Below, one piece after another: positions 1 to 43,940 of a stretch of 43,940 nt of DNA (position 1 is the stretch's first letter; each line of letters opens with the position of its first letter). The notes beneath the pieces are model-generated. The model did not search any database, was not told the DNA's origin, and was given only the letters and a program-made list of their open reading frames with translations. The stretch comes from a virus. The position numbers were made by a program, and so were the translations under genes. The stretch spans positions 1 through 43,940 of IMG/VR virus record IMGVR_UViG_3300049791_000040; one strand, given 5' to 3'.

Positions 1-259
1 TGGCCGATATCAAGATCGGCCACCCCTGACTGTCGACCCCAACATAGTCGCCGGGCAAAACCTTCAGGATGCCTCGGTTCGGGACATAGAGCAGGTTGCC
101 TTGCGACCACGCCGTGGGCATGCGCGAGTGCACCACGTTGAGGTCGTCCTTGATCAGATTGGCGATCTGAGCGAGGTCGGCAGCGTCCTGTGCGGGGCCG
201 CCGCCCGCGGGGACAGTGGTCAGCGCCCCCGCGACCAGGGCCGTCAACGAGTTGTTGGC
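1..259. repeat. terminal overlap, left copy (matches 43,682-43,940)
   Basis: Bases 1-259 recur at 43,682-43,940 with two mismatches: 127 A versus 43,808 G, and 132 A versus 43,813 G. This is the signature of a circular or circularly permuted genome assembled with an overlap. The repeat lies inside a coding gene and has no attachment-site or cos-like structure. Both differences change the protein (VHS versus AHP), suggesting sampled population variation rather than an exact duplication. Confidence 0.9.
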
Positions 260-292
260 GGTCGTGCCTAACGTTTTGACGAAGCTTGTCAT
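1..292 (-). CDS. small virion-region protein, 5' part (gene crosses the circle join)
   Basis: Starts at ATG 292 (MTSFVKTLG), 11 bp after the capsid stop codon, and reads off the left end. It continues at 43,681 on the right end because the two ends repeat. On the circle it has 108 residues and stops at 43,647. The N-terminal half is helical and Ala-rich, with an AQIANLIKDDLN segment. The second half is beta-like (LLYVPNRGILKVLPGDYVGVDSQGWPILIS), fitting a small head protein. Position just downstream of the capsid gene suggests a decoration or head-completion role, but this is inference; no family is recognised. Confidence 0.75.
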   Translation of the reverse strand, partial: MTSFVKTLGTTANNSLTALVAGALTTVPAGGGPAQDAADLAQIANLIKDDLNVVHSRMPTAWSQGNLLYVPNRGILKVLPGDYVGVDSQGWPILISA

Positions 293-302
293 TAGGAGCC
301 TA

Positions 303-1658
303 CTAGCCGAAGGTGGAGGTGAAGGCCGAAGTGCTCTCGATCCGACCGAAGAACTGCTGGTTCTCGATGATCGTCCCGTAGAAGACCTTCCAGCCCACGA
401 CTCGCAGCTGGTTGAGCGGGTCGGACTTGTCCGCCCCCATCAGCATCGTGATCTTCACGTCATCGAGCGAGACCTGCCCGTAGGCGCCGCGGCCGATGAA
501 GAAGCTCGGATAGACCGTGACGCCCGAGTTCGGCGCGGCCGGCGGTGTCTGCGCGGCGCCGATGCCGGTGATCACGACGTTCGTGTTGGGCGGCAACTGC
601 ACTGCTTGACCAGCTTGCGGACCTACGGTCGGACCCGAGGTGGACAGGGCAAGGTTGGCCGGGGACGTGGTGAGGCCGATGTAGACGCTGTAGGTGAACC
701 CGGCGGTCGAGGGCGTGTGAACCGTGATCGACCCGTTCGGACCCGTGACCGCCTGGGAACCCGAGACCGCGTAGACCTGACTCTCGTACTGGTTCTGGGT
801 GTCCGATCCCGTGACGATGACGAAGTAGCTGTTGGTCGCGAGCGCGCCGGCCGTGCCGGGGGTGTAGGTCACGCCGTTTGCCGCGTTGGTGAAGCCGGTG
901 AAGGATGGCACCATGTTGGAGAAACAGAACCGGACGCCGCCCCACTCGCCTAGCTCGTAGTTGTAGAGGCGGTTGAGATCGCTGTAGGACCATGCGGTGA
1001 CGACGGTCGGGTTCTCCCGCATGTCCTGCACGACCAAGGGATGCAGGATGCTGACATAGTGCGGCATCGAGCGGGGGTTGCTGGAGGCCTTGGCGCCGCC
1101 GGCGTCCGCCTTCAGCTTGGTGTTGGTCATCTCGTCGCCGTCGTAGCGGGGGGCGCCGAGGGTGAAAAGCGCACCGACGATGCGGTTGACCTCGTGGGGG
1201 TTGAGGACGTCGCCGGCCACGAGCGCGGCGCGGGAGCCTCGGGTGTTCACGTAGTTGACCTGGGTGCCCGCCATCAGGTTGTTGAAGACGTTGCGATCGA
1301 GCGTTTCACCGATCTGAAGCCCCAGAAGCTCCTTGGCCTTGCTGACCAGTGGATGCTTGATGGTGAGCTCGGCGACGTCCGTGATCGTGATCTTGTCGCC
1401 CCACTGCTGTGCAGTGGCGCTGACCTGACCGATGGTCATGGTCTCGCCGATCGGCGGGACACCTTCCGACAACGGCGCGTAGGGGAGCGGAACACGGTTG
1501 TAGCGGGTCGCAGTGTAGGTAGTGCCGCGACCCTTGGGGAGGGTCAGCGGATCGCCGAACTGGTAAGCGACCAGTTGTCGCCGCGCGAGAGGAAGAGTTT
1601 CGTCCGCAATATAGGCTTCAATGTCGGCTGAAAAGCCGGCTGCGACGTTTGTGGCCAC
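303..1658 (-). CDS. major capsid protein, N4-gp56-like
   Basis: 451-residue major capsid protein, an HK97-fold shell subunit. The N-terminal part (residues about 15-250) has the pattern of the N4-gp56 family: a DETLPLARRQLV start, KGRGTTYTATRYNR, a GETLDRNVFNNL helix, and PHYVSILHPLVVQDMRENP. The C-terminal part has a GADKSDPLNQLRVVGWK segment typical of the family. Residues about 256-378 form an insertion rich in Thr, Gly and Ser with an Ig/FN3-like strand pattern. The start is GTG 1658, preceded by AAGGAGA at 7-base spacing. It follows the scaffold gene directly, as usual for capsid operons. Family assignment is from memory of its motifs. Confidence 0.9.
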   Translation of the reverse strand: MATNVAAGFSADIEAYIADETLPLARRQLVAYQFGDPLTLPKGRGTTYTATRYNRVPLPYAPLSEGVPPIGETMTIGQVSATAQQWGDKITITDVAELTIKHPLVSKAKELLGLQIGETLDRNVFNNLMAGTQVNYVNTRGSRAALVAGDVLNPHEVNRIVGALFTLGAPRYDGDEMTNTKLKADAGGAKASSNPRSMPHYVSILHPLVVQDMRENPTVVTAWSYSDLNRLYNYELGEWGGVRFCFSNMVPSFTGFTNAANGVTYTPGTAGALATNSYFVIVTGSDTQNQYESQVYAVSGSQAVTGPNGSITVHTPSTAGFTYSVYIGLTTSPANLALSTSGPTVGPQAGQAVQLPPNTNVVITGIGAAQTPPAAPNSGVTVYPSFFIGRGAYGQVSLDDVKITMLMGADKSDPLNQLRVVGWKVFYGTIIENQQFFGRIESTSAFTSTFG

Positions 1659-1679
1659 CGAGTCTCTCCTTCAAGATGC

Positions 1680-1695
1680 GCGGCCACAAGGCCGC
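1680..1695 (-). other. intercistronic stem-loop between scaffold and capsid genes
   Basis: Perfect inverted repeat GCGGCC / GGCCGC with a four-base loop, in the 39-base gap between scaffold stop and capsid start. On the transcribed strand a T-run lies before, not after, the hairpin, so it is not a standard terminator. It could be an mRNA processing or stabilising structure helping high capsid expression (inference). Confidence 0.5.
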
Positions 1696-1697
1696 AC

Positions 1698-2441
1698 TTA
1701 AAAAGTCACATTCTCCAGGCGCTTCCTTCGCGCCTCCGCTTCGCTCTCCTGCGTGCGACCGCCGCGAACATCGCTCTGACCGCCGGGAGGGTTGCTTCGC
1801 TGGCGCCGGATCTGCTCCGCGCCTTCCTTTTTCTGCTTCGCAGCGGCCTTGCCGCCGCCCTGAAAGACCTTCTCGCCGATGATGAACTTCAAGAGGGCCT
1901 CACGATCGACGTTCTGTCCCTGCTTGCGGATACCGGCGAGACGGGTCTCGACTTCAGCCGCGTACTTCTTGGCCCGCGGGTCGGACAACTGCAGGCGCTC
2001 GAAAGCAGCCTTGTCATTGGCCTCCTGCGTATTCCACTGCAGCTGCTGCAGGTTCTGGGTGAACACCCCCGTCGCCTTCTGCAGCTTGTAGTCGATGATC
2101 TGCTGTGTGCTCCACAGCGCCATCTCGTCGTCGGTAGGCTCCTTCTTCTCGACCGTTGCAGCCCTTCGCGACTGCTCGGCCTTGAACTCGTTGAACTCGC
2201 GCTCGATCCGGGAAGAGTGCTCGCGGGCCTCGCGGGCTTCGTTTGCAAGCTTCTGGAACCGGGCTTCGCCGCGACTGGCCTTCTTAGGCGCTACTTCCTC
2301 GTCGCCGGCCTCTTCGCTGTCGGCTTGTCCTTCATTTTGTTCGGAGGCATCATCGGTTTCGCCCCCGCCTTCTTCATGTTCGCCATCTTCGAGACTTTCG
2401 ATTTCTTCATCGTGCAGGTCCTCGTCGTCGATATCGGGCAT
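1698..2441 (-). CDS. head scaffolding protein
   Basis: 247 residues, immediately upstream of the major capsid gene. The N-terminal 60 residues are extremely acidic (DDEDLHDEEIESLEDGEHEE and onward). A long, charged, probably coiled-coil segment follows (GEARFQKLANEAREAREHSS), then Gln-rich helices and a basic C-terminus with RRQRSNPPGG. Size, composition and position match podovirus scaffolding proteins, which fill the procapsid and leave during maturation. The start is ATG 2441 (MPDIDDED) with an AAGGAGA ribosome-binding site; an in-frame upstream extension to 2495 is less likely. No protease motif is visible. Confidence 0.85.
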   Translation of the reverse strand: MPDIDDEDLHDEEIESLEDGEHEEGGGETDDASEQNEGQADSEEAGDEEVAPKKASRGEARFQKLANEAREAREHSSRIEREFNEFKAEQSRRAATVEKKEPTDDEMALWSTQQIIDYKLQKATGVFTQNLQQLQWNTQEANDKAAFERLQLSDPRAKKYAAEVETRLAGIRKQGQNVDREALLKFIIGEKVFQGGGKAAAKQKKEGAEQIRRQRSNPPGGQSDVRGGRTQESEAEARRKRLENVTF

Positions 2442-2459
2442 TGTCTTCTCCTTGAGTGG

Positions 2460-2532
2460 GCTTACGGCCACCAGTCGGGGTGCCTTACGGGTCACTAGTC
2501 GTGTAGTCCCTTACGGAGACCGGTCGTGTGGT
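2460..2532 (-). repeat. three imperfect direct repeats in scaffold-gene leader
   Basis: Three copies of about 24 bases start at 2461, 2484 and 2510 (plus-strand reading CTTACGG, 4-5 variable bases, then Y-R-GTCG-K-G). They lie between the predicted promoter (2537-2564) and the scaffold start codon, so they would be transcribed as the 5' leader of the capsid mRNA. They may be operator sites for a late-gene regulator or RNA elements (inference). Confidence 0.65.
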
Positions 2533-2536
2533 CAGT

Positions 2537-2564
2537 ACCATAGCGGGTTTCTGTTAAGTGTCAA
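2537..2564 (-). promoter_or_regulatory. sigma70-like promoter for scaffold/capsid operon
   Basis: On the minus strand, a perfect -35 TTGACA (2564-2559) is followed after 16 bases by TATGGT (2542-2537). It lies in the 148-bp gap between the lysis cassette and the scaffold gene, pointing toward scaffold and capsid. This would give capsid genes their own transcript inside the late operon. A GTACCATAGC string overlapping the -10 also occurs just upstream of the -35 of the early promoter at 14.2 kb. Confidence 0.6.
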
Positions 2565-2589
2565 ACACCTACCAGGAGGGGGTTTACAA

Positions 2590-2901
2590 CTAGCGAACCT
2601 TACCGGTTTTCATGTACTCGCCGTCGAGGTCCCGCTCGATATACCCCCGTCCCCTGCGCAGGTCCTCCACGCGACGGTCTATGGCGTTGATGCGTTCTTC
2701 CTGCCGGGCAAGGTCAATGAGTGCCTTGGCAAACGCGGCGAGCTGCGAATTCTGGCCTTCGACGATATCTTTCAAGGCCTTGATCTCGCCTGTTACCAGA
2801 TCCAACCGCCCCGACAGCTTGTAGATGAACCACAAGGCGCCCGCCAAGGCCGACGCGAATTTGAGCAGGTCAGCGATGTCTATGGTGGAGTTGAAAGACA
2901 T
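2590..2901 (-). CDS. membrane-anchored coiled-coil protein, candidate inner spanin
   Basis: 103 residues. A hydrophobic segment at about residues 12-29 (LLKFASALAGALWFIYKL) is followed by a charged helix with heptad character (EIKALKDIVEGQNSQLAAFAKALIDLARQEERINAIDRRVEDLRR). One membrane anchor plus a coiled coil is the plan of Rz-type inner-membrane spanin subunits and of some small phage membrane proteins. It is last in the lysis cassette after endolysin, holin and lipoprotein, which supports a lysis role. No clear Shine-Dalgarno is seen. The spanin call is inference. Confidence 0.6.
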   Translation of the reverse strand: MSFNSTIDIADLLKFASALAGALWFIYKLSGRLDLVTGEIKALKDIVEGQNSQLAAFAKALIDLARQEERINAIDRRVEDLRRGRGYIERDLDGEYMKTGKVR

Positions 2902-2929
2902 CGGAGAACCAGCGCTTTCTGTAACAAAA

Positions 2930-3256
2930 TCAGCTGGTTGTCGGATCGACCGGGGCCGTCAAATCGACCGGCGGGTCGCTGGCTTCGGACTTTGCCATGG
3001 CGTCCTCGAACGCCGCATCGCACTGCGCGTCAAGCGCGTACAGCGTCACCATCTGCGCGGCAGTCGTCGCCGGGTTGTTCTGCAGCGCCGCGATGATGTT
3101 CTTCACGATCGGGACCATGTCCACAGCCTCCTGGATAAGGGCGGGGACGATCGCGACGAGTGCGTTGATGATGGTCTGGATAGCCGGTGAACTGGCGCCT
3201 ACGGCGGGGAGGAGCTGCCCGATCAAGGTCAGCAGCAGCGTGATGATTGAAGTCAT
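2930..3256 (-). CDS. small hydrophobic protein in lysis cassette
   Basis: 108 residues, almost entirely hydrophobic helices for the first 65 (MTSIITLLLTLIGQLLPAVG, then TIINALVAIVPALIQEAV), followed by a soluble acidic, Pro-rich tail. Its start overlaps the lipoprotein stop by four bases (ATGA), so it is translationally coupled. It could be a second holin, an antiholin or an amphipathic pinholin-like protein. No family is recognised; the membrane call comes from composition only. Confidence 0.6.
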   Translation of the reverse strand: MTSIITLLLTLIGQLLPAVGASSPAIQTIINALVAIVPALIQEAVDMVPIVKNIIAALQNNPATTAAQMVTLYALDAQCDAAFEDAMAKSEASDPPVDLTAPVDPTTS

Positions 3257-3666
3257 TGGACAACTCCGGGGATGTTGTACTGCGTGATGACGTCCTGCAG
3301 GGTTTGCACCGCAGCCTGCAAGGTGTTGTAGAGGCCGGCGGGACCGAGCGCTCCGGGGTTGGCCCTCATGAACGCCTCAAGGTTATTCCGCGCCGCGCGA
3401 CCCGAGCGCACCGCGGGGGCAATCTTCTTGCGGGCCGTGATAAAGTTGGCGCACGCGGGGTTGGATCGATGAGCCGTGCAGAACACGATGTAGTTCGTGG
3501 CGGTCTGCTCCACCGCGTCAAAGCTGTTGCCGGCAATAATGACCGCGCCCGGCGGTACAGTGGCGCCCGTGGCCGAAGTGTAGATGTTCTCAAGGTTCTG
3601 CGCAAAGGGCGTGGCGCAGGCGCCGAGGAGGGGGGCGAGCAGTAGCAGCGCAAAGAACCTCTTCAT
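3253..3666 (-). CDS. lipoprotein in lysis cassette, candidate outer spanin
   Basis: 137 residues with a clear lipoprotein signal: MKRFFALLLLAPLLGAC, lipobox LLGAC with the lipidated Cys at residue 17. The mature part is helical, with two further Cys residues (IVFCTAHRSNPAC) that could form a disulphide. It overlaps the holin gene by four bases. A lipoprotein between holin and a membrane coiled-coil protein suggests an outer-membrane spanin, although it is longer than lambda Rz1 and not Pro-rich. The lipoprotein call is firm and the spanin role is inference. Confidence 0.7.
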   Translation of the reverse strand: MKRFFALLLLAPLLGACATPFAQNLENIYTSATGATVPPGAVIIAGNSFDAVEQTATNYIVFCTAHRSNPACANFITARKKIAPAVRSGRAARNNLEAFMRANPGALGPAGLYNTLQAAVQTLQDVITQYNIPGVVQ

Positions 3667-3959
3667 TTGGGGACCACCTTGACCTCTGTGTTGGCGACAA
3701 CACTCGAATTTGCAGGGAGGGCGTCCGCCGTCGCCTTGTCAGTGACGACGGTCGTACCGGGAAGGTTGCCGACCGTGTCGGCGAGGGACGTCTTGCGCGC
3801 GGCGACCGCGCCCCATCCCACGGCGGCAATCGTGGCGACCGAACCAAGCACCGTTGCCCACGTCGCAGCATCGAGCCCGAAGACGCCCTTGCCGGCCAGG
3901 AAGCCCGCGATCGCGGCGATCAGTGGCGCCAGAGTGGTCTGTAGCTGCGTCTTGTTCAC
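3663..3959 (-). CDS. putative holin
   Basis: 98 residues with two predicted membrane helices (about residues 11-28 and 33-50; the second contains VLGSVATIAAVGWGAVAARK), then a soluble tail with the NLPGTTVV pattern. This resembles the Pam3-gp28-type putative phage holins as I remember them. The start is GTG 3959 with an AGGAGGG ribosome-binding site. It follows the endolysin gene with a 9-base gap and overlaps the lipoprotein start, forming a compact lysis cassette. Holins form the inner-membrane lesions that set lysis timing. Confidence 0.75.
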   Translation of the reverse strand: MNKTQLQTTLAPLIAAIAGFLAGKGVFGLDAATWATVLGSVATIAAVGWGAVAARKTSLADTVGNLPGTTVVTDKATADALPANSSVVANTEVKVVPK

Positions 3960-3968
3960 GATGCCCTC

Positions 3969-4451
3969 CTAGTCGTGGATGCGCGCCGCCTGGACGTGCA
4001 TCGCGTCGATCGACCCCGGCGTCCAGTCACCACCCCAGATCCAGCCCTCTTCCTTGAACTTTGTAACGAGTAGGGACTGATCTGTAAAGAGATGCCTTGT
4101 ACTGTGGAAGGCGTTGTCCTTGGCGTCCCAGTCGAGTGCACAGGCAAAGCCGTGCATCGACAAGGCGTTACCACCGCGCATGGGGCGAAAGTTGTAAGAC
4201 CCGTCATACTGGTCGTACCGGTGGGACTTGATCACCGTTAGGTCATGCCCGGCCGCGTCCCAGATGGTGTTGAGGACCCGGTTGAGGCTCTCCGCGCACT
4301 TGTTGTGAATCAGGATGTGGCCGGTGCGAATCTCGCCTACAAAGAGCGGCCAGGGACAGGCCACGCTCGTCGTGTTATGCTGGAGCCAGCCGGGCTTCCG
4401 GGGGTCACCGTAGAAGGCGAACGCTTCGCGTTGCAGAGGCCATCTATTCAT
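3969..4451 (-). CDS. endolysin, M15-type D,D-peptidase
   Basis: 160 residues. The zinc-peptidase signature of the VanY/M15 family is present: SMHGFACALDWD (first His and Asp ligands, about residues 98-109), KEEGWIWGGDW near residue 133, and the last His in DAMHVQ. These enzymes cut peptidoglycan cross-bridges. The protein is single-domain with no signal peptide, so it would depend on the neighbouring holin for release. ATG 4451 is preceded by GAGG at good spacing. It is the first gene of a five-gene lysis block lying between the tail-fibre and scaffold genes. Confidence 0.88.
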   Translation of the reverse strand: MNRWPLQREAFAFYGDPRKPGWLQHNTTSVACPWPLFVGEIRTGHILIHNKCAESLNRVLNTIWDAAGHDLTVIKSHRYDQYDGSYNFRPMRGGNALSMHGFACALDWDAKDNAFHSTRHLFTDQSLLVTKFKEEGWIWGGDWTPGSIDAMHVQAARIHD

Positions 4452-4480
4452 ACTAACCTCGATCGTGGTGGAGGGCTGCT

Positions 4481-4606
4481 ATGAAACTACTGCTTTGTAT
4501 GTTTCTCGGATTCACGTTGCTGATAGTCGGCATTGTTGCCCAGCCGAAATGTCATGCGCACCCGCCGGTCTATGTCGGCGGGATCTTAGTCGCAGGATGC
4601 AAATGA
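4481..4606 (+). CDS. small secreted or membrane protein on the opposite strand
   Basis: A 41-residue ORF running against the surrounding late operon: an N-terminal hydrophobic stretch (MKLLLCMFLGFTLLIVGIVA) then a short tail with HPPVYVGG and a final GCK. ATG 4481 has an excellent Shine-Dalgarno (GGTGGAGGG, short spacer). It ends 3 bases before the fibre stop codon and starts 30 bases from the divergent endolysin start. It might be a moron or a tiny lysis-related protein. No promoter is obvious, and the interval could instead be noncoding with the hairpin at 4561-4582. Confidence 0.5.
   Translation: MKLLLCMFLGFTLLIVGIVAQPKCHAHPPVYVGGILVAGCK
4561..4582. other. stem-loop, 7-bp perfect stem
   Basis: CCCGCCG at 4561-4567 pairs with CGGCGGG at 4576-4582 across an 8-base loop, in the fibre-endolysin interval. 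No T-run follows on either strand, so it is not a canonical terminator. It could be an mRNA processing structure separating tail-fibre and lysis messages, or be incidental inside the small plus-strand ORF. Confidence 0.45.
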
Positions 4607-4608
4607 TC

Positions 4609-6894
4609 TCAGTTATAGCTGCCTGCGCTGGTTAGCGTGCCGAGCGGAGAATTAGTCCCCGGGACACTTGCGGCACCGCCGTTGGTATTGACCCATCCAC
4701 CGGTTGTAGAATTGATATTATGAGCAGCCGTAATTGTGTGGGCATTCAGAGTCCATACAACGCTTGTCGCATTTACAATTCCCACTTGAACAGCAGAAAG
4801 CGTTTGCTGTCCGTAAGTGACATTGCCGGAAAATGAGAACGTAGCAGCGTCCATGTAGATGCTGCCAGAGGAAGAGGCAAAGGCGAGATAGCCGCTAGTG
4901 CCTGCGGCGATTGTCGTAGTGGTACCGCCTTCTACTACAATCAAACCATAGTTATCGGCTTGCAGTTGAGCCACCGAACTTGATCCTGTTGGATTGAGGA
5001 CAACACCGCCTTCGACTCTGATATGTGCGCCAAATGCTGCTTCGATATCGCAATTGTTTCCGCTGCCACCCGCAAGTGTGACATTCTTGATCTCAAGAAA
5101 ATCTGCAGCGTTGAATGCGCCAATAGCGCAATTACCGGTATTATCCGCGATCGTGCAATTCGTAGCGGAACCGCCATCACATTCGACCGTGATGGAATTG
5201 TTACCCTCGACCTGCTTAAGTGCGCCCGACCAGTGCAACCCCGAATAACAATTGACCCCCGTCGTCGGCACGCAGGACGAATTTGTCGCAAGCCGGACAT
5301 CAAAGGTCGCGTTCCCACCGGTAGCGCTCCCGCCAGTGCCAAGAAGCTGCCCCCAAATCACCCCCATGACGACGTGACCGAGAGTGGCGCAGGCATTCGA
5401 CGTTCCGGTCGCCAGGCAATCATTTGTATCGCTGCCGGCGGGGTCCAGAAAAAGCTTCTGGTTTAGAGGTGCCTGTACCATCTGATAGGCAGGATCTTGA
5501 ACCCAAACGTTGTTGATATTGCGGAACTTGCTGCCCTGCGTCGGGTATAGAATGTTTGAACTGGGTGTTATCCCACTTATCGAAAGCTGCTTTCCCCGAC
5601 CGCTCGCCCAGCCATCGACGTTTGCGACAGTGAGAACGCAATTCGCTGTGAAGCCAGATGCAGCCCCAACGGTGAAAGCAAATTGAGCATTGCCTCCTAG
5701 TGCTGCGGTCTTGCCGCAGAAGGTACTATCGACAGTTGGCGCTGAAGTGATAACCGCACCGCCTGCTAGAACATTGGTATCAACCCCTGCCGGAAGATTG
5801 GCGGCGGGCAGCGTTCCGCTAACATCCGTCGCCAAAGCAACCGTGCCAAAAGACGGATTGCCCGCCGCATTGCCATGCAAGACGGTCGTCGTCGTGCCTT
5901 GATTAGCGTGTTGCGCCGAGGCCAATGTGTCAGTCGTGCAAGTGCCAACACCAGCGGCGGAAATCGCTGTCACAAATTGGTTCGTACACGCTGATGCCGT
6001 GATGTTCATGTCCGCGGAAACAACAGAACCGAACGACGGATTGCCCGCCGCGTTGCCGTGCAAGACCGTTGTCGTCGTGCCCTGATTAGTCATCGCGATG
6101 ACACCGGCTGCGCTCAGCGTCACCGGCGCGACCGCCGAGAGCGCACCACCGTTTGTTGTCGTCGCACAGGTCGGACAGGTCAATGTCAGGTCCGCGGAGA
6201 GCGCTCCACCACCACCGAGCGGCGCGGTCGTGTTGACGTTGCGCGTGGAGGGGACACCGCCAAGGGTCGCGAGCGTGACCGTAAGCCAACTTGGATTCCC
6301 GGCAGGACCACCGGTCTGCAGGAGTTGCCCCGACGTCCCCGGCGCGAGGCACTTCCACAGCAGCGAAGGCGTGTCGAAATAGAGGACCGCACCGACCGTT
6401 TGGCAGATCGACGCGAGGTTCGCTTGTGTTGCTGTCGGCGACCAGAACGGGGGATTGGTCGGCCCACCGGAAGTCAGCAGCTGCCCCGTCGTACCCGGCG
6501 GCAACGTCTGCCAGTTGAAGTTCGGGCCGACGTTGCTCTTGTAGATAATCGACTCGGGAAGCGGCGGCCGAATGATGTCGTAGCCAACCATGTCCAACAC
6601 GCGATTCACGTCGATCGCCTGCGGCGGCACGAAGTTGAGTGTGTTGTTCGCCATGATGCTGTTCGCGCCAATCGACGGCAGCAGCGAGAGCGAAGAAACT
6701 TGGCAGTTCACCCAGACGGGGGCACTGCCGACATTTTGGCTCGTCAGACACTGCCCGGCGAGACCAGGTGCGAGCACCTGCGACAGGCCGCCGACGCCCC
6801 AGTAGTTGATGGAGCCCCACGCGCCCGCGGGAATGTTCTGCGCCGCGACGGGAGAGGCGAGCAACGCGAAGAGGAGGGCGAGAAGCTTTTTCAT
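4609..6894 (-). CDS. tail fibre/spike with signal peptide and repeats
   Basis: 761 residues. The N-terminus is a textbook Sec signal (MKKLLALLFALLASPVAAQ). Three repeats follow with the pattern PG-x2-GQ-(L/C)-L-x5-P-x-W (residues about 43-205), typical of stalk repeats in phage fibres. Two near-identical copies of NQGTTTTVLHGNAAGNPSFG follow. The second half (from about LFLDPAGSDTNDCL) looks like a beta-helix, the usual receptor-binding or polysaccharide-binding fold of tail spikes. Its start overlaps the previous stop (ATGA). No catalytic motif is certain. A signal peptide on a virion fibre is odd and is shared with two other genes here. Confidence 0.8.
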   Translation of the reverse strand: MKKLLALLFALLASPVAAQNIPAGAWGSINYWGVGGLSQVLAPGLAGQCLTSQNVGSAPVWVNCQVSSLSLLPSIGANSIMANNTLNFVPPQAIDVNRVLDMVGYDIIRPPLPESIIYKSNVGPNFNWQTLPPGTTGQLLTSGGPTNPPFWSPTATQANLASICQTVGAVLYFDTPSLLWKCLAPGTSGQLLQTGGPAGNPSWLTVTLATLGGVPSTRNVNTTAPLGGGGALSADLTLTCPTCATTTNGGALSAVAPVTLSAAGVIAMTNQGTTTTVLHGNAAGNPSFGSVVSADMNITASACTNQFVTAISAAGVGTCTTDTLASAQHANQGTTTTVLHGNAAGNPSFGTVALATDVSGTLPAANLPAGVDTNVLAGGAVITSAPTVDSTFCGKTAALGGNAQFAFTVGAASGFTANCVLTVANVDGWASGRGKQLSISGITPSSNILYPTQGSKFRNINNVWVQDPAYQMVQAPLNQKLFLDPAGSDTNDCLATGTSNACATLGHVVMGVIWGQLLGTGGSATGGNATFDVRLATNSSCVPTTGVNCYSGLHWSGALKQVEGNNSITVECDGGSATNCTIADNTGNCAIGAFNAADFLEIKNVTLAGGSGNNCDIEAAFGAHIRVEGGVVLNPTGSSSVAQLQADNYGLIVVEGGTTTTIAAGTSGYLAFASSSGSIYMDAATFSFSGNVTYGQQTLSAVQVGIVNATSVVWTLNAHTITAAHNINSTTGGWVNTNGGAASVPGTNSPLGTLTSAGSYN
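5852..5906 (-). repeat. 55-bp repeat in fibre gene, copy 2 (other copy 6035-6089)
   Basis: 55 bases recur at 6035-6089 with only a few substitutions, mostly at third codon positions, and encode the same 18-20 residues. The pair suggests a recent internal duplication, or a recombination point for exchange of fibre modules. Confidence 0.75.
6035..6089 (-). repeat. 55-bp repeat in fibre gene, copy 1 (other copy 5852-5906)
   Basis: Upstream member, in gene order, of the duplicated stretch encoding NQGTTTTVLHGNAAGNPSFG. The copies are 183 bases apart, a whole number of codons, so deletion between them would keep the frame. Confidence 0.75.
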
Positions 6895-7169
6895 TCGTAG
6901 GACACCGCAACAACTCCCGCTCCGGGGTCGATCACAAGACCGGCCAGGAAGGGGAAATCCATCTTGTACACGCCGACCGCTGCACCAGTGAGCGCAGCGA
7001 TTTGGTTCGCTACGGTATTGCCCGTGGCCAGCGTCCCATCATAAATCAATATGGTACCCGCGGTAATTACTGCCACCGACACGAGTTTCCCCGACGCGGG
7101 CTTCACCACAGTAATGGCCCCAGAGATGTTCAATCGGCTTGAAAGCTGTCCTGCAAGATAGTGCACCAT
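6891..7169 (-). CDS. small beta-rich virion protein
   Basis: 92 residues, starting at ATG 7169 inside the portal stop (TGATG overlap). It is beta-rich and glycine-rich, with strands such as SGAITVVKPASGKLVSVAVI and AGTILIYDGTLATGN. This resembles small phage proteins of beta-sandwich type found near portals and heads. It may be a head decoration or fibre-attachment protein. No family is recognised; coupling to portal and fibre shows it belongs to the virion operon. Confidence 0.65.
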   Translation of the reverse strand: MVHYLAGQLSSRLNISGAITVVKPASGKLVSVAVITAGTILIYDGTLATGNTVANQIAALTGAAVGVYKMDFPFLAGLVIDPGAGVVAVSYE

Positions 7170-9385
7170 CACATTTTCCTCGGCATTGAACCCGGCATCT
7201 GATCGGGATGGATTGCCCCCGGCGGGTTCTGCCCGCCGCGCGACTGGCCCGGCTGAGCGCCGGGGCGGGGGGTTCCTGCGACACCCGGACCAGCGCCACC
7301 CGGCACACCGGGAGCCCCCTGTTGCTGCGCCATCGCGGCCTGCTGCTTCTTCGCTTTCTGCTGCATGTGCAGGAAGACATGCTCCTGAAACTTCTTGGCG
7401 CTGCCGGCGCCGCCTTGCGCCTCGTTCAGTTTCATCGCCATCATATGCGCCTGGATGTGCTGGTCGTCGTCGTCCATGTCATGCGTCGGGACCTTGTAGC
7501 CCTCCGACAGCAACATGTTCTCCTCGTTGACTGGCACCGGCATCTGCATCTCCGGCGAGATGAAGATCAAAGGCGCAAGCCGCGGCCCAAAGGTGTTCTC
7601 CACAAACTTCGAGATCACCGGAACGAGGTTGACCTTGTAGCCGTTCAACTGCTCGGGCGGGATGCCGCGGATCACGTTCATGCCTGCGATCTGCTGCTGG
7701 ATCATCTGCGCGTTGCGCGCGCTCTCGACGCCGAGCCAACGGAACTGATAGTGCCGATTAAACTGAACCGGCGGGATCTTCTCCATGTTCGCGCGATGGC
7801 CAAGCTCGCCGTACTGCGCGACCGTCGTCTCCTCGTCGCGATACTGATGATCGAGTTCGATCATCCGATTGAGCATCGGCGTCAATATCCCTTCCTCGAT
7901 CACCGTGACCGCGTCCGCCGTCGTCAGGATATCGACCTGCTGGTTCTGCGCTACCTCGGCTTGGTTCTGTTTCTTCTGCGAGTTACTTTGCGTGATGGCC
8001 GCGGGGTTGACCGAAAGCGTCTGAAAAACCTCGCTCTTGATCGTGGCGACCATCTCCAGTCCCTGCTTCCACAGCTCGGGGAACTGGGCGAACTTGGTGT
8101 CGTTGGGGTTGGTCTCCCAGATCGCCGCCATCGACAGGATCATGCTTCCGATCCGCGGGTTCTTCGCGGGGTCGGTCATGATGATCGGCATCAGGGCATA
8201 AGCTGCGCTATCGGCTGCTTCGTTGATGGTGTCGTTTGCAAGATACTGTAGGTCCCGGACGGGGTCGATCTGAGATCGTCCCTTGAAAGCTCCTTGAACT
8301 TTTGCAACTGGGCTGGAGACAAGGGGAAGATGATCGGACCAGAGCGGGTTGCGTTTACAACCAAGTACGTTGTCTGGCCCACCGAGATAAGCTCGACAGA
8401 TCCGGCGCTCACCGTCGATGTTGAGAATTGTCCAGGTTTCATATGCGAGCGCGAACTTGCCTCGACCATCTTTTTTAATACCGGCCGCGTCAACCATGTC
8501 TTTGGGTTTATCCGGTTTCTGCGATCCTCCGGTTTCATCGGACATAGTTTTGAGTAGCTTTTCCGATGCTTTCTTTTCAAGGTCCCCCTCCTTGATCATC
8601 CGCCTGATCTGCGCCTTGCTCCAGCGCCGCAGGATCGTAACGCTGCCGCCCGATGCAAGCGCCTCGTCGATCGAGTCCGCCGTCTGCGGAAGCACCAGGA
8701 CGTCGGAGTCCGCAATCACCTCGACATGCGGGGCGCCATGGACCAGCGTCTCTTCCTCGATCGTCTCAATGGTCTCGCCGGGATCTTCAATGCCTTCCTC
8801 GACCTCGACCGGCTTCGTCACGCGCTGCACGACATAACGCTTAGTCTTCCGCCAGCCCACATAAATGTTGTACTGCCCCTCGACGTCGCCGTTCTTCATC
8901 AGCGCCGGCATGATCTGCGTGCGCAGCCGCGCCTTCTTGATGTAGTGTTCAAGCAGCGCGACCAGGGCGTTCGGCGTCTCGCCGTCCGACGAGATCACCT
9001 CGACGTTGCGCTGCGAGGTCGGGAAAATCTGATTGGTGAACCGCGTCTTGCGCGCCTCGACCGCGTTGCGTACGATCGGCATGAACAATTGCGCGGTGCC
9101 GTTGTAGAACTGCTTGGGCCCGAGCTGGCAATTGAAAATATCCCAGTCGTCCATCTGCTGGTCGGCGCGCGGCCGCTGATCATCAAAGCCCTTCTCGACG
9201 TCCTTGTAGATGTCGAGCAGTGCCTTGTTGATCGACTTCTTAGTGGAGAGCTCCTCGTCGCGGTCGAGCTTCTTCAGGGCCTTGCGGTCGAGCGCACGGC
9301 CATCGGTCGTTGCCGATCCGCCGGCTTCCGCCTGTTCCTCGGTCTCCTCCTGGTCGTCCGGCTCTGTGCGGATGCCGTCGGTCAT
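7169..9385 (-). CDS. portal protein
   Basis: 738 residues, using ATG 9385, which overlaps the preceding small ORF (ATGA). It is directly downstream of the large terminase, as in most tailed phages. An acidic N-terminus is followed by KKSINKALLDIYKDVEKGFDDQRPRADQQMDDWDIFNC, then a long mixed core with KGRSQIDPVRDLQYLANDTINEA and SKVPVNPAAITQSNS-type portal features. The C-terminal 80 residues are Gln-, Pro- and Gly-rich and resemble extended barrels or disordered tails of large podovirus portals. The portal is the dodecameric DNA gate that docks the terminase. Size fits P22- or N4-like portals better than siphovirus ones. Confidence 0.85.
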   Translation of the reverse strand: MTDGIRTEPDDQEETEEQAEAGGSATTDGRALDRKALKKLDRDEELSTKKSINKALLDIYKDVEKGFDDQRPRADQQMDDWDIFNCQLGPKQFYNGTAQLFMPIVRNAVEARKTRFTNQIFPTSQRNVEVISSDGETPNALVALLEHYIKKARLRTQIMPALMKNGDVEGQYNIYVGWRKTKRYVVQRVTKPVEVEEGIEDPGETIETIEEETLVHGAPHVEVIADSDVLVLPQTADSIDEALASGGSVTILRRWSKAQIRRMIKEGDLEKKASEKLLKTMSDETGGSQKPDKPKDMVDAAGIKKDGRGKFALAYETWTILNIDGERRICRAYLGGPDNVLGCKRNPLWSDHLPLVSSPVAKVQGAFKGRSQIDPVRDLQYLANDTINEAADSAAYALMPIIMTDPAKNPRIGSMILSMAAIWETNPNDTKFAQFPELWKQGLEMVATIKSEVFQTLSVNPAAITQSNSQKKQNQAEVAQNQQVDILTTADAVTVIEEGILTPMLNRMIELDHQYRDEETTVAQYGELGHRANMEKIPPVQFNRHYQFRWLGVESARNAQMIQQQIAGMNVIRGIPPEQLNGYKVNLVPVISKFVENTFGPRLAPLIFISPEMQMPVPVNEENMLLSEGYKVPTHDMDDDDQHIQAHMMAMKLNEAQGGAGSAKKFQEHVFLHMQQKAKKQQAAMAQQQGAPGVPGGAGPGVAGTPRPGAQPGQSRGGQNPPGAIHPDQMPGSMPRKM

Positions 9386-9462
9386 CGGCAAGCCGACGCT
9401 AGAACGGCGCCAACAATGACGGACACGGCGATGATCCCCATGAGGAGCAGGACGTCAGACAT
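9382..9462 (-). CDS. 26-residue membrane peptide coupled to portal
   Basis: A tiny ORF, one hydrophobic helix (MSDVLLLMGIIAVSVIVGAV and a short tail). Its stop overlaps the portal start codon (ATGA) and its start lies 4 bases after the previous small ORF's stop, so the chain terminase, 41 aa, 26 aa, portal is tightly coupled. Function unknown; it may only serve translational coupling. Confidence 0.5.
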   Translation of the reverse strand: MSDVLLLMGIIAVSVIVGAVLASACR

Positions 9463-9466
9463 CGCT

Positions 9467-9592
9467 CTAGTGACCACTTCCAAAGGGGTTGAATATCGTC
9501 ACCAGAGCGATGAACACCGCCACGACTCCGACAAAAGCCGCGATTACGAGGACTGGAATGAGGACATCTCTAACAGTGATCGCGTGGTCCAT
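9467..9592 (-). CDS. 41-residue single-pass membrane protein
   Basis: It starts 5 bases after the terminase stop. One long hydrophobic segment (VLIPVLVIAAFVGVVAVFIA, residues about 10-29) is followed by a short tail NPFGSGH. It could be a holin-like or DNA-ejection membrane peptide. No family is recognised, and position between terminase and portal is unusual for a holin because a better candidate lies at 3663-3959. Confidence 0.6.
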   Translation of the reverse strand: MDHAITVRDVLIPVLVIAAFVGVVAVFIALVTIFNPFGSGH

Positions 9593-9597
9593 GGCCT

Positions 9598-11598
9598 TTA
9601 GCTCCCGCGCGCCGACAGGTACCGGCGCCCATCGGGAGCATACGCGTAGTTCCGTTCGCTGTCATCATCCGCCACCACTCCTCCCCGAAGCAGCCCTGCG
9701 AACGCCTCCAGTCCCTCCATGAGGACCTTGTGGGGGCCGGTCTTGGTGAACTCCGACAGCTCGCCCGTCCGCAGCACATCCCGGCAGTAGCCCCCCGAGA
9801 ACGCGTTCAGCGTCCAGCGGGCGCCGGTCGACACCCGGAGCGCCGGGCTCCCTCGCAGAGTCTTTTTCAGGAGCGCCCGGATTTCAGCCTGTCCGGTGGT
9901 GAGATCTGCGCCGGTACGGAGACCAACAGGTATTTTAGCGGAAGCCCCTCGGAGACCCACGGTGTCGTGACCAGTGAAGTGAGCAGGCCCGGCAACGACT
10001 CGCAGGGGTGTTCGCCCGACCTCCAGCCCAGCGTTTGCCACAATCGCTGCGAGCACTTGACCCGGATCACCTTCTCGAACCCAATCGGCAACGACATGCA
10101 ACGCCCCGTCCACTACCTGCGCAAGGACTCCGCTCGTCCAGCTATTGTTTGCATTGACGGCTAGCCACGCAGGGGTCCGCGCAACCATCGAGAGGTCCTC
10201 AAAAATATTAACTACGTTGAAGTCCTCGTAGACAGGTCCTCCCGGCCTCATTTTCAACGCATACGCCAGCGCGTTGGGCGCGTCTATCCTACCACTAGGG
10301 AATGAAAGCAGCTGCGACTGCAATTCAGGCATGTGTTTTGCGAATACCACCTCTCGCGCTTTAAAGAATGGTTGGAGACCGCGGATGAATGGTAGCTTGC
10401 CTACGGGCGCCTTCATGGCCCTTATTGGTATGATGGTGTTGCGCCGGGACATCTCCTGCCTGAGTGGCTGGAGCAAAAACTCCTCCAGACCGTCCCGCTC
10501 CACGCCTATCTCGACGGGGGAGTACTGCTCATCGATCACGAAGATTTGATTAATGATCTCGTCCGGCTTCCACACCCCGCCGCCGCCGTCCCACACGATC
10601 AGCCTGTTGTTGACCCAGCTCCACACCACCCAGCCGGTCGAGGAGGAGGTGGCCTTGGCAGTCCGGGCGGGGTCGATGAAGGCGAACGTCGCCTGCCAGG
10701 TGCGCACGATCGGCTCGATCCTGAACAGGTCCGCCGTGAACGTCTTGCTGGCGGGGTCTTCCGCCTCGCACATGAACTCCTGCTTGTACTCCGTCGCCAG
10801 GCCTAGCCGGTCGAAGTCGGCCTTGGTCTGGTCGATCCACTCCAGCGGATAGCGATCGGGCCATGCCGCCTTGCGCTCGCCGGCGACGTCGAGGTACTCG
10901 ATCGGGAAAGTCTCCGCGACCCAGCCGGGGTCTTTCGCCAGCTGCATCGACAGGGCTTCCCTATCGAGCGGGGTCGCCGCCACGCGCACGCGCGCATCCG
11001 GCGCCAGGGCAGGGATCACCACCTTCATGAACCACCGCAAGGTCTTGAGCCGCGCCTCGGGGGTCTCCACGTCCTCCTGCTCCTCGAGGTCGTCCGCGAA
11101 GCAGCGGTCAGGCCGACGGTCGAGGTGCTTGGACCCGCGCAGCGACTGCCCGCGCCCGAAGGCCTGGATGACCACGCCGTTGGACAGGATGATCTTGCCC
11201 TCGTTCCAGGTCGAGCCGACCATGTCCCCGAACAGCTCCTCGATGAACGGGTTGGTCTCGAACTCGTGCTTGACCGACGTCAGGCGCTCCACCGCGCGCT
11301 CGTAGGACGAGCCGATGATGATGCCGTTGTGGAACTGGCGCAGGCACGCCTCCACGATCACGGCCTCCTCGGACAGCGTCGACTTGCCGGCGCCGCGGAA
11401 CGCCATCAGCAGCACCTTCGGCGCAGTGGAGTGCCAGAGGTCGATGATCCGGTAGTGCAGATCGGGGGTCTCGTTGGGGTGCCTGTGGCCAAACAGCGAA
11501 GCGTGCGCCAGGCGCTTGTTGCGGCCGAGCTTGAGGATGACCTCCTCCTGGGGGGTGTTGGCTTGCCGCGCCGGAGCGTCTTCGCGAAGGCGGGTCAT
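9598..11598 (-). CDS. terminase large subunit
   Basis: 666 residues. The ATPase domain has Walker A FRGAGKST (residues 67-74) and Walker B/catalytic FADDLEE (about 167-173). The nuclease domain has FAFIDPA (Asp about 309), a mid acidic motif near EIGVERDGLEE, and GRIDAPNALAYAL (Asp about 439), the usual third metal ligand. Residues about 475-666 extend past the normal end: strands such as AWLAVNANNSWTSGVLAQVV look like a second RNase H-like or beta-rich unit. It packages DNA into the prohead with the portal. The start overlaps a small upstream ORF. No clear small subunit is adjacent. Confidence 0.92.
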   Translation of the reverse strand: MTRLREDAPARQANTPQEEVILKLGRNKRLAHASLFGHRHPNETPDLHYRIIDLWHSTAPKVLLMAFRGAGKSTLSEEAVIVEACLRQFHNGIIIGSSYERAVERLTSVKHEFETNPFIEELFGDMVGSTWNEGKIILSNGVVIQAFGRGQSLRGSKHLDRRPDRCFADDLEEQEDVETPEARLKTLRWFMKVVIPALAPDARVRVAATPLDREALSMQLAKDPGWVAETFPIEYLDVAGERKAAWPDRYPLEWIDQTKADFDRLGLATEYKQEFMCEAEDPASKTFTADLFRIEPIVRTWQATFAFIDPARTAKATSSSTGWVVWSWVNNRLIVWDGGGGVWKPDEIINQIFVIDEQYSPVEIGVERDGLEEFLLQPLRQEMSRRNTIIPIRAMKAPVGKLPFIRGLQPFFKAREVVFAKHMPELQSQLLSFPSGRIDAPNALAYALKMRPGGPVYEDFNVVNIFEDLSMVARTPAWLAVNANNSWTSGVLAQVVDGALHVVADWVREGDPGQVLAAIVANAGLEVGRTPLRVVAGPAHFTGHDTVGLRGASAKIPVGLRTGADLTTGQAEIRALLKKTLRGSPALRVSTGARWTLNAFSGGYCRDVLRTGELSEFTKTGPHKVLMEGLEAFAGLLRGGVVADDDSERNYAYAPDGRRYLSARGS

Positions 11599-11714
11599 GC
11601 GGCCGGCCAGGAGGGCTGATCGTCGCCCGTAACTGTGCGCGAAGACGCAAAGTCATCGTCCAGCCAGATCATCCACAGCCAGACCACGAAGAGGGCGCAC
11701 CAGACCGTCGTCAC
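11595..11714 (-). CDS. 39-residue membrane peptide before terminase
   Basis: GTG 11714 overlaps the KTSC gene's stop (GTGA), and the stop overlaps the terminase start (ATGA). A Trp-rich hydrophobic N-terminus (VTTVWCALFVVWLWMIWL) is followed by an acidic tail. Double overlap makes translation likely. Function unknown. Confidence 0.5.
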   Translation of the reverse strand: MTTVWCALFVVWLWMIWLDDDFASSRTVTGDDQPSWPAA

Positions 11715-11911
11715 TCGTACACCCCCTTGATATTGTTGTTGAAGTACTGCCCCGCGGAGGATGCCTCTAAGAGCCCGTTGTACACCGAGGCCGGGACGCC
11801 CTGGTAGCTGTAGACCTTCCCGGAGACGAACTGGATCTGGAGGGTTCCGGTCTCGATGTCGTAGGCGCACCGCTTCAAATTGCTGCTCTCCAGCTGCTGC
11901 CATTGCGACAT
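11711..11911 (-). CDS. KTSC domain protein
   Basis: 66 residues. The sequence matches the KTSC domain pattern: SSNLKRCAYDIETGTLQIQF, then SGKVYSYQGVPASVYNGLLEASSAGQYFNNNIKG. KTSC is a small beta-alpha domain, at the C-terminus of some lysyl-tRNA synthetases and often stand-alone in phages. Its role in phages is unknown. It is first in the late minus-strand operon, upstream of terminase. Confidence 0.85.
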   Translation of the reverse strand: MSQWQQLESSNLKRCAYDIETGTLQIQFVSGKVYSYQGVPASVYNGLLEASSAGQYFNNNIKGVYE

Positions 11912-11951
11912 CTTGTCTTACCTAGCTGCTAGCGTTAATCATTCGACAGAC

Positions 11952-11980
11952 TTGCAATACTAGTCAGGGTTCCCTACTAT
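11952..11980 (+). promoter_or_regulatory. candidate promoter for the 12,037 gene
   Basis: TTGCAA (11952-11957), 17-base spacer, TACTAT (11975-11980), each four of six to the sigma70 consensus. It lies in the 125-bp divergent gap between the KTSC gene and the plus-strand gene at 12,037. A promoter is expected here because that gene is isolated. Confidence 0.45.
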
Positions 11981-12036
11981 GAACCCGGCTCGAACCCAGA
12001 AGGACCCATGTACCTACAACCCAAAGAGGCAGTGTA

Positions 12037-12402
12037 ATGAACAGCGACGACCAGATCAACCTTCGACCCGGCCGTGAAGTTCCTCTCAAGGACGTTCGGG
12101 ACGAACAGATAAGTTTCCAGCTCCTCCAGGGGCTGGCGCGTGTCGAGCAGCGGCTCGCCGCGATCGAGAGCAGGCTGGCGGGCGGCAGTAGCGCCACACG
12201 CAAGGTAGCCGAGAAGCCCAACCTGCGAAACATGCTGACCGCCCTCCTGCTGAAGGGCTGGGTCTCGGAGCCCGAGGTCATCGAGAAGACGGGATGGCAG
12301 ACCATCGGCGTGCGGTCCTTCGTGACCAAGCTGCGCGGACTCGGCCTGTCCGTGGAGACCGAGGAACGCGATGGCGTGCCGCACTACAGGATAGCGAAGT
12401 AG
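12037..12402 (+). CDS. winged-helix-like regulator, isolated on plus strand
   Basis: 121 residues. Residues about 20-45 form a coiled-coil-like helix (LLQGLARVEQRLAAIESRL). The C-terminal half has winged-helix character: a recognition region PEVIEKTGWQTIGVRSFVTKLRGLG and a beta-wing ending VPHYRIAK. This resembles DUF3489-like small DNA-binding proteins. It is flanked by minus-strand genes on both sides and has its own candidate promoter, as expected of a lysogeny or late-gene regulator (inference). An AGAGGC ribosome-binding site precedes ATG 12,037. Confidence 0.65.
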   Translation: MNSDDQINLRPGREVPLKDVRDEQISFQLLQGLARVEQRLAAIESRLAGGSSATRKVAEKPNLRNMLTALLLKGWVSEPEVIEKTGWQTIGVRSFVTKLRGLGLSVETEERDGVPHYRIAK

Positions 12403-12416
12403 CTTGTCGAGGCTGC

Positions 12417-12566
12417 TCAGCGGGTATGCGTAATCCGTCCGGCGGGATCGAAGAACACCCGCCGGCTATTCAACCCGATCCTGACGGTCATCACGTAGCC
12501 GTCGTTGTTCGGCTTCGTGTCGATCTCGACGTCGCCGTCGTAGTCGAGAAAAGACTGGTCGGCCAT
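12417..12566 (-). CDS. small hypothetical protein
   Basis: 49 residues from ATG 12566 (MADQSFLDYDG); an alternative TTG start at 12605 adds 13 residues and abuts the upstream stop. Mostly beta-like, with VEIDTKPNNDGYVMTVRIGL then SRRVFFDPAGR. It is convergent with the 12,037 gene with a 14-base gap and follows the Gp49-like gene. Function unknown. Confidence 0.5.
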   Translation of the reverse strand: MADQSFLDYDGDVEIDTKPNNDGYVMTVRIGLNSRRVFFDPAGRITHTR

Positions 12567-12606
12567 CCGCCAGCTGGGCTTGGGCGAGGTGCCTGCGCCG
12601 CTCAAT

Positions 12607-12927
12607 TCAGAACGGCGCCTTGGTCATGTTGGCGAGCTTCGTGCGCAGCGCGTAGCCCTCCAGCGACCAGATCTTGTTGCGCGCCATGTCACGCGCGATC
12701 TTCTCGCCGATCGCCGCGTCGAAGTTCGAAGGCGATGCCGCAGCGCTCTCGCCGGTCACGACGAACCCGTTCTGCAGGGTCAGCGCACACACGGTCATCG
12801 TGGTGCCGGGGAACACGTAGTACTGCTCGCCGATGATCTGGGCGTCGATCAGGGCAGGGGTCAGGCGCGGTGCGGTCAGGCCCTTGGCCTGGATTTCAGC
12901 TTCGATCGCGGCTTCGTCGTTTGTCAT
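12607..12927 (-). CDS. phage Gp49/66-like protein
   Basis: 106 residues. The C-terminal half carries the remembered signature of the Gp49_66 phage family: CALTLQNGFVVTGESAAASP, then FDAAIGEKIARDMARNKIWSLEGY. These proteins are widespread in phages and prophages and their role is not established. GAGG precedes ATG 12927. Upstream lies an untranslated stretch with a strong hairpin series. Confidence 0.8.
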   Translation of the reverse strand: MTNDEAAIEAEIQAKGLTAPRLTPALIDAQIIGEQYYVFPGTTMTVCALTLQNGFVVTGESAAASPSNFDAAIGEKIARDMARNKIWSLEGYALRTKLANMTKAPF

Positions 12928-12952
12928 GAGGACCTCTTTTTGCAGGAAAGGA

Positions 12953-13102
12953 GCCCGTGGCCGAGCATGACCACGGGCAAGTCAGGGAGGATAACGCACG
13001 ACCACCATGGCTGCTTCGGTGGTTGTGGTCAAGTAGGCCCTCCCCGAGGAGGCTCACCAGGGAGGGCCACAGATGCCTGCAACATCTGGTGGCCATCGAT
13101 GG
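12953..13102. other. array of five stem-loops/palindromes in an intergenic gap
   Basis: In 150 bases between two minus-strand genes: stem 1, GCCCGTGG 12953-12960 with CCACGGGC 12971-12978; stem 2, GACCAC 13000-13005 with GTGGTC 13025-13030, with an alternative inner ACCACC/GGTGGT; stem 3, GGCCCTCCC 13036-13044 with GGGAGGGCC 13060-13068; stem 4, CCACAGATG 13067-13075 with a one-bulge complement 13083-13092; palindrome CCATCGATGG 13093-13102. No ORF is convincing here. It may be a structured RNA, a leader of the Gp49-like gene, or a terminator zone after the endonuclease VII gene. Confidence 0.7.
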
Positions 13103-13134
13103 ACGTCTCCAGCCACGAGGGGGACTGTACGGGA

Positions 13135-13584
13135 CTAGCGCGGCTGCCGCAAATAGGCCGCTGCGGCTTCGAGGAATACGGGGTTGTCCCTGAAGTACCC
13201 TAGACCTCTGTTGCAGGGAGGGCAAAGAACCCCGCGTTTAGTCTGCGTTGCGTGGCAATGATCCACGGCCATTCGCGGCTTGTTTTCGTCGCAAATGAAG
13301 CAGCGGCCTTCGCGCACGTACTTCTGGTAGTGCTCCCGAGTAAGACCAGTCCATGTTGGCGCACCGCGCTTTTCTCGCGCACGTTTGTTCGTGCACGCTT
13401 TACATCGGGATTTAAACCCTATGCGCGCGTGCTTGAGTTTTGGGAAGTCAGTTTCACGAACCTTGAGTTCAGCGCAGCCTGTGCACTTCCGCAGGTCTCC
13501 TGCATCGCGCCAGATCGCAGCCTTGTTCTTTTGGTACCAAGCTTTGTAGTAGGCGCGCTTTGCCTCTGGTGTCTTGAATGGCAT
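13135..13584 (-). CDS. recombination endonuclease VII-like HNH nuclease
   Basis: 149 residues. N-terminal zinc-binding pairs (KCTGCAEL, SRCKACTNKR) are followed by the endonuclease VII core: GRCFICDENKPRMAVDHCHATQTKRGVLCPPCNRGLGYF (residues about 92-130), containing the DHCH catalytic His and four Cys ligands, then the usual AAAYLRQ end. T4 endonuclease VII resolves branched DNA before packaging; stand-alone relatives are common in phages and may also act as homing-type nucleases. It is first of three minus-strand genes leaving the regulatory region, with AGAGG before ATG 13584. Confidence 0.88.
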   Translation of the reverse strand: MPFKTPEAKRAYYKAWYQKNKAAIWRDAGDLRKCTGCAELKVRETDFPKLKHARIGFKSRCKACTNKRAREKRGAPTWTGLTREHYQKYVREGRCFICDENKPRMAVDHCHATQTKRGVLCPPCNRGLGYFRDNPVFLEAAAAYLRQPR

Positions 13585-13748
13585 ATGAGTCCTCTAGAGT
13601 AGTAGGGGGTACTAATTTTTTAAACCACTCCGCGGTTTGGGAGTCAATGCCTAAAATCCCAAAACCCCGTCGGTCCCCCCGATTTTTCCCGAGTTGTACA
13701 CAAGAGGTAACGGATTAGAGGCGCGAGGTGTTTCGGCAAATCGTTTCC

Positions 13749-13777
13749 TTTACATGCTTTACACTATGACAACTCAA
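13749..13777 (-). promoter_or_regulatory. candidate minus-strand promoter toward the nuclease gene
   Basis: On the minus strand TTGAGT (13777-13772), 17 bases, then TGTAAA (13754-13749), each four of six to consensus. It is 165 bases upstream of the endonuclease VII start. The -10 is one of several TTTACAT/ATGTAAA motifs in this region. Confidence 0.35.
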
Positions 13778-13902
13778 AAGTTAGAGCCTTCGTCCAGCAT
13801 GGTAGGAAGAGGCGCCAACCAATTGAAATCCTTACTAGATTATTTTGTAAAGGATAAGAGTAGTAGTAGTATATTTTATTAGGATACGATGTTTAAGGGG
13901 CC

Positions 13903-13933
13903 GGTCTTAGACCGACCGGATCGGTCTAAGACC
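13903..13933. promoter_or_regulatory. paired palindromic operator-like site
   Basis: Two 11-bp palindromes, GGTCTTAGACC (13903-13913) and GGTCTAAGACC (13923-13933), flank a near-palindromic 9-base core. Together they form a perfect 13-bp inverted repeat with 5-base loop CCGGA. Further GGTCT/AGACC half-sites lie at 14127, 14165, 14170, 14191 and 14198. The layout suits cooperative binding of a dimeric repressor in a lysis-lysogeny control region. Confidence 0.65.
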
Positions 13934-14164
13934 ACTCCCTCTGTCCGCCTGCGCCTAACCGCGCCGCCTACTACTCCTTTGCAACGCAGCAAGTAATTCA
14001 TAACAAACAACAATCCGGCTTTTTGAACTATCCACTAGTCGAGCGTGGCACGGCAGCACATCGCGGATAGTGCACCAAAAACACCTCGCGTCGCTACTAC
14101 GTTACCTATGTAAACCGGTCCCGGTCGGTCTAGATCCCATAAATTCTTCAATGATTTCAATATC

Positions 14165-14202
14165 GGTCTGGTCTAACCGACCGACTACTTAGACCACAGA
14201 CC
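14165..14202. promoter_or_regulatory. operator-like half-site cluster upstream of early promoter
   Basis: Four half-sites, GGTCT at 14165 and 14170 and AGACC at 14191 and 14198, end 16 bases before the early promoter's -35. Together with the pair at 13903-13933 they define one motif family in this divergent region. Confidence 0.6.
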
Positions 14203-14217
14203 AGTCTGTACCATAGC

Positions 14218-14246
14218 TTGACTTGTGGTACCATCACGGCTATTTA
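14218..14246 (+). promoter_or_regulatory. early plus-strand sigma70-like promoter
   Basis: TTGACT (14218-14223), exact 17-base spacer, TATTTA (14241-14246), 30 bases before ATG 14277. GTACCA and TGGTAC arms (14208-14213 and 14226-14231) bracket the -35, and the palindrome TGGTACCA (14226-14233) sits in the spacer, so a repressor bound here would block polymerase. This probably drives the whole replication operon. Confidence 0.7.
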
Positions 14247-14276
14247 GCCCGCTCCACAACACACAAGGAGCATGGG

Positions 14277-14687
14277 ATGACCCCTCAACAACTCATCGTA
14301 TGGCGCAAGGCTGCCGGCTTGTCGCGCGAAACCGCCGCAAAGCTGCTGGGCTGCTCATCAAAGAGCCTGGAGCGCTACGAGAGCGGCAAGCGCCTCGTGC
14401 CTGACGAGATCGCTGCGGCCACGCTCACCATGGGCAAGACGGCAGACGCTGGTGTGGAACTGGCACCGCCGCACGACCCGCAAAACTTCAGTACATGGGA
14501 CTGCCCTTCGCGCTCACCGCGCCTTTGGCGCCGAATGCCCGGCAAAAAACTCAGGTACGAGCGCATTCCGGCTGGCCAGCCCATGCGTCCGGCAGATGCG
14601 ACCTATGACATTTCAGGCCACAAACCCGAAGGCGATCCACTCGACCATGGCGTCGACCCCGACACTGGCCTGCCGCTCGACGACTAA
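14277..14687 (+). CDS. XRE-family HTH regulator, first early gene
   Basis: 136 residues from ATG 14277, with AAGGAG 6 bases upstream. Residues about 3-55 are a classic lambda-repressor-like HTH (LIVWRKAAGLSRETAAKLLG, then SSKSLERYESGKRLVPDEI). The remaining 80 residues are Pro- and Gly-rich, with no peptidase motif of LexA/CI type. As first gene after the early promoter and operator cluster it is a good candidate for a Cro/CI-like autoregulator. Direction of control is not known. Confidence 0.8.
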   Translation: MTPQQLIVWRKAAGLSRETAAKLLGCSSKSLERYESGKRLVPDEIAAATLTMGKTADAGVELAPPHDPQNFSTWDCPSRSPRLWRRMPGKKLRYERIPAGQPMRPADATYDISGHKPEGDPLDHGVDPDTGLPLDD

Positions 14688-14735
14688 TCACGACAACGTG
14701 ATATGTAAAGAGTACTAGTCCTACCACAACAACCA

Positions 14736-14764
14736 TTTACATTTGACCGCGATGCGCTTTACAT
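14736..14764. promoter_or_regulatory. paired TTTACAT motifs upstream of second early gene
   Basis: TTTACAT at 14736-14742 and 14758-14764, exactly 22 bases apart (about two helical turns), in the 111-bp gap before ATG 14799. The reverse complement also occurs at 14703-14709 and 14108-14114, and the forward form at 13749-13755. They may be a second regulator's sites or weak promoter hexamers. Confidence 0.4.
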
Positions 14765-14798
14765 GTGTCCTCACTGCACCACAACAGGAGGACAACAA

Positions 14799-15059
14799 AT
14801 GCACAAGATTGAACCAACGCGCACGCGCAAACATGGAACGCGCGTAACCACCACGAAAGACGGCGCGGCCATTGTTGAAGCCTGCCGCTCGATCGTCGCC
14901 AACGGCCAGTACGAAAAGATCAACGGCCACATGGTCGATCTGTTCACAGCGTCGGCCATCGTCAAGGTCCATGACGCGCTGAGCGACACCAGCAAACCGA
15001 AACTGCTGGCGCTTCCGGTCGCTCGGATGGCTTCGATCGCTTTCCAAGTTCTCAAATGA
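14799..15059 (+). CDS. small hypothetical early protein
   Basis: 86 residues from ATG 14799 with AGGAGG upstream. A basic N-terminus (MHKIEPTRTRKHG) is followed by helices, including a segment reading FTASAIVKVHDALSDTSKPKLL. It resembles small early-region phage proteins seen beside regulators. No recognised domain. It may be DNA- or protein-binding given the charge pattern. Confidence 0.7.
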   Translation: MHKIEPTRTRKHGTRVTTTKDGAAIVEACRSIVANGQYEKINGHMVDLFTASAIVKVHDALSDTSKPKLLALPVARMASIAFQVLK

Positions 15060-15122
15060 TGAACCCCCGCACAATCATCCTGCTCACTGGACAACCAAAT
15101 TCTACGCAATGGGAGTGGCACT

Positions 15123-15290
15123 ATGAGACACGAGAAGCGGCTGGGCCTGCTCGACCACGCGCTGAACCCGAGGTTCCTCCAGCGCCGCTGGCAATGCGAG
15201 TGGTGTGACTGCCCGCTCGCAGCCGGGGACGTGCTCTGCGAGAACTGCACGCGCGACATGCTGGACACGGAGATGGAGGAAGACACATGA
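15123..15290 (+). CDS. small zinc-ribbon-like protein
   Basis: 55 residues from ATG 15123. Cys pattern WQCEWCDCPL, then VLCENCTRDM, giving CxxC and CxxC knuckles suited to one zinc ion. The stop overlaps the next start (ATGA). Function unknown; such proteins often bind nucleic acid or host factors. Confidence 0.7.
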   Translation: MRHEKRLGLLDHALNPRFLQRRWQCEWCDCPLAAGDVLCENCTRDMLDTEMEEDT

Positions 15291-15490
15291 ACAACGGCGA
15301 TATCCTGCGCAAAGCCGCTGACGAACAAGGCCTCCCGCTACGGACACTCGCTCAGGTGAAAGCAGGGCTGGAACAGGCCAAAAAGACCAAGGCTGATGTT
15401 TCCATGGCTCGCCTCATGCTTAACCACGGTCGCCTGACCGAAGAGGCCCGCGAGTACGTGGCGCGCGAGTACACGGAGATGGAGGATTGA
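15287..15490 (+). CDS. small hypothetical protein
   Basis: 67 residues, overlapping the zinc-ribbon gene by four bases, GGAGGAAG upstream. Helical and charged, e.g. VKAGLEQAKKTKADVSMARL then LTEEAREYVAREYTEMED. No recognised family. Confidence 0.7.
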   Translation: MNNGDILRKAADEQGLPLRTLAQVKAGLEQAKKTKADVSMARLMLNHGRLTEEAREYVAREYTEMED

Positions 15491-15492
15491 CA

Positions 15493-15642
15493 ATGCGACT
15501 GATTTTCAAACACGGACGGATCGAAATCTGGGCAGTCAATGAGGTTTGGGGGACGGATTATTATGTCTATGGCATTTCCGCCAGTGGCGACCCCCGCGTT
15601 TGCCCGTCGATTGGTATGGCTTACGAAGTGGCCGCCCGATGA
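15493..15642 (+). CDS. 49-residue hypothetical protein
   Basis: ATG 15493, 2 bases after the previous stop, with GGAGG in the end of the preceding gene. Beta-like with repeated aromatic residues (FKHGRIEIWAVNEVWGTDYY, then VYGISASGDPRVCPSIGMAY). The stop overlaps the methyltransferase-like gene's ATG. Function unknown. Confidence 0.65.
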   Translation: MRLIFKHGRIEIWAVNEVWGTDYYVYGISASGDPRVCPSIGMAYEVAAR

Positions 15643-16274
15643 AGGTCCTTATTGGCTGTGAGCGCTTCGGAGTATTGCGCGAGGCATTTCGCAGACGAGG
15701 TCACGACGCATGGTCGTGCGACCTCGTGCCCGACGCAGAGGGCAGCCCGTTCCACATGCAAGGTGACGTGCTGGGAGTTTTGTACGGGGGCTGGGATCTT
15801 GCAGTGTTTCACCCGGACTGCACGTTCCTGACCAACTCTGCGGCGTGGGCATACGGTGACGGCCCTTACCATCAACGGGTCAAGCCCGGAACGCTTGTGG
15901 GCGCGGCCCGTCGCAAAGCGCGCGAGGAGGCCGTGGCATTCGTTCGCAGGCTATGGGCTGCTCCGATCCCGCGCATTGGAATCGAGAACCCACGCGGGCA
16001 TCTGTCGCGCGTACTTGGCAAATCTCAAACGGTGCAGCCGCACCAGTTTGGCGATGACGCAAGCAAGGCAACGTGTCTCTGGCTGAAAAACCTCCCCTTG
16101 CTGCGGCCGACGTATGCCGTTGCGCCGCGCATAGTCGATGGAAAGCCGCGCTGGGCCAATCAGACCGACACCGGCCAGAACCGGCTGCCGCCCTCCGTTG
16201 ACCGCGCCATGCTGCGCGCCGCCACGTACCCCGGCATCGCCGACGCGATGGCTGACCAATGGAGTGAAACATGA
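15639..16274 (+). CDS. DNA methyltransferase-like protein (C5-MTase-related)
   Basis: 211 residues from ATG 15639 (MKVLIGCERFGVLREAFRRR), which resembles motif I of the cytosine-5 methyltransferase fold. WDLAVFHPDCTFLTN occupies the position of the catalytic Pro-Cys loop, and PRIGIENPRGHLSR corresponds to the ENV-type motif. Length is about half of a full C5-MTase and there is no target-recognition domain. In true enzymes the loop reads PCQ; here it is PDC, so activity on DNA is doubtful. Phages carry many such short proteins annotated as methyltransferases. Overlaps both neighbours by four bases. Confidence 0.65.
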   Translation: MKVLIGCERFGVLREAFRRRGHDAWSCDLVPDAEGSPFHMQGDVLGVLYGGWDLAVFHPDCTFLTNSAAWAYGDGPYHQRVKPGTLVGAARRKAREEAVAFVRRLWAAPIPRIGIENPRGHLSRVLGKSQTVQPHQFGDDASKATCLWLKNLPLLRPTYAVAPRIVDGKPRWANQTDTGQNRLPPSVDRAMLRAATYPGIADAMADQWSET

Positions 16275-16546
16275 TCGACCCCAAAGTCTTTAAGCAGGTC
16301 CGCAAGCGCCTTGGCCTGAGCCAGGCGGAGCTCGCCGACGCGCTTGGCCTGTCCCGCGTCACCGTCAACAAGATGGAGCGCGGACGGCTGGCCAGGGGCA
16401 TCCCGGACGAGATCGCGGAGCGCCTGATGGTGCTGAAGCCACGCGCGGGGCAGCGGCGCGCTCACCTGGACGAGGCGCACGAGTTCGCCACGGGGCACCC
16501 TGTGGACGACGCGGACTTGTGGGATAACGAGGAGGACGAATCATGA
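16271..16546 (+). CDS. XRE-family HTH protein, second regulator
   Basis: 91 residues. HTH at about residues 7-50: FKQVRKRLGLSQAELADALG, then LSRVTVNKMERGR. A short acidic tail follows (DDADLWDNEEDES). It overlaps the preceding and following genes by ATGA. Possibly an early-gene modulator acting with the 14,277 protein. Confidence 0.8.
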   Translation: MIDPKVFKQVRKRLGLSQAELADALGLSRVTVNKMERGRLARGIPDEIAERLMVLKPRAGQRRAHLDEAHEFATGHPVDDADLWDNEEDES

Positions 16547-16758
16547 GAGTTGTTGTACTTGCCAACATGCGTTGGAAAATGCTATCGCCATCGCTCTACC
16601 AGCTGGCCTGTCCTGTGACGGCTGACCCTATCCACTTGGGCTACAACGGAGAAGTCTGGTTCCTGGAGGGGCACGGCATCATCGTCACGGTGCCGGACAG
16701 GGATACCGGGGCCATGTTGCTGGCCAAGCAGTTGAACGCGAAGGGGGTGGGGGCATGA
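16543..16758 (+). CDS. small hypothetical protein
   Basis: 71 residues, overlapping both neighbours by ATGA. Starts MRVVVLANMRWKMLSPSLYQ; beta-rich, with VWFLEGHGIIVTVPDRDTG. No family recognised. Confidence 0.65.
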   Translation: MRVVVLANMRWKMLSPSLYQLACPVTADPIHLGYNGEVWFLEGHGIIVTVPDRDTGAMLLAKQLNAKGVGA

Positions 16759-16928
16759 GCTTGCGCGAGGAGTATCTTGGCGACGGGCTTTATGCGTCGT
16801 TCGATGGGTGGCAGTTCCGCTTGCGCGCGCCGCGTGAAGAGGGCGACCACATCGTCTTCCTCGACCCATCGGTACTGGCCGCGTTTGAGCGCTACGTGAA
16901 ACAGGTTCTGGCAGATGGACCCCGATGA
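16755..16928 (+). CDS. 57-residue hypothetical protein
   Basis: ATG 16755 overlaps the previous stop (ATGA). Sequence MSLREEYLGDGLYASFDGWQ, then HIVFLDPSVLAAFERYVKQV. This pattern is common in small phage proteins in replication regions, but no function is known. The end overlaps the next ORF by 14 bases. Confidence 0.65.
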   Translation: MSLREEYLGDGLYASFDGWQFRLRAPREEGDHIVFLDPSVLAAFERYVKQVLADGPR

Positions 16929-17061
16929 CCCCGACAACTGGCAGGACGAGGCCGAGGACAAGGAAAGCACGGATAATGAACGTGATGATTTCGAGGAGGT
17001 TCCTGTTGTTGACCTGCTGCGCAGCTACGGCGACAGGTTTGGCGATTTCATCGGCGAGTAA
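16915..17061 (+). CDS. 48-residue acidic hypothetical protein
   Basis: ATG 16915 lies inside the previous gene. Very acidic N-terminus (MDPDDPDNWQDEAEDKESTD), then VVDLLRSYGDRFGDFIGE. It ends 6 bases before the polymerase start. Could be a DNA-mimic or a coupling ORF; both are inference. Confidence 0.55.
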   Translation: MDPDDPDNWQDEAEDKESTDNERDDFEEVPVVDLLRSYGDRFGDFIGE

Positions 17062-17067
17062 ACGCCG

Positions 17068-18909
17068 ATGAACCTCCTTGTCCTCGACTTCGAAACGTAT
17101 TTTGACGACGAGTATACTTTAAAGCGACTCACGACTGAGGCCTACATCCGAGACCCCCGTTTCGAGGCGCTGGGCTGCGGTCTCATTTTTGCGGACCGTG
17201 ATGATCAACGAAGGTGGATCAACGGGCCGGACTTGCCCGCTATGTTCAAAGAAATCGACTGGAGCAACACCGCGGTCCTCGCCCACCACGCCCAGTTCGA
17301 CGGCCTGATTCTCTCCCACCACTACAACATCAAACCGAGGTTCTGGTATGACACCCTATCTATGGCTCGTCTGGTGCTTGGCGTGCACCTCTCTGTGGGT
17401 CTCGACAGCTTGGCTCGCCACTTCGCCCTTGCGGGCAAAACGGTCCCGTACAATGAGTTTCGCGGAAAGAGGTTTTCTGACCTCGACAGGGATCTTCTTG
17501 GCCGTCTTGGCGCTGGCTGTTTACACGATTGTGCTCTGACGCTGGACATCTTCCAGCGCCTGCGAGCGCGCTTCCCACAAGACGAGTACGCCACGATTGA
17601 CACCACGGTGCGCATGTTCACCGAGCCGGTACTCGACGCCGATATCGACCAGCTCGGTGAAATCTGGCTGGAGGAGGAGGAGCGCCGGCAAAGCCTCGTG
17701 CGCGAGCTCGGCTCCACCTTCAAGGAGATCGGCTCCAACGAGACTTTTACCACGCTTCTCGCAGCCGAGGGCGTGGAGGTCGAGTACAAGGAGGGAAAAA
17801 ACGGCTCAATCCCTGCATTTGCCAAGACAGATCATTTTATGGAGGAGCTTTTAGAAGATGACAACCCTAGAGTACAGGCCCTCGCTGCTGCGCGGCTGGG
17901 CATCAAGTCGACCATCGACCAGACGCGCGCGGAGCGCTTTGGCTACATGGCTACACGAGGCCGTTGCCCGGTATATCTTCGATACTGCGGCGCGCATACA
18001 ACCCGCTGGAGCGGTGGAGACGGCGTCAACTGGCAGAACCTGCGACGAGGAGGGAAGCTCCGCAAGGCTATCAAGGCCCCTCCTGGGTGCGTCCTAGTCG
18101 TTGTCGACTCCTCCCAGATCGAGTGCCGCATACTCAACGAATTCGCAGGACAGGACGATGTCATTGAACGATTCAGAACGGGGCAAGATCCTTACATTGG
18201 TATTGCCAGCCAAGCCTACGGTCGACCGATCACCAAGGACGACAAGGCCGAACGCGGAACTGGCAAGCAACTGGAGCTCAGCTGTGGCTACGGCGCTGGA
18301 GGAAGTACTATCCAAAAGACGGCCCGGCTGGGAACTTACGGGCCTCCAGTGCACATTGACCTTCCAACAGCGGAAAGGTGGAAAAGCCTTTATCGCAACA
18401 CTCACCCTGCCGTCGTTGCACTATGGCGAGAGGCCGAGCTAGCGCTCTCGCGCATGCTCAACTTCGTCAACTTCGACTGGGGTCCGCTCCAGGTCCGCTG
18501 CGAGGAGGCCACGGGGCGACGCCGAATCAGCCTGCCCGGCTGCGCGGAGCTGATCTACGACAGCCTGGAGTGGCACGTCCCGACCTCGGATGACCCGTCG
18601 TGGCTGGAGCCGGGATGGCGTGTCAAGACCCGCCGCGGGTTTCCGACGAAAATGTACGGCGCGAAATTTGTGGAGAACGTTGTACAGTACATGGCGCGCA
18701 TGGTGGTCAGCCAGGCGGCGAACCGGATCGTGAAGTACAACATCAAGATTGCGACTACCTGCCATGACGAACTTGTCGGAGTTGTACCACTTGACATGGG
18801 ACAACAGGCATACGAGATAATGAGCGCTGAGTTGAACAAGTCTCCTGTCTGGATGCCAAATTTGCCGCTGGCCGCAGAGGGCGGCGTTTCCGAGAGGTAC
18901 GAGAAATGA
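17068..18909 (+). CDS. family A DNA polymerase
   Basis: 613 residues. The 3'-5' exonuclease domain has DFET (Asp7, Glu9), HHAQFDG (Asp78) and LHDCALTLD as Exo III. The polymerase domain has motif A VVDSSQIECRIL (Asp347), motif B R-x3-K-x7-YG (Arg396, Lys400, Tyr408), and motif C CHDELV (His566, Asp567, Glu568). It lacks a 5'-nuclease domain, as in T7-type replicative enzymes, and is shorter than bacterial Pol I. With the primase, SNF2 helicase and nucleases it makes a self-encoded replication set, notable for a likely temperate phage. Confidence 0.95.
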   Translation: MNLLVLDFETYFDDEYTLKRLTTEAYIRDPRFEALGCGLIFADRDDQRRWINGPDLPAMFKEIDWSNTAVLAHHAQFDGLILSHHYNIKPRFWYDTLSMARLVLGVHLSVGLDSLARHFALAGKTVPYNEFRGKRFSDLDRDLLGRLGAGCLHDCALTLDIFQRLRARFPQDEYATIDTTVRMFTEPVLDADIDQLGEIWLEEEERRQSLVRELGSTFKEIGSNETFTTLLAAEGVEVEYKEGKNGSIPAFAKTDHFMEELLEDDNPRVQALAAARLGIKSTIDQTRAERFGYMATRGRCPVYLRYCGAHTTRWSGGDGVNWQNLRRGGKLRKAIKAPPGCVLVVVDSSQIECRILNEFAGQDDVIERFRTGQDPYIGIASQAYGRPITKDDKAERGTGKQLELSCGYGAGGSTIQKTARLGTYGPPVHIDLPTAERWKSLYRNTHPAVVALWREAELALSRMLNFVNFDWGPLQVRCEEATGRRRISLPGCAELIYDSLEWHVPTSDDPSWLEPGWRVKTRRGFPTKMYGAKFVENVVQYMARMVVSQAANRIVKYNIKIATTCHDELVGVVPLDMGQQAYEIMSAELNKSPVWMPNLPLAAEGGVSERYEK

Positions 18910-19097
18910 GTTTCCCCAGTAGTCGTCCCCCCAAGCTCGTGGACATCGCGGGCGAGTTGCGCGGCGAGACCGACAAGGCGTTCCGCCTGTTCGATGGTGC
19001 CAAAACCGAGTGGGTGCCGAAGTCGCAGGTTGAGAAAAACAGCGATGGGACGTTCACGATGCCCGAGTGGCTGGCGAAAGAGCGGGGGTTCATTTGA
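18906..19097 (+). CDS. small hypothetical protein between polymerase and nuclease
   Basis: 63 residues, overlapping polymerase by ATGA and the nuclease start by TTGA. Pattern LVDIAGELRGETDKAFRLFD, then EWVPKSQVEKNSDGTFTMPEWL, matches small phage proteins that accompany helicase or nuclease genes. Function unknown. Confidence 0.75.
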   Translation: MSFPSSRPPKLVDIAGELRGETDKAFRLFDGAKTEWVPKSQVEKNSDGTFTMPEWLAKERGFI

Positions 19098-19780
19098 AGC
19101 TCCCTACCGCATCCCACACCATGCTCCAGGCGTTCGACAACTGCCCGTTCAAGGGCTATCGGATGTACATCAAGAAGGACCTGCCGAAGGAGCCTCCGAC
19201 CAAGGAGATGGCGTGGGGCACAACCGTGCACAAGGCGTTCTCGAAGCGCTTAGCGCAGGGGTCCGCGCTGCCGAAGGAGATGGAGCAGTATGAGCATCTT
19301 GTTGCGCCACTGGTTGTCCACAAGCCGTTGGCCGAGGTCCCACTCGCCATCCGAGCGGACGGAAGCCCGTGCGGCTTCTTTGACGACGACGTGTTCTGCC
19401 GAGGATATGGAGACGTGGCGATCATCAAAGGCACGACCGGGGCTCTCTTCGACTGGAAGACCGGGAAAAAGCGTGAGGACAAGGCCGAGCTCCGTCTCCA
19501 CGCGCTCATGCTTCAGGCCAGGTACTCCGACTTGACGCGGATCACCGGTTATTACGTCTGGCTACAGGAGAACAAGCTCGGCGCGCTCCATAATCTTTCG
19601 GAGACGCACGAGACCTGGGCAAACCTGAACGAGCAGATGGACGAGATCAAGTTCATGATGGAGCAGGACAATTTTCCGAAGACGCCCAACCCGCTCTGTG
19701 GATGGTGTGCAGTTTTGGACTGTGAACACAACAAGGTGAAGCAACGGCTAGAAAAGGAATACTGCTCCAAGGCGCCTTGA
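19094..19780 (+). CDS. PD-(D/E)XK nuclease with Fe-S-type cysteines (Cas4/AddB-like)
   Basis: Starts at TTG 19094 (reading KLPTASHTMLQAFDNC), overlapping the previous stop; 228 residues. The nuclease motif is seen as GYGDVAIIKGTTGALFDWKTGKK (Asp, then D-x-K, residues about 108-130). An N-terminal Cys (17) and a C-terminal cluster LCGWCAVLDC give four cysteines in the arrangement of Cas4 and AddB nucleases that hold a 4Fe-4S cluster. Such phage enzymes act in DNA end processing or recombination. It is not linked to any CRISPR array here. Confidence 0.85.
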   Translation: MKLPTASHTMLQAFDNCPFKGYRMYIKKDLPKEPPTKEMAWGTTVHKAFSKRLAQGSALPKEMEQYEHLVAPLVVHKPLAEVPLAIRADGSPCGFFDDDVFCRGYGDVAIIKGTTGALFDWKTGKKREDKAELRLHALMLQARYSDLTRITGYYVWLQENKLGALHNLSETHETWANLNEQMDEIKFMMEQDNFPKTPNPLCGWCAVLDCEHNKVKQRLEKEYCSKAP

Positions 19781-19783
19781 AGT

Positions 19784-19966
19784 GTGAGCAAGCCCGATGG
19801 CAACAGAACGCCTTGTGTCCTGTCGGGACCACAGCCCCCGTGGATATGCCGCGGTGAACGCCGACCAACTAGGTTGGGGGAGCAACAGACGGACTTGTCG
19901 GAGGGGGCCGAGAAGCCCGCACTGAAACCCGCCGTTGGCGTGACAGCTCGGAGAGACGGCGATTGA
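19784..19966 (+). CDS. weak ORF in a 200-bp gap
   Basis: 60 residues from GTG 19784, immediately after the nuclease stop. Composition is Pro-, Arg- and Gly-rich with no fold signal, and the ribosome-binding site is poor. The stretch may be noncoding spacer. Listed because it nearly fills the only gap over 150 bases in this operon segment. Confidence 0.3.
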   Translation: MSKPDGNRTPCVLSGPQPPWICRGERRPTRLGEQQTDLSEGAEKPALKPAVGVTARRDGD

Positions 19967-19979
19967 ACAAGGAGGCGAC

Positions 19980-20222
19980 ATGAACGACGCACCCAAACGA
20001 CACCTGCTGATCTTCTTCAAGACCGGCGGGGTAGTGAAAATCGAGGACCTGCCCGAAGGGTTCGACTTCGCCGGCATGTGTGTGTCGGTGCGCTCCGCGG
20101 GCTACTTCAACAACGGCGTGCTGTACTTCCCGCACGAGGCCATCAACGGCATGGCCTGGGTGCAGTCGGAGCAGGACATCCAGTTCACGCCCAATGACGG
20201 CAAGAGGACGACGCTGCAATGA
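19980..20222 (+). CDS. small hypothetical protein
   Basis: 80 residues with AAGGAGG before ATG 19980. Beta-rich (HLLIFFKTGGVVKIEDLPEG, then YFNNGVLYFPHEAINGMAW). It overlaps the VRR-NUC gene by ATGA. No family recognised, though position suggests a replication accessory. Confidence 0.75.
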   Translation: MNDAPKRHLLIFFKTGGVVKIEDLPEGFDFAGMCVSVRSAGYFNNGVLYFPHEAINGMAWVQSEQDIQFTPNDGKRTTLQ

Positions 20223-20509
20223 ACGAGACCGACTTGAAAGTCCTGTTCAGGGACTGGCTGAAGGGGCAGGGGGCCTACTTCTTCTCGCCGGTTCAGACTG
20301 GCTTTGGCAAGCGCACGGTCGACGACCTAATCTGCTTCCGTGGGCGGTTCATTGCGGCCGAGGCCAAGAGACCGGGGAAGTACAAAGACCCCTGGTCAGG
20401 CTGCACTGGCATCCAGAAGATCGTCCTCAACCAAGTCTCCAGCGCTGGTGGCGTGGCTTTTGCCTACGACGACTTGAAGACGGCTCAACGGATTGTTTCA
20501 CGCTTATGA
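20219..20509 (+). CDS. VRR-NUC domain nuclease
   Basis: 96 residues, the size of stand-alone phage VRR-NUC proteins. The catalytic core reads GFGKRTVDDLICFRGRFIAA then EAKRPGKY: conserved G-x-PD-like Asp, then E-x-K. These are PD-(D/E)XK-superfamily nucleases predicted to act on branched or single-stranded DNA and are very often next to SNF2 helicases in phages, as here. Confidence 0.88.
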   Translation: MNETDLKVLFRDWLKGQGAYFFSPVQTGFGKRTVDDLICFRGRFIAAEAKRPGKYKDPWSGCTGIQKIVLNQVSSAGGVAFAYDDLKTAQRIVSRL

Positions 20510-20712
20510 TCAAGCACGGCGTCGCACTCGTGAGAGCATCAAACAGTCCGAACGGCTGCGCCTGCGCGTATCAACGCCCTGGACGCACTCTTGAGGAGTT
20601 TTACGTGGTCATATTCAGGGGCAAAATCCTCACCCCGCGGTTCATGAGCTATGCCGCAGCCTTCGAGCACTCTGAAAAGCTACGGGCAGAGACCTGTGCA
20701 GATGTGGCATGA
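20506..20712 (+). CDS. 68-residue hypothetical protein
   Basis: ATG 20506 overlaps the VRR-NUC stop. Reads MIKHGVALVRASNSPNGCAC, then TLEEFYVVIFRGKILTPRFM. The end overlaps the helicase start by 11 bases. Unknown function; coupling supports expression. Confidence 0.65.
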   Translation: MIKHGVALVRASNSPNGCACAYQRPGRTLEEFYVVIFRGKILTPRFMSYAAAFEHSEKLRAETCADVA

Positions 20713-22258
20713 CCAATCTCGCAAGCTCGTCATCTATGATCTGCCCGACGCGGACAACGTCGCGCGCATGATCCCGACCGCGACGCGGCTCTCCAACGGC
20801 TTCATCGCCGTTCCGACCTCGACCTACAATCTGCAGATGCTGCGCTATCTCGGCATGCCCACGCTGCCGCCGCTGGAGGTGAACGGCTATGATTACCCCG
20901 GAAAGTACACACCGTTCGAAGCGCAGCGAATCACCGCAAACTTCCTCGTCGTCAACCCGCGATCTTTTGTCCTATCCGATATGGGAACCGGAAAAACGCT
21001 CTCGGCGCTATGGGCTGCTGATCACGTTATGTCTGTCCATCCTGGTCTGCGTTGCCTTGTTGTCGCTCCGCTTAGCACTCTCAGGCGGGTCTGGTCCGAC
21101 GCGATCTTCGCTAACTTTCTCGGACGTCGTACTTGCGCGGTGCTCCATGGCAACAAGCGCCAGCGCGTCGACCTGCTGGCAAAGCCCGCCGATTTCTACA
21201 TCATCAACCCCGAGGGGCTGGAGGTACTCAAGCGAGAACTGGACACATCGGTTCGTCCCGACATCCGCATGGTCATCGTCGATGAGGCGAGCATGTATAA
21301 GGATCGCACCACTTCACGACACTCGCTTGCGCGCCACCTGCTGGCGAAACGCGATTACCTCTGGATGATGACGGGCACGCCGACGCCGAACGCGCCCACG
21401 GACGCCTACGGACTGGCAAAACTCGTCAACAACTGCAGTGGTGAGTCCTACGCGTCGTTCCAGAACCGCACCATGATGCGGTTCAACCAGTTCGTCTGGA
21501 AACCGAGGAGCGGCGCGCATGCTGAAGTCCATCGTCTTCTACAGCCTTCCGTTCGTTTCGCTATTTCTGACTGCATTGATCTGCCGCCTTGCACGACACA
21601 GAAGCGCGAGGTGGCGCTCTCGGATGCGCAGGCCAAGGCGTACAAGGAGCTGAAGCGCGACTACGTCCTCATGACCAGGAGTGGTCCGATCACGGCGCAG
21701 AACGAAGCCGTGCTGCGCATGAAGCTGATCCAGATCTCCTGCGGCGCCGTGTACGGCGAGGGCAGAAAGATCACCCGGCTGGACGCGGCGCCGCGGATCA
21801 CCGCGCTGCGCGAGGCCATGGAGCAGTGCTCCGAGAAGATCATCATTTTTGCACCGTTGACAAGTGTCATAACTATGTTATGTGAGGAGTTGTCGGACTA
21901 CTCTTGTGGTGTTGTTAGAGGTAGTAGTGATGGTGGTCCGAGTGACAAGGAGAGGAACCAGACCCTCTCCGACTTCATGTCGAAGGAGAAGCCGCGCGTA
22001 CTGATTGCGCACCCGAGAACGATGGCGCACGGCCTGACCCTGACACAGGCTACGTGCGTCATCTGGTTCGGGCCGATCGACTCCACCGAGTTGTACCTGC
22101 AAGCCAACAAGCGGATCGATCGGCCCGGACAGGTGCATGCGACCACGATCGTGCAGCTGACTTCGACGAGCGTTGAGACCGAGATTTATCGCCGGCTGGA
22201 GGCCAACGAGACCTTGCAGGGTGCCCTGCTGGCCTTGGCCAAGGGAGGATGGGAATGA
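20702..22258 (+). CDS. SNF2-family (SF2) helicase
   Basis: 518 residues from ATG 20702 (MWHDQSRKL); an upstream in-frame ATG at 20651 is possible. Motif I SDMGTGKT, motif II VDEAS, motif III TGTPTPN, motif V/VI region THGLTLTQ-like then LQANKRIDRPGQ. The last motif is diagnostic for SNF2/RapA-type ATPases. With VRR-NUC it is the common phage helicase-nuclease pair, probably remodelling replication or recombination intermediates. It overlaps the next gene by ATGA. Confidence 0.92.
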   Translation: MWHDQSRKLVIYDLPDADNVARMIPTATRLSNGFIAVPTSTYNLQMLRYLGMPTLPPLEVNGYDYPGKYTPFEAQRITANFLVVNPRSFVLSDMGTGKTLSALWAADHVMSVHPGLRCLVVAPLSTLRRVWSDAIFANFLGRRTCAVLHGNKRQRVDLLAKPADFYIINPEGLEVLKRELDTSVRPDIRMVIVDEASMYKDRTTSRHSLARHLLAKRDYLWMMTGTPTPNAPTDAYGLAKLVNNCSGESYASFQNRTMMRFNQFVWKPRSGAHAEVHRLLQPSVRFAISDCIDLPPCTTQKREVALSDAQAKAYKELKRDYVLMTRSGPITAQNEAVLRMKLIQISCGAVYGEGRKITRLDAAPRITALREAMEQCSEKIIIFAPLTSVITMLCEELSDYSCGVVRGSSDGGPSDKERNQTLSDFMSKEKPRVLIAHPRTMAHGLTLTQATCVIWFGPIDSTELYLQANKRIDRPGQVHATTIVQLTSTSVETEIYRRLEANETLQGALLALAKGGWE

Positions 22259-22671
22259 ACGCACAACCCACACACGCCGATTGTATTGGCCAATATATAA
22301 AGCTCCGCAACTTCATCGCCGCGCGCCAGAAGGCGTTCGACGCGGAAATGGCGCCCTACGTTGCCGCCATGAAGGCGCTGGAGGACTGGGGCGCGGGAGT
22401 TCTTAACGAGCTCGCTGGTAACGATGACGAGAAGGCCTCTCTCGCTACCCCGCAGGGCACCATGTACCGCAAGAAGACCCTGTCCCTGAAGGTGGCCGAC
22501 CGCGAGGAGTGGTTTGCGTTCGTCTTCGCCGATTCTGACAATGTGCGTTTCCTGACCGCTGCTGTTTCCAAGGAGGAGGTTCAGGACTACATGAAGAAGT
22601 ACCAGTCCACACCCCCCGGTATCGAGACCTCATGGGTCCGCCAGACCCTGTTCAACTCCCCGAAGAAGTAA
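22255..22671 (+). CDS. hypothetical replication-region protein
   Basis: 138 residues from ATG 22255, overlapping the helicase stop, with GGAGG nearby. An N-terminal coiled helix (YIKLRNFIAARQKAFDAEMA) is followed by a beta/helix part: TPQGTMYRKKTLSLKVADRE, then WFAFVF, KEEVQDYMKKY and a final TLFNSPKK. I know this architecture from many phage hypothetical proteins beside helicases and primases; no activity is established. Confidence 0.75.
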   Translation: MNAQPTHADCIGQYIKLRNFIAARQKAFDAEMAPYVAAMKALEDWGAGVLNELAGNDDEKASLATPQGTMYRKKTLSLKVADREEWFAFVFADSDNVRFLTAAVSKEEVQDYMKKYQSTPPGIETSWVRQTLFNSPKK

Positions 22672-22679
22672 GGACAACA

Positions 22680-23801
22680 ATGACCCAGCAACTCCCCGCC
22701 TACCTGCTCAAGCGCCAGAGCCGCGCCTCCGCGGAGGACATGGTCGCCGGCATCGGTTCCGGCATTCCGGCGCACCTGTCGATCACTGACAACCGCTTCA
22801 CCTTGGTGGACGCGTCGGGCAACGAGAAGCCCGTGCAGACCTTCCATCTCGATGTCTGCGTGATCGGGTCGAACAACAACGTTTCAAGGGTGTTCTACGA
22901 TCCCGCGAAGAAGTACACAAAGGGCGATAACGCGCCGCCGCTGTGCTTCTCGGACAACGGTGCCGGCCCCTCTCGGCAGTCGTCCTCACCGCAGGCGCCG
23001 ACCTGCGCCGTGTGTCCGCATGCGGAGTGGGGGTCGGCGGTCTCGGCGATGACCGGCCGTGGCGTTCCTGCCTGCCAGTCCGGCAAGAAAGTGGCGTTCA
23101 TCGTGCCTGGGGACGCCGACGAGATCGTTTACATGCTCAAGGTTCCGCCGGCGTCGCTGAAGAACCTCCAGAAGTTCGTCAAGACACTGGCCGCCAACGC
23201 CGTTGGCGGACGCCCGGCCGAACCGCCTGATGTCATCACGCGCCTGGAGTTCGAGAGCCAGGGCGTATTGAAGTTCTCGCCCGTAAGTCTGGTGGACGAA
23301 GATACCTTCAACCGCTCGGAGCAGGTCTATGCCACCGACACGATCAGGCAGGTCACTGGGCGCGACGACGTTGCGATCGACCCGAACCGGCAGCTGGCCG
23401 CGCCTGTGCAGACCGACGGGGCTCTGGCGGGTCCGCAGCCGACGCGCATGGCGCCGCCAAGGGCTGGGCAGATCGACCACACGGATGGAAGCGGCGCGGT
23501 GCTTATTCAGCCACAGCTGGGTCAGGCGGGTAGTCTGCAGATGGGCGTAGGTCAGCCGTTGCAGGTCGCACAGCAGGTCCTGCAGGAGCCCTCCAAGCCG
23601 CCGGCCAAGCCACGTGGCAAGGCCAAGGTGGACGCACCAGCGCCCACCGCTGAGGACGGGCTGGCCATCCCTGGGTTCCTGCGTCGTACGCAAGAGCCTG
23701 ACAAGCCGGCGGCCAATTTCGGGATGGTGTCGAACGCGCCGGCTCCGAGTAACGATGTAAACGAAGCGCTTCAGAAGGCCTTCGCCCTTCCAGGGATCTG
23801 A
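22680..23801 (+). CDS. conserved phage replication protein, possible ssDNA-binding
   Basis: 373 residues from ATG 22680. The N-terminal 200 residues contain VQTFHLDVCVIG, PLCFSDNGAGPSRQSSSPQA, then CAVCPHAEWGS and VPACQSGKK (a likely three- to four-Cys zinc site), and DEIVYMLKVPPASLKNLQKF. The rest is a long Pro/Ala/Gln-rich linker ending in a short conserved-looking tail (VNEALQKAFALPGI). Position between helicase and primase and a linker with C-terminal tip resemble single-stranded DNA-binding proteins, but this is inference. Confidence 0.7.
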   Translation: MTQQLPAYLLKRQSRASAEDMVAGIGSGIPAHLSITDNRFTLVDASGNEKPVQTFHLDVCVIGSNNNVSRVFYDPAKKYTKGDNAPPLCFSDNGAGPSRQSSSPQAPTCAVCPHAEWGSAVSAMTGRGVPACQSGKKVAFIVPGDADEIVYMLKVPPASLKNLQKFVKTLAANAVGGRPAEPPDVITRLEFESQGVLKFSPVSLVDEDTFNRSEQVYATDTIRQVTGRDDVAIDPNRQLAAPVQTDGALAGPQPTRMAPPRAGQIDHTDGSGAVLIQPQLGQAGSLQMGVGQPLQVAQQVLQEPSKPPAKPRGKAKVDAPAPTAEDGLAIPGFLRRTQEPDKPAANFGMVSNAPAPSNDVNEALQKAFALPGI

Positions 23802-23802
23802 C

Positions 23803-24108
23803 ATGACCTTCGTGAAGCGACTACTCGCACTGCAGCGACAGGGAAACCTGTCGACTGCGGACCTCCAGCACTGGTTTGACCGTCCGTACTCGACTGTCCG
23901 CTCATGGGTTGTGGACAAGAGGGACCCCCGCTACGCTGGCCGGGAGGGTACTGAGTACTCGCTTCGCCTGCTGCAGCACTGCATCTCACAATTTGAAGGC
24001 CTTCGGGGGGTCTCGTCTCATGAACGGCCAGCACGAATCCGCGCACTCCGAGAGACTGCAGCGGGCGGTCGACTTCCTAAAGCGAGTCCTGCCGCAAGAA
24101 GGGTTTAA
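23803..24108 (+). CDS. HTH DNA-binding protein upstream of primase
   Basis: 101 residues. The N-terminal part contains STADLQHWFDRPYSTVRSWV, a helix-turn-helix often encoded just before phage primases, with a following PRYAGREGTEYSL. The C-terminal 30 residues overlap the primase start region. Possible role: origin recognition or regulation of the replication block. Confidence 0.7.
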   Translation: MTFVKRLLALQRQGNLSTADLQHWFDRPYSTVRSWVVDKRDPRYAGREGTEYSLRLLQHCISQFEGLRGVSSHERPARIRALRETAAGGRLPKASPAARRV

Positions 24109-27067
24109 GTGCGCCTATGTCGTCGACGGGAAAAAGAAGTTCAACCAGTTCTTCGCCACCCACGAAGACCTTGCGCGATTTGTTCTCTGGCAAGATAGCC
24201 TCGATCGAACAGTCTATCACGCCTGCTCCACCTTCACCGCCGGAGTCAGTGATCCCCGAGGTACCCCAGCTGGGCAACGGCGACTCGGTCGAACCCAACA
24301 CAACGTGCTGTCCGTTCAAGCCCTTTGGGCAGATGTCGACTGTGGCGACTCCAAGCACTATTCGGACCAGCAGGACGGGGCCGAGCATGTTGCAGGTTTC
24401 TGCAGAAGAGCTGGTCTTCCATCGCCCTTATATGTTGGCTCGGGTAACGGTCTGCATCTGTATTGGCCGCTGGACGCGCCGCTGGGTCCTGAAGTCTGGC
24501 GACGATATGCGACCGGGCTCGCTAAACTTTTTGCTCACCACGGGCTTCACGTCGACACTGTTCGCACTGCGGATCTATCGTCGGTACTCCGAACTCCCGG
24601 CACCCACCACCGCAAGAACGAAAGCAAGCCTGGCGGCTCAATAAAGGAAGTCGTCGCCGGACCACTCGTCGGTCCCTACCCACTGCAACTTTTCGAGAGG
24701 CTTTTAGATGTCGATCTACATGGGACCAGAGGCCCGCTGCTACCACTGCGGAGCACTGTCGAGCACGCCCCACGACCAGGGATGCGCGGTCAACAAGGGC
24801 ATTCAGCCGCTGCGGACCTCCTCGGAGGACTCTACGACGACCGACCCGCAAGCGCAGAAGCAGTTGCACGAAGTTGCCGACAGATTTATCGCTTACGAGA
24901 AGAACCAGCTGGAGTTAGCGAACCTCTGTGGCATGCAGCTCTCGGCGTTCTGGCCCATTGCACAGACGGCGCTGCTACAGCTCATTCATGGTCTGCTCCA
25001 GAGTGGCATGCAGCCATCGACGACAAGCTCGAACGACTCGCTGGCTTCGGGCCCACCACCTGCGCCAAGTTCGCAAGCCTCAACCCAGCCGGTTGCGTCG
25101 GATGTCCGCACTCAGGACGAATCACATCTCCAATCCAGCTTGGAAGAAACGGACGCGGAGAAAGCGTTCAACCTCTTGCTGACACGAATACAGGAGCTGC
25201 AGGATCAGATCAACATCGTGCAGGAGCAGTTTTATCTCTTGGAGACTTCAACGGATCGAAGACTGACGATGTTGGAGATCGGCTACCAGCGCCTCCAGCA
25301 GACTTCCGCTACGACGCGCAAGGCCAGCTCCACCACATCACCGAAGGCAAAAACGGCGCGGAGTCCTACGACCCCGTCTGCAAGTACCCGATCTACCTCA
25401 AAGCGATCCAGGCGGCCGAAACGGACGACGGCCGGTTCGGTCTCCTCTTCCGCGAAAAGAAACCGCGTCAAGACTGGCGCGATATCGTCGTTACCGCGCG
25501 CCAAGCGGTTGGTCGCGACGCGACTACGGAACTCGCTGAAAGGGGCGTGACCATCCACGACGGCGAGCTCTGGCGCAAGTACGTGCGGAACGCCGTCGAC
25601 CTTTGGCATGAGGAAAATGACGTGGAGAAGCGCTATGACCAGTTCGGATGGAAAGACGGGGAGACCGCATTCCTCGTCGGCAAACGCCTCTACACAGCCA
25701 CAGCGGTTACGCACGCTACGGGATCTCCAACGCTTGAACAGCGTGCGCAGTACCTCTCTGTCCAAAGCAAAAAAGGCGCCTCTCTCGAACGCTGGCAGAA
25801 AGCAGCTAACAAGCTGTTTGCATCGGGCCTTGAGCACCAATCACTCGCTGTGCTTTGCGGTTTCGCTGCTCCTCTCATGCGATTTCACGCGGAAGGAGAG
25901 GGCGGTGCTATCGTCTCTTTTGTCTCAGATCGAACGGCATCAGGAAAGACTACGGCGCTTGAGGCTGCGGCTTCCATCTGGGGGCAGCACAAAGGATTGA
26001 AGCTCGATGAGACTGACACTCGTGTGGCCAAGGGTCTTAAACTTGGTGTTCTCGGAAACCTTCCTTGCACATTTGACGAGCTCCACCAGAGGGACCCGGA
26101 ACTTGTTCGGGAGTTCGTCCTCGTCTTCACCAACGGCACCGACAAGGACCGAGGCACCGCCGAAGGCGGCCTCAAGACCAACAAATCGGAGTGGCAAACG
26201 ATCCTCCTCACCGCGTCGAACACGTCGCTCGTCGACATCCTCTCCAACATGAACGCCTCCGATGCGCCCGCCGCGCGCATCATGGAGTTCACCACAGAGC
26301 TGCCGCCGCACGTCGTCAAGGAAGACTTTGAGGAGATCCGCCGCGAGCTCAACTTCAATCATGGCTTTGCAGGTGACGCGTACCTCAAAAAATTAGTCCA
26401 GCCCGAGATCGTAGAGTGGATACGCTCGAACATTCCGATGTGGTCGGCTATGGTCCGCAAGGCCGCGGGGCTGGAGGAGAAGCACCGGTTCTGGGTGCGC
26501 CTCTTGGTGTCGATCATCGCCGCCGGCAAGATCGTGGAGGGGATGGGCCTCCTGGAGTTCTCGATGGAGCGGCTGACCGCATGGCTGATCGACTATGCCG
26601 CCGAAGGCGCCAGCTCGATCCGCGGCACCGCGCCCAGCGACGCATCTTCGGCGCTGTCGCACGCGCTCTCCGAATTCTACCTGGACACGCTGATCGTGCC
26701 CAACGAGTACAAGCATGGCCAGCGCTCGGCCATCCTGCGCGCGCCATCACGCCAGCTGCTGGTGCGCTACGAGGTGGAGAACAAGCGCCTGTTCCTGTCC
26801 GAGGTCGCGCTGAAGCGCTGGCTGGTGAAGTCGGGCGTCAACACCCGCAATTTCTTCGACACGCTGAAGAAGCAAGGCGTGCTGCTCGGCGAGGTGCGCA
26901 AGGTGACGCTCGGCGCCGGCACGGATCTGGCCTCGGGGCAGACACCGGTCCTCACGGTCAACATGGCCAACCCGCTGGTGTCGGGTGTTGTCGCTTCGCT
27001 CGAGGAGGCGCTGCCCACGCCAGTGGCCAAGACACGCGCTGAACGGATCAAGGAGATGCAGAGATGA
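24020..27067 (+). CDS. primase-helicase fusion (AEP-type primase + DUF927)
   Basis: 1015 residues from ATG 24020. The primase part has ALWADVDCGD (Asp105, Asp107), SGNGLHLYWPLD (His about 147) and ADLSSVLRTPGT, the three archaeo-eukaryotic-primase motifs. Next is a helical Cys-containing module with GPTTCAKFASLNPAGCVGC. The C-terminal half is DUF927-like, with Walker A SDRTASGKTT (about 636-645), CTFDELHQ (about 684) and LLTASNTSLVDI. One protein therefore primes and unwinds. Third-position GC falls sharply between 24.7 and 25.1 kb, where a second reading frame may also be coding. Confidence 0.92.
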   Translation: MNGQHESAHSERLQRAVDFLKRVLPQEGFKCAYVVDGKKKFNQFFATHEDLARFVLWQDSLDRTVYHACSTFTAGVSDPRGTPAGQRRLGRTQHNVLSVQALWADVDCGDSKHYSDQQDGAEHVAGFCRRAGLPSPLYVGSGNGLHLYWPLDAPLGPEVWRRYATGLAKLFAHHGLHVDTVRTADLSSVLRTPGTHHRKNESKPGGSIKEVVAGPLVGPYPLQLFERLLDVDLHGTRGPLLPLRSTVEHAPRPGMRGQQGHSAAADLLGGLYDDRPASAEAVARSCRQIYRLREEPAGVSEPLWHAALGVLAHCTDGAATAHSWSAPEWHAAIDDKLERLAGFGPTTCAKFASLNPAGCVGCPHSGRITSPIQLGRNGRGESVQPLADTNTGAAGSDQHRAGAVLSLGDFNGSKTDDVGDRLPAPPADFRYDAQGQLHHITEGKNGAESYDPVCKYPIYLKAIQAAETDDGRFGLLFREKKPRQDWRDIVVTARQAVGRDATTELAERGVTIHDGELWRKYVRNAVDLWHEENDVEKRYDQFGWKDGETAFLVGKRLYTATAVTHATGSPTLEQRAQYLSVQSKKGASLERWQKAANKLFASGLEHQSLAVLCGFAAPLMRFHAEGEGGAIVSFVSDRTASGKTTALEAAASIWGQHKGLKLDETDTRVAKGLKLGVLGNLPCTFDELHQRDPELVREFVLVFTNGTDKDRGTAEGGLKTNKSEWQTILLTASNTSLVDILSNMNASDAPAARIMEFTTELPPHVVKEDFEEIRRELNFNHGFAGDAYLKKLVQPEIVEWIRSNIPMWSAMVRKAAGLEEKHRFWVRLLVSIIAAGKIVEGMGLLEFSMERLTAWLIDYAAEGASSIRGTAPSDASSALSHALSEFYLDTLIVPNEYKHGQRSAILRAPSRQLLVRYEVENKRLFLSEVALKRWLVKSGVNTRNFFDTLKKQGVLLGEVRKVTLGAGTDLASGQTPVLTVNMANPLVSGVVASLEEALPTPVAKTRAERIKEMQR
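24708..25550 (+). CDS. candidate overprinted gene nested in primase (+1 frame)
   Basis: 280-residue ORF wholly inside the primase gene. ATG 24708 has GAGAGG at 7-base spacing. It begins with a zinc-finger-like ARCYHCGALSSTPHDQGC, then helices (LHEVADRFIAYEKNQLELAN), a Pro/Ser linker and a strong coiled coil (FNLLLTRIQELQDQINIVQE). By hand count, about 78% of third positions are G/C in its first 100 codons, versus about 44% for primase over the same stretch. Other same-strand shadow frames here are Ser/Arg-rich and lack this profile. The last 90 residues are Ser/Thr/Lys/Arg-rich and may be weakly constrained. Expression is not shown. Confidence 0.4.
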   Translation: MSIYMGPEARCYHCGALSSTPHDQGCAVNKGIQPLRTSSEDSTTTDPQAQKQLHEVADRFIAYEKNQLELANLCGMQLSAFWPIAQTALLQLIHGLLQSGMQPSTTSSNDSLASGPPPAPSSQASTQPVASDVRTQDESHLQSSLEETDAEKAFNLLLTRIQELQDQINIVQEQFYLLETSTDRRLTMLEIGYQRLQQTSATTRKASSTTSPKAKTARSPTTPSASTRSTSKRSRRPKRTTAGSVSSSAKRNRVKTGAISSLPRAKRLVATRLRNSLKGA

Positions 27068-27246
27068 CTTGGGTTCTCGTTATCATAGCGCTTTCGGGAG
27101 GTACCAGCGCCTCCACGCAATCAAGCCTCGCAAACTGCGAGCAGATGTTCCGAGCGGCCAATCTCGCCGACGTCAAGGATGCTTATTGCCAGAGCGTGAC
27201 GGGAGATCGCGTGTGGATAATCAAGGACGGGAGCTATCTGCGATGA
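27064..27246 (+). CDS. small secreted-like protein, tandem copy 1
   Basis: 60 residues, overlapping the primase stop (ATGA) with AAGGAG upstream. N-terminus MTWVLVIIALSGGTSAS looks like a short signal or membrane segment. The rest has paired cysteines (SLANCEQMF, DAYCQSV). The next gene begins with nearly the same sequence, indicating duplication. Function unknown. Confidence 0.7.
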   Translation: MTWVLVIIALSGGTSASTQSSLANCEQMFRAANLADVKDAYCQSVTGDRVWIIKDGSYLR

Positions 27247-27407
27247 CTTGGGTTCTCGTCATAACCGCGCTGGTCAACGGGCAGGTGATTCACGCGGACA
27301 AGGTGCGATACCCGACGAAGGAAGCGTGCATGGAGGTGCTCAAGCAGGCCGAGCAGCATCCGATGTTCAAAGCCTACAACGCCAAGGGCGCTTGTGAAAA
27401 GCAGTGA
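27243..27407 (+). CDS. small secreted-like protein, tandem copy 2
   Basis: 54 residues from ATG 27243, overlapping copy 1 by ATGA. MTWVLVITALVNGQVIHADK, then PTKEACMEVLKQAEQHPMFK and a final ACEKQ. The first 19 coding bases are identical to copy 1. It resembles small phage proteins with two cysteines; it overlaps the next gene by 14 bases. Confidence 0.7.
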   Translation: MTWVLVITALVNGQVIHADKVRYPTKEACMEVLKQAEQHPMFKAYNAKGACEKQ

Positions 27408-27633
27408 CACCATAGCCTATCCTCCGCGCGGCATGTCCCGCGACGAGGCCGCGCGCTATGTCGGCGTCGGCGTGACAAAATTCGACGAGATGGTTGCGGA
27501 CGGGCGCATGCCGCGCCCCAAGCGCGTCGACGGCCGGGTGATCTGGGATCGCCTCCGGGTTGAGGCCGCATTCACCGATTTGCCTGATGACAGGCGGATC
27601 AACCCGCTGGACCGCATGCTGGAGGTGGGGTAG
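27394..27633 (+). CDS. excisionase-like HTH protein
   Basis: 79 residues from GTG 27394. A MerR/AlpA-type winged HTH is seen: MSRDEAARYVGVGVTKFDEM, then VADGRMPRPKRVDGRVIWDR. Such proteins act as excisionases (Xis) or small regulators. It is two genes upstream of the integrase, which supports a Xis role (inference). Confidence 0.75.
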   Translation: MKSSDTIAYPPRGMSRDEAARYVGVGVTKFDEMVADGRMPRPKRVDGRVIWDRLRVEAAFTDLPDDRRINPLDRMLEVG

Positions 27634-27661
27634 CGTTTAGCCTTGATGAAGGAATAAACTG

Positions 27662-28012
27662 ATGTCTGAATTACGAAACGGCGAGGCGCAAGTTTATGAT
27701 CTGGCAGATTCAGATCTCAGCAAGTTAGTTACTGATCGCGACCGGATGATTTCTGAGGCTATTTACAAGACCAAACGGCACCTAGGTCCGCGAGGAATGA
27801 TTGAGGACGCATTGGTCATAGCCCGCGAGATCGAAAGTAGACAACCCTTTGACACGATGCAGCCACGGTCTAACGCTGCACACTATCTCAACGCTATTCG
27901 CATTCGATTGGAAACGCTCTACGGCGCTGCGTCTGATAATCCGCGATTGCGCGAGCAGCTTTCGGATGAAGTTGATTGGTTAGATAGCCAGATCAAGGCG
28001 CAGCAGTCGTAG
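27662..28012 (+). CDS. hypothetical protein with AT-richer codons
   Basis: 116 residues, mostly helical (VTDRDRMISEAIYKTKRHLG, then AHYLNAIRIRLETLYGAASD). Codon use is visibly AT-richer than its neighbours (TTA, GAA, GAT, GTT common), suggesting later acquisition. It sits between the Xis-like and integrase genes. No family recognised. Confidence 0.65.
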   Translation: MSELRNGEAQVYDLADSDLSKLVTDRDRMISEAIYKTKRHLGPRGMIEDALVIAREIESRQPFDTMQPRSNAAHYLNAIRIRLETLYGAASDNPRLREQLSDEVDWLDSQIKAQQS

Positions 28013-28024
28013 GCTGACAATGCG

Positions 28025-29098
28025 ATGACAAACCACCCCGGCGCCGGCTCCTACCTCGATCGCCACGGCAAGCGCCGCTGGCGCTTCCGCCGCGGCAAGA
28101 AGACGATTCCGCTCCCGCATGCGCCAGGGCATCCCGAGTTCGAAGCCGCCTACATGGCCGCTGTGGAGGGCAGGGAACACAAATCCGCCACAGTTCATTT
28201 CTTGCCCATTTCTGCTTCACCGCGCTCCCTGAAGGCCTGCTGGGTCCTTTTGAAGACTGAAGATCCGAAATGGCATGAGCTAGGGGCCGCGAGCACGGTC
28301 GTACAGACGCGGAGCATCGAGCGCTTGCTGCTTACGCCCGTGGTCGAGGGCGAAGCGCTCCTGCTCGGGGAGGTCGATATTGTCGACCTCAAGCGTCGGC
28401 ACATAAAAACTTTGATCGCGCGAAAATCCGCCACGCCCCACGCGGCCGCAGACGTCTTGAGAATGCTGCGCAAGCTGATCGGGGTGGCGCTTGATCAGGA
28501 GTGGCTGGAGACCGACCCGACCTATCGTCTCGGCTACCATCCAGAATACAAGGGCTGGAAGGCATGGCCGGATGAGATGCTGGACAAATACGAAGCGCGC
28601 TGGCCGATCGACTCGACGCCACGGCTGGTCTATGCGCTCGCGCTCTATTTCGGCCACCGTCGGGCGGACATCACCAGAGTTCGCCCGACAGACTTCAAGG
28701 CGGATGTTCACAATGTTGTGCAGCATAAGACCCTTAAAGCCCTGGAGCTGCCAATCCACCCGAACCTGCGCGAGGTGCTGGCTGCGGTTCCCGATCTCGA
28801 CAAGCGCAATTTTGTGGTGATGACCAAATGGGGCAAGCAGTTCTCGCCCAAGGCGCTGGGTATGCGGATGCAACGCTGGACTGAAGCTGCGGGTATCCCG
28901 CCTGGGTACACCCTCCATGGGCTGCGCAAGACGCTTGGCAAGCAGCTGGCGCAGCACGGCGCGACCACGCGACAGCTGATGGACGTGCTCGGGCACGACA
29001 ATATACAACACGCTGCGCTCTACTCGAAAGAAGCTGAGCAAAAGCTCATGGCCGTGGCCGCCATGGAGAAGTTGATCAACTGGAGGAGGCCGAAATGA
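28025..29098 (+). CDS. tyrosine recombinase/integrase
   Basis: 357 residues. An N-terminal region (KRRWRFRRGKKTIPLPHAPG) is of arm-binding style, then a core-binding helical part. The catalytic domain has the first Arg in YFGHRRADITRV, Lys in VVQHKTLKALE, HGLRKTLGKQL (His-x-x-Arg), GHDN (second His) and the nucleophile in AALYSKEAEQ (Tyr about 337). It integrates the phage at attP/attB; a candidate attP follows 200 bases downstream. It overlaps the next gene by ATGA. Confidence 0.93.
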   Translation: MTNHPGAGSYLDRHGKRRWRFRRGKKTIPLPHAPGHPEFEAAYMAAVEGREHKSATVHFLPISASPRSLKACWVLLKTEDPKWHELGAASTVVQTRSIERLLLTPVVEGEALLLGEVDIVDLKRRHIKTLIARKSATPHAAADVLRMLRKLIGVALDQEWLETDPTYRLGYHPEYKGWKAWPDEMLDKYEARWPIDSTPRLVYALALYFGHRRADITRVRPTDFKADVHNVVQHKTLKALELPIHPNLREVLAAVPDLDKRNFVVMTKWGKQFSPKALGMRMQRWTEAAGIPPGYTLHGLRKTLGKQLAQHGATTRQLMDVLGHDNIQHAALYSKEAEQKLMAVAAMEKLINWRRPK

Positions 29099-29304
29099 AA
29101 ATGCGCGACCGCAGGCTGAAGCGCCTCGACAAACTCGGAACGCAGATCAACCGCAAGACGTCGTTGACTGGCAGGCCGACCAATCGAGCTGAACGGCGCA
29201 AGTTCGAACACGTTCTCAGACAGACGCAGGTCGATCCTGCCGAGGTAGATCAAGACGCGCTGTTTGAAGCGCTTAAAAAGCACCACGGCGAACCGACTGG
29301 CTAA
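29095..29304 (+). CDS. small basic protein after integrase
   Basis: 69 residues, overlapping the integrase stop. Very basic first half (MKMRDRRLKRLDKLGTQINR), then TNRAERRKFEHVLRQTQVDP. It could bind DNA near the att region. Its stop codon overlaps the first GGCTAACC repeat. Function unknown. Confidence 0.65.
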   Translation: MKMRDRRLKRLDKLGTQINRKTSLTGRPTNRAERRKFEHVLRQTQVDPAEVDQDALFEALKKHHGEPTG

Positions 29305-29471
29305 CCGCGACGGCTAACCAAATACCCGGTAATTGTAAGTAACTGAATACAATAAGGAATTAGCGCCACTGGCTCCCCGGGCTGCGGTGTCTGCGATGAA
29401 CAATATCAACCACTTGCCAAACAGGTTAGCCATGCCTGTTTCCCGTGCGTTCTCGCAGTGTTAGGCTAACC
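29299..29471. other. candidate phage attachment site (attP) region
   Basis: Four copies of GGCTAACC: 29299-29306, 29312-29319, 29424-29431 (inverted) and 29464-29471. Between them an inverted repeat AAACAGG (29419-29425) and CCTGTTT (29435-29441) flanks a 9-base spacer, a layout compatible with a recombinase core. Outer repeats in two orientations fit arm-type integrase sites. The stretch is noncoding and follows the integrase gene. The host-identical core cannot be defined from this sequence alone. Confidence 0.55.
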
Positions 29472-29497
29472 TATTATTCAGCAGCAAGGAAAAAACC

Positions 29498-29671
29498 GTG
29501 ACACCTGCAGAGCTTTTTGCGAACAAGGTCAAAGAAGAGGCGCTTTCACACCGTGACTATGAGTTTAACGCCCTCATTGAGCGAGAGTGGATGGACGCAA
29601 TCAAGAAAGTGTTCGAGGAACAAGAATGCCCGGACTGCAAGTACTCAGTCAAGGCCGGGCATCAAGCGTAG
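29498..29671 (+). CDS. 57-residue zinc-knuckle-like protein, last gene of plus arm
   Basis: GTG 29498, with AAGGA upstream. MTPAELFANKVKEEALSHRD, then WMDAIKKVFEEQECPDCKYS; a single CxxC near the end. It stops 2 bases before the convergent minus-strand stop. Helical; function unknown. Confidence 0.65.
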   Translation: MTPAELFANKVKEEALSHRDYEFNALIEREWMDAIKKVFEEQECPDCKYSVKAGHQA

Positions 29672-29673
29672 CG

Positions 29674-29871
29674 TTATGACGGATTCGCCACGAGGTCGAG
29701 CACCGGGAGCTTCCGCTCCTCCCGCGCCAGAATCTCCAGCAGACGAGGCATCATATCGGTCTGCCGCTTACGCAGCCGAGTATCGTCGACTTTGGTCTGA
29801 GTCGTCAGCACAACGGAAATACCTGACATCTTTGTTGAATTCAGTTTCGGATCGTCTGGGTCCCACGGCAT
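29674..29871 (-). CDS. small hypothetical protein, last gene of late operon
   Basis: 65 residues from ATG 29871 (MPWDPDDPKLNSTKM), then VVLTTQTKVDDTRLRKRQTD and a helical end. The pattern resembles small DNA-packaging or terminase-linked helices seen in podoviruses, but that is weak. Frame and amphipathic residues extend upstream (LDRLVDISLNELEELLE) with no ATG, GTG or TTG, so the true start is uncertain; a CTG or a shift near the ATP-grasp stop is conceivable. Confidence 0.55.
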   Translation of the reverse strand: MPWDPDDPKLNSTKMSGISVVLTTQTKVDDTRLRKRQTDMMPRLLEILAREERKLPVLDLVANPS

Positions 29872-29933
29872 TTCCAGCAGTTCTTCGAGCTCATTCAGAG
29901 ATATGTCGACAAGCCGGTCAAGCTTGCCGTGGT

Positions 29934-31250
29934 CTAAAACGTCATCCCTGACGCGAAGCCCATCTTCTGTAAGAGCGGCAGCTGCTTGCTCAACCGATCC
30001 CCTATGTCTGTCCGGTACATCGGGGAGTTGGGCACGACCAAGCGCTTCAAGCGACGATAGACGGTCTCTTTCGCCTGCCCGATGGTGTCGGCCACTGCCG
30101 TCATCACCAGCACGTAGTCCCCCGCCGTGCACGGCATCGGCATGTTGACGATCTTGCCGTCCACGTCGTTCGCCGCGACCTCCAGCATCATCTCGCAGGG
30201 GTGGAGGTGCTGCCACATCCCCGGCTTGACCCCGTAGATCGGAATCCCCGTCACTTCCTTCCTCGTGATGTGCGAGTAGGGATAGTCGGGAATGCTCAGC
30301 ACGACGCCGATCGCTGTGCGGTCTAAGCAGAAATTCCGGGAATCGCGTCCCTGCGCCAGATCCATCAGCCATTCGACCGTGTCGCCTTCGTTGAGCGCCT
30401 GCTGGATATTGAATGTCGGCCAGCCCGGGCGCATCGTAAATTCGAGGGGCCAGATGTTGCCCGCCTCGTCGATGATCGTATTGACATCAATATAACCAGT
30501 GTACCCTATCCGTTCCAGATCCTCCTGCAAGGGGGTCAGCATCTTGCGAGCAAGCTTGGACGTCCTGACGAAGCGCAACACCGTGCCCTGCTCGCCGGTG
30601 GCCACGCCGAGGTCGCTGTTCATCAGCTTTTTGAACTCGAAGTTCTCACACCAGCCCTCGTTGAACCCACCAGGACCCCAGAAGCCCCCGACGGCCATCT
30701 CGATGCCTGCCTTGAAATCCTGCAGGATGAAGTCACCCTTCAGCTTGCCAAACTTCTTCCAGCGCTCCAGCATGTAGACCATGTCGGCCGGCGTCTTGGA
30801 CACATAGGAGAGGGCCTTATCCGCATCCCCCGAAGGCTTCGATACGAACCGACGGTCTTCCTTCTTGACGAAGGCAATCGCGTCGTCATAGTTCGAAAAG
30901 ATCCGGTAGGGCGGCACCTCGATGCCGTTCTTCTTCATGACCTGCTGGCCGATCTCCCGATCGAGCTCCCAGTCCGCGGCTTCCTTGGACGGCCCTACAA
31001 CCATTCCGCCCGCTGATCGGTACGCGTCGATATCTTGAAGCCAACGGGTGTTGTCCGCGAGCACGACGAGCTCGGCCCATTTAAGATGGCGGGCGATGTC
31101 GAGGCCGTTGACGACCTTCACGATGCCCTTGCCGATATTGATGGTCTTGGGCGTGTCGCGAATCACCATCGTGACGTCGTGGCCATCGCGGTGCGCGCGC
31201 ATGGCGATGTCAAGCGAGGCGCCTTGGGGGTCGACTAGTAAGAGGCGCAT
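29934..31250 (-). CDS. PurD-like ATP-grasp ligase
   Basis: 438 residues, the length of phosphoribosylamine-glycine ligase. ATP-grasp features: FVSKPSGDADKALSYVSK (ATP loop), DFKAGIEMAVGGFWGPGG, and IDVNTIIDEAGNIWPLEFTMRPG with the metal-binding Glu. The C-terminus has TAVADTIGQAKETVYRRLKR then YRTDIGDRL, very close to PurD. The normal GSGGREHAL N-terminal motif is absent (MRLLLVDPQGASLDIA instead) and the usual Asn after the last Glu is Thr. Ligation chemistry is likely; the substrate may not be phosphoribosylamine. It lies at the end of the late operon beside a zinc ribbon. Confidence 0.8.
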   Translation of the reverse strand: MRLLLVDPQGASLDIAMRAHRDGHDVTMVIRDTPKTINIGKGIVKVVNGLDIARHLKWAELVVLADNTRWLQDIDAYRSAGGMVVGPSKEAADWELDREIGQQVMKKNGIEVPPYRIFSNYDDAIAFVKKEDRRFVSKPSGDADKALSYVSKTPADMVYMLERWKKFGKLKGDFILQDFKAGIEMAVGGFWGPGGFNEGWCENFEFKKLMNSDLGVATGEQGTVLRFVRTSKLARKMLTPLQEDLERIGYTGYIDVNTIIDEAGNIWPLEFTMRPGWPTFNIQQALNEGDTVEWLMDLAQGRDSRNFCLDRTAIGVVLSIPDYPYSHITRKEVTGIPIYGVKPGMWQHLHPCEMMLEVAANDVDGKIVNMPMPCTAGDYVLVMTAVADTIGQAKETVYRRLKRLVVPNSPMYRTDIGDRLSKQLPLLQKMGFASGMTF

Positions 31251-31420
31251 CGATCACACTTGTGTGTCTGGTTATGCCACTGTTTTTCGCAGATGAACCA
31301 GCCGCGCTTGCGGAGCGCGTCCATGAACTGGAAGGCGTCTTTGATCTCGGGCATGTCGTTTTGTACGGTGTGACCGCACCTGGTGCACGTCAGCGACAGC
31401 GCCAGAACTTCATCCGCCAT
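31235..31420 (-). CDS. zinc-ribbon protein
   Basis: 61 residues. Two CxxC knuckles, SLTCTRCGHT near the start and HKCDRCASY at the end, separated by about 40 residues with another Cys (WFICEKQW). It overlaps the ATP-grasp start by 16 bases and the preceding gene by 11. Such a small ribbon could be a carrier or partner of the ligase (inference). Confidence 0.7.
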   Translation of the reverse strand: MADEVLALSLTCTRCGHTVQNDMPEIKDAFQFMDALRKRGWFICEKQWHNQTHKCDRCASY

Positions 31421-31700
31421 TGGACTTCACCGGGGTCTCGCTCAGCGCCGCGGTCAGACGCGGATCGGCTTTAGGAGCGGTAGAAGTCCCAGCTAAAGGG
31501 ACGTTGGAGATTTTGTTCAGCGCGGCCTCCGCGGCCCTCAGTGAATCCTCCTGCTTGGTAAAATGATCGCGCCAGCGCCCGAGCACATCGTCGCTTCGAT
31601 CGAGCAGCAGCATCTTGCGCTTATTCAGCGCTGCCGCGTCCTTCTCCAGCGCGGCAATCACGTCGCCGACACTGTCCGCGAACTGGTCGAGTTGTCCCAT
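31410..31700 (-). CDS. coiled-coil hypothetical protein
   Basis: 96 residues from ATG 31700 with AAGGAAG at good spacing; GTG 31745 would add 15 residues. Helical and charged: FADSVGDVIAALEKDAAALN, then RWRDHFTKQEDSLRAAEAAL, and a Pro/Thr-rich tail. Probably structural or accessory; unknown. Confidence 0.65.
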   Translation of the reverse strand: MGQLDQFADSVGDVIAALEKDAAALNKRKMLLLDRSDDVLGRWRDHFTKQEDSLRAAEAALNKISNVPLAGTSTAPKADPRLTAALSETPVKSNGG

Positions 31701-31741
31701 TTCAAACTTCCTTCGTTGCAGGCATCGAGAACACTGGCAGG

Positions 31742-34700
31742 TCACTCACTGGGGCCTCCATAGATCGTCTTCTGTTTTGCTTCGGCCTTCTTGCGTTTCT
31801 TGTCGATCTGCTCGCCCTGGTACTTCTTGAACGACGCCAGCCCTTTCGGGTCGGTGAACTGCGCGGGCGATGGGCGAATGCCGAGATAGGACTGCAGGCC
31901 GAGCGCGGAGCCCTTCTTCTCGCCCTGCACACCCTGCTTGACCGAGATGGGCAGGAACTTTTCGGCGTACTGGAAGTACTCCTTCATCCACTCCGGCGCG
32001 GTGTGCTCGGGGTTCGCGATCGGGTCGTTTTTCCAGTCTCGATTCGCTGCGACCTCGCCGACAGTGGAGATCAGCGACGACCGCTTGTTGAGCATCTCCT
32101 GGTACCAGTCGTTGTACCAGCCGAACACGTCCTTTTGATAGCCGGGGAGCTGCGCGCGCTCCTCCACCTGTCCGCGGCCACCGAGGCCCGGCACCTCGCC
32201 GCCCGTGCGCGGCGCGACCAAGTCCTGCACGTCTTCCGGCATCTTGCCGGTCATGGCGTACTGGTACAGCCCGTTGGTGATCGCCACCGTGATCGGCAGC
32301 GCCACGACATAGCCGGTCTTCGGGTCGTAGCTGGTGCCCTTCAGGCCGAGGCTCTTGGGTTTTGTCAGTGCGGCCTTCGCACCGCCACCGATCTCCCTGA
32401 CCGTGCCGAGGTTCCAGCTGTACGACCGCATGCCGAGCTGCGCGGTCTGCTTCAGCATGGTGTGCCAGAAGATGTTGTCCTGCACGACCTCGCCGAACCG
32501 GTTGTCGACGGAGTCCCAGATCTTCTTCGCCATGGCCACCTGATCGGGGTAGCTGGCCTTCGGGTTGGCCTGTAGCCACGCCGACATGTTCTCGTGGAAG
32601 GCGCCGACCTTCATCTTCGGGATGTAGACCTCGAACAGCGGCTGCGCGACTGACTGCAAGGTGCGGCCAACCTGTCGAGCGAAGAATCGCAGGGGACCCT
32701 TCGCGGCGTCGGCTTTGAGCGAAGCAAGCATCTCGCCGCGTTTGAACGCAGTAAAGTAGGAGTTCGCCGCCGAGAATTTATAGTCTGCTGCATGTTTGGT
32801 TCCGATCGCGCGCCCGCCACCGGCCTCCAGCAGGTCCATGGTCTTGCGCATCTGCGCGCTGCCGGTCGAGCGGCCGAGATAGACCTGCTGCGCCTTGTGG
32901 CCCATGAACGGTTTCACGCCCAGTGCGAACGGCGCCAGGGCTCCGGTCTTTGCCGACCCCGCCAGCAGCTTAGCGCCGGCCTTCAACTCGCCGCGGGAGA
33001 GCGCACCAACACCACTGACGGCCTGCGAGATGGCAGTCGCAACAGACGCTACCGAGCCTTCGTGCACCATCGTCAACAGGTGATAGCCCGAAAGACCAAG
33101 CTCCAGTGCTGTGATTGAATTGGACGCTGTCTGGAGCTTGTCGTAAATCTGGCCCGCTGTTTCCCATTGATGCCACCCCTTCGCGATCGAGTTGTTGTAG
33201 ACACGCGCCCAGTCCTTGGGTGCATAGGCCTGCATGTCGCCGTAGGACGTGCGTCGCAGCGATAGCCGTCCTTCCAGCTTCTCAAGGCCAAGCTTGGCCG
33301 CGACCTGCGGCTTTCGAAAGTACTTGACGTCCTTGGTCGCGCGGCCGGCGTCGATGATCGCGTTGTGCGCGATGAACCTGTCCATGTTGGTGACGTAGTC
33401 GGTGATCGTCTCCAGCGGGTTGAGCGTCTTCGGCGTCAGCCCCGCGGCGATGCCATCGGCGATGGTGGGGATCGAGCGCTTCTGCAGGTTCTTGCCTGTG
33501 CCCTGCTTGCCATACCAGCTCTTGGTGAAGGCCTGCGCCGCCTGCGGGTTCTCCCACTGGTGAGTGTAGTAGTCCTCCACGAACGCCATCTGATGCGTGG
33601 AGGGCAGCGACTGCAGCTTGGTTTTGCGCTGGTCGACAGCTGTCTTGACCGCGTCGGCCACGGGCTGCAGGGCAGGGTCCTTGATCGCCGCGCCCTTGGT
33701 GCGACCCTCGATGTAGCCGATCAGCGCGACCTTGTCGTTGTCGTCGAGCTTGTTGACCGCCTTAAAATACTCGTCGAACGACGCCCTGGTGGTCTCGGTG
33801 TCACGCGCCGCGATCCCCAGCGAGTTGCGGATCAGCGTCTCCGCGCGATCGCCCTTGCCGATCTTCTCCGGGTTGAAAATCTTGTTGAGGAACGTTCCGA
33901 CTTCGCCGACCACGGTCTTGGCCTGCTTCGCGGCACCGCCATATTTGAACACGCCGATGCCCGGCATGGTCAGGTTGCCCACGGCTTCCGTGATCTCGTG
34001 CTTGACGCCGATCTTCTCCTCTAGCGGCTTGGAGACCAGCGAGCGAAATGCGCCCATGATCGGGCTGGTGACGGCGCCCACGAGGCCACCGGCCACGCCG
34101 CCGATCCCCTTGAGCGCCTTCAGCGGACCCGTGCCAGGGTTGACGGGGGGAGGGCCCTTCATGCCGTCCGCTTCCCACTTGCGATAGGCGTCGGTGTAAG
34201 CGTTGTACTTCTGCAGCTCCTCCTTGGAGAACGCCTCTCCCGTGGTGGTCTTGCCTTCCTTGTACTGTTTGACGCTCTCGCCGAACACGTCCTTGACGTC
34301 GCTCGGAACGTCCTTGACCCGCCCGAGACCGGAGTGCGTGGACGGCGCGATCGCATCGGGATCGTCGGGCGAGCGCGTGACCGCGCCCTTGAAGACGTCG
34401 AGCCGCGACTTCGGCTGAAGGTCTGCAAAATAGCCCTTGTCCGCCTTCTCCGGTTGAAGGTCCGCGAAGTATCCTTGCCCCTCCGCGGGCTTCACGTACT
34501 CCTTGGCCTGACTTTCATGCAGGCTCTGAGCATAGGCATCAGCTTGCTCTGGCGAATCGAACTTGCCAAGGTGCTGTCCAGTCTTTCTGTAGTTGGCTAT
34601 CGCCTCTTCATTAGAGACAACTTTGTCACCAACCACGGTTGGGATCAGAACTTCTTTGCCGTCGTCCTCAATAGAGATTGAACGGACAGTGCTGATAGAA

Positions 34701-35743
34701 CCGTCCGCGTTCTTGACCGTAGGTCGATTATGCAGGTCGATATTGCCAGCCTCGATAAGGCCCGGAGGTGCCTCGGGATCTTCGCCAGCCTTTGCGTCGG
34801 TGGGGGCCATGGCGATGCCGCCGGCCGCGCCCGTGATGCCCACAGCTGCGATGCCTCGGGAGATGTCTTTCGACGTCGGGTCGAAGCGCGCAGCGAATTT
34901 GGACTTCACCGTGCTCTGACCATCGGGGAAGGTGACGAAGATCTTTTGCGGGCCGAGCGTCGAGGTGCTGTTGGGCTCGTCCACGACGTTGTCGATGACC
35001 ACGCCCTTCTTGCCCTGCGCCTTGGCTTGCTGGATGGCGCCTACGTTGAACTCAGTCCACTGTTTCCCCTTCGCGTCGGTCAGCAGATAGTCCGACGTAT
35101 CGATCCACATCGGCACCACGGATGCACCTTCCCTATAGGCTCCGGGTTGTGGGTTCGGGCCTGGGTGCTTACCGATGTAGCTGGTGTACATGTCGGCCAA
35201 CCGCGTCGACACCGACGAGAACATGTTTTCGCCCTTGAACTCAGGCCCGAAGTCACCGCCGGGCTTCACCTCCATACCGCGAAACGCTTCGGTGACGTAG
35301 TTGCCCTTCACGCGCGCCTCCTGTCGCGCGGCTTCCGGAAGCACGTCGGCGTGCATGGTCGGCGGCTTGACCGTGGGAGGCAGGCCAGGCGCAACCGCTT
35401 GCTGCTGCGCAGTCTTGGTCGCTTGCTCCGCGAAGGTGGGCTTTGGCGCTGCAGGAGCCGCGGGCTTGTTGACGTCAGCCATCAGCTCCGCGATCTGAGC
35501 CTCCAGCGACTTCTCCGAAGGTTTCGGGATCGCGGCGGGCTTCGGCACGTCCTGCTTGGTCTTGACGATGTCAGCAAAATAGTCGGCGCCGGTCTTGGCA
35601 GGCTTGTTTAGGATGCTGGCAAAATAGTCGATGTCGGCAGAATAGCTGGTCGCCTTGGCTGCGGGCTTGGCCGCCTTCACCGCCGGTGCGGTCTCGCCGA
35701 TCGCGTCGAGCAGGCCCGTGAAGATCTTTAGCGGGTCGGCCAT
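31742..35743 (-). CDS. large polyvalent-type virion protein with ART-like domain
   Basis: 1333 residues from ATG 35743 (TGATG overlap). The N-terminus is Ala/Pro-rich and disordered with DYFAS and DYFAD motifs (about 39-58). Residues about 150-290 ([57 protein letters not shown]) resemble the ADP-ribosyltransferase-like domain of phage polyvalent proteins. A second unit (about 334-410) has [20 protein letters not shown]. Tandem GYFADLQP repeats follow (424-443). The long helical remainder resembles internal or ejected proteins of podoviruses. It is probably packaged and injected with DNA. Confidence 0.7.
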
Positions 35744-35868
35744 CACAACCCGCCGTTAGCCATGTACCACCACACGTACAGACGCATCGCAAACCACAAC
35801 GCTCCATAGCCAAGGCTATAAACTGTCGCCAGCCAGAATAAAATTCGCAGGACATCAGCTGTGTACAT
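35743..35868 (-). CDS. 41-residue membrane protein
   Basis: ATG 35868; a hydrophobic, aromatic helix ([20 protein letters not shown]) and a second Trp-rich part ([10 protein letters not shown]). The stop overlaps the start of the 1333-residue protein. Third tiny membrane ORF in the late operon. Function unknown. Confidence 0.6.
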
Positions 35869-35871
35869 GGT

Positions 35872-37014
35872 TCATAGCCCGTCCGTCGTGTACCCGTCAG
35901 CCTTCATCTTCTCGATCGCCTTCGCCCGCAGCTCGGGATGATCCTTGATCAAGGCGTCGAACTGCCCGCGGATCTCCGAGGGGATCGGCTTGGGCTGGTC
36001 GCCCGCGCGCTCACTGGTCTTGCCACCGCCTGCAGGTGCGGCGCCGCCCGTAGGCGTCGACGAGCCCTGAAGATTGCGCATGTTGGCGATCTCTTCCTCG
36101 GCCGAGTCGTTCACGTCTTTGGCCAGCTTCGCCTTCTGCTTGTCATCCATCCCGTTGTTCACGGAATAGATCGACGCGGCCGCGAGCGCCGCCTTGCGCT
36201 TGGCGTCGGCGATGTCCCGCCACTGCTTCATCGTGGCCGACTTGTCGCCGGATGCGATCTTGTACTCCAGCCCTTTCTGCTGCAGCGCAAGCTTCTGGAC
36301 GTTCTGGTCCTGCTGGATCGTCTGCTTGGCCTCTAGGCGGGACTCCTTGGTGTCGAATCGCTTCTGCTTGGCCTCGTTCTCGTCGCGCATCCGCCCTTCA
36401 CGGGTCTGAAACTGGTTCTCCCGCTGCTCGATCGACTGCTGGCGCAGATTCAGATTCTCATTCTGCATCTGCTGGCGCATCTCGGCCACTGCCTGCTTGG
36501 CCTCGGCATTGAGATAGGGCAGCGCGGCGTTGAGCGCCTCGACCAGCACGCGCGGCTGAATGCCAGGGTTGGCCTTGGCGATTGCCGCAGCAGCGGTCTT
36601 CAGGTCGAACTGGCCTTGGCCCTGCGGAGCGCCCCCACCAGGAGGACCACCGCCACCGGGTGGACCGCCTTGGGGCTGCGCGCCAGCAGGAGGAGCACCG
36701 GCAGGCATGCCTGCCTGCGGACGCGCAGCGCCCCCTGCCGTCGGGCCCGGCGGAGGGGGTTGGGGTGGCTGCATGGGTTGTGAGGGCTGGCCGGGCGGGG
36801 GCGCCTGGGGAGCCATCTGCTGGGGCGGGGGAGGTGGTCCCCCGGCCTGCGCGCCGGGGACCATCTGCTGGAACACCTTGCCAAGCGCAGCCTTGCCTGC
36901 ATTCTCGGCCTGCGCATTCTCCAGCTGAAGCTTGCGCACGTCGTTCTGCTGACTCTGGGTGTCGGCTTCCTGCTGACCCGAGTAGACCGCGGATAGACCA
37001 CCAAGACTTACCAT
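35872..37014 (-). CDS. Gln/Pro-rich internal virion protein
   Basis: 380 residues from ATG 37014, overlapping the upstream stop (TGATG). A short hydrophobic start (MVSLGGLSAVYSG), then a coiled coil, a long Pro/Gly/Gln segment (residues about 45-130), then charged helices (EAKQAVAEMRQQMQNENLNL onward) and an acidic C-terminus. Composition and order match ejection proteins of podoviruses, which exit the capsid with the DNA. Confidence 0.65.
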   Translation of the reverse strand: MVSLGGLSAVYSGQQEADTQSQQNDVRKLQLENAQAENAGKAALGKVFQQMVPGAQAGGPPPPPQQMAPQAPPPGQPSQPMQPPQPPPPGPTAGGAARPQAGMPAGAPPAGAQPQGGPPGGGGPPGGGAPQGQGQFDLKTAAAAIAKANPGIQPRVLVEALNAALPYLNAEAKQAVAEMRQQMQNENLNLRQQSIEQRENQFQTREGRMRDENEAKQKRFDTKESRLEAKQTIQQDQNVQKLALQQKGLEYKIASGDKSATMKQWRDIADAKRKAALAAASIYSVNNGMDDKQKAKLAKDVNDSAEEEIANMRNLQGSSTPTGGAAPAGGGKTSERAGDQPKPIPSEIRGQFDALIKDHPELRAKAIEKMKADGYTTDGL

Positions 37015-37964
37015 CACAGCCCCGATACGAAGCCAGTGCCACCCGAGGCCCATCCCGGCGTGTTCTTCTGGAAGTTGCTGATGCCCGTACCCAGCCCTGA
37101 AATACCCGCACCGAGGTTTTTGCCAAGCGTCTGATTCTGGTTAAACGCCACGTTGTTCTGGTTGACGTTGGCATTCTGCTGGTTCGTGGCGACCCCGGCC
37201 GCACCTTGGCCGAGCTGCAGGTACTGCATCCAGTTCTGAAGCGGCGTCTGCTGGATGGCTTGCCCTTGACCGAGCGCCCCGAGCTGGTTCGTGCCGATCG
37301 TCTGGGACGTGTTGTAGGGCATCGACGCGCCCGCCATGAACGTGCCCGGCGCCTGCCCCGCTAGGTTCTGCCCCTGCGTGACATCGTTCATCTGCTGGCC
37401 AAGCAGATTGGTCGCCGTGCCCGCGCCGGTCTGCTGCCGCTGCAGCGCGTTCTGCTCCCACGCGTTGTTGAAATTGAGGTTGGACTGCGACTCGACCCCG
37501 GCGCCGTAAGGCGTCGAGTCGATGCCGCGCGCCTCGAGCAGCGCCCGCGTCTGGTCGGTGTTCTGCTGGAACTGCTGATTGTAGACGTTGCCCATGGGGT
37601 CGAAGCCCGTGTTCAACGCCTGTGTGGCGTAAGGCACGAGGCTGTTGCCAGTGTTGGTCAGGTTCTGGCCCTGCCCAAACTGAGACAGCCCCGCCATTTC
37701 CCCGAGACCGCCAGCCACATTGGCACCTGCCTGGGCAGCCCCCGCGCCGGGGTTGTTGTAAAGGTTCTGCACCGCCTGATTAGCCTGCGGAACCGCCCCC
37801 TGCTGCCCCTGGATCGCCGACTGCAGGTTCTGGTCGGCTGCAGCCTGACCAGTGGGTTGGTAGACCGGCGCGGCCTGCGGCACGTTGCTGGCGGTACTGC
37901 CCCCGCCGAACAGGGCGCCGCCGATGGAGGCGAGAGGTCCGATCAAACCAAGTGCCATACCCAT
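37014..37964 (-). CDS. Asn/Gln/Ala-rich internal virion protein
   Basis: 316 residues. A hydrophobic N-terminal helix (LGLIGPLASIGGALFGGG) precedes a long low-complexity sequence rich in Asn, Gln, Ala and Gly (e.g. NVYNQQFQQNTDQTRALLEA, then RGIDSTPYGAGVESQSNLNF). It resembles P22 gp7/gp20-type ejection proteins as remembered. It is between the GNAT gene and the second internal protein. Confidence 0.7.
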   Translation of the reverse strand: MGMALGLIGPLASIGGALFGGGSTASNVPQAAPVYQPTGQAAADQNLQSAIQGQQGAVPQANQAVQNLYNNPGAGAAQAGANVAGGLGEMAGLSQFGQGQNLTNTGNSLVPYATQALNTGFDPMGNVYNQQFQQNTDQTRALLEARGIDSTPYGAGVESQSNLNFNNAWEQNALQRQQTGAGTATNLLGQQMNDVTQGQNLAGQAPGTFMAGASMPYNTSQTIGTNQLGALGQGQAIQQTPLQNWMQYLQLGQGAAGVATNQQNANVNQNNVAFNQNQTLGKNLGAGISGLGTGISNFQKNTPGWASGGTGFVSGL

Positions 37965-37969
37965 GAGGA

Positions 37970-38491
37970 CTACCCTATGAACTTGGAGAAGATGGTCTCC
38001 GTCGCCTTGTACCCGAGACGCTCGAACAACTTCCCGATGGTACCACGACTGGCCTCGAAGTGAAGTTTTGTGTTGACCATGACCACCTTCACCCCCAGCC
38101 GACGCATGCCCGCCTCGATCTCCTTGAGCATCTTGTAGCCCGTCCAGCCGGAACGGTAAGCCGGGTCGAGCCAGAAGATGTCAGTCTGCGCCCACACCGT
38201 GGAGGCGTAGTGCAGGTGGGGGTGCACCAGCATGAACACGTAGCCCACCAGCACCCCGTTCGACCGCACCGTAAGGGTCTGCAGGATGTTCAGCAGGTCG
38301 TACTCGTAGTACCTGGACCAATTGGGGTCCAGCGGGACCTCGTCCTGGTTAAGCGCGATCTCCCGCCAGTGCCTCATGAAGAGGGGCGGGAGTTCATTCG
38401 CGAAGTAATTGAACCGTTCCCAGCGGATCTCAAGCTTCGCGGGGGCCGAGGTTGTTGGTTGCTTTCGCAACGCTGCTGCGAGTTGCGTCAC
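37970..38491 (-). CDS. GNAT-fold acetyltransferase-like protein in virion operon
   Basis: 173 residues from GTG 38491. GNAT signature: VGYVFMLVHPHLHYASTVWA (beta 2-4), FWLDPAYRSGWTGYKMLKEI (the acetyl-CoA loop, with RSGWTGYK in place of the usual R/Q-x-x-G-x-G/A), ending LFERLGYKATETIF. A GNAT of this type is common next to tail genes of podoviruses; its target is unknown. It overlaps the upstream 51-residue ORF by 62 bases. It could modify virion or host proteins. Confidence 0.8.
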   Translation of the reverse strand: MTQLAAALRKQPTTSAPAKLEIRWERFNYFANELPPLFMRHWREIALNQDEVPLDPNWSRYYEYDLLNILQTLTVRSNGVLVGYVFMLVHPHLHYASTVWAQTDIFWLDPAYRSGWTGYKMLKEIEAGMRRLGVKVVMVNTKLHFEASRGTIGKLFERLGYKATETIFSKFIG

Positions 38492-38585
38492 TGTCGACCT
38501 TCGTCGTGGTGGGAAGCTTGGTGCTCGCGTCGCAAGCCTTCGGGCTCTTGTTGGTGAGCCCCTCCTTCAAAACGCCGCTTTTCAT
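38430..38585 (-). CDS. 51-residue hypothetical protein
   Basis: ATG 38585 with a near-perfect AAGGAG. MKSGVLKEGLTNKSPKACDA, then KLPTTTKVDSDATRSSVAKA; basic and disordered. It overlaps the GNAT gene by 62 bases in another frame. Possibly a small virion or packaging protein. Confidence 0.55.
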   Translation of the reverse strand: MKSGVLKEGLTNKSPKACDASTKLPTTTKVDSDATRSSVAKATNNLGPREA

Positions 38586-38594
38586 GGCTGCTCC

Positions 38595-39095
38595 TTAGTT
38601 GACGCAGTTGAACCCCATCGTGATGGTAACCGACCCTGTAGAAGTGGCGGAACCGTTACCAAAAATAACTGAAAGCGAGCCCGCTGTAGGCGTCATAGAC
38701 GATACAAACGGCGTAGATCCAGCACCGCCCGTCGCCGTAATCAAACCTCCGGTGCAGACTGAATTGGCCGCGATGGAAGTGTCCGTAATAGTCTGCGTGC
38801 TGGTGCCGTTTGCACCGATGGTCATAGCGGTCCAAGCCGCAGTACCACGTTGCCCAGCACAAGTTACTGCTGCACCTGACGCAGCTGAACCGGAGCAGAA
38901 AGCGCCCACACCGATGACCGGAGTAGCCGGCGCATAACCCTGCTGGCCATTAAGCTGCTGGATCAGGGCATTGATGGTGCCCACGATCTGCGACGCCTCG
39001 CTGTACTGCGACGTCGAGGGGAGCAAGGGCAGGCCAGCGGCAAAGGCACTGGCCGAGAACAGGACCGCTACCAGGGCGGCTAAGAGCTTACGCAT
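38595..39095 (-). CDS. signal-peptide-bearing beta-rich fibre/appendage protein
   Basis: 166 residues. Sec-type signal MRKLLAALVAVLFSASAFAA, then a short helix (ASQIVGTINALIQQLNGQQG) and a Gly/Thr/Ser-rich beta region with many cysteines (FCSGSAASGAAVTCAGQRGT, NSVCTGG, MGFNCVN). The layout, signal, short helix and beta sheet, matches its neighbour at 39,138. Probably a fibre head or cap protein. Confidence 0.7.
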   Translation of the reverse strand: MRKLLAALVAVLFSASAFAAGLPLLPSTSQYSEASQIVGTINALIQQLNGQQGYAPATPVIGVGAFCSGSAASGAAVTCAGQRGTAAWTAMTIGANGTSTQTITDTSIAANSVCTGGLITATGGAGSTPFVSSMTPTAGSLSVIFGNGSATSTGSVTITMGFNCVN

Positions 39096-39137
39096 AGAGG
39101 TAGTCTCCGAGGTTGGGGCGGTTCTGCCCGAGAAGTA

Positions 39138-40397
39138 TCAGAACTTGATGTACTTGTCCACGAGGGCGGTCGGCTGCAGGTTCGAGAAGGGGGTGCTCGT
39201 GCCGCTCTGTGCCGTGCCCGTGAAGGTTTGCGACGAAATTGAGAACAGATTTACGGTTGTTCCGGGAGCACCATACAAATTGGTCCCACCGCCAGAAACC
39301 GAATACCCGGCTTGTCCTACATTAGCGGTTGCCACCGTGCTGATCGTGCCTGCCGGCGTGTAAGGCGGCAAGTTGCCCGTGACGAGCGTCTGGGTCTGCG
39401 CGCCGCAATTCGGGCCCGTTGTCGAAGCGTTGGTGCATGTGGCGCCAGTCAGCACTGAACCGCCGGTGTCACGCATCGCAGTCACGCGCCCTTCGAGACT
39501 GGGCAGGTTAAATGTCGTGCTGCAGTCTCCTTGCGGGTAAGGCCCTATCGAGAGCGTTGTCGCACCGTTCGCCCCGGCGGCTACGTTGAGCACAATATGT
39601 GAACCGTCAGGAATACTTTGGATCACGGAATTGCAGGTGACGTTGTTACCGCCGACTGCCCAGCCGGGCTCCAAACCTCCCGCGTTGCCACCGGGTAGCG
39701 TGACCGTCGTAGACCCAGAGGACGTTGTCGCAGATATCGACGGAAAGTTGAGACAGCTATAAAGCCCCGAAAAAGTCGTGCGCGAAACTGCCGCGCCGTT
39801 GGCTCTAAGATAACCAGATGGCGCAGACACTCCGGGCCAGTCGATGAGCGTGCAGGGCGCGACCAAGGATTGCGGGGCGGGGGTAGTGATCTGGTACTGC
39901 GTTCCGTCAAAGGTGGCCGTGTACAAGTTTCCGGCCGTGAACTCACTACCACTCAGCGCGACAGGACCGGAGGCGCCTTGCTTGAAGACGTTGGTAGCGC
40001 CCGTGCTGGCGACGTTCAGAGTCGTCGGCCCGGTATTCGTGAACCCCGCGAGAAAGGTGGTGCTCTTGCCCGTGACAAGCGTGAAGCCGGAAGGAATCGG
40101 GGAGGCAACCGTCTGCGCGTTGGCCGAGCCCCCCGAAGTGCCGCCGATATAGTTGCTGGTACCGCCACTGGTGTAGACCAAGGGTGTGGTCAGATTGTTC
40201 AGCGCGTTGATGTTGGTGTTGATCCCCGCGTTCGCAGCGTTCGCGTTCACCGCGGCCACGATCGTGTTGAGGTCCGACATCACCTGATTGGCGTCGGCGA
40301 TCGTGCCGTTCTGCAAGGTGAAAGGCAGCGTGCCGACGATCTGAGCCGTCACGGGTGCCGCCCACAGCGCCAGGACAAGGGCTAGAATTTTCCGCAT
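39138..40397 (-). CDS. tail collar-domain fibre with signal peptide
   Basis: 419 residues from ATG 40397 with AGGAG upstream. Signal MRKILALVLALWAAPVTAQ, helix ADANQVMSDLNTIVAAVNAN, then beta repeats. The C-terminal half is a phage tail-collar domain: DWPGVSAPSGYLRANGAAVS (start), TTFNLPSLEGRVTAMRD, and NLQPTALVDKYIKF at the very end. Collar domains occur in short tail fibres that contact the host. It is the gene after the 543-residue tail protein. Confidence 0.88.
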   Translation of the reverse strand: MRKILALVLALWAAPVTAQIVGTLPFTLQNGTIADANQVMSDLNTIVAAVNANAANAGINTNINALNNLTTPLVYTSGGTSNYIGGTSGGSANAQTVASPIPSGFTLVTGKSTTFLAGFTNTGPTTLNVASTGATNVFKQGASGPVALSGSEFTAGNLYTATFDGTQYQITTPAPQSLVAPCTLIDWPGVSAPSGYLRANGAAVSRTTFSGLYSCLNFPSISATTSSGSTTVTLPGGNAGGLEPGWAVGGNNVTCNSVIQSIPDGSHIVLNVAAGANGATTLSIGPYPQGDCSTTFNLPSLEGRVTAMRDTGGSVLTGATCTNASTTGPNCGAQTQTLVTGNLPPYTPAGTISTVATANVGQAGYSVSGGGTNLYGAPGTTVNLFSISSQTFTGTAQSGTSTPFSNLQPTALVDKYIKF

Positions 40398-40399
40398 CG

Positions 40400-42031
40400 T
40401 CAAGCTCCTGTAAGCGTCTGCTGGAGGTACCCAAGCTTCTGGTACCGCATGAACATGTCGCTGATCCTGAAAGTCAAAAAGCTGTTGCCCGTGAGCTGAA
40501 GCTGCGCCTTTCTGAACACCAGCAGTGAAGGCCATGGGATCTGGATCGGGGCCAGCCCGGTGTTCGACGCTCCCCAATTTGCCTGCCCCCAGAGGAAAGC
40601 GCCCCAGAGCGGCGCGAAGACAGGCGGCGCGAGATTGACGCTCCCCAGCAGGGCGCCGTTCACCCCGATCGCCTGCACGTTGTAGGTCGAGCCCGCCGAG
40701 TCCAGCACCATGTTGAGGGTGTGCTCGTTCAGCGCGATCTCGTTCATCTCCTTGGTGTCGGGCAGGATCGAGGTCTTCCACGTGATCGCCAGCTGTTGCC
40801 CGTTCTCGATGAACGTACTGTTCGGCTGTATCGTCGAATCGCTCCTGAACAACTGCGCATTGACGCCCTGCGCAGCGATGATGAACGACCCGTTGAATAT
40901 GTCCGCGTTCGAAGGCGGGAAGGTATGCGGTCCCGACCAGTTCTCCTTGGTCATGTCATACCAGTACTCTTCGAAGGGTGAGCCGACCTTGAGAGAGTTC
41001 TGCGTCGTCACGCGCAGCGTGTTCGCATTGCACGTCAGCACCACACGTGTCGGCTGCACAGCGAACACGAACGGACGATTGACGCCCGCTCCGTACATGC
41101 CGATGGGGTCGGAGATGCGCGCGTTGAAGTCGATAACTCGGATGCCATCGGTGGCGTTGAACGCCAGCCCTTTCGGCGTTGTAGAGATGCCCAGCGACGA
41201 AGCGGTACCCGTTGCTACGTTCAGGGCATTGACCGCAAGCGTGCTCAGTGCCGCATCACCCGTTACCTGGAACACGTTGTTGGCCTTGAACACCATCAGG
41301 GACTGGATGATGCCCCCGAGCTGGTTGGCGAGCGGCAAGCCGGCCATGGCGGTCAGCGTCAGACTATCGCCATAGGTCAAGATCTGCGTCGCGTTGGTGA
41401 TGACCGTCGCCGCCAGCACGTCCGAGAAATAGGTGCCGGGCTGACCCGTCGGGGGGTTGACGATGTAGTACGCGCGCCCACCGAACTGCGCCACTGCACT
41501 GGGGCGCGAGGGGAGAGCGTTGGTCGTCGTGTTACCGCCGTTCCACGTCGGCGCCGCTAGGTTGGAGATGTCGAACCAGCCGAACACGACCCCACCGCCA
41601 ACCGTGAAGCCGGGGTGCGTGACCACCAGCTTGGTCCCGACGAGCGCCATTGTCGGCGCTTCCCATGCGCCTGTCGCGAGCGGACTGATCGGCGTGTTCG
41701 CGTTGGTGATGCCGCTGACTGTGACAAAGACCATATTGACGAGGTCAAAGCAGAACGGCTCGTCATGGCCGGCGTTGCGGCCACTCGCGATCAGGCCGAA
41801 AACAAAGTTGCCTATGACTTGAAAGACCGAGACGAACCCCGGCGTCGTGAAGCCCCCAAACGACGTCAGGCTGATCGACGCCGGCCGCGGCGCCCATAGG
41901 TTCGGCGTCGCGAGGTCTGGAATCAGATTGGTGAGCGCCGCCATCGCACCGGGAAAGACATTCGTCCCGTCGAGCGTGTCCGAGACCCCCGCGGGCGAGA
42001 AGAACATTGGCTGTGAGCGGCGGATTGCCAT
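40400..42031 (-). CDS. tail nozzle/stabilisation protein
   Basis: 543 residues. A beta-rich repetitive sequence beginning RRSQPMFFSPAGVSDTLDGT, with ITNANTPISPLATGAWEAPT and long beta blocks, ending FRISDMFMRYQKLGY. Position after the adaptor and general pattern resemble the P22 gp10 / T7-like tail tube B (nozzle) proteins. It would form the tail tip or hub below the adaptor. Confidence 0.75.
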   Translation of the reverse strand: MAIRRSQPMFFSPAGVSDTLDGTNVFPGAMAALTNLIPDLATPNLWAPRPASISLTSFGGFTTPGFVSVFQVIGNFVFGLIASGRNAGHDEPFCFDLVNMVFVTVSGITNANTPISPLATGAWEAPTMALVGTKLVVTHPGFTVGGGVVFGWFDISNLAAPTWNGGNTTTNALPSRPSAVAQFGGRAYYIVNPPTGQPGTYFSDVLAATVITNATQILTYGDSLTLTAMAGLPLANQLGGIIQSLMVFKANNVFQVTGDAALSTLAVNALNVATGTASSLGISTTPKGLAFNATDGIRVIDFNARISDPIGMYGAGVNRPFVFAVQPTRVVLTCNANTLRVTTQNSLKVGSPFEEYWYDMTKENWSGPHTFPPSNADIFNGSFIIAAQGVNAQLFRSDSTIQPNSTFIENGQQLAITWKTSILPDTKEMNEIALNEHTLNMVLDSAGSTYNVQAIGVNGALLGSVNLAPPVFAPLWGAFLWGQANWGASNTGLAPIQIPWPSLLVFRKAQLQLTGNSFLTFRISDMFMRYQKLGYLQQTLTGA

Positions 42032-42769
42032 CTACCAGCCCACGACCTTTGTATTTCGGAGCGCCGTGTAGGAGGTTCCGAACCGGCGCGGATCGAGCTG
42101 CACCGTCTTCACGCGCCCATCGGGGTCATCCTGCATGATCAGGTACTTGCGCAGGATCACACCAGCGCCTTGCGGATACTGCGCCTCCTCGGCACTCAGA
42201 TAAGCCGTTGCGCGATCGTCATCTGTGAGCGACATGACCTCGCCGGCCAGCCGACGGATCAGGTAGTTCTGGTTCGGAAACCACGGCACCGTGGTGGAGG
42301 TCTCGGGCGTCGTGATGTCCGGCATTTGCCTGAAGTAGCGCACCGTCGCCGGATACGCGCCGCTCGCCGGATACCAGACGTAGAGGTTCGGAGGCGACAC
42401 CGACATGTCAACATAGAAGCGCTCGGGGTAAGAGTTCTGCCCCGGCGACTGCACAAAGGCGTCAAACTCGGCCTGCTCGATGTTGATCATCTTATAGATC
42501 GTGCCTTGGATATTGTAAAAATGGCCACCCTTCGGCGCGCGCAAATAGTCCACGGGCATGGGGTTGGGACCGCATCCCGCCGCATAGCCGAGCCCGGTCG
42601 CGCTGGTGTTGAAGGTGAAGGTGAAGTTCTGACGGGTGACGACTAGGTCATAGGTCTGGCACAGCTCCGAAAGGATCGAGTTCAGGAGCTGGCCAGCTTG
42701 CGCCGTAAAACCAGGGGCCTTGGCGATCTGCAGGGCGAGGCTAACGATTTGTTGGGCCTGCAGAGCCAT
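42032..42769 (-). CDS. head-tail adaptor
   Basis: 245 residues. Helical start (MALQAQQIVSLALQIAKAPG, then LLNSILSELCQTYDLVV), then MPVDYLRAPKGGHFYNIQGT, PPNLYVWYPASGAYPATVRY and IRRLAGEVMSLTDDDRATAY. This resembles podovirus adaptor (P22 gp4 / T7 gp11-type) proteins that join portal and tail. It abuts the 543-residue tail gene. Family naming is from memory. Confidence 0.8.
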   Translation of the reverse strand: MALQAQQIVSLALQIAKAPGFTAQAGQLLNSILSELCQTYDLVVTRQNFTFTFNTSATGLGYAAGCGPNPMPVDYLRAPKGGHFYNIQGTIYKMINIEQAEFDAFVQSPGQNSYPERFYVDMSVSPPNLYVWYPASGAYPATVRYFRQMPDITTPETSTTVPWFPNQNYLIRRLAGEVMSLTDDDRATAYLSAEEAQYPQGAGVILRKYLIMQDDPDGRVKTVQLDPRRFGTSYTALRNTKVVGW

Positions 42770-42772
42770 GTC

Positions 42773-43204
42773 CTAATCGTCCTTCAGTTCGGCCTCGGCT
42801 TCCGCGATGCCCTTCTTGATCCGGTCGATATTCACACGGCACATCGCCACGCTCTGGATCTTGTTGTCACGCGACGACGCGAGCGCGCCATTCCACTGAA
42901 AATCGCCCCGCCGCCCCCGTGCTTGGTGCTCGCGCACTGTAGTCTCTTCAAACTTCACGAGGTCTTTCTCGTGCAGCGGTAGCTCCTGCTCGGACTTCTC
43001 AAGCAACAGCCTCATGTCCTTCAGCCTGTACCGGACCTCCTGCCGATCCGCGGCGACCAGCGCGCGATCGAGAAGCGCGTTGATCAGCTTCGGCGTCGCG
43101 TCGATCGGCAGATAAGTCTGGATGACCATGGCCCGCCGGTCGTTGATCTTGCAGTCGATAGAAAACCCGATGGCCGGTTCACCCGGCCCGATCTTGTCCT
43201 TCAT
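42773..43204 (-). CDS. virion-region protein with coiled coil
   Basis: 143 residues. A beta-like start (FSIDCKINDRRAMVIQTYLP) is followed by helices (EVRYRLKDMRLLLEKSEQEL, then EEAEAELKDD). AAGGAAG is near ATG 43204. It precedes the adaptor and probably is a minor head or tail completion protein. No family is recognised. Confidence 0.6.
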   Translation of the reverse strand: MKDKIGPGEPAIGFSIDCKINDRRAMVIQTYLPIDATPKLINALLDRALVAADRQEVRYRLKDMRLLLEKSEQELPLHEKDLVKFEETTVREHQARGRRGDFQWNGALASSRDNKIQSVAMCRVNIDRIKKGIAEAEAELKDD

Positions 43205-43229
43205 GTGCCTCTACTTCCTTGCAGGTGGA

Positions 43230-43634
43230 TTATGCAGCGACGTCGTTCGGTGAGAGCCGCACGTTGCTTTGCGCGCGGTACATGTTGCCGTCCTTGCCGT
43301 CGATCTCGCGCTGATGCTCCCAGCCCCGATGGATGATCTCCCGCATCGTGTTGTAGAGCCGCTCGCCAACCGTATAGGTGGCGCCGTGCAGGTAGATCTT
43401 GGAGTCGATCATCAGACGGTCAGAGTGCGGCGCAAGGTCGAGCATGATCGTGAACTGCTTCTCGCCCTTGATCGGTAGCGGCCCCTTGATGACATCCTCG
43501 CCGTCATCGGAGATGCCGATCTCACGTGCAGCAATCATGTCCGCTTTCTTGCGGATCGCGCGCTCGCGCGCCTGCTTCATGATCTCCGGGTCGATCCCGT
43601 CATCGTTGAGATGCGGGCGGGGTTTCTTGGCCAA
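43230..43634 (-). CDS. virion-region protein
   Basis: 134 residues from TTG 43634 with GGAGA upstream. A basic start (AKKPRPHLNDDGIDPEIMKQ) is followed by KQFTIMLDLAPHSDRLMIDS and YTVGERLYNTMREIIHRGWE. Part of the small-gene block after the capsid. Function unknown. Confidence 0.6.
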   Translation of the reverse strand: MAKKPRPHLNDDGIDPEIMKQARERAIRKKADMIAAREIGISDDGEDVIKGPLPIKGEKQFTIMLDLAPHSDRLMIDSKIYLHGATYTVGERLYNTMREIIHRGWEHQREIDGKDGNMYRAQSNVRLSPNDVAA

Positions 43635-43646
43635 GTGCAGGTCTCC

Positions 43647-43940
43647 TTACGAGTGCGTCCAAGCGGCGTTTGCGATCGAGTTGGCCGATATCAAGATCGG
43701 CCACCCCTGACTGTCGACCCCAACATAGTCGCCGGGCAAAACCTTCAGGATGCCTCGGTTCGGGACATAGAGCAGGTTGCCTTGCGACCACGCCGTGGGC
43801 ATGCGCGGGTGCGCCACGTTGAGGTCGTCCTTGATCAGATTGGCGATCTGAGCGAGGTCGGCAGCGTCCTGTGCGGGGCCGCCGCCCGCGGGGACAGTGG
43901 TCAGCGCCCCCGCGACCAGGGCCGTCAACGAGTTGTTGGC
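43647..43940 (-). CDS. small virion-region protein, 3' part (gene crosses the circle join)
   Basis: Right-end remainder of the 108-residue gene whose start is at 292. It stops at 43647 (TAA). The two copies differ at two residues (AHP here versus VHS at the left end). Confidence 0.75.
   Translation of the reverse strand, partial: ANNSLTALVAGALTTVPAGGGPAQDAADLAQIANLIKDDLNVAHPRMPTAWSQGNLLYVPNRGILKVLPGDYVGVDSQGWPILISANSIANAAWTHS
43682..43940. repeat. terminal overlap, right copy (matches 1-259)
   Basis: Second copy of the 259-bp overlap. It differs from the left copy at 43808 and 43813 (G here). It supports a circular genome of 43,681 bp. Confidence 0.9.

Follow-up and report, generated by a model that had tools for sequence, protein, structure and literature searches.

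In the virus record analysed here, a stretch of 43,940 bases that we refer to as the window over its whole length (WIN in the sequence comparisons), the DNA of the primase-helicase gene very probably codes for two proteins, with a nested gene in the +1 frame beginning at position 24708 and specifying a separate product. Such a gene had been proposed by the initial annotation, and on the comparative evidence that reading appears essentially right. The features expected of an overprinted gene were found together in the putative gene, namely an embedded ORF with its own Shine-Dalgarno (SD) sequence and start, conservation of that start and frame, and a coding-like codon usage. The coordinates of the features discussed are collected in Table 1.

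Table 1. Features of the primase-helicase gene and of the putative gene nested within it (window coordinates)
Feature	Position	Strand	Basis or remark
Primase-helicase gene containing the nested gene	24020..27067	+	Prim-pol-like N-terminus, DUF927 helicase
Second +1 open stretch, upstream	24117..24644	+	Start and SD not conserved; pLDDT below 90 throughout
Shine-Dalgarno-like GAGAGG, 7 nt 5' of the nested ATG	24695..24700	+	Sequence; SD-like site before the homologous start in relatives
Putative nested gene, 280 codons, wholly within the primase gene, +1 frame	24708..25550	+	ORF, start, relatives, codon scores, predicted structure
C11-x2-C14-x7-H22-x3-C26, zinc-ribbon/knuckle-like, over variable primase linker 1	24738..24785	+	Pattern recurs in relatives
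Predicted helical hairpin, nested residues 47-100	24846..25007	+	AlphaFold helices 47-74 and 78-100, pLDDT mostly 72-88
Disordered Ser/Pro/Thr-rich segment over conserved primase motif CxxCxHSGRITSPIQLG	25008..25139	+	Low pLDDT, no helix at 101-144; primase alignment
Predicted coiled-coil helix, nested residues 145-202, over variable primase linker 2 before DUF927	25140..25313	+	pLDDT 93-97 for most; codon log-ratio
Disordered Ser/Arg/Lys-rich tail	25314..25547	+	pLDDT mostly <50; codon preference back to the primase frame

Besides the primase-helicase, the window holds genes for a DNA polymerase, an exonuclease, a helicase and an integrase, and the nested gene sits in the replication module. 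The open frame of the outer gene runs from TTG 23876 to 27067 (1063 aa), with ATG 24020 as its likely start. Its DUF927 domain was matched with an E value of 5.6e-28, and among the PHROGs it was similar to phrog_25314 (E=3.4e-77) and to the primase/helicase family phrog_8841 (E=1.2e-35); the prim-pol match was weak (E=0.087). A DUF927 domain together with an AEP-like N-terminal domain would place the product among the AEP primase-DUF927 helicases. Primases of annotated phages are at best 24-27% identical to it, over most of the length. Scans in which a single protein, either the primase or the nested protein, served as the query gave no matches; alignment-based scans did find relatives, and a profile scan of viral contigs recovered primases at 75-80% (L004/L128, L129) and many more at 33-46%. 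Sixty primases, no pair of which was more than 85% identical, were used in the shuffle-based comparisons.

The nested ORF was present as it had been described, with its ATG following GAGAGG, and an in-frame TAG directly abuts this ATG. In the first 100 codons the G/C content at third positions (GC3) is 78% in the nested frame and 44% in the primase frame, values at which our recount agreed exactly with the earlier hand count. Nested GC3 is the GC1 of the primase, and 78% still exceeds the GC1 found elsewhere in that gene (61-69%). The accompanying remark on GC3 values of 80-90% elsewhere in the primase held for the last third (87% in 26126-27064) and did not hold for 24026-24706 and 25550-26125, where GC3 is about 60%; thus, the overlap is not the only part with low GC3. 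Across the first two thirds of the primase as a whole GC3 was about 60% or lower, and the step along 23876-27067 suggests either a mosaic origin or dual coding constraints. That the codon statistics favour the nested frame was borne out by a log-ratio of codon usage for which 14 other genes of the phage served as the training set, and on which real genes have a mean of 0.29 (5th percentile 0.02) and ordinary +1 shadows a mean of -0.38 (95th percentile -0.11). Over the first 75 nested codons the log-ratio was +0.21 per codon in the nested frame versus -0.28 in the primase frame. The nested frame was favoured up to about 25345, where the coiled coil ends, with +0.24 for the nested and -0.27 for the primase frame over the coiled-coil region, and the primase frame was preferred from 25346 onwards. 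A protein-like composition of the +1 frame, which was strong at first against the codon pool of the whole gene, was mostly gone when the local codon pool was used and was discarded.

The start of the putative gene has a fixed place in the primases related to that of the window. About 35 codons past the conserved primase motif R-x-P-G-T-x-x-R-K an SD-like sequence is followed by ATG or GTG in the +1 frame (WIN TTCGAGAGGCTTTTAGATG, L139 TTAGGAGAGCTGAATG, L133 TTGGGAGCGTTGAATG, L131 TTGGAAGGGGAAA-ATG; the start codon of L128 is GTG). An SD sequence, an ATG or GTG and a +1 ORF of at least 100 codons were found at the homologous zone in 26 of the 60 non-redundant relatives, compared with 1.35 +/- 1.03 (maximum 5) when codons were shuffled synonymously and with 0/60 in the +2 frame, for a zone and motif that had been spotted before testing and with shuffles that ignore phylogeny. 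In a scan of the whole gene the nested-start zone ranked highest, but the shuffles were exceeded in other zones as well (up to 8/60), so that codon context and common ancestry inflate the z-values. Outside the counted set, an SD sequence and a start were seen in L144, L268 and L256; in the latter two they open ORFs of 171 codons, at relative positions (rel) 35 and 25 respectively, the start of L256 falling 3 codons outside the tested zone. In L359 no long ORF was found at the nested-start zone.

Behind the start the frame stays open. Stop-free +1 runs from the start site extend for 120-290 codons, and between the linkers all relatives together have 20 stops in the +1 frame versus about 57 expected, depletion in the +2 frame being mild. 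Two findings that the initial annotation had listed as arguments against the gene, frequent +1 stops in homologous primases and a nested start that is not conserved, were therefore not borne out, as the frame is depleted of stops and both the start position and the Shine-Dalgarno sequence are kept. Carriers of the trait cluster on a primase tree built without the overlap (6 changes, versus 20 with shuffled labels), and their +1 codon score is raised over rel 34-214; at rel 154-214 it lies at +0.03 to +0.10 in carriers and at -0.19 to -0.24 in non-carriers. In the distant annotated relatives, namely the phages Rollin and RHph_TM3_14A and the plasmid pSTEC648_2, the +1 frame of this region is interrupted by stops, and the nested gene was thus found in no isolate. 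Because the start position, the SD sequence and the open frame are common to primases that are only about 35-45% identical, the putative gene is, by this comparison of sequences, old within this phage primase family. The N-terminal part of its product turns over very fast.

The CxxC-H-C start and the coiled coil that had been noticed in the nested product are both there. A four-ligand pattern of the form C-x2-C-x(3-15)-[CH]-x(1-5)-C occurs at the nested N-terminus in 11 of the 60 primases (500 shuffles gave a mean of 0.55 and at most 4), and in no more than 3 in any other 50-codon zone when all six frames are considered (96 zone-by-frame cells). Besides the window it is carried by L128, L129, L130, L131, L133, L142, L154, L170, L172 and L016, examples being WIN CYHCGALSSTPHDQGC, L129 CYHCGAHGNEPHLDNC, L130 CPYCGSPTNEKHRPNC, L131 CPHCEANPLAEEHRPGC, L154 CPQCQRAFGYHSPNC and L016 CLVCRRPAGSHHPDC; L144, which was examined later and stands outside the counts, has the same pattern (CGHCGANPRLEQFHRAGC). 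CxxC is absent in about half of the carriers of the nested ORF. For nested residues 1-40 neither a zinc-ribbon fold (pLDDT about 50) nor a Pfam profile match was obtained, and the N-terminus is called zinc-like here by its ligand spacing only.

AlphaFold, run on the nested protein with a 30-row alignment, placed 52 residues at pLDDT >=90; the CxxC-H-C region, like the remainder of residues 1-40 and the tail, was not confidently folded. The initial annotation had proposed that overprinting costs least over the unstructured primase linker before DUF927, a view that the prediction supports and extends, as the ordered nested parts lie mostly over both primase linkers and the conserved primase motif between the linkers coincides with a disordered nested segment. 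The two proteins would thus largely divide the DNA, with order in the one set over variable linkers of the other and flexibility over the conserved motif, which may be what makes the overlap tolerable. The tail is probably for the most part a shadow of DUF927 coding. Searches of Pfam and PHROGs with 30 members assigned the nested protein to no family beyond chance-level single matches, and no fold match was found in the PDB and none that was significant in BFVD.

Normal synonymous variability in the primase frame had also been named as an argument against a nested gene, and in the middle of the overlap this is largely what was observed, since variability at fourfold-degenerate sites is no lower in the shared middle region than elsewhere (0.38 vs 0.28-0.51; 0.56 vs 0.51-0.58). 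This lowers our confidence in strong purifying selection on the middle nested amino acids, but not our confidence that the gene exists. In linker 1 and the codons that directly follow, a higher alignment score was obtained for the nested product than for the primase between the window and L129 (112 vs 61) and in the comparisons among L164, L183 and L268 (57/96/87 vs 32/75/55); the last two of these nested alignments have no gaps around LTxTERxxW. In several close pairs it is the primase linker that gives the better alignment, and as the linker turns over quickly, most comparisons across linker 1 hardly rise above noise in any frame. In L138 and L139 (linker 1 at L138:5584 and L139:5584) the primases are 95% identical, the linkers are unrelated and a +1 CxxC is found in both; their linker 1 differs entirely, as if it had been swapped as a cassette. 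From the fourfold-degenerate sites and the mixed pairwise linker scores we conclude that the start, the open frame and the general properties of the product are kept, and that the amino-acid sequence of its middle is under weak constraint only.

In the mechanism that we propose, translation of the +1 frame into a separate protein would begin at an internal site of the primase mRNA, GAGAGG-ATG 24708. From its zinc-like CxxC-H-C N-terminus onwards, this protein would consist of a hairpin of helices, a flexible segment, a coiled coil and, at its end, a basic tail. Such a protein may bind zinc and may oligomerise through its coiled coil. It could act as a small partner made together with the primase-helicase, an adaptor or regulator of the replication complex, a function that we put forward tentatively. 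A role in host interaction, as a takeover or counter-defence protein, is about as possible: the product is related to no replication family in Pfam or PHROGs, and an N-terminal cassette that is wholly different between the near-identical primases of L138 and L139 is what one would expect of arms-race proteins, while the fixed embedding in a primase gene over a deep family and the coiled-coil and zinc-like architecture are also in keeping with a replication partner.

At the nested start site L153 (5602-5697), L169 (5596-5712) and L175 (5629-5715) have +1 ORFs only 29-39 codons long, in part preceded by an SD sequence, which read as single membrane-spanning peptides. A class of such peptides (L153/L169/L175/L177/L148) was considered and set aside as speculation only, as control zones hold as many hydrophobic +1 runs. 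In the helicase part of the relatives, at rel 482-498, there is an excess of SD sequences and starts opening +1 ORFs of at least 60 codons, with 12 in two adjacent bins versus about 0.6 by shuffles. A broader reading, which we consider doubtful, is that the primase-helicase linker serves as a hypervariable cradle for overprinting, in which one conserved internal start would open different +1 proteins in each lineage, mostly zinc-like or helical and in a few, among them L153, L169 and L175, tiny membrane peptides, with recombination exchanging them between primases that are nearly identical. A further gene might then lie in the upstream stretch, giving three proteins from one.

As a gene in its own right, the second +1 stretch to which the initial annotation had pointed was not supported, being without a conserved start, an SD sequence or a confident fold; AlphaFold gave 0 residues at >=90 with an alignment equally deep as that for the nested protein. 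This stretch is probably a shadow, though one depleted of stops (0 stops in the +1 frame at rel -65 to -5 in 30 carriers, where local codon shuffles predict about 31). The nested frame too might be open merely as a by-product of the primase's own composition and amino acids and yield no product, a reading with which agree the similar depletion upstream in a place without a conserved start, the low primase GC3 beyond the overlap, the normal fourfold-site variability and the length of the nested ORF, which taken by itself does not reach significance (p=0.26 when the codons of the single sequence were shuffled synonymously); we nevertheless hold it to be improbable, as it does not account for the conserved position of SD and start, for a four-ligand Cys/His pattern at that start only, for the codon log-ratio and the difference between carriers and non-carriers, or for pairs in which the nested product is better conserved than the primase. 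Least probable, and very unlikely, is that the internal SD-ATG is a device of translation regulation, at which ribosomes pause or re-initiate between the two domains, primase and helicase, with an irrelevant product. The place of the site just past the prim-pol-like domain, its standing as the most constant feature and the fast evolution of the nested amino acids would suit such a device, but it leaves unexplained why the frame is free of stops for 120-290 codons, why CxxC..[CH]..C recurs and why the +1 protein is conserved in L164/L183/L268 and WIN/L129.

Long, fully embedded genes on the same strand are routinely dropped by phage gene callers. The putative nested gene, for which no relatives are recognised, lies in a core replication enzyme and is common to a deep family of uncultured phages. 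If it is translated, it would offer a natural system of two proteins dividing one DNA, with order in one placed over the variable linkers of the other, and would show an overprinted N-terminus turning over fast while the outer enzyme is kept. It would also be a possible new partner of phage primase-helicases.

Overlapping genes are known from other viruses, and in a survey it was reported that longer virus genomes tend to have shorter overlaps (PMC8903798). Among the titles and abstracts that searches of an incomplete collection of open papers brought up, no case within a phage primase was found. Like Rz1 of lambda, the o-spanin embedded in Rz (PMC6139136), the putative gene is a +1 gene wholly embedded in another, over a variable region of the outer product, and of a kind that annotation usually misses; it differs in lying within a primase-helicase gene, in overlapping that gene by 840 nt and in standing outside any lysis context, and inspection of the nested translations revealed neither the signal sequence nor the lipobox of an Rz1-like o-spanin. 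The olg1 and olg2 genes of Pseudomonas phage Fc02 (PMC9936078) are likewise phage ORFs sharing DNA in alternate frames, but they are small, lie in the lysis-lysogeny region outside a primase and have exclusion activity. By its family matches the outer gene shares the architecture of the AEP primase-DUF927 helicases of mobile elements (PrimQH/all3500, PMC5862659), a paper in which a search for the word 'overlapping' gave no result. CCPol-MP of SCCmec (PMC7581432), in which a small protein is the partner of a primase-polymerase on a mobile element, would be an analogue in terms of function only, and MP is encoded by a separate gene in an operon, unlike the embedded gene proposed here. Taken with these systems, the nested gene would be of a known kind, that of embedded overprinting, but placed in a replication enzyme and belonging to an unrecognised family.
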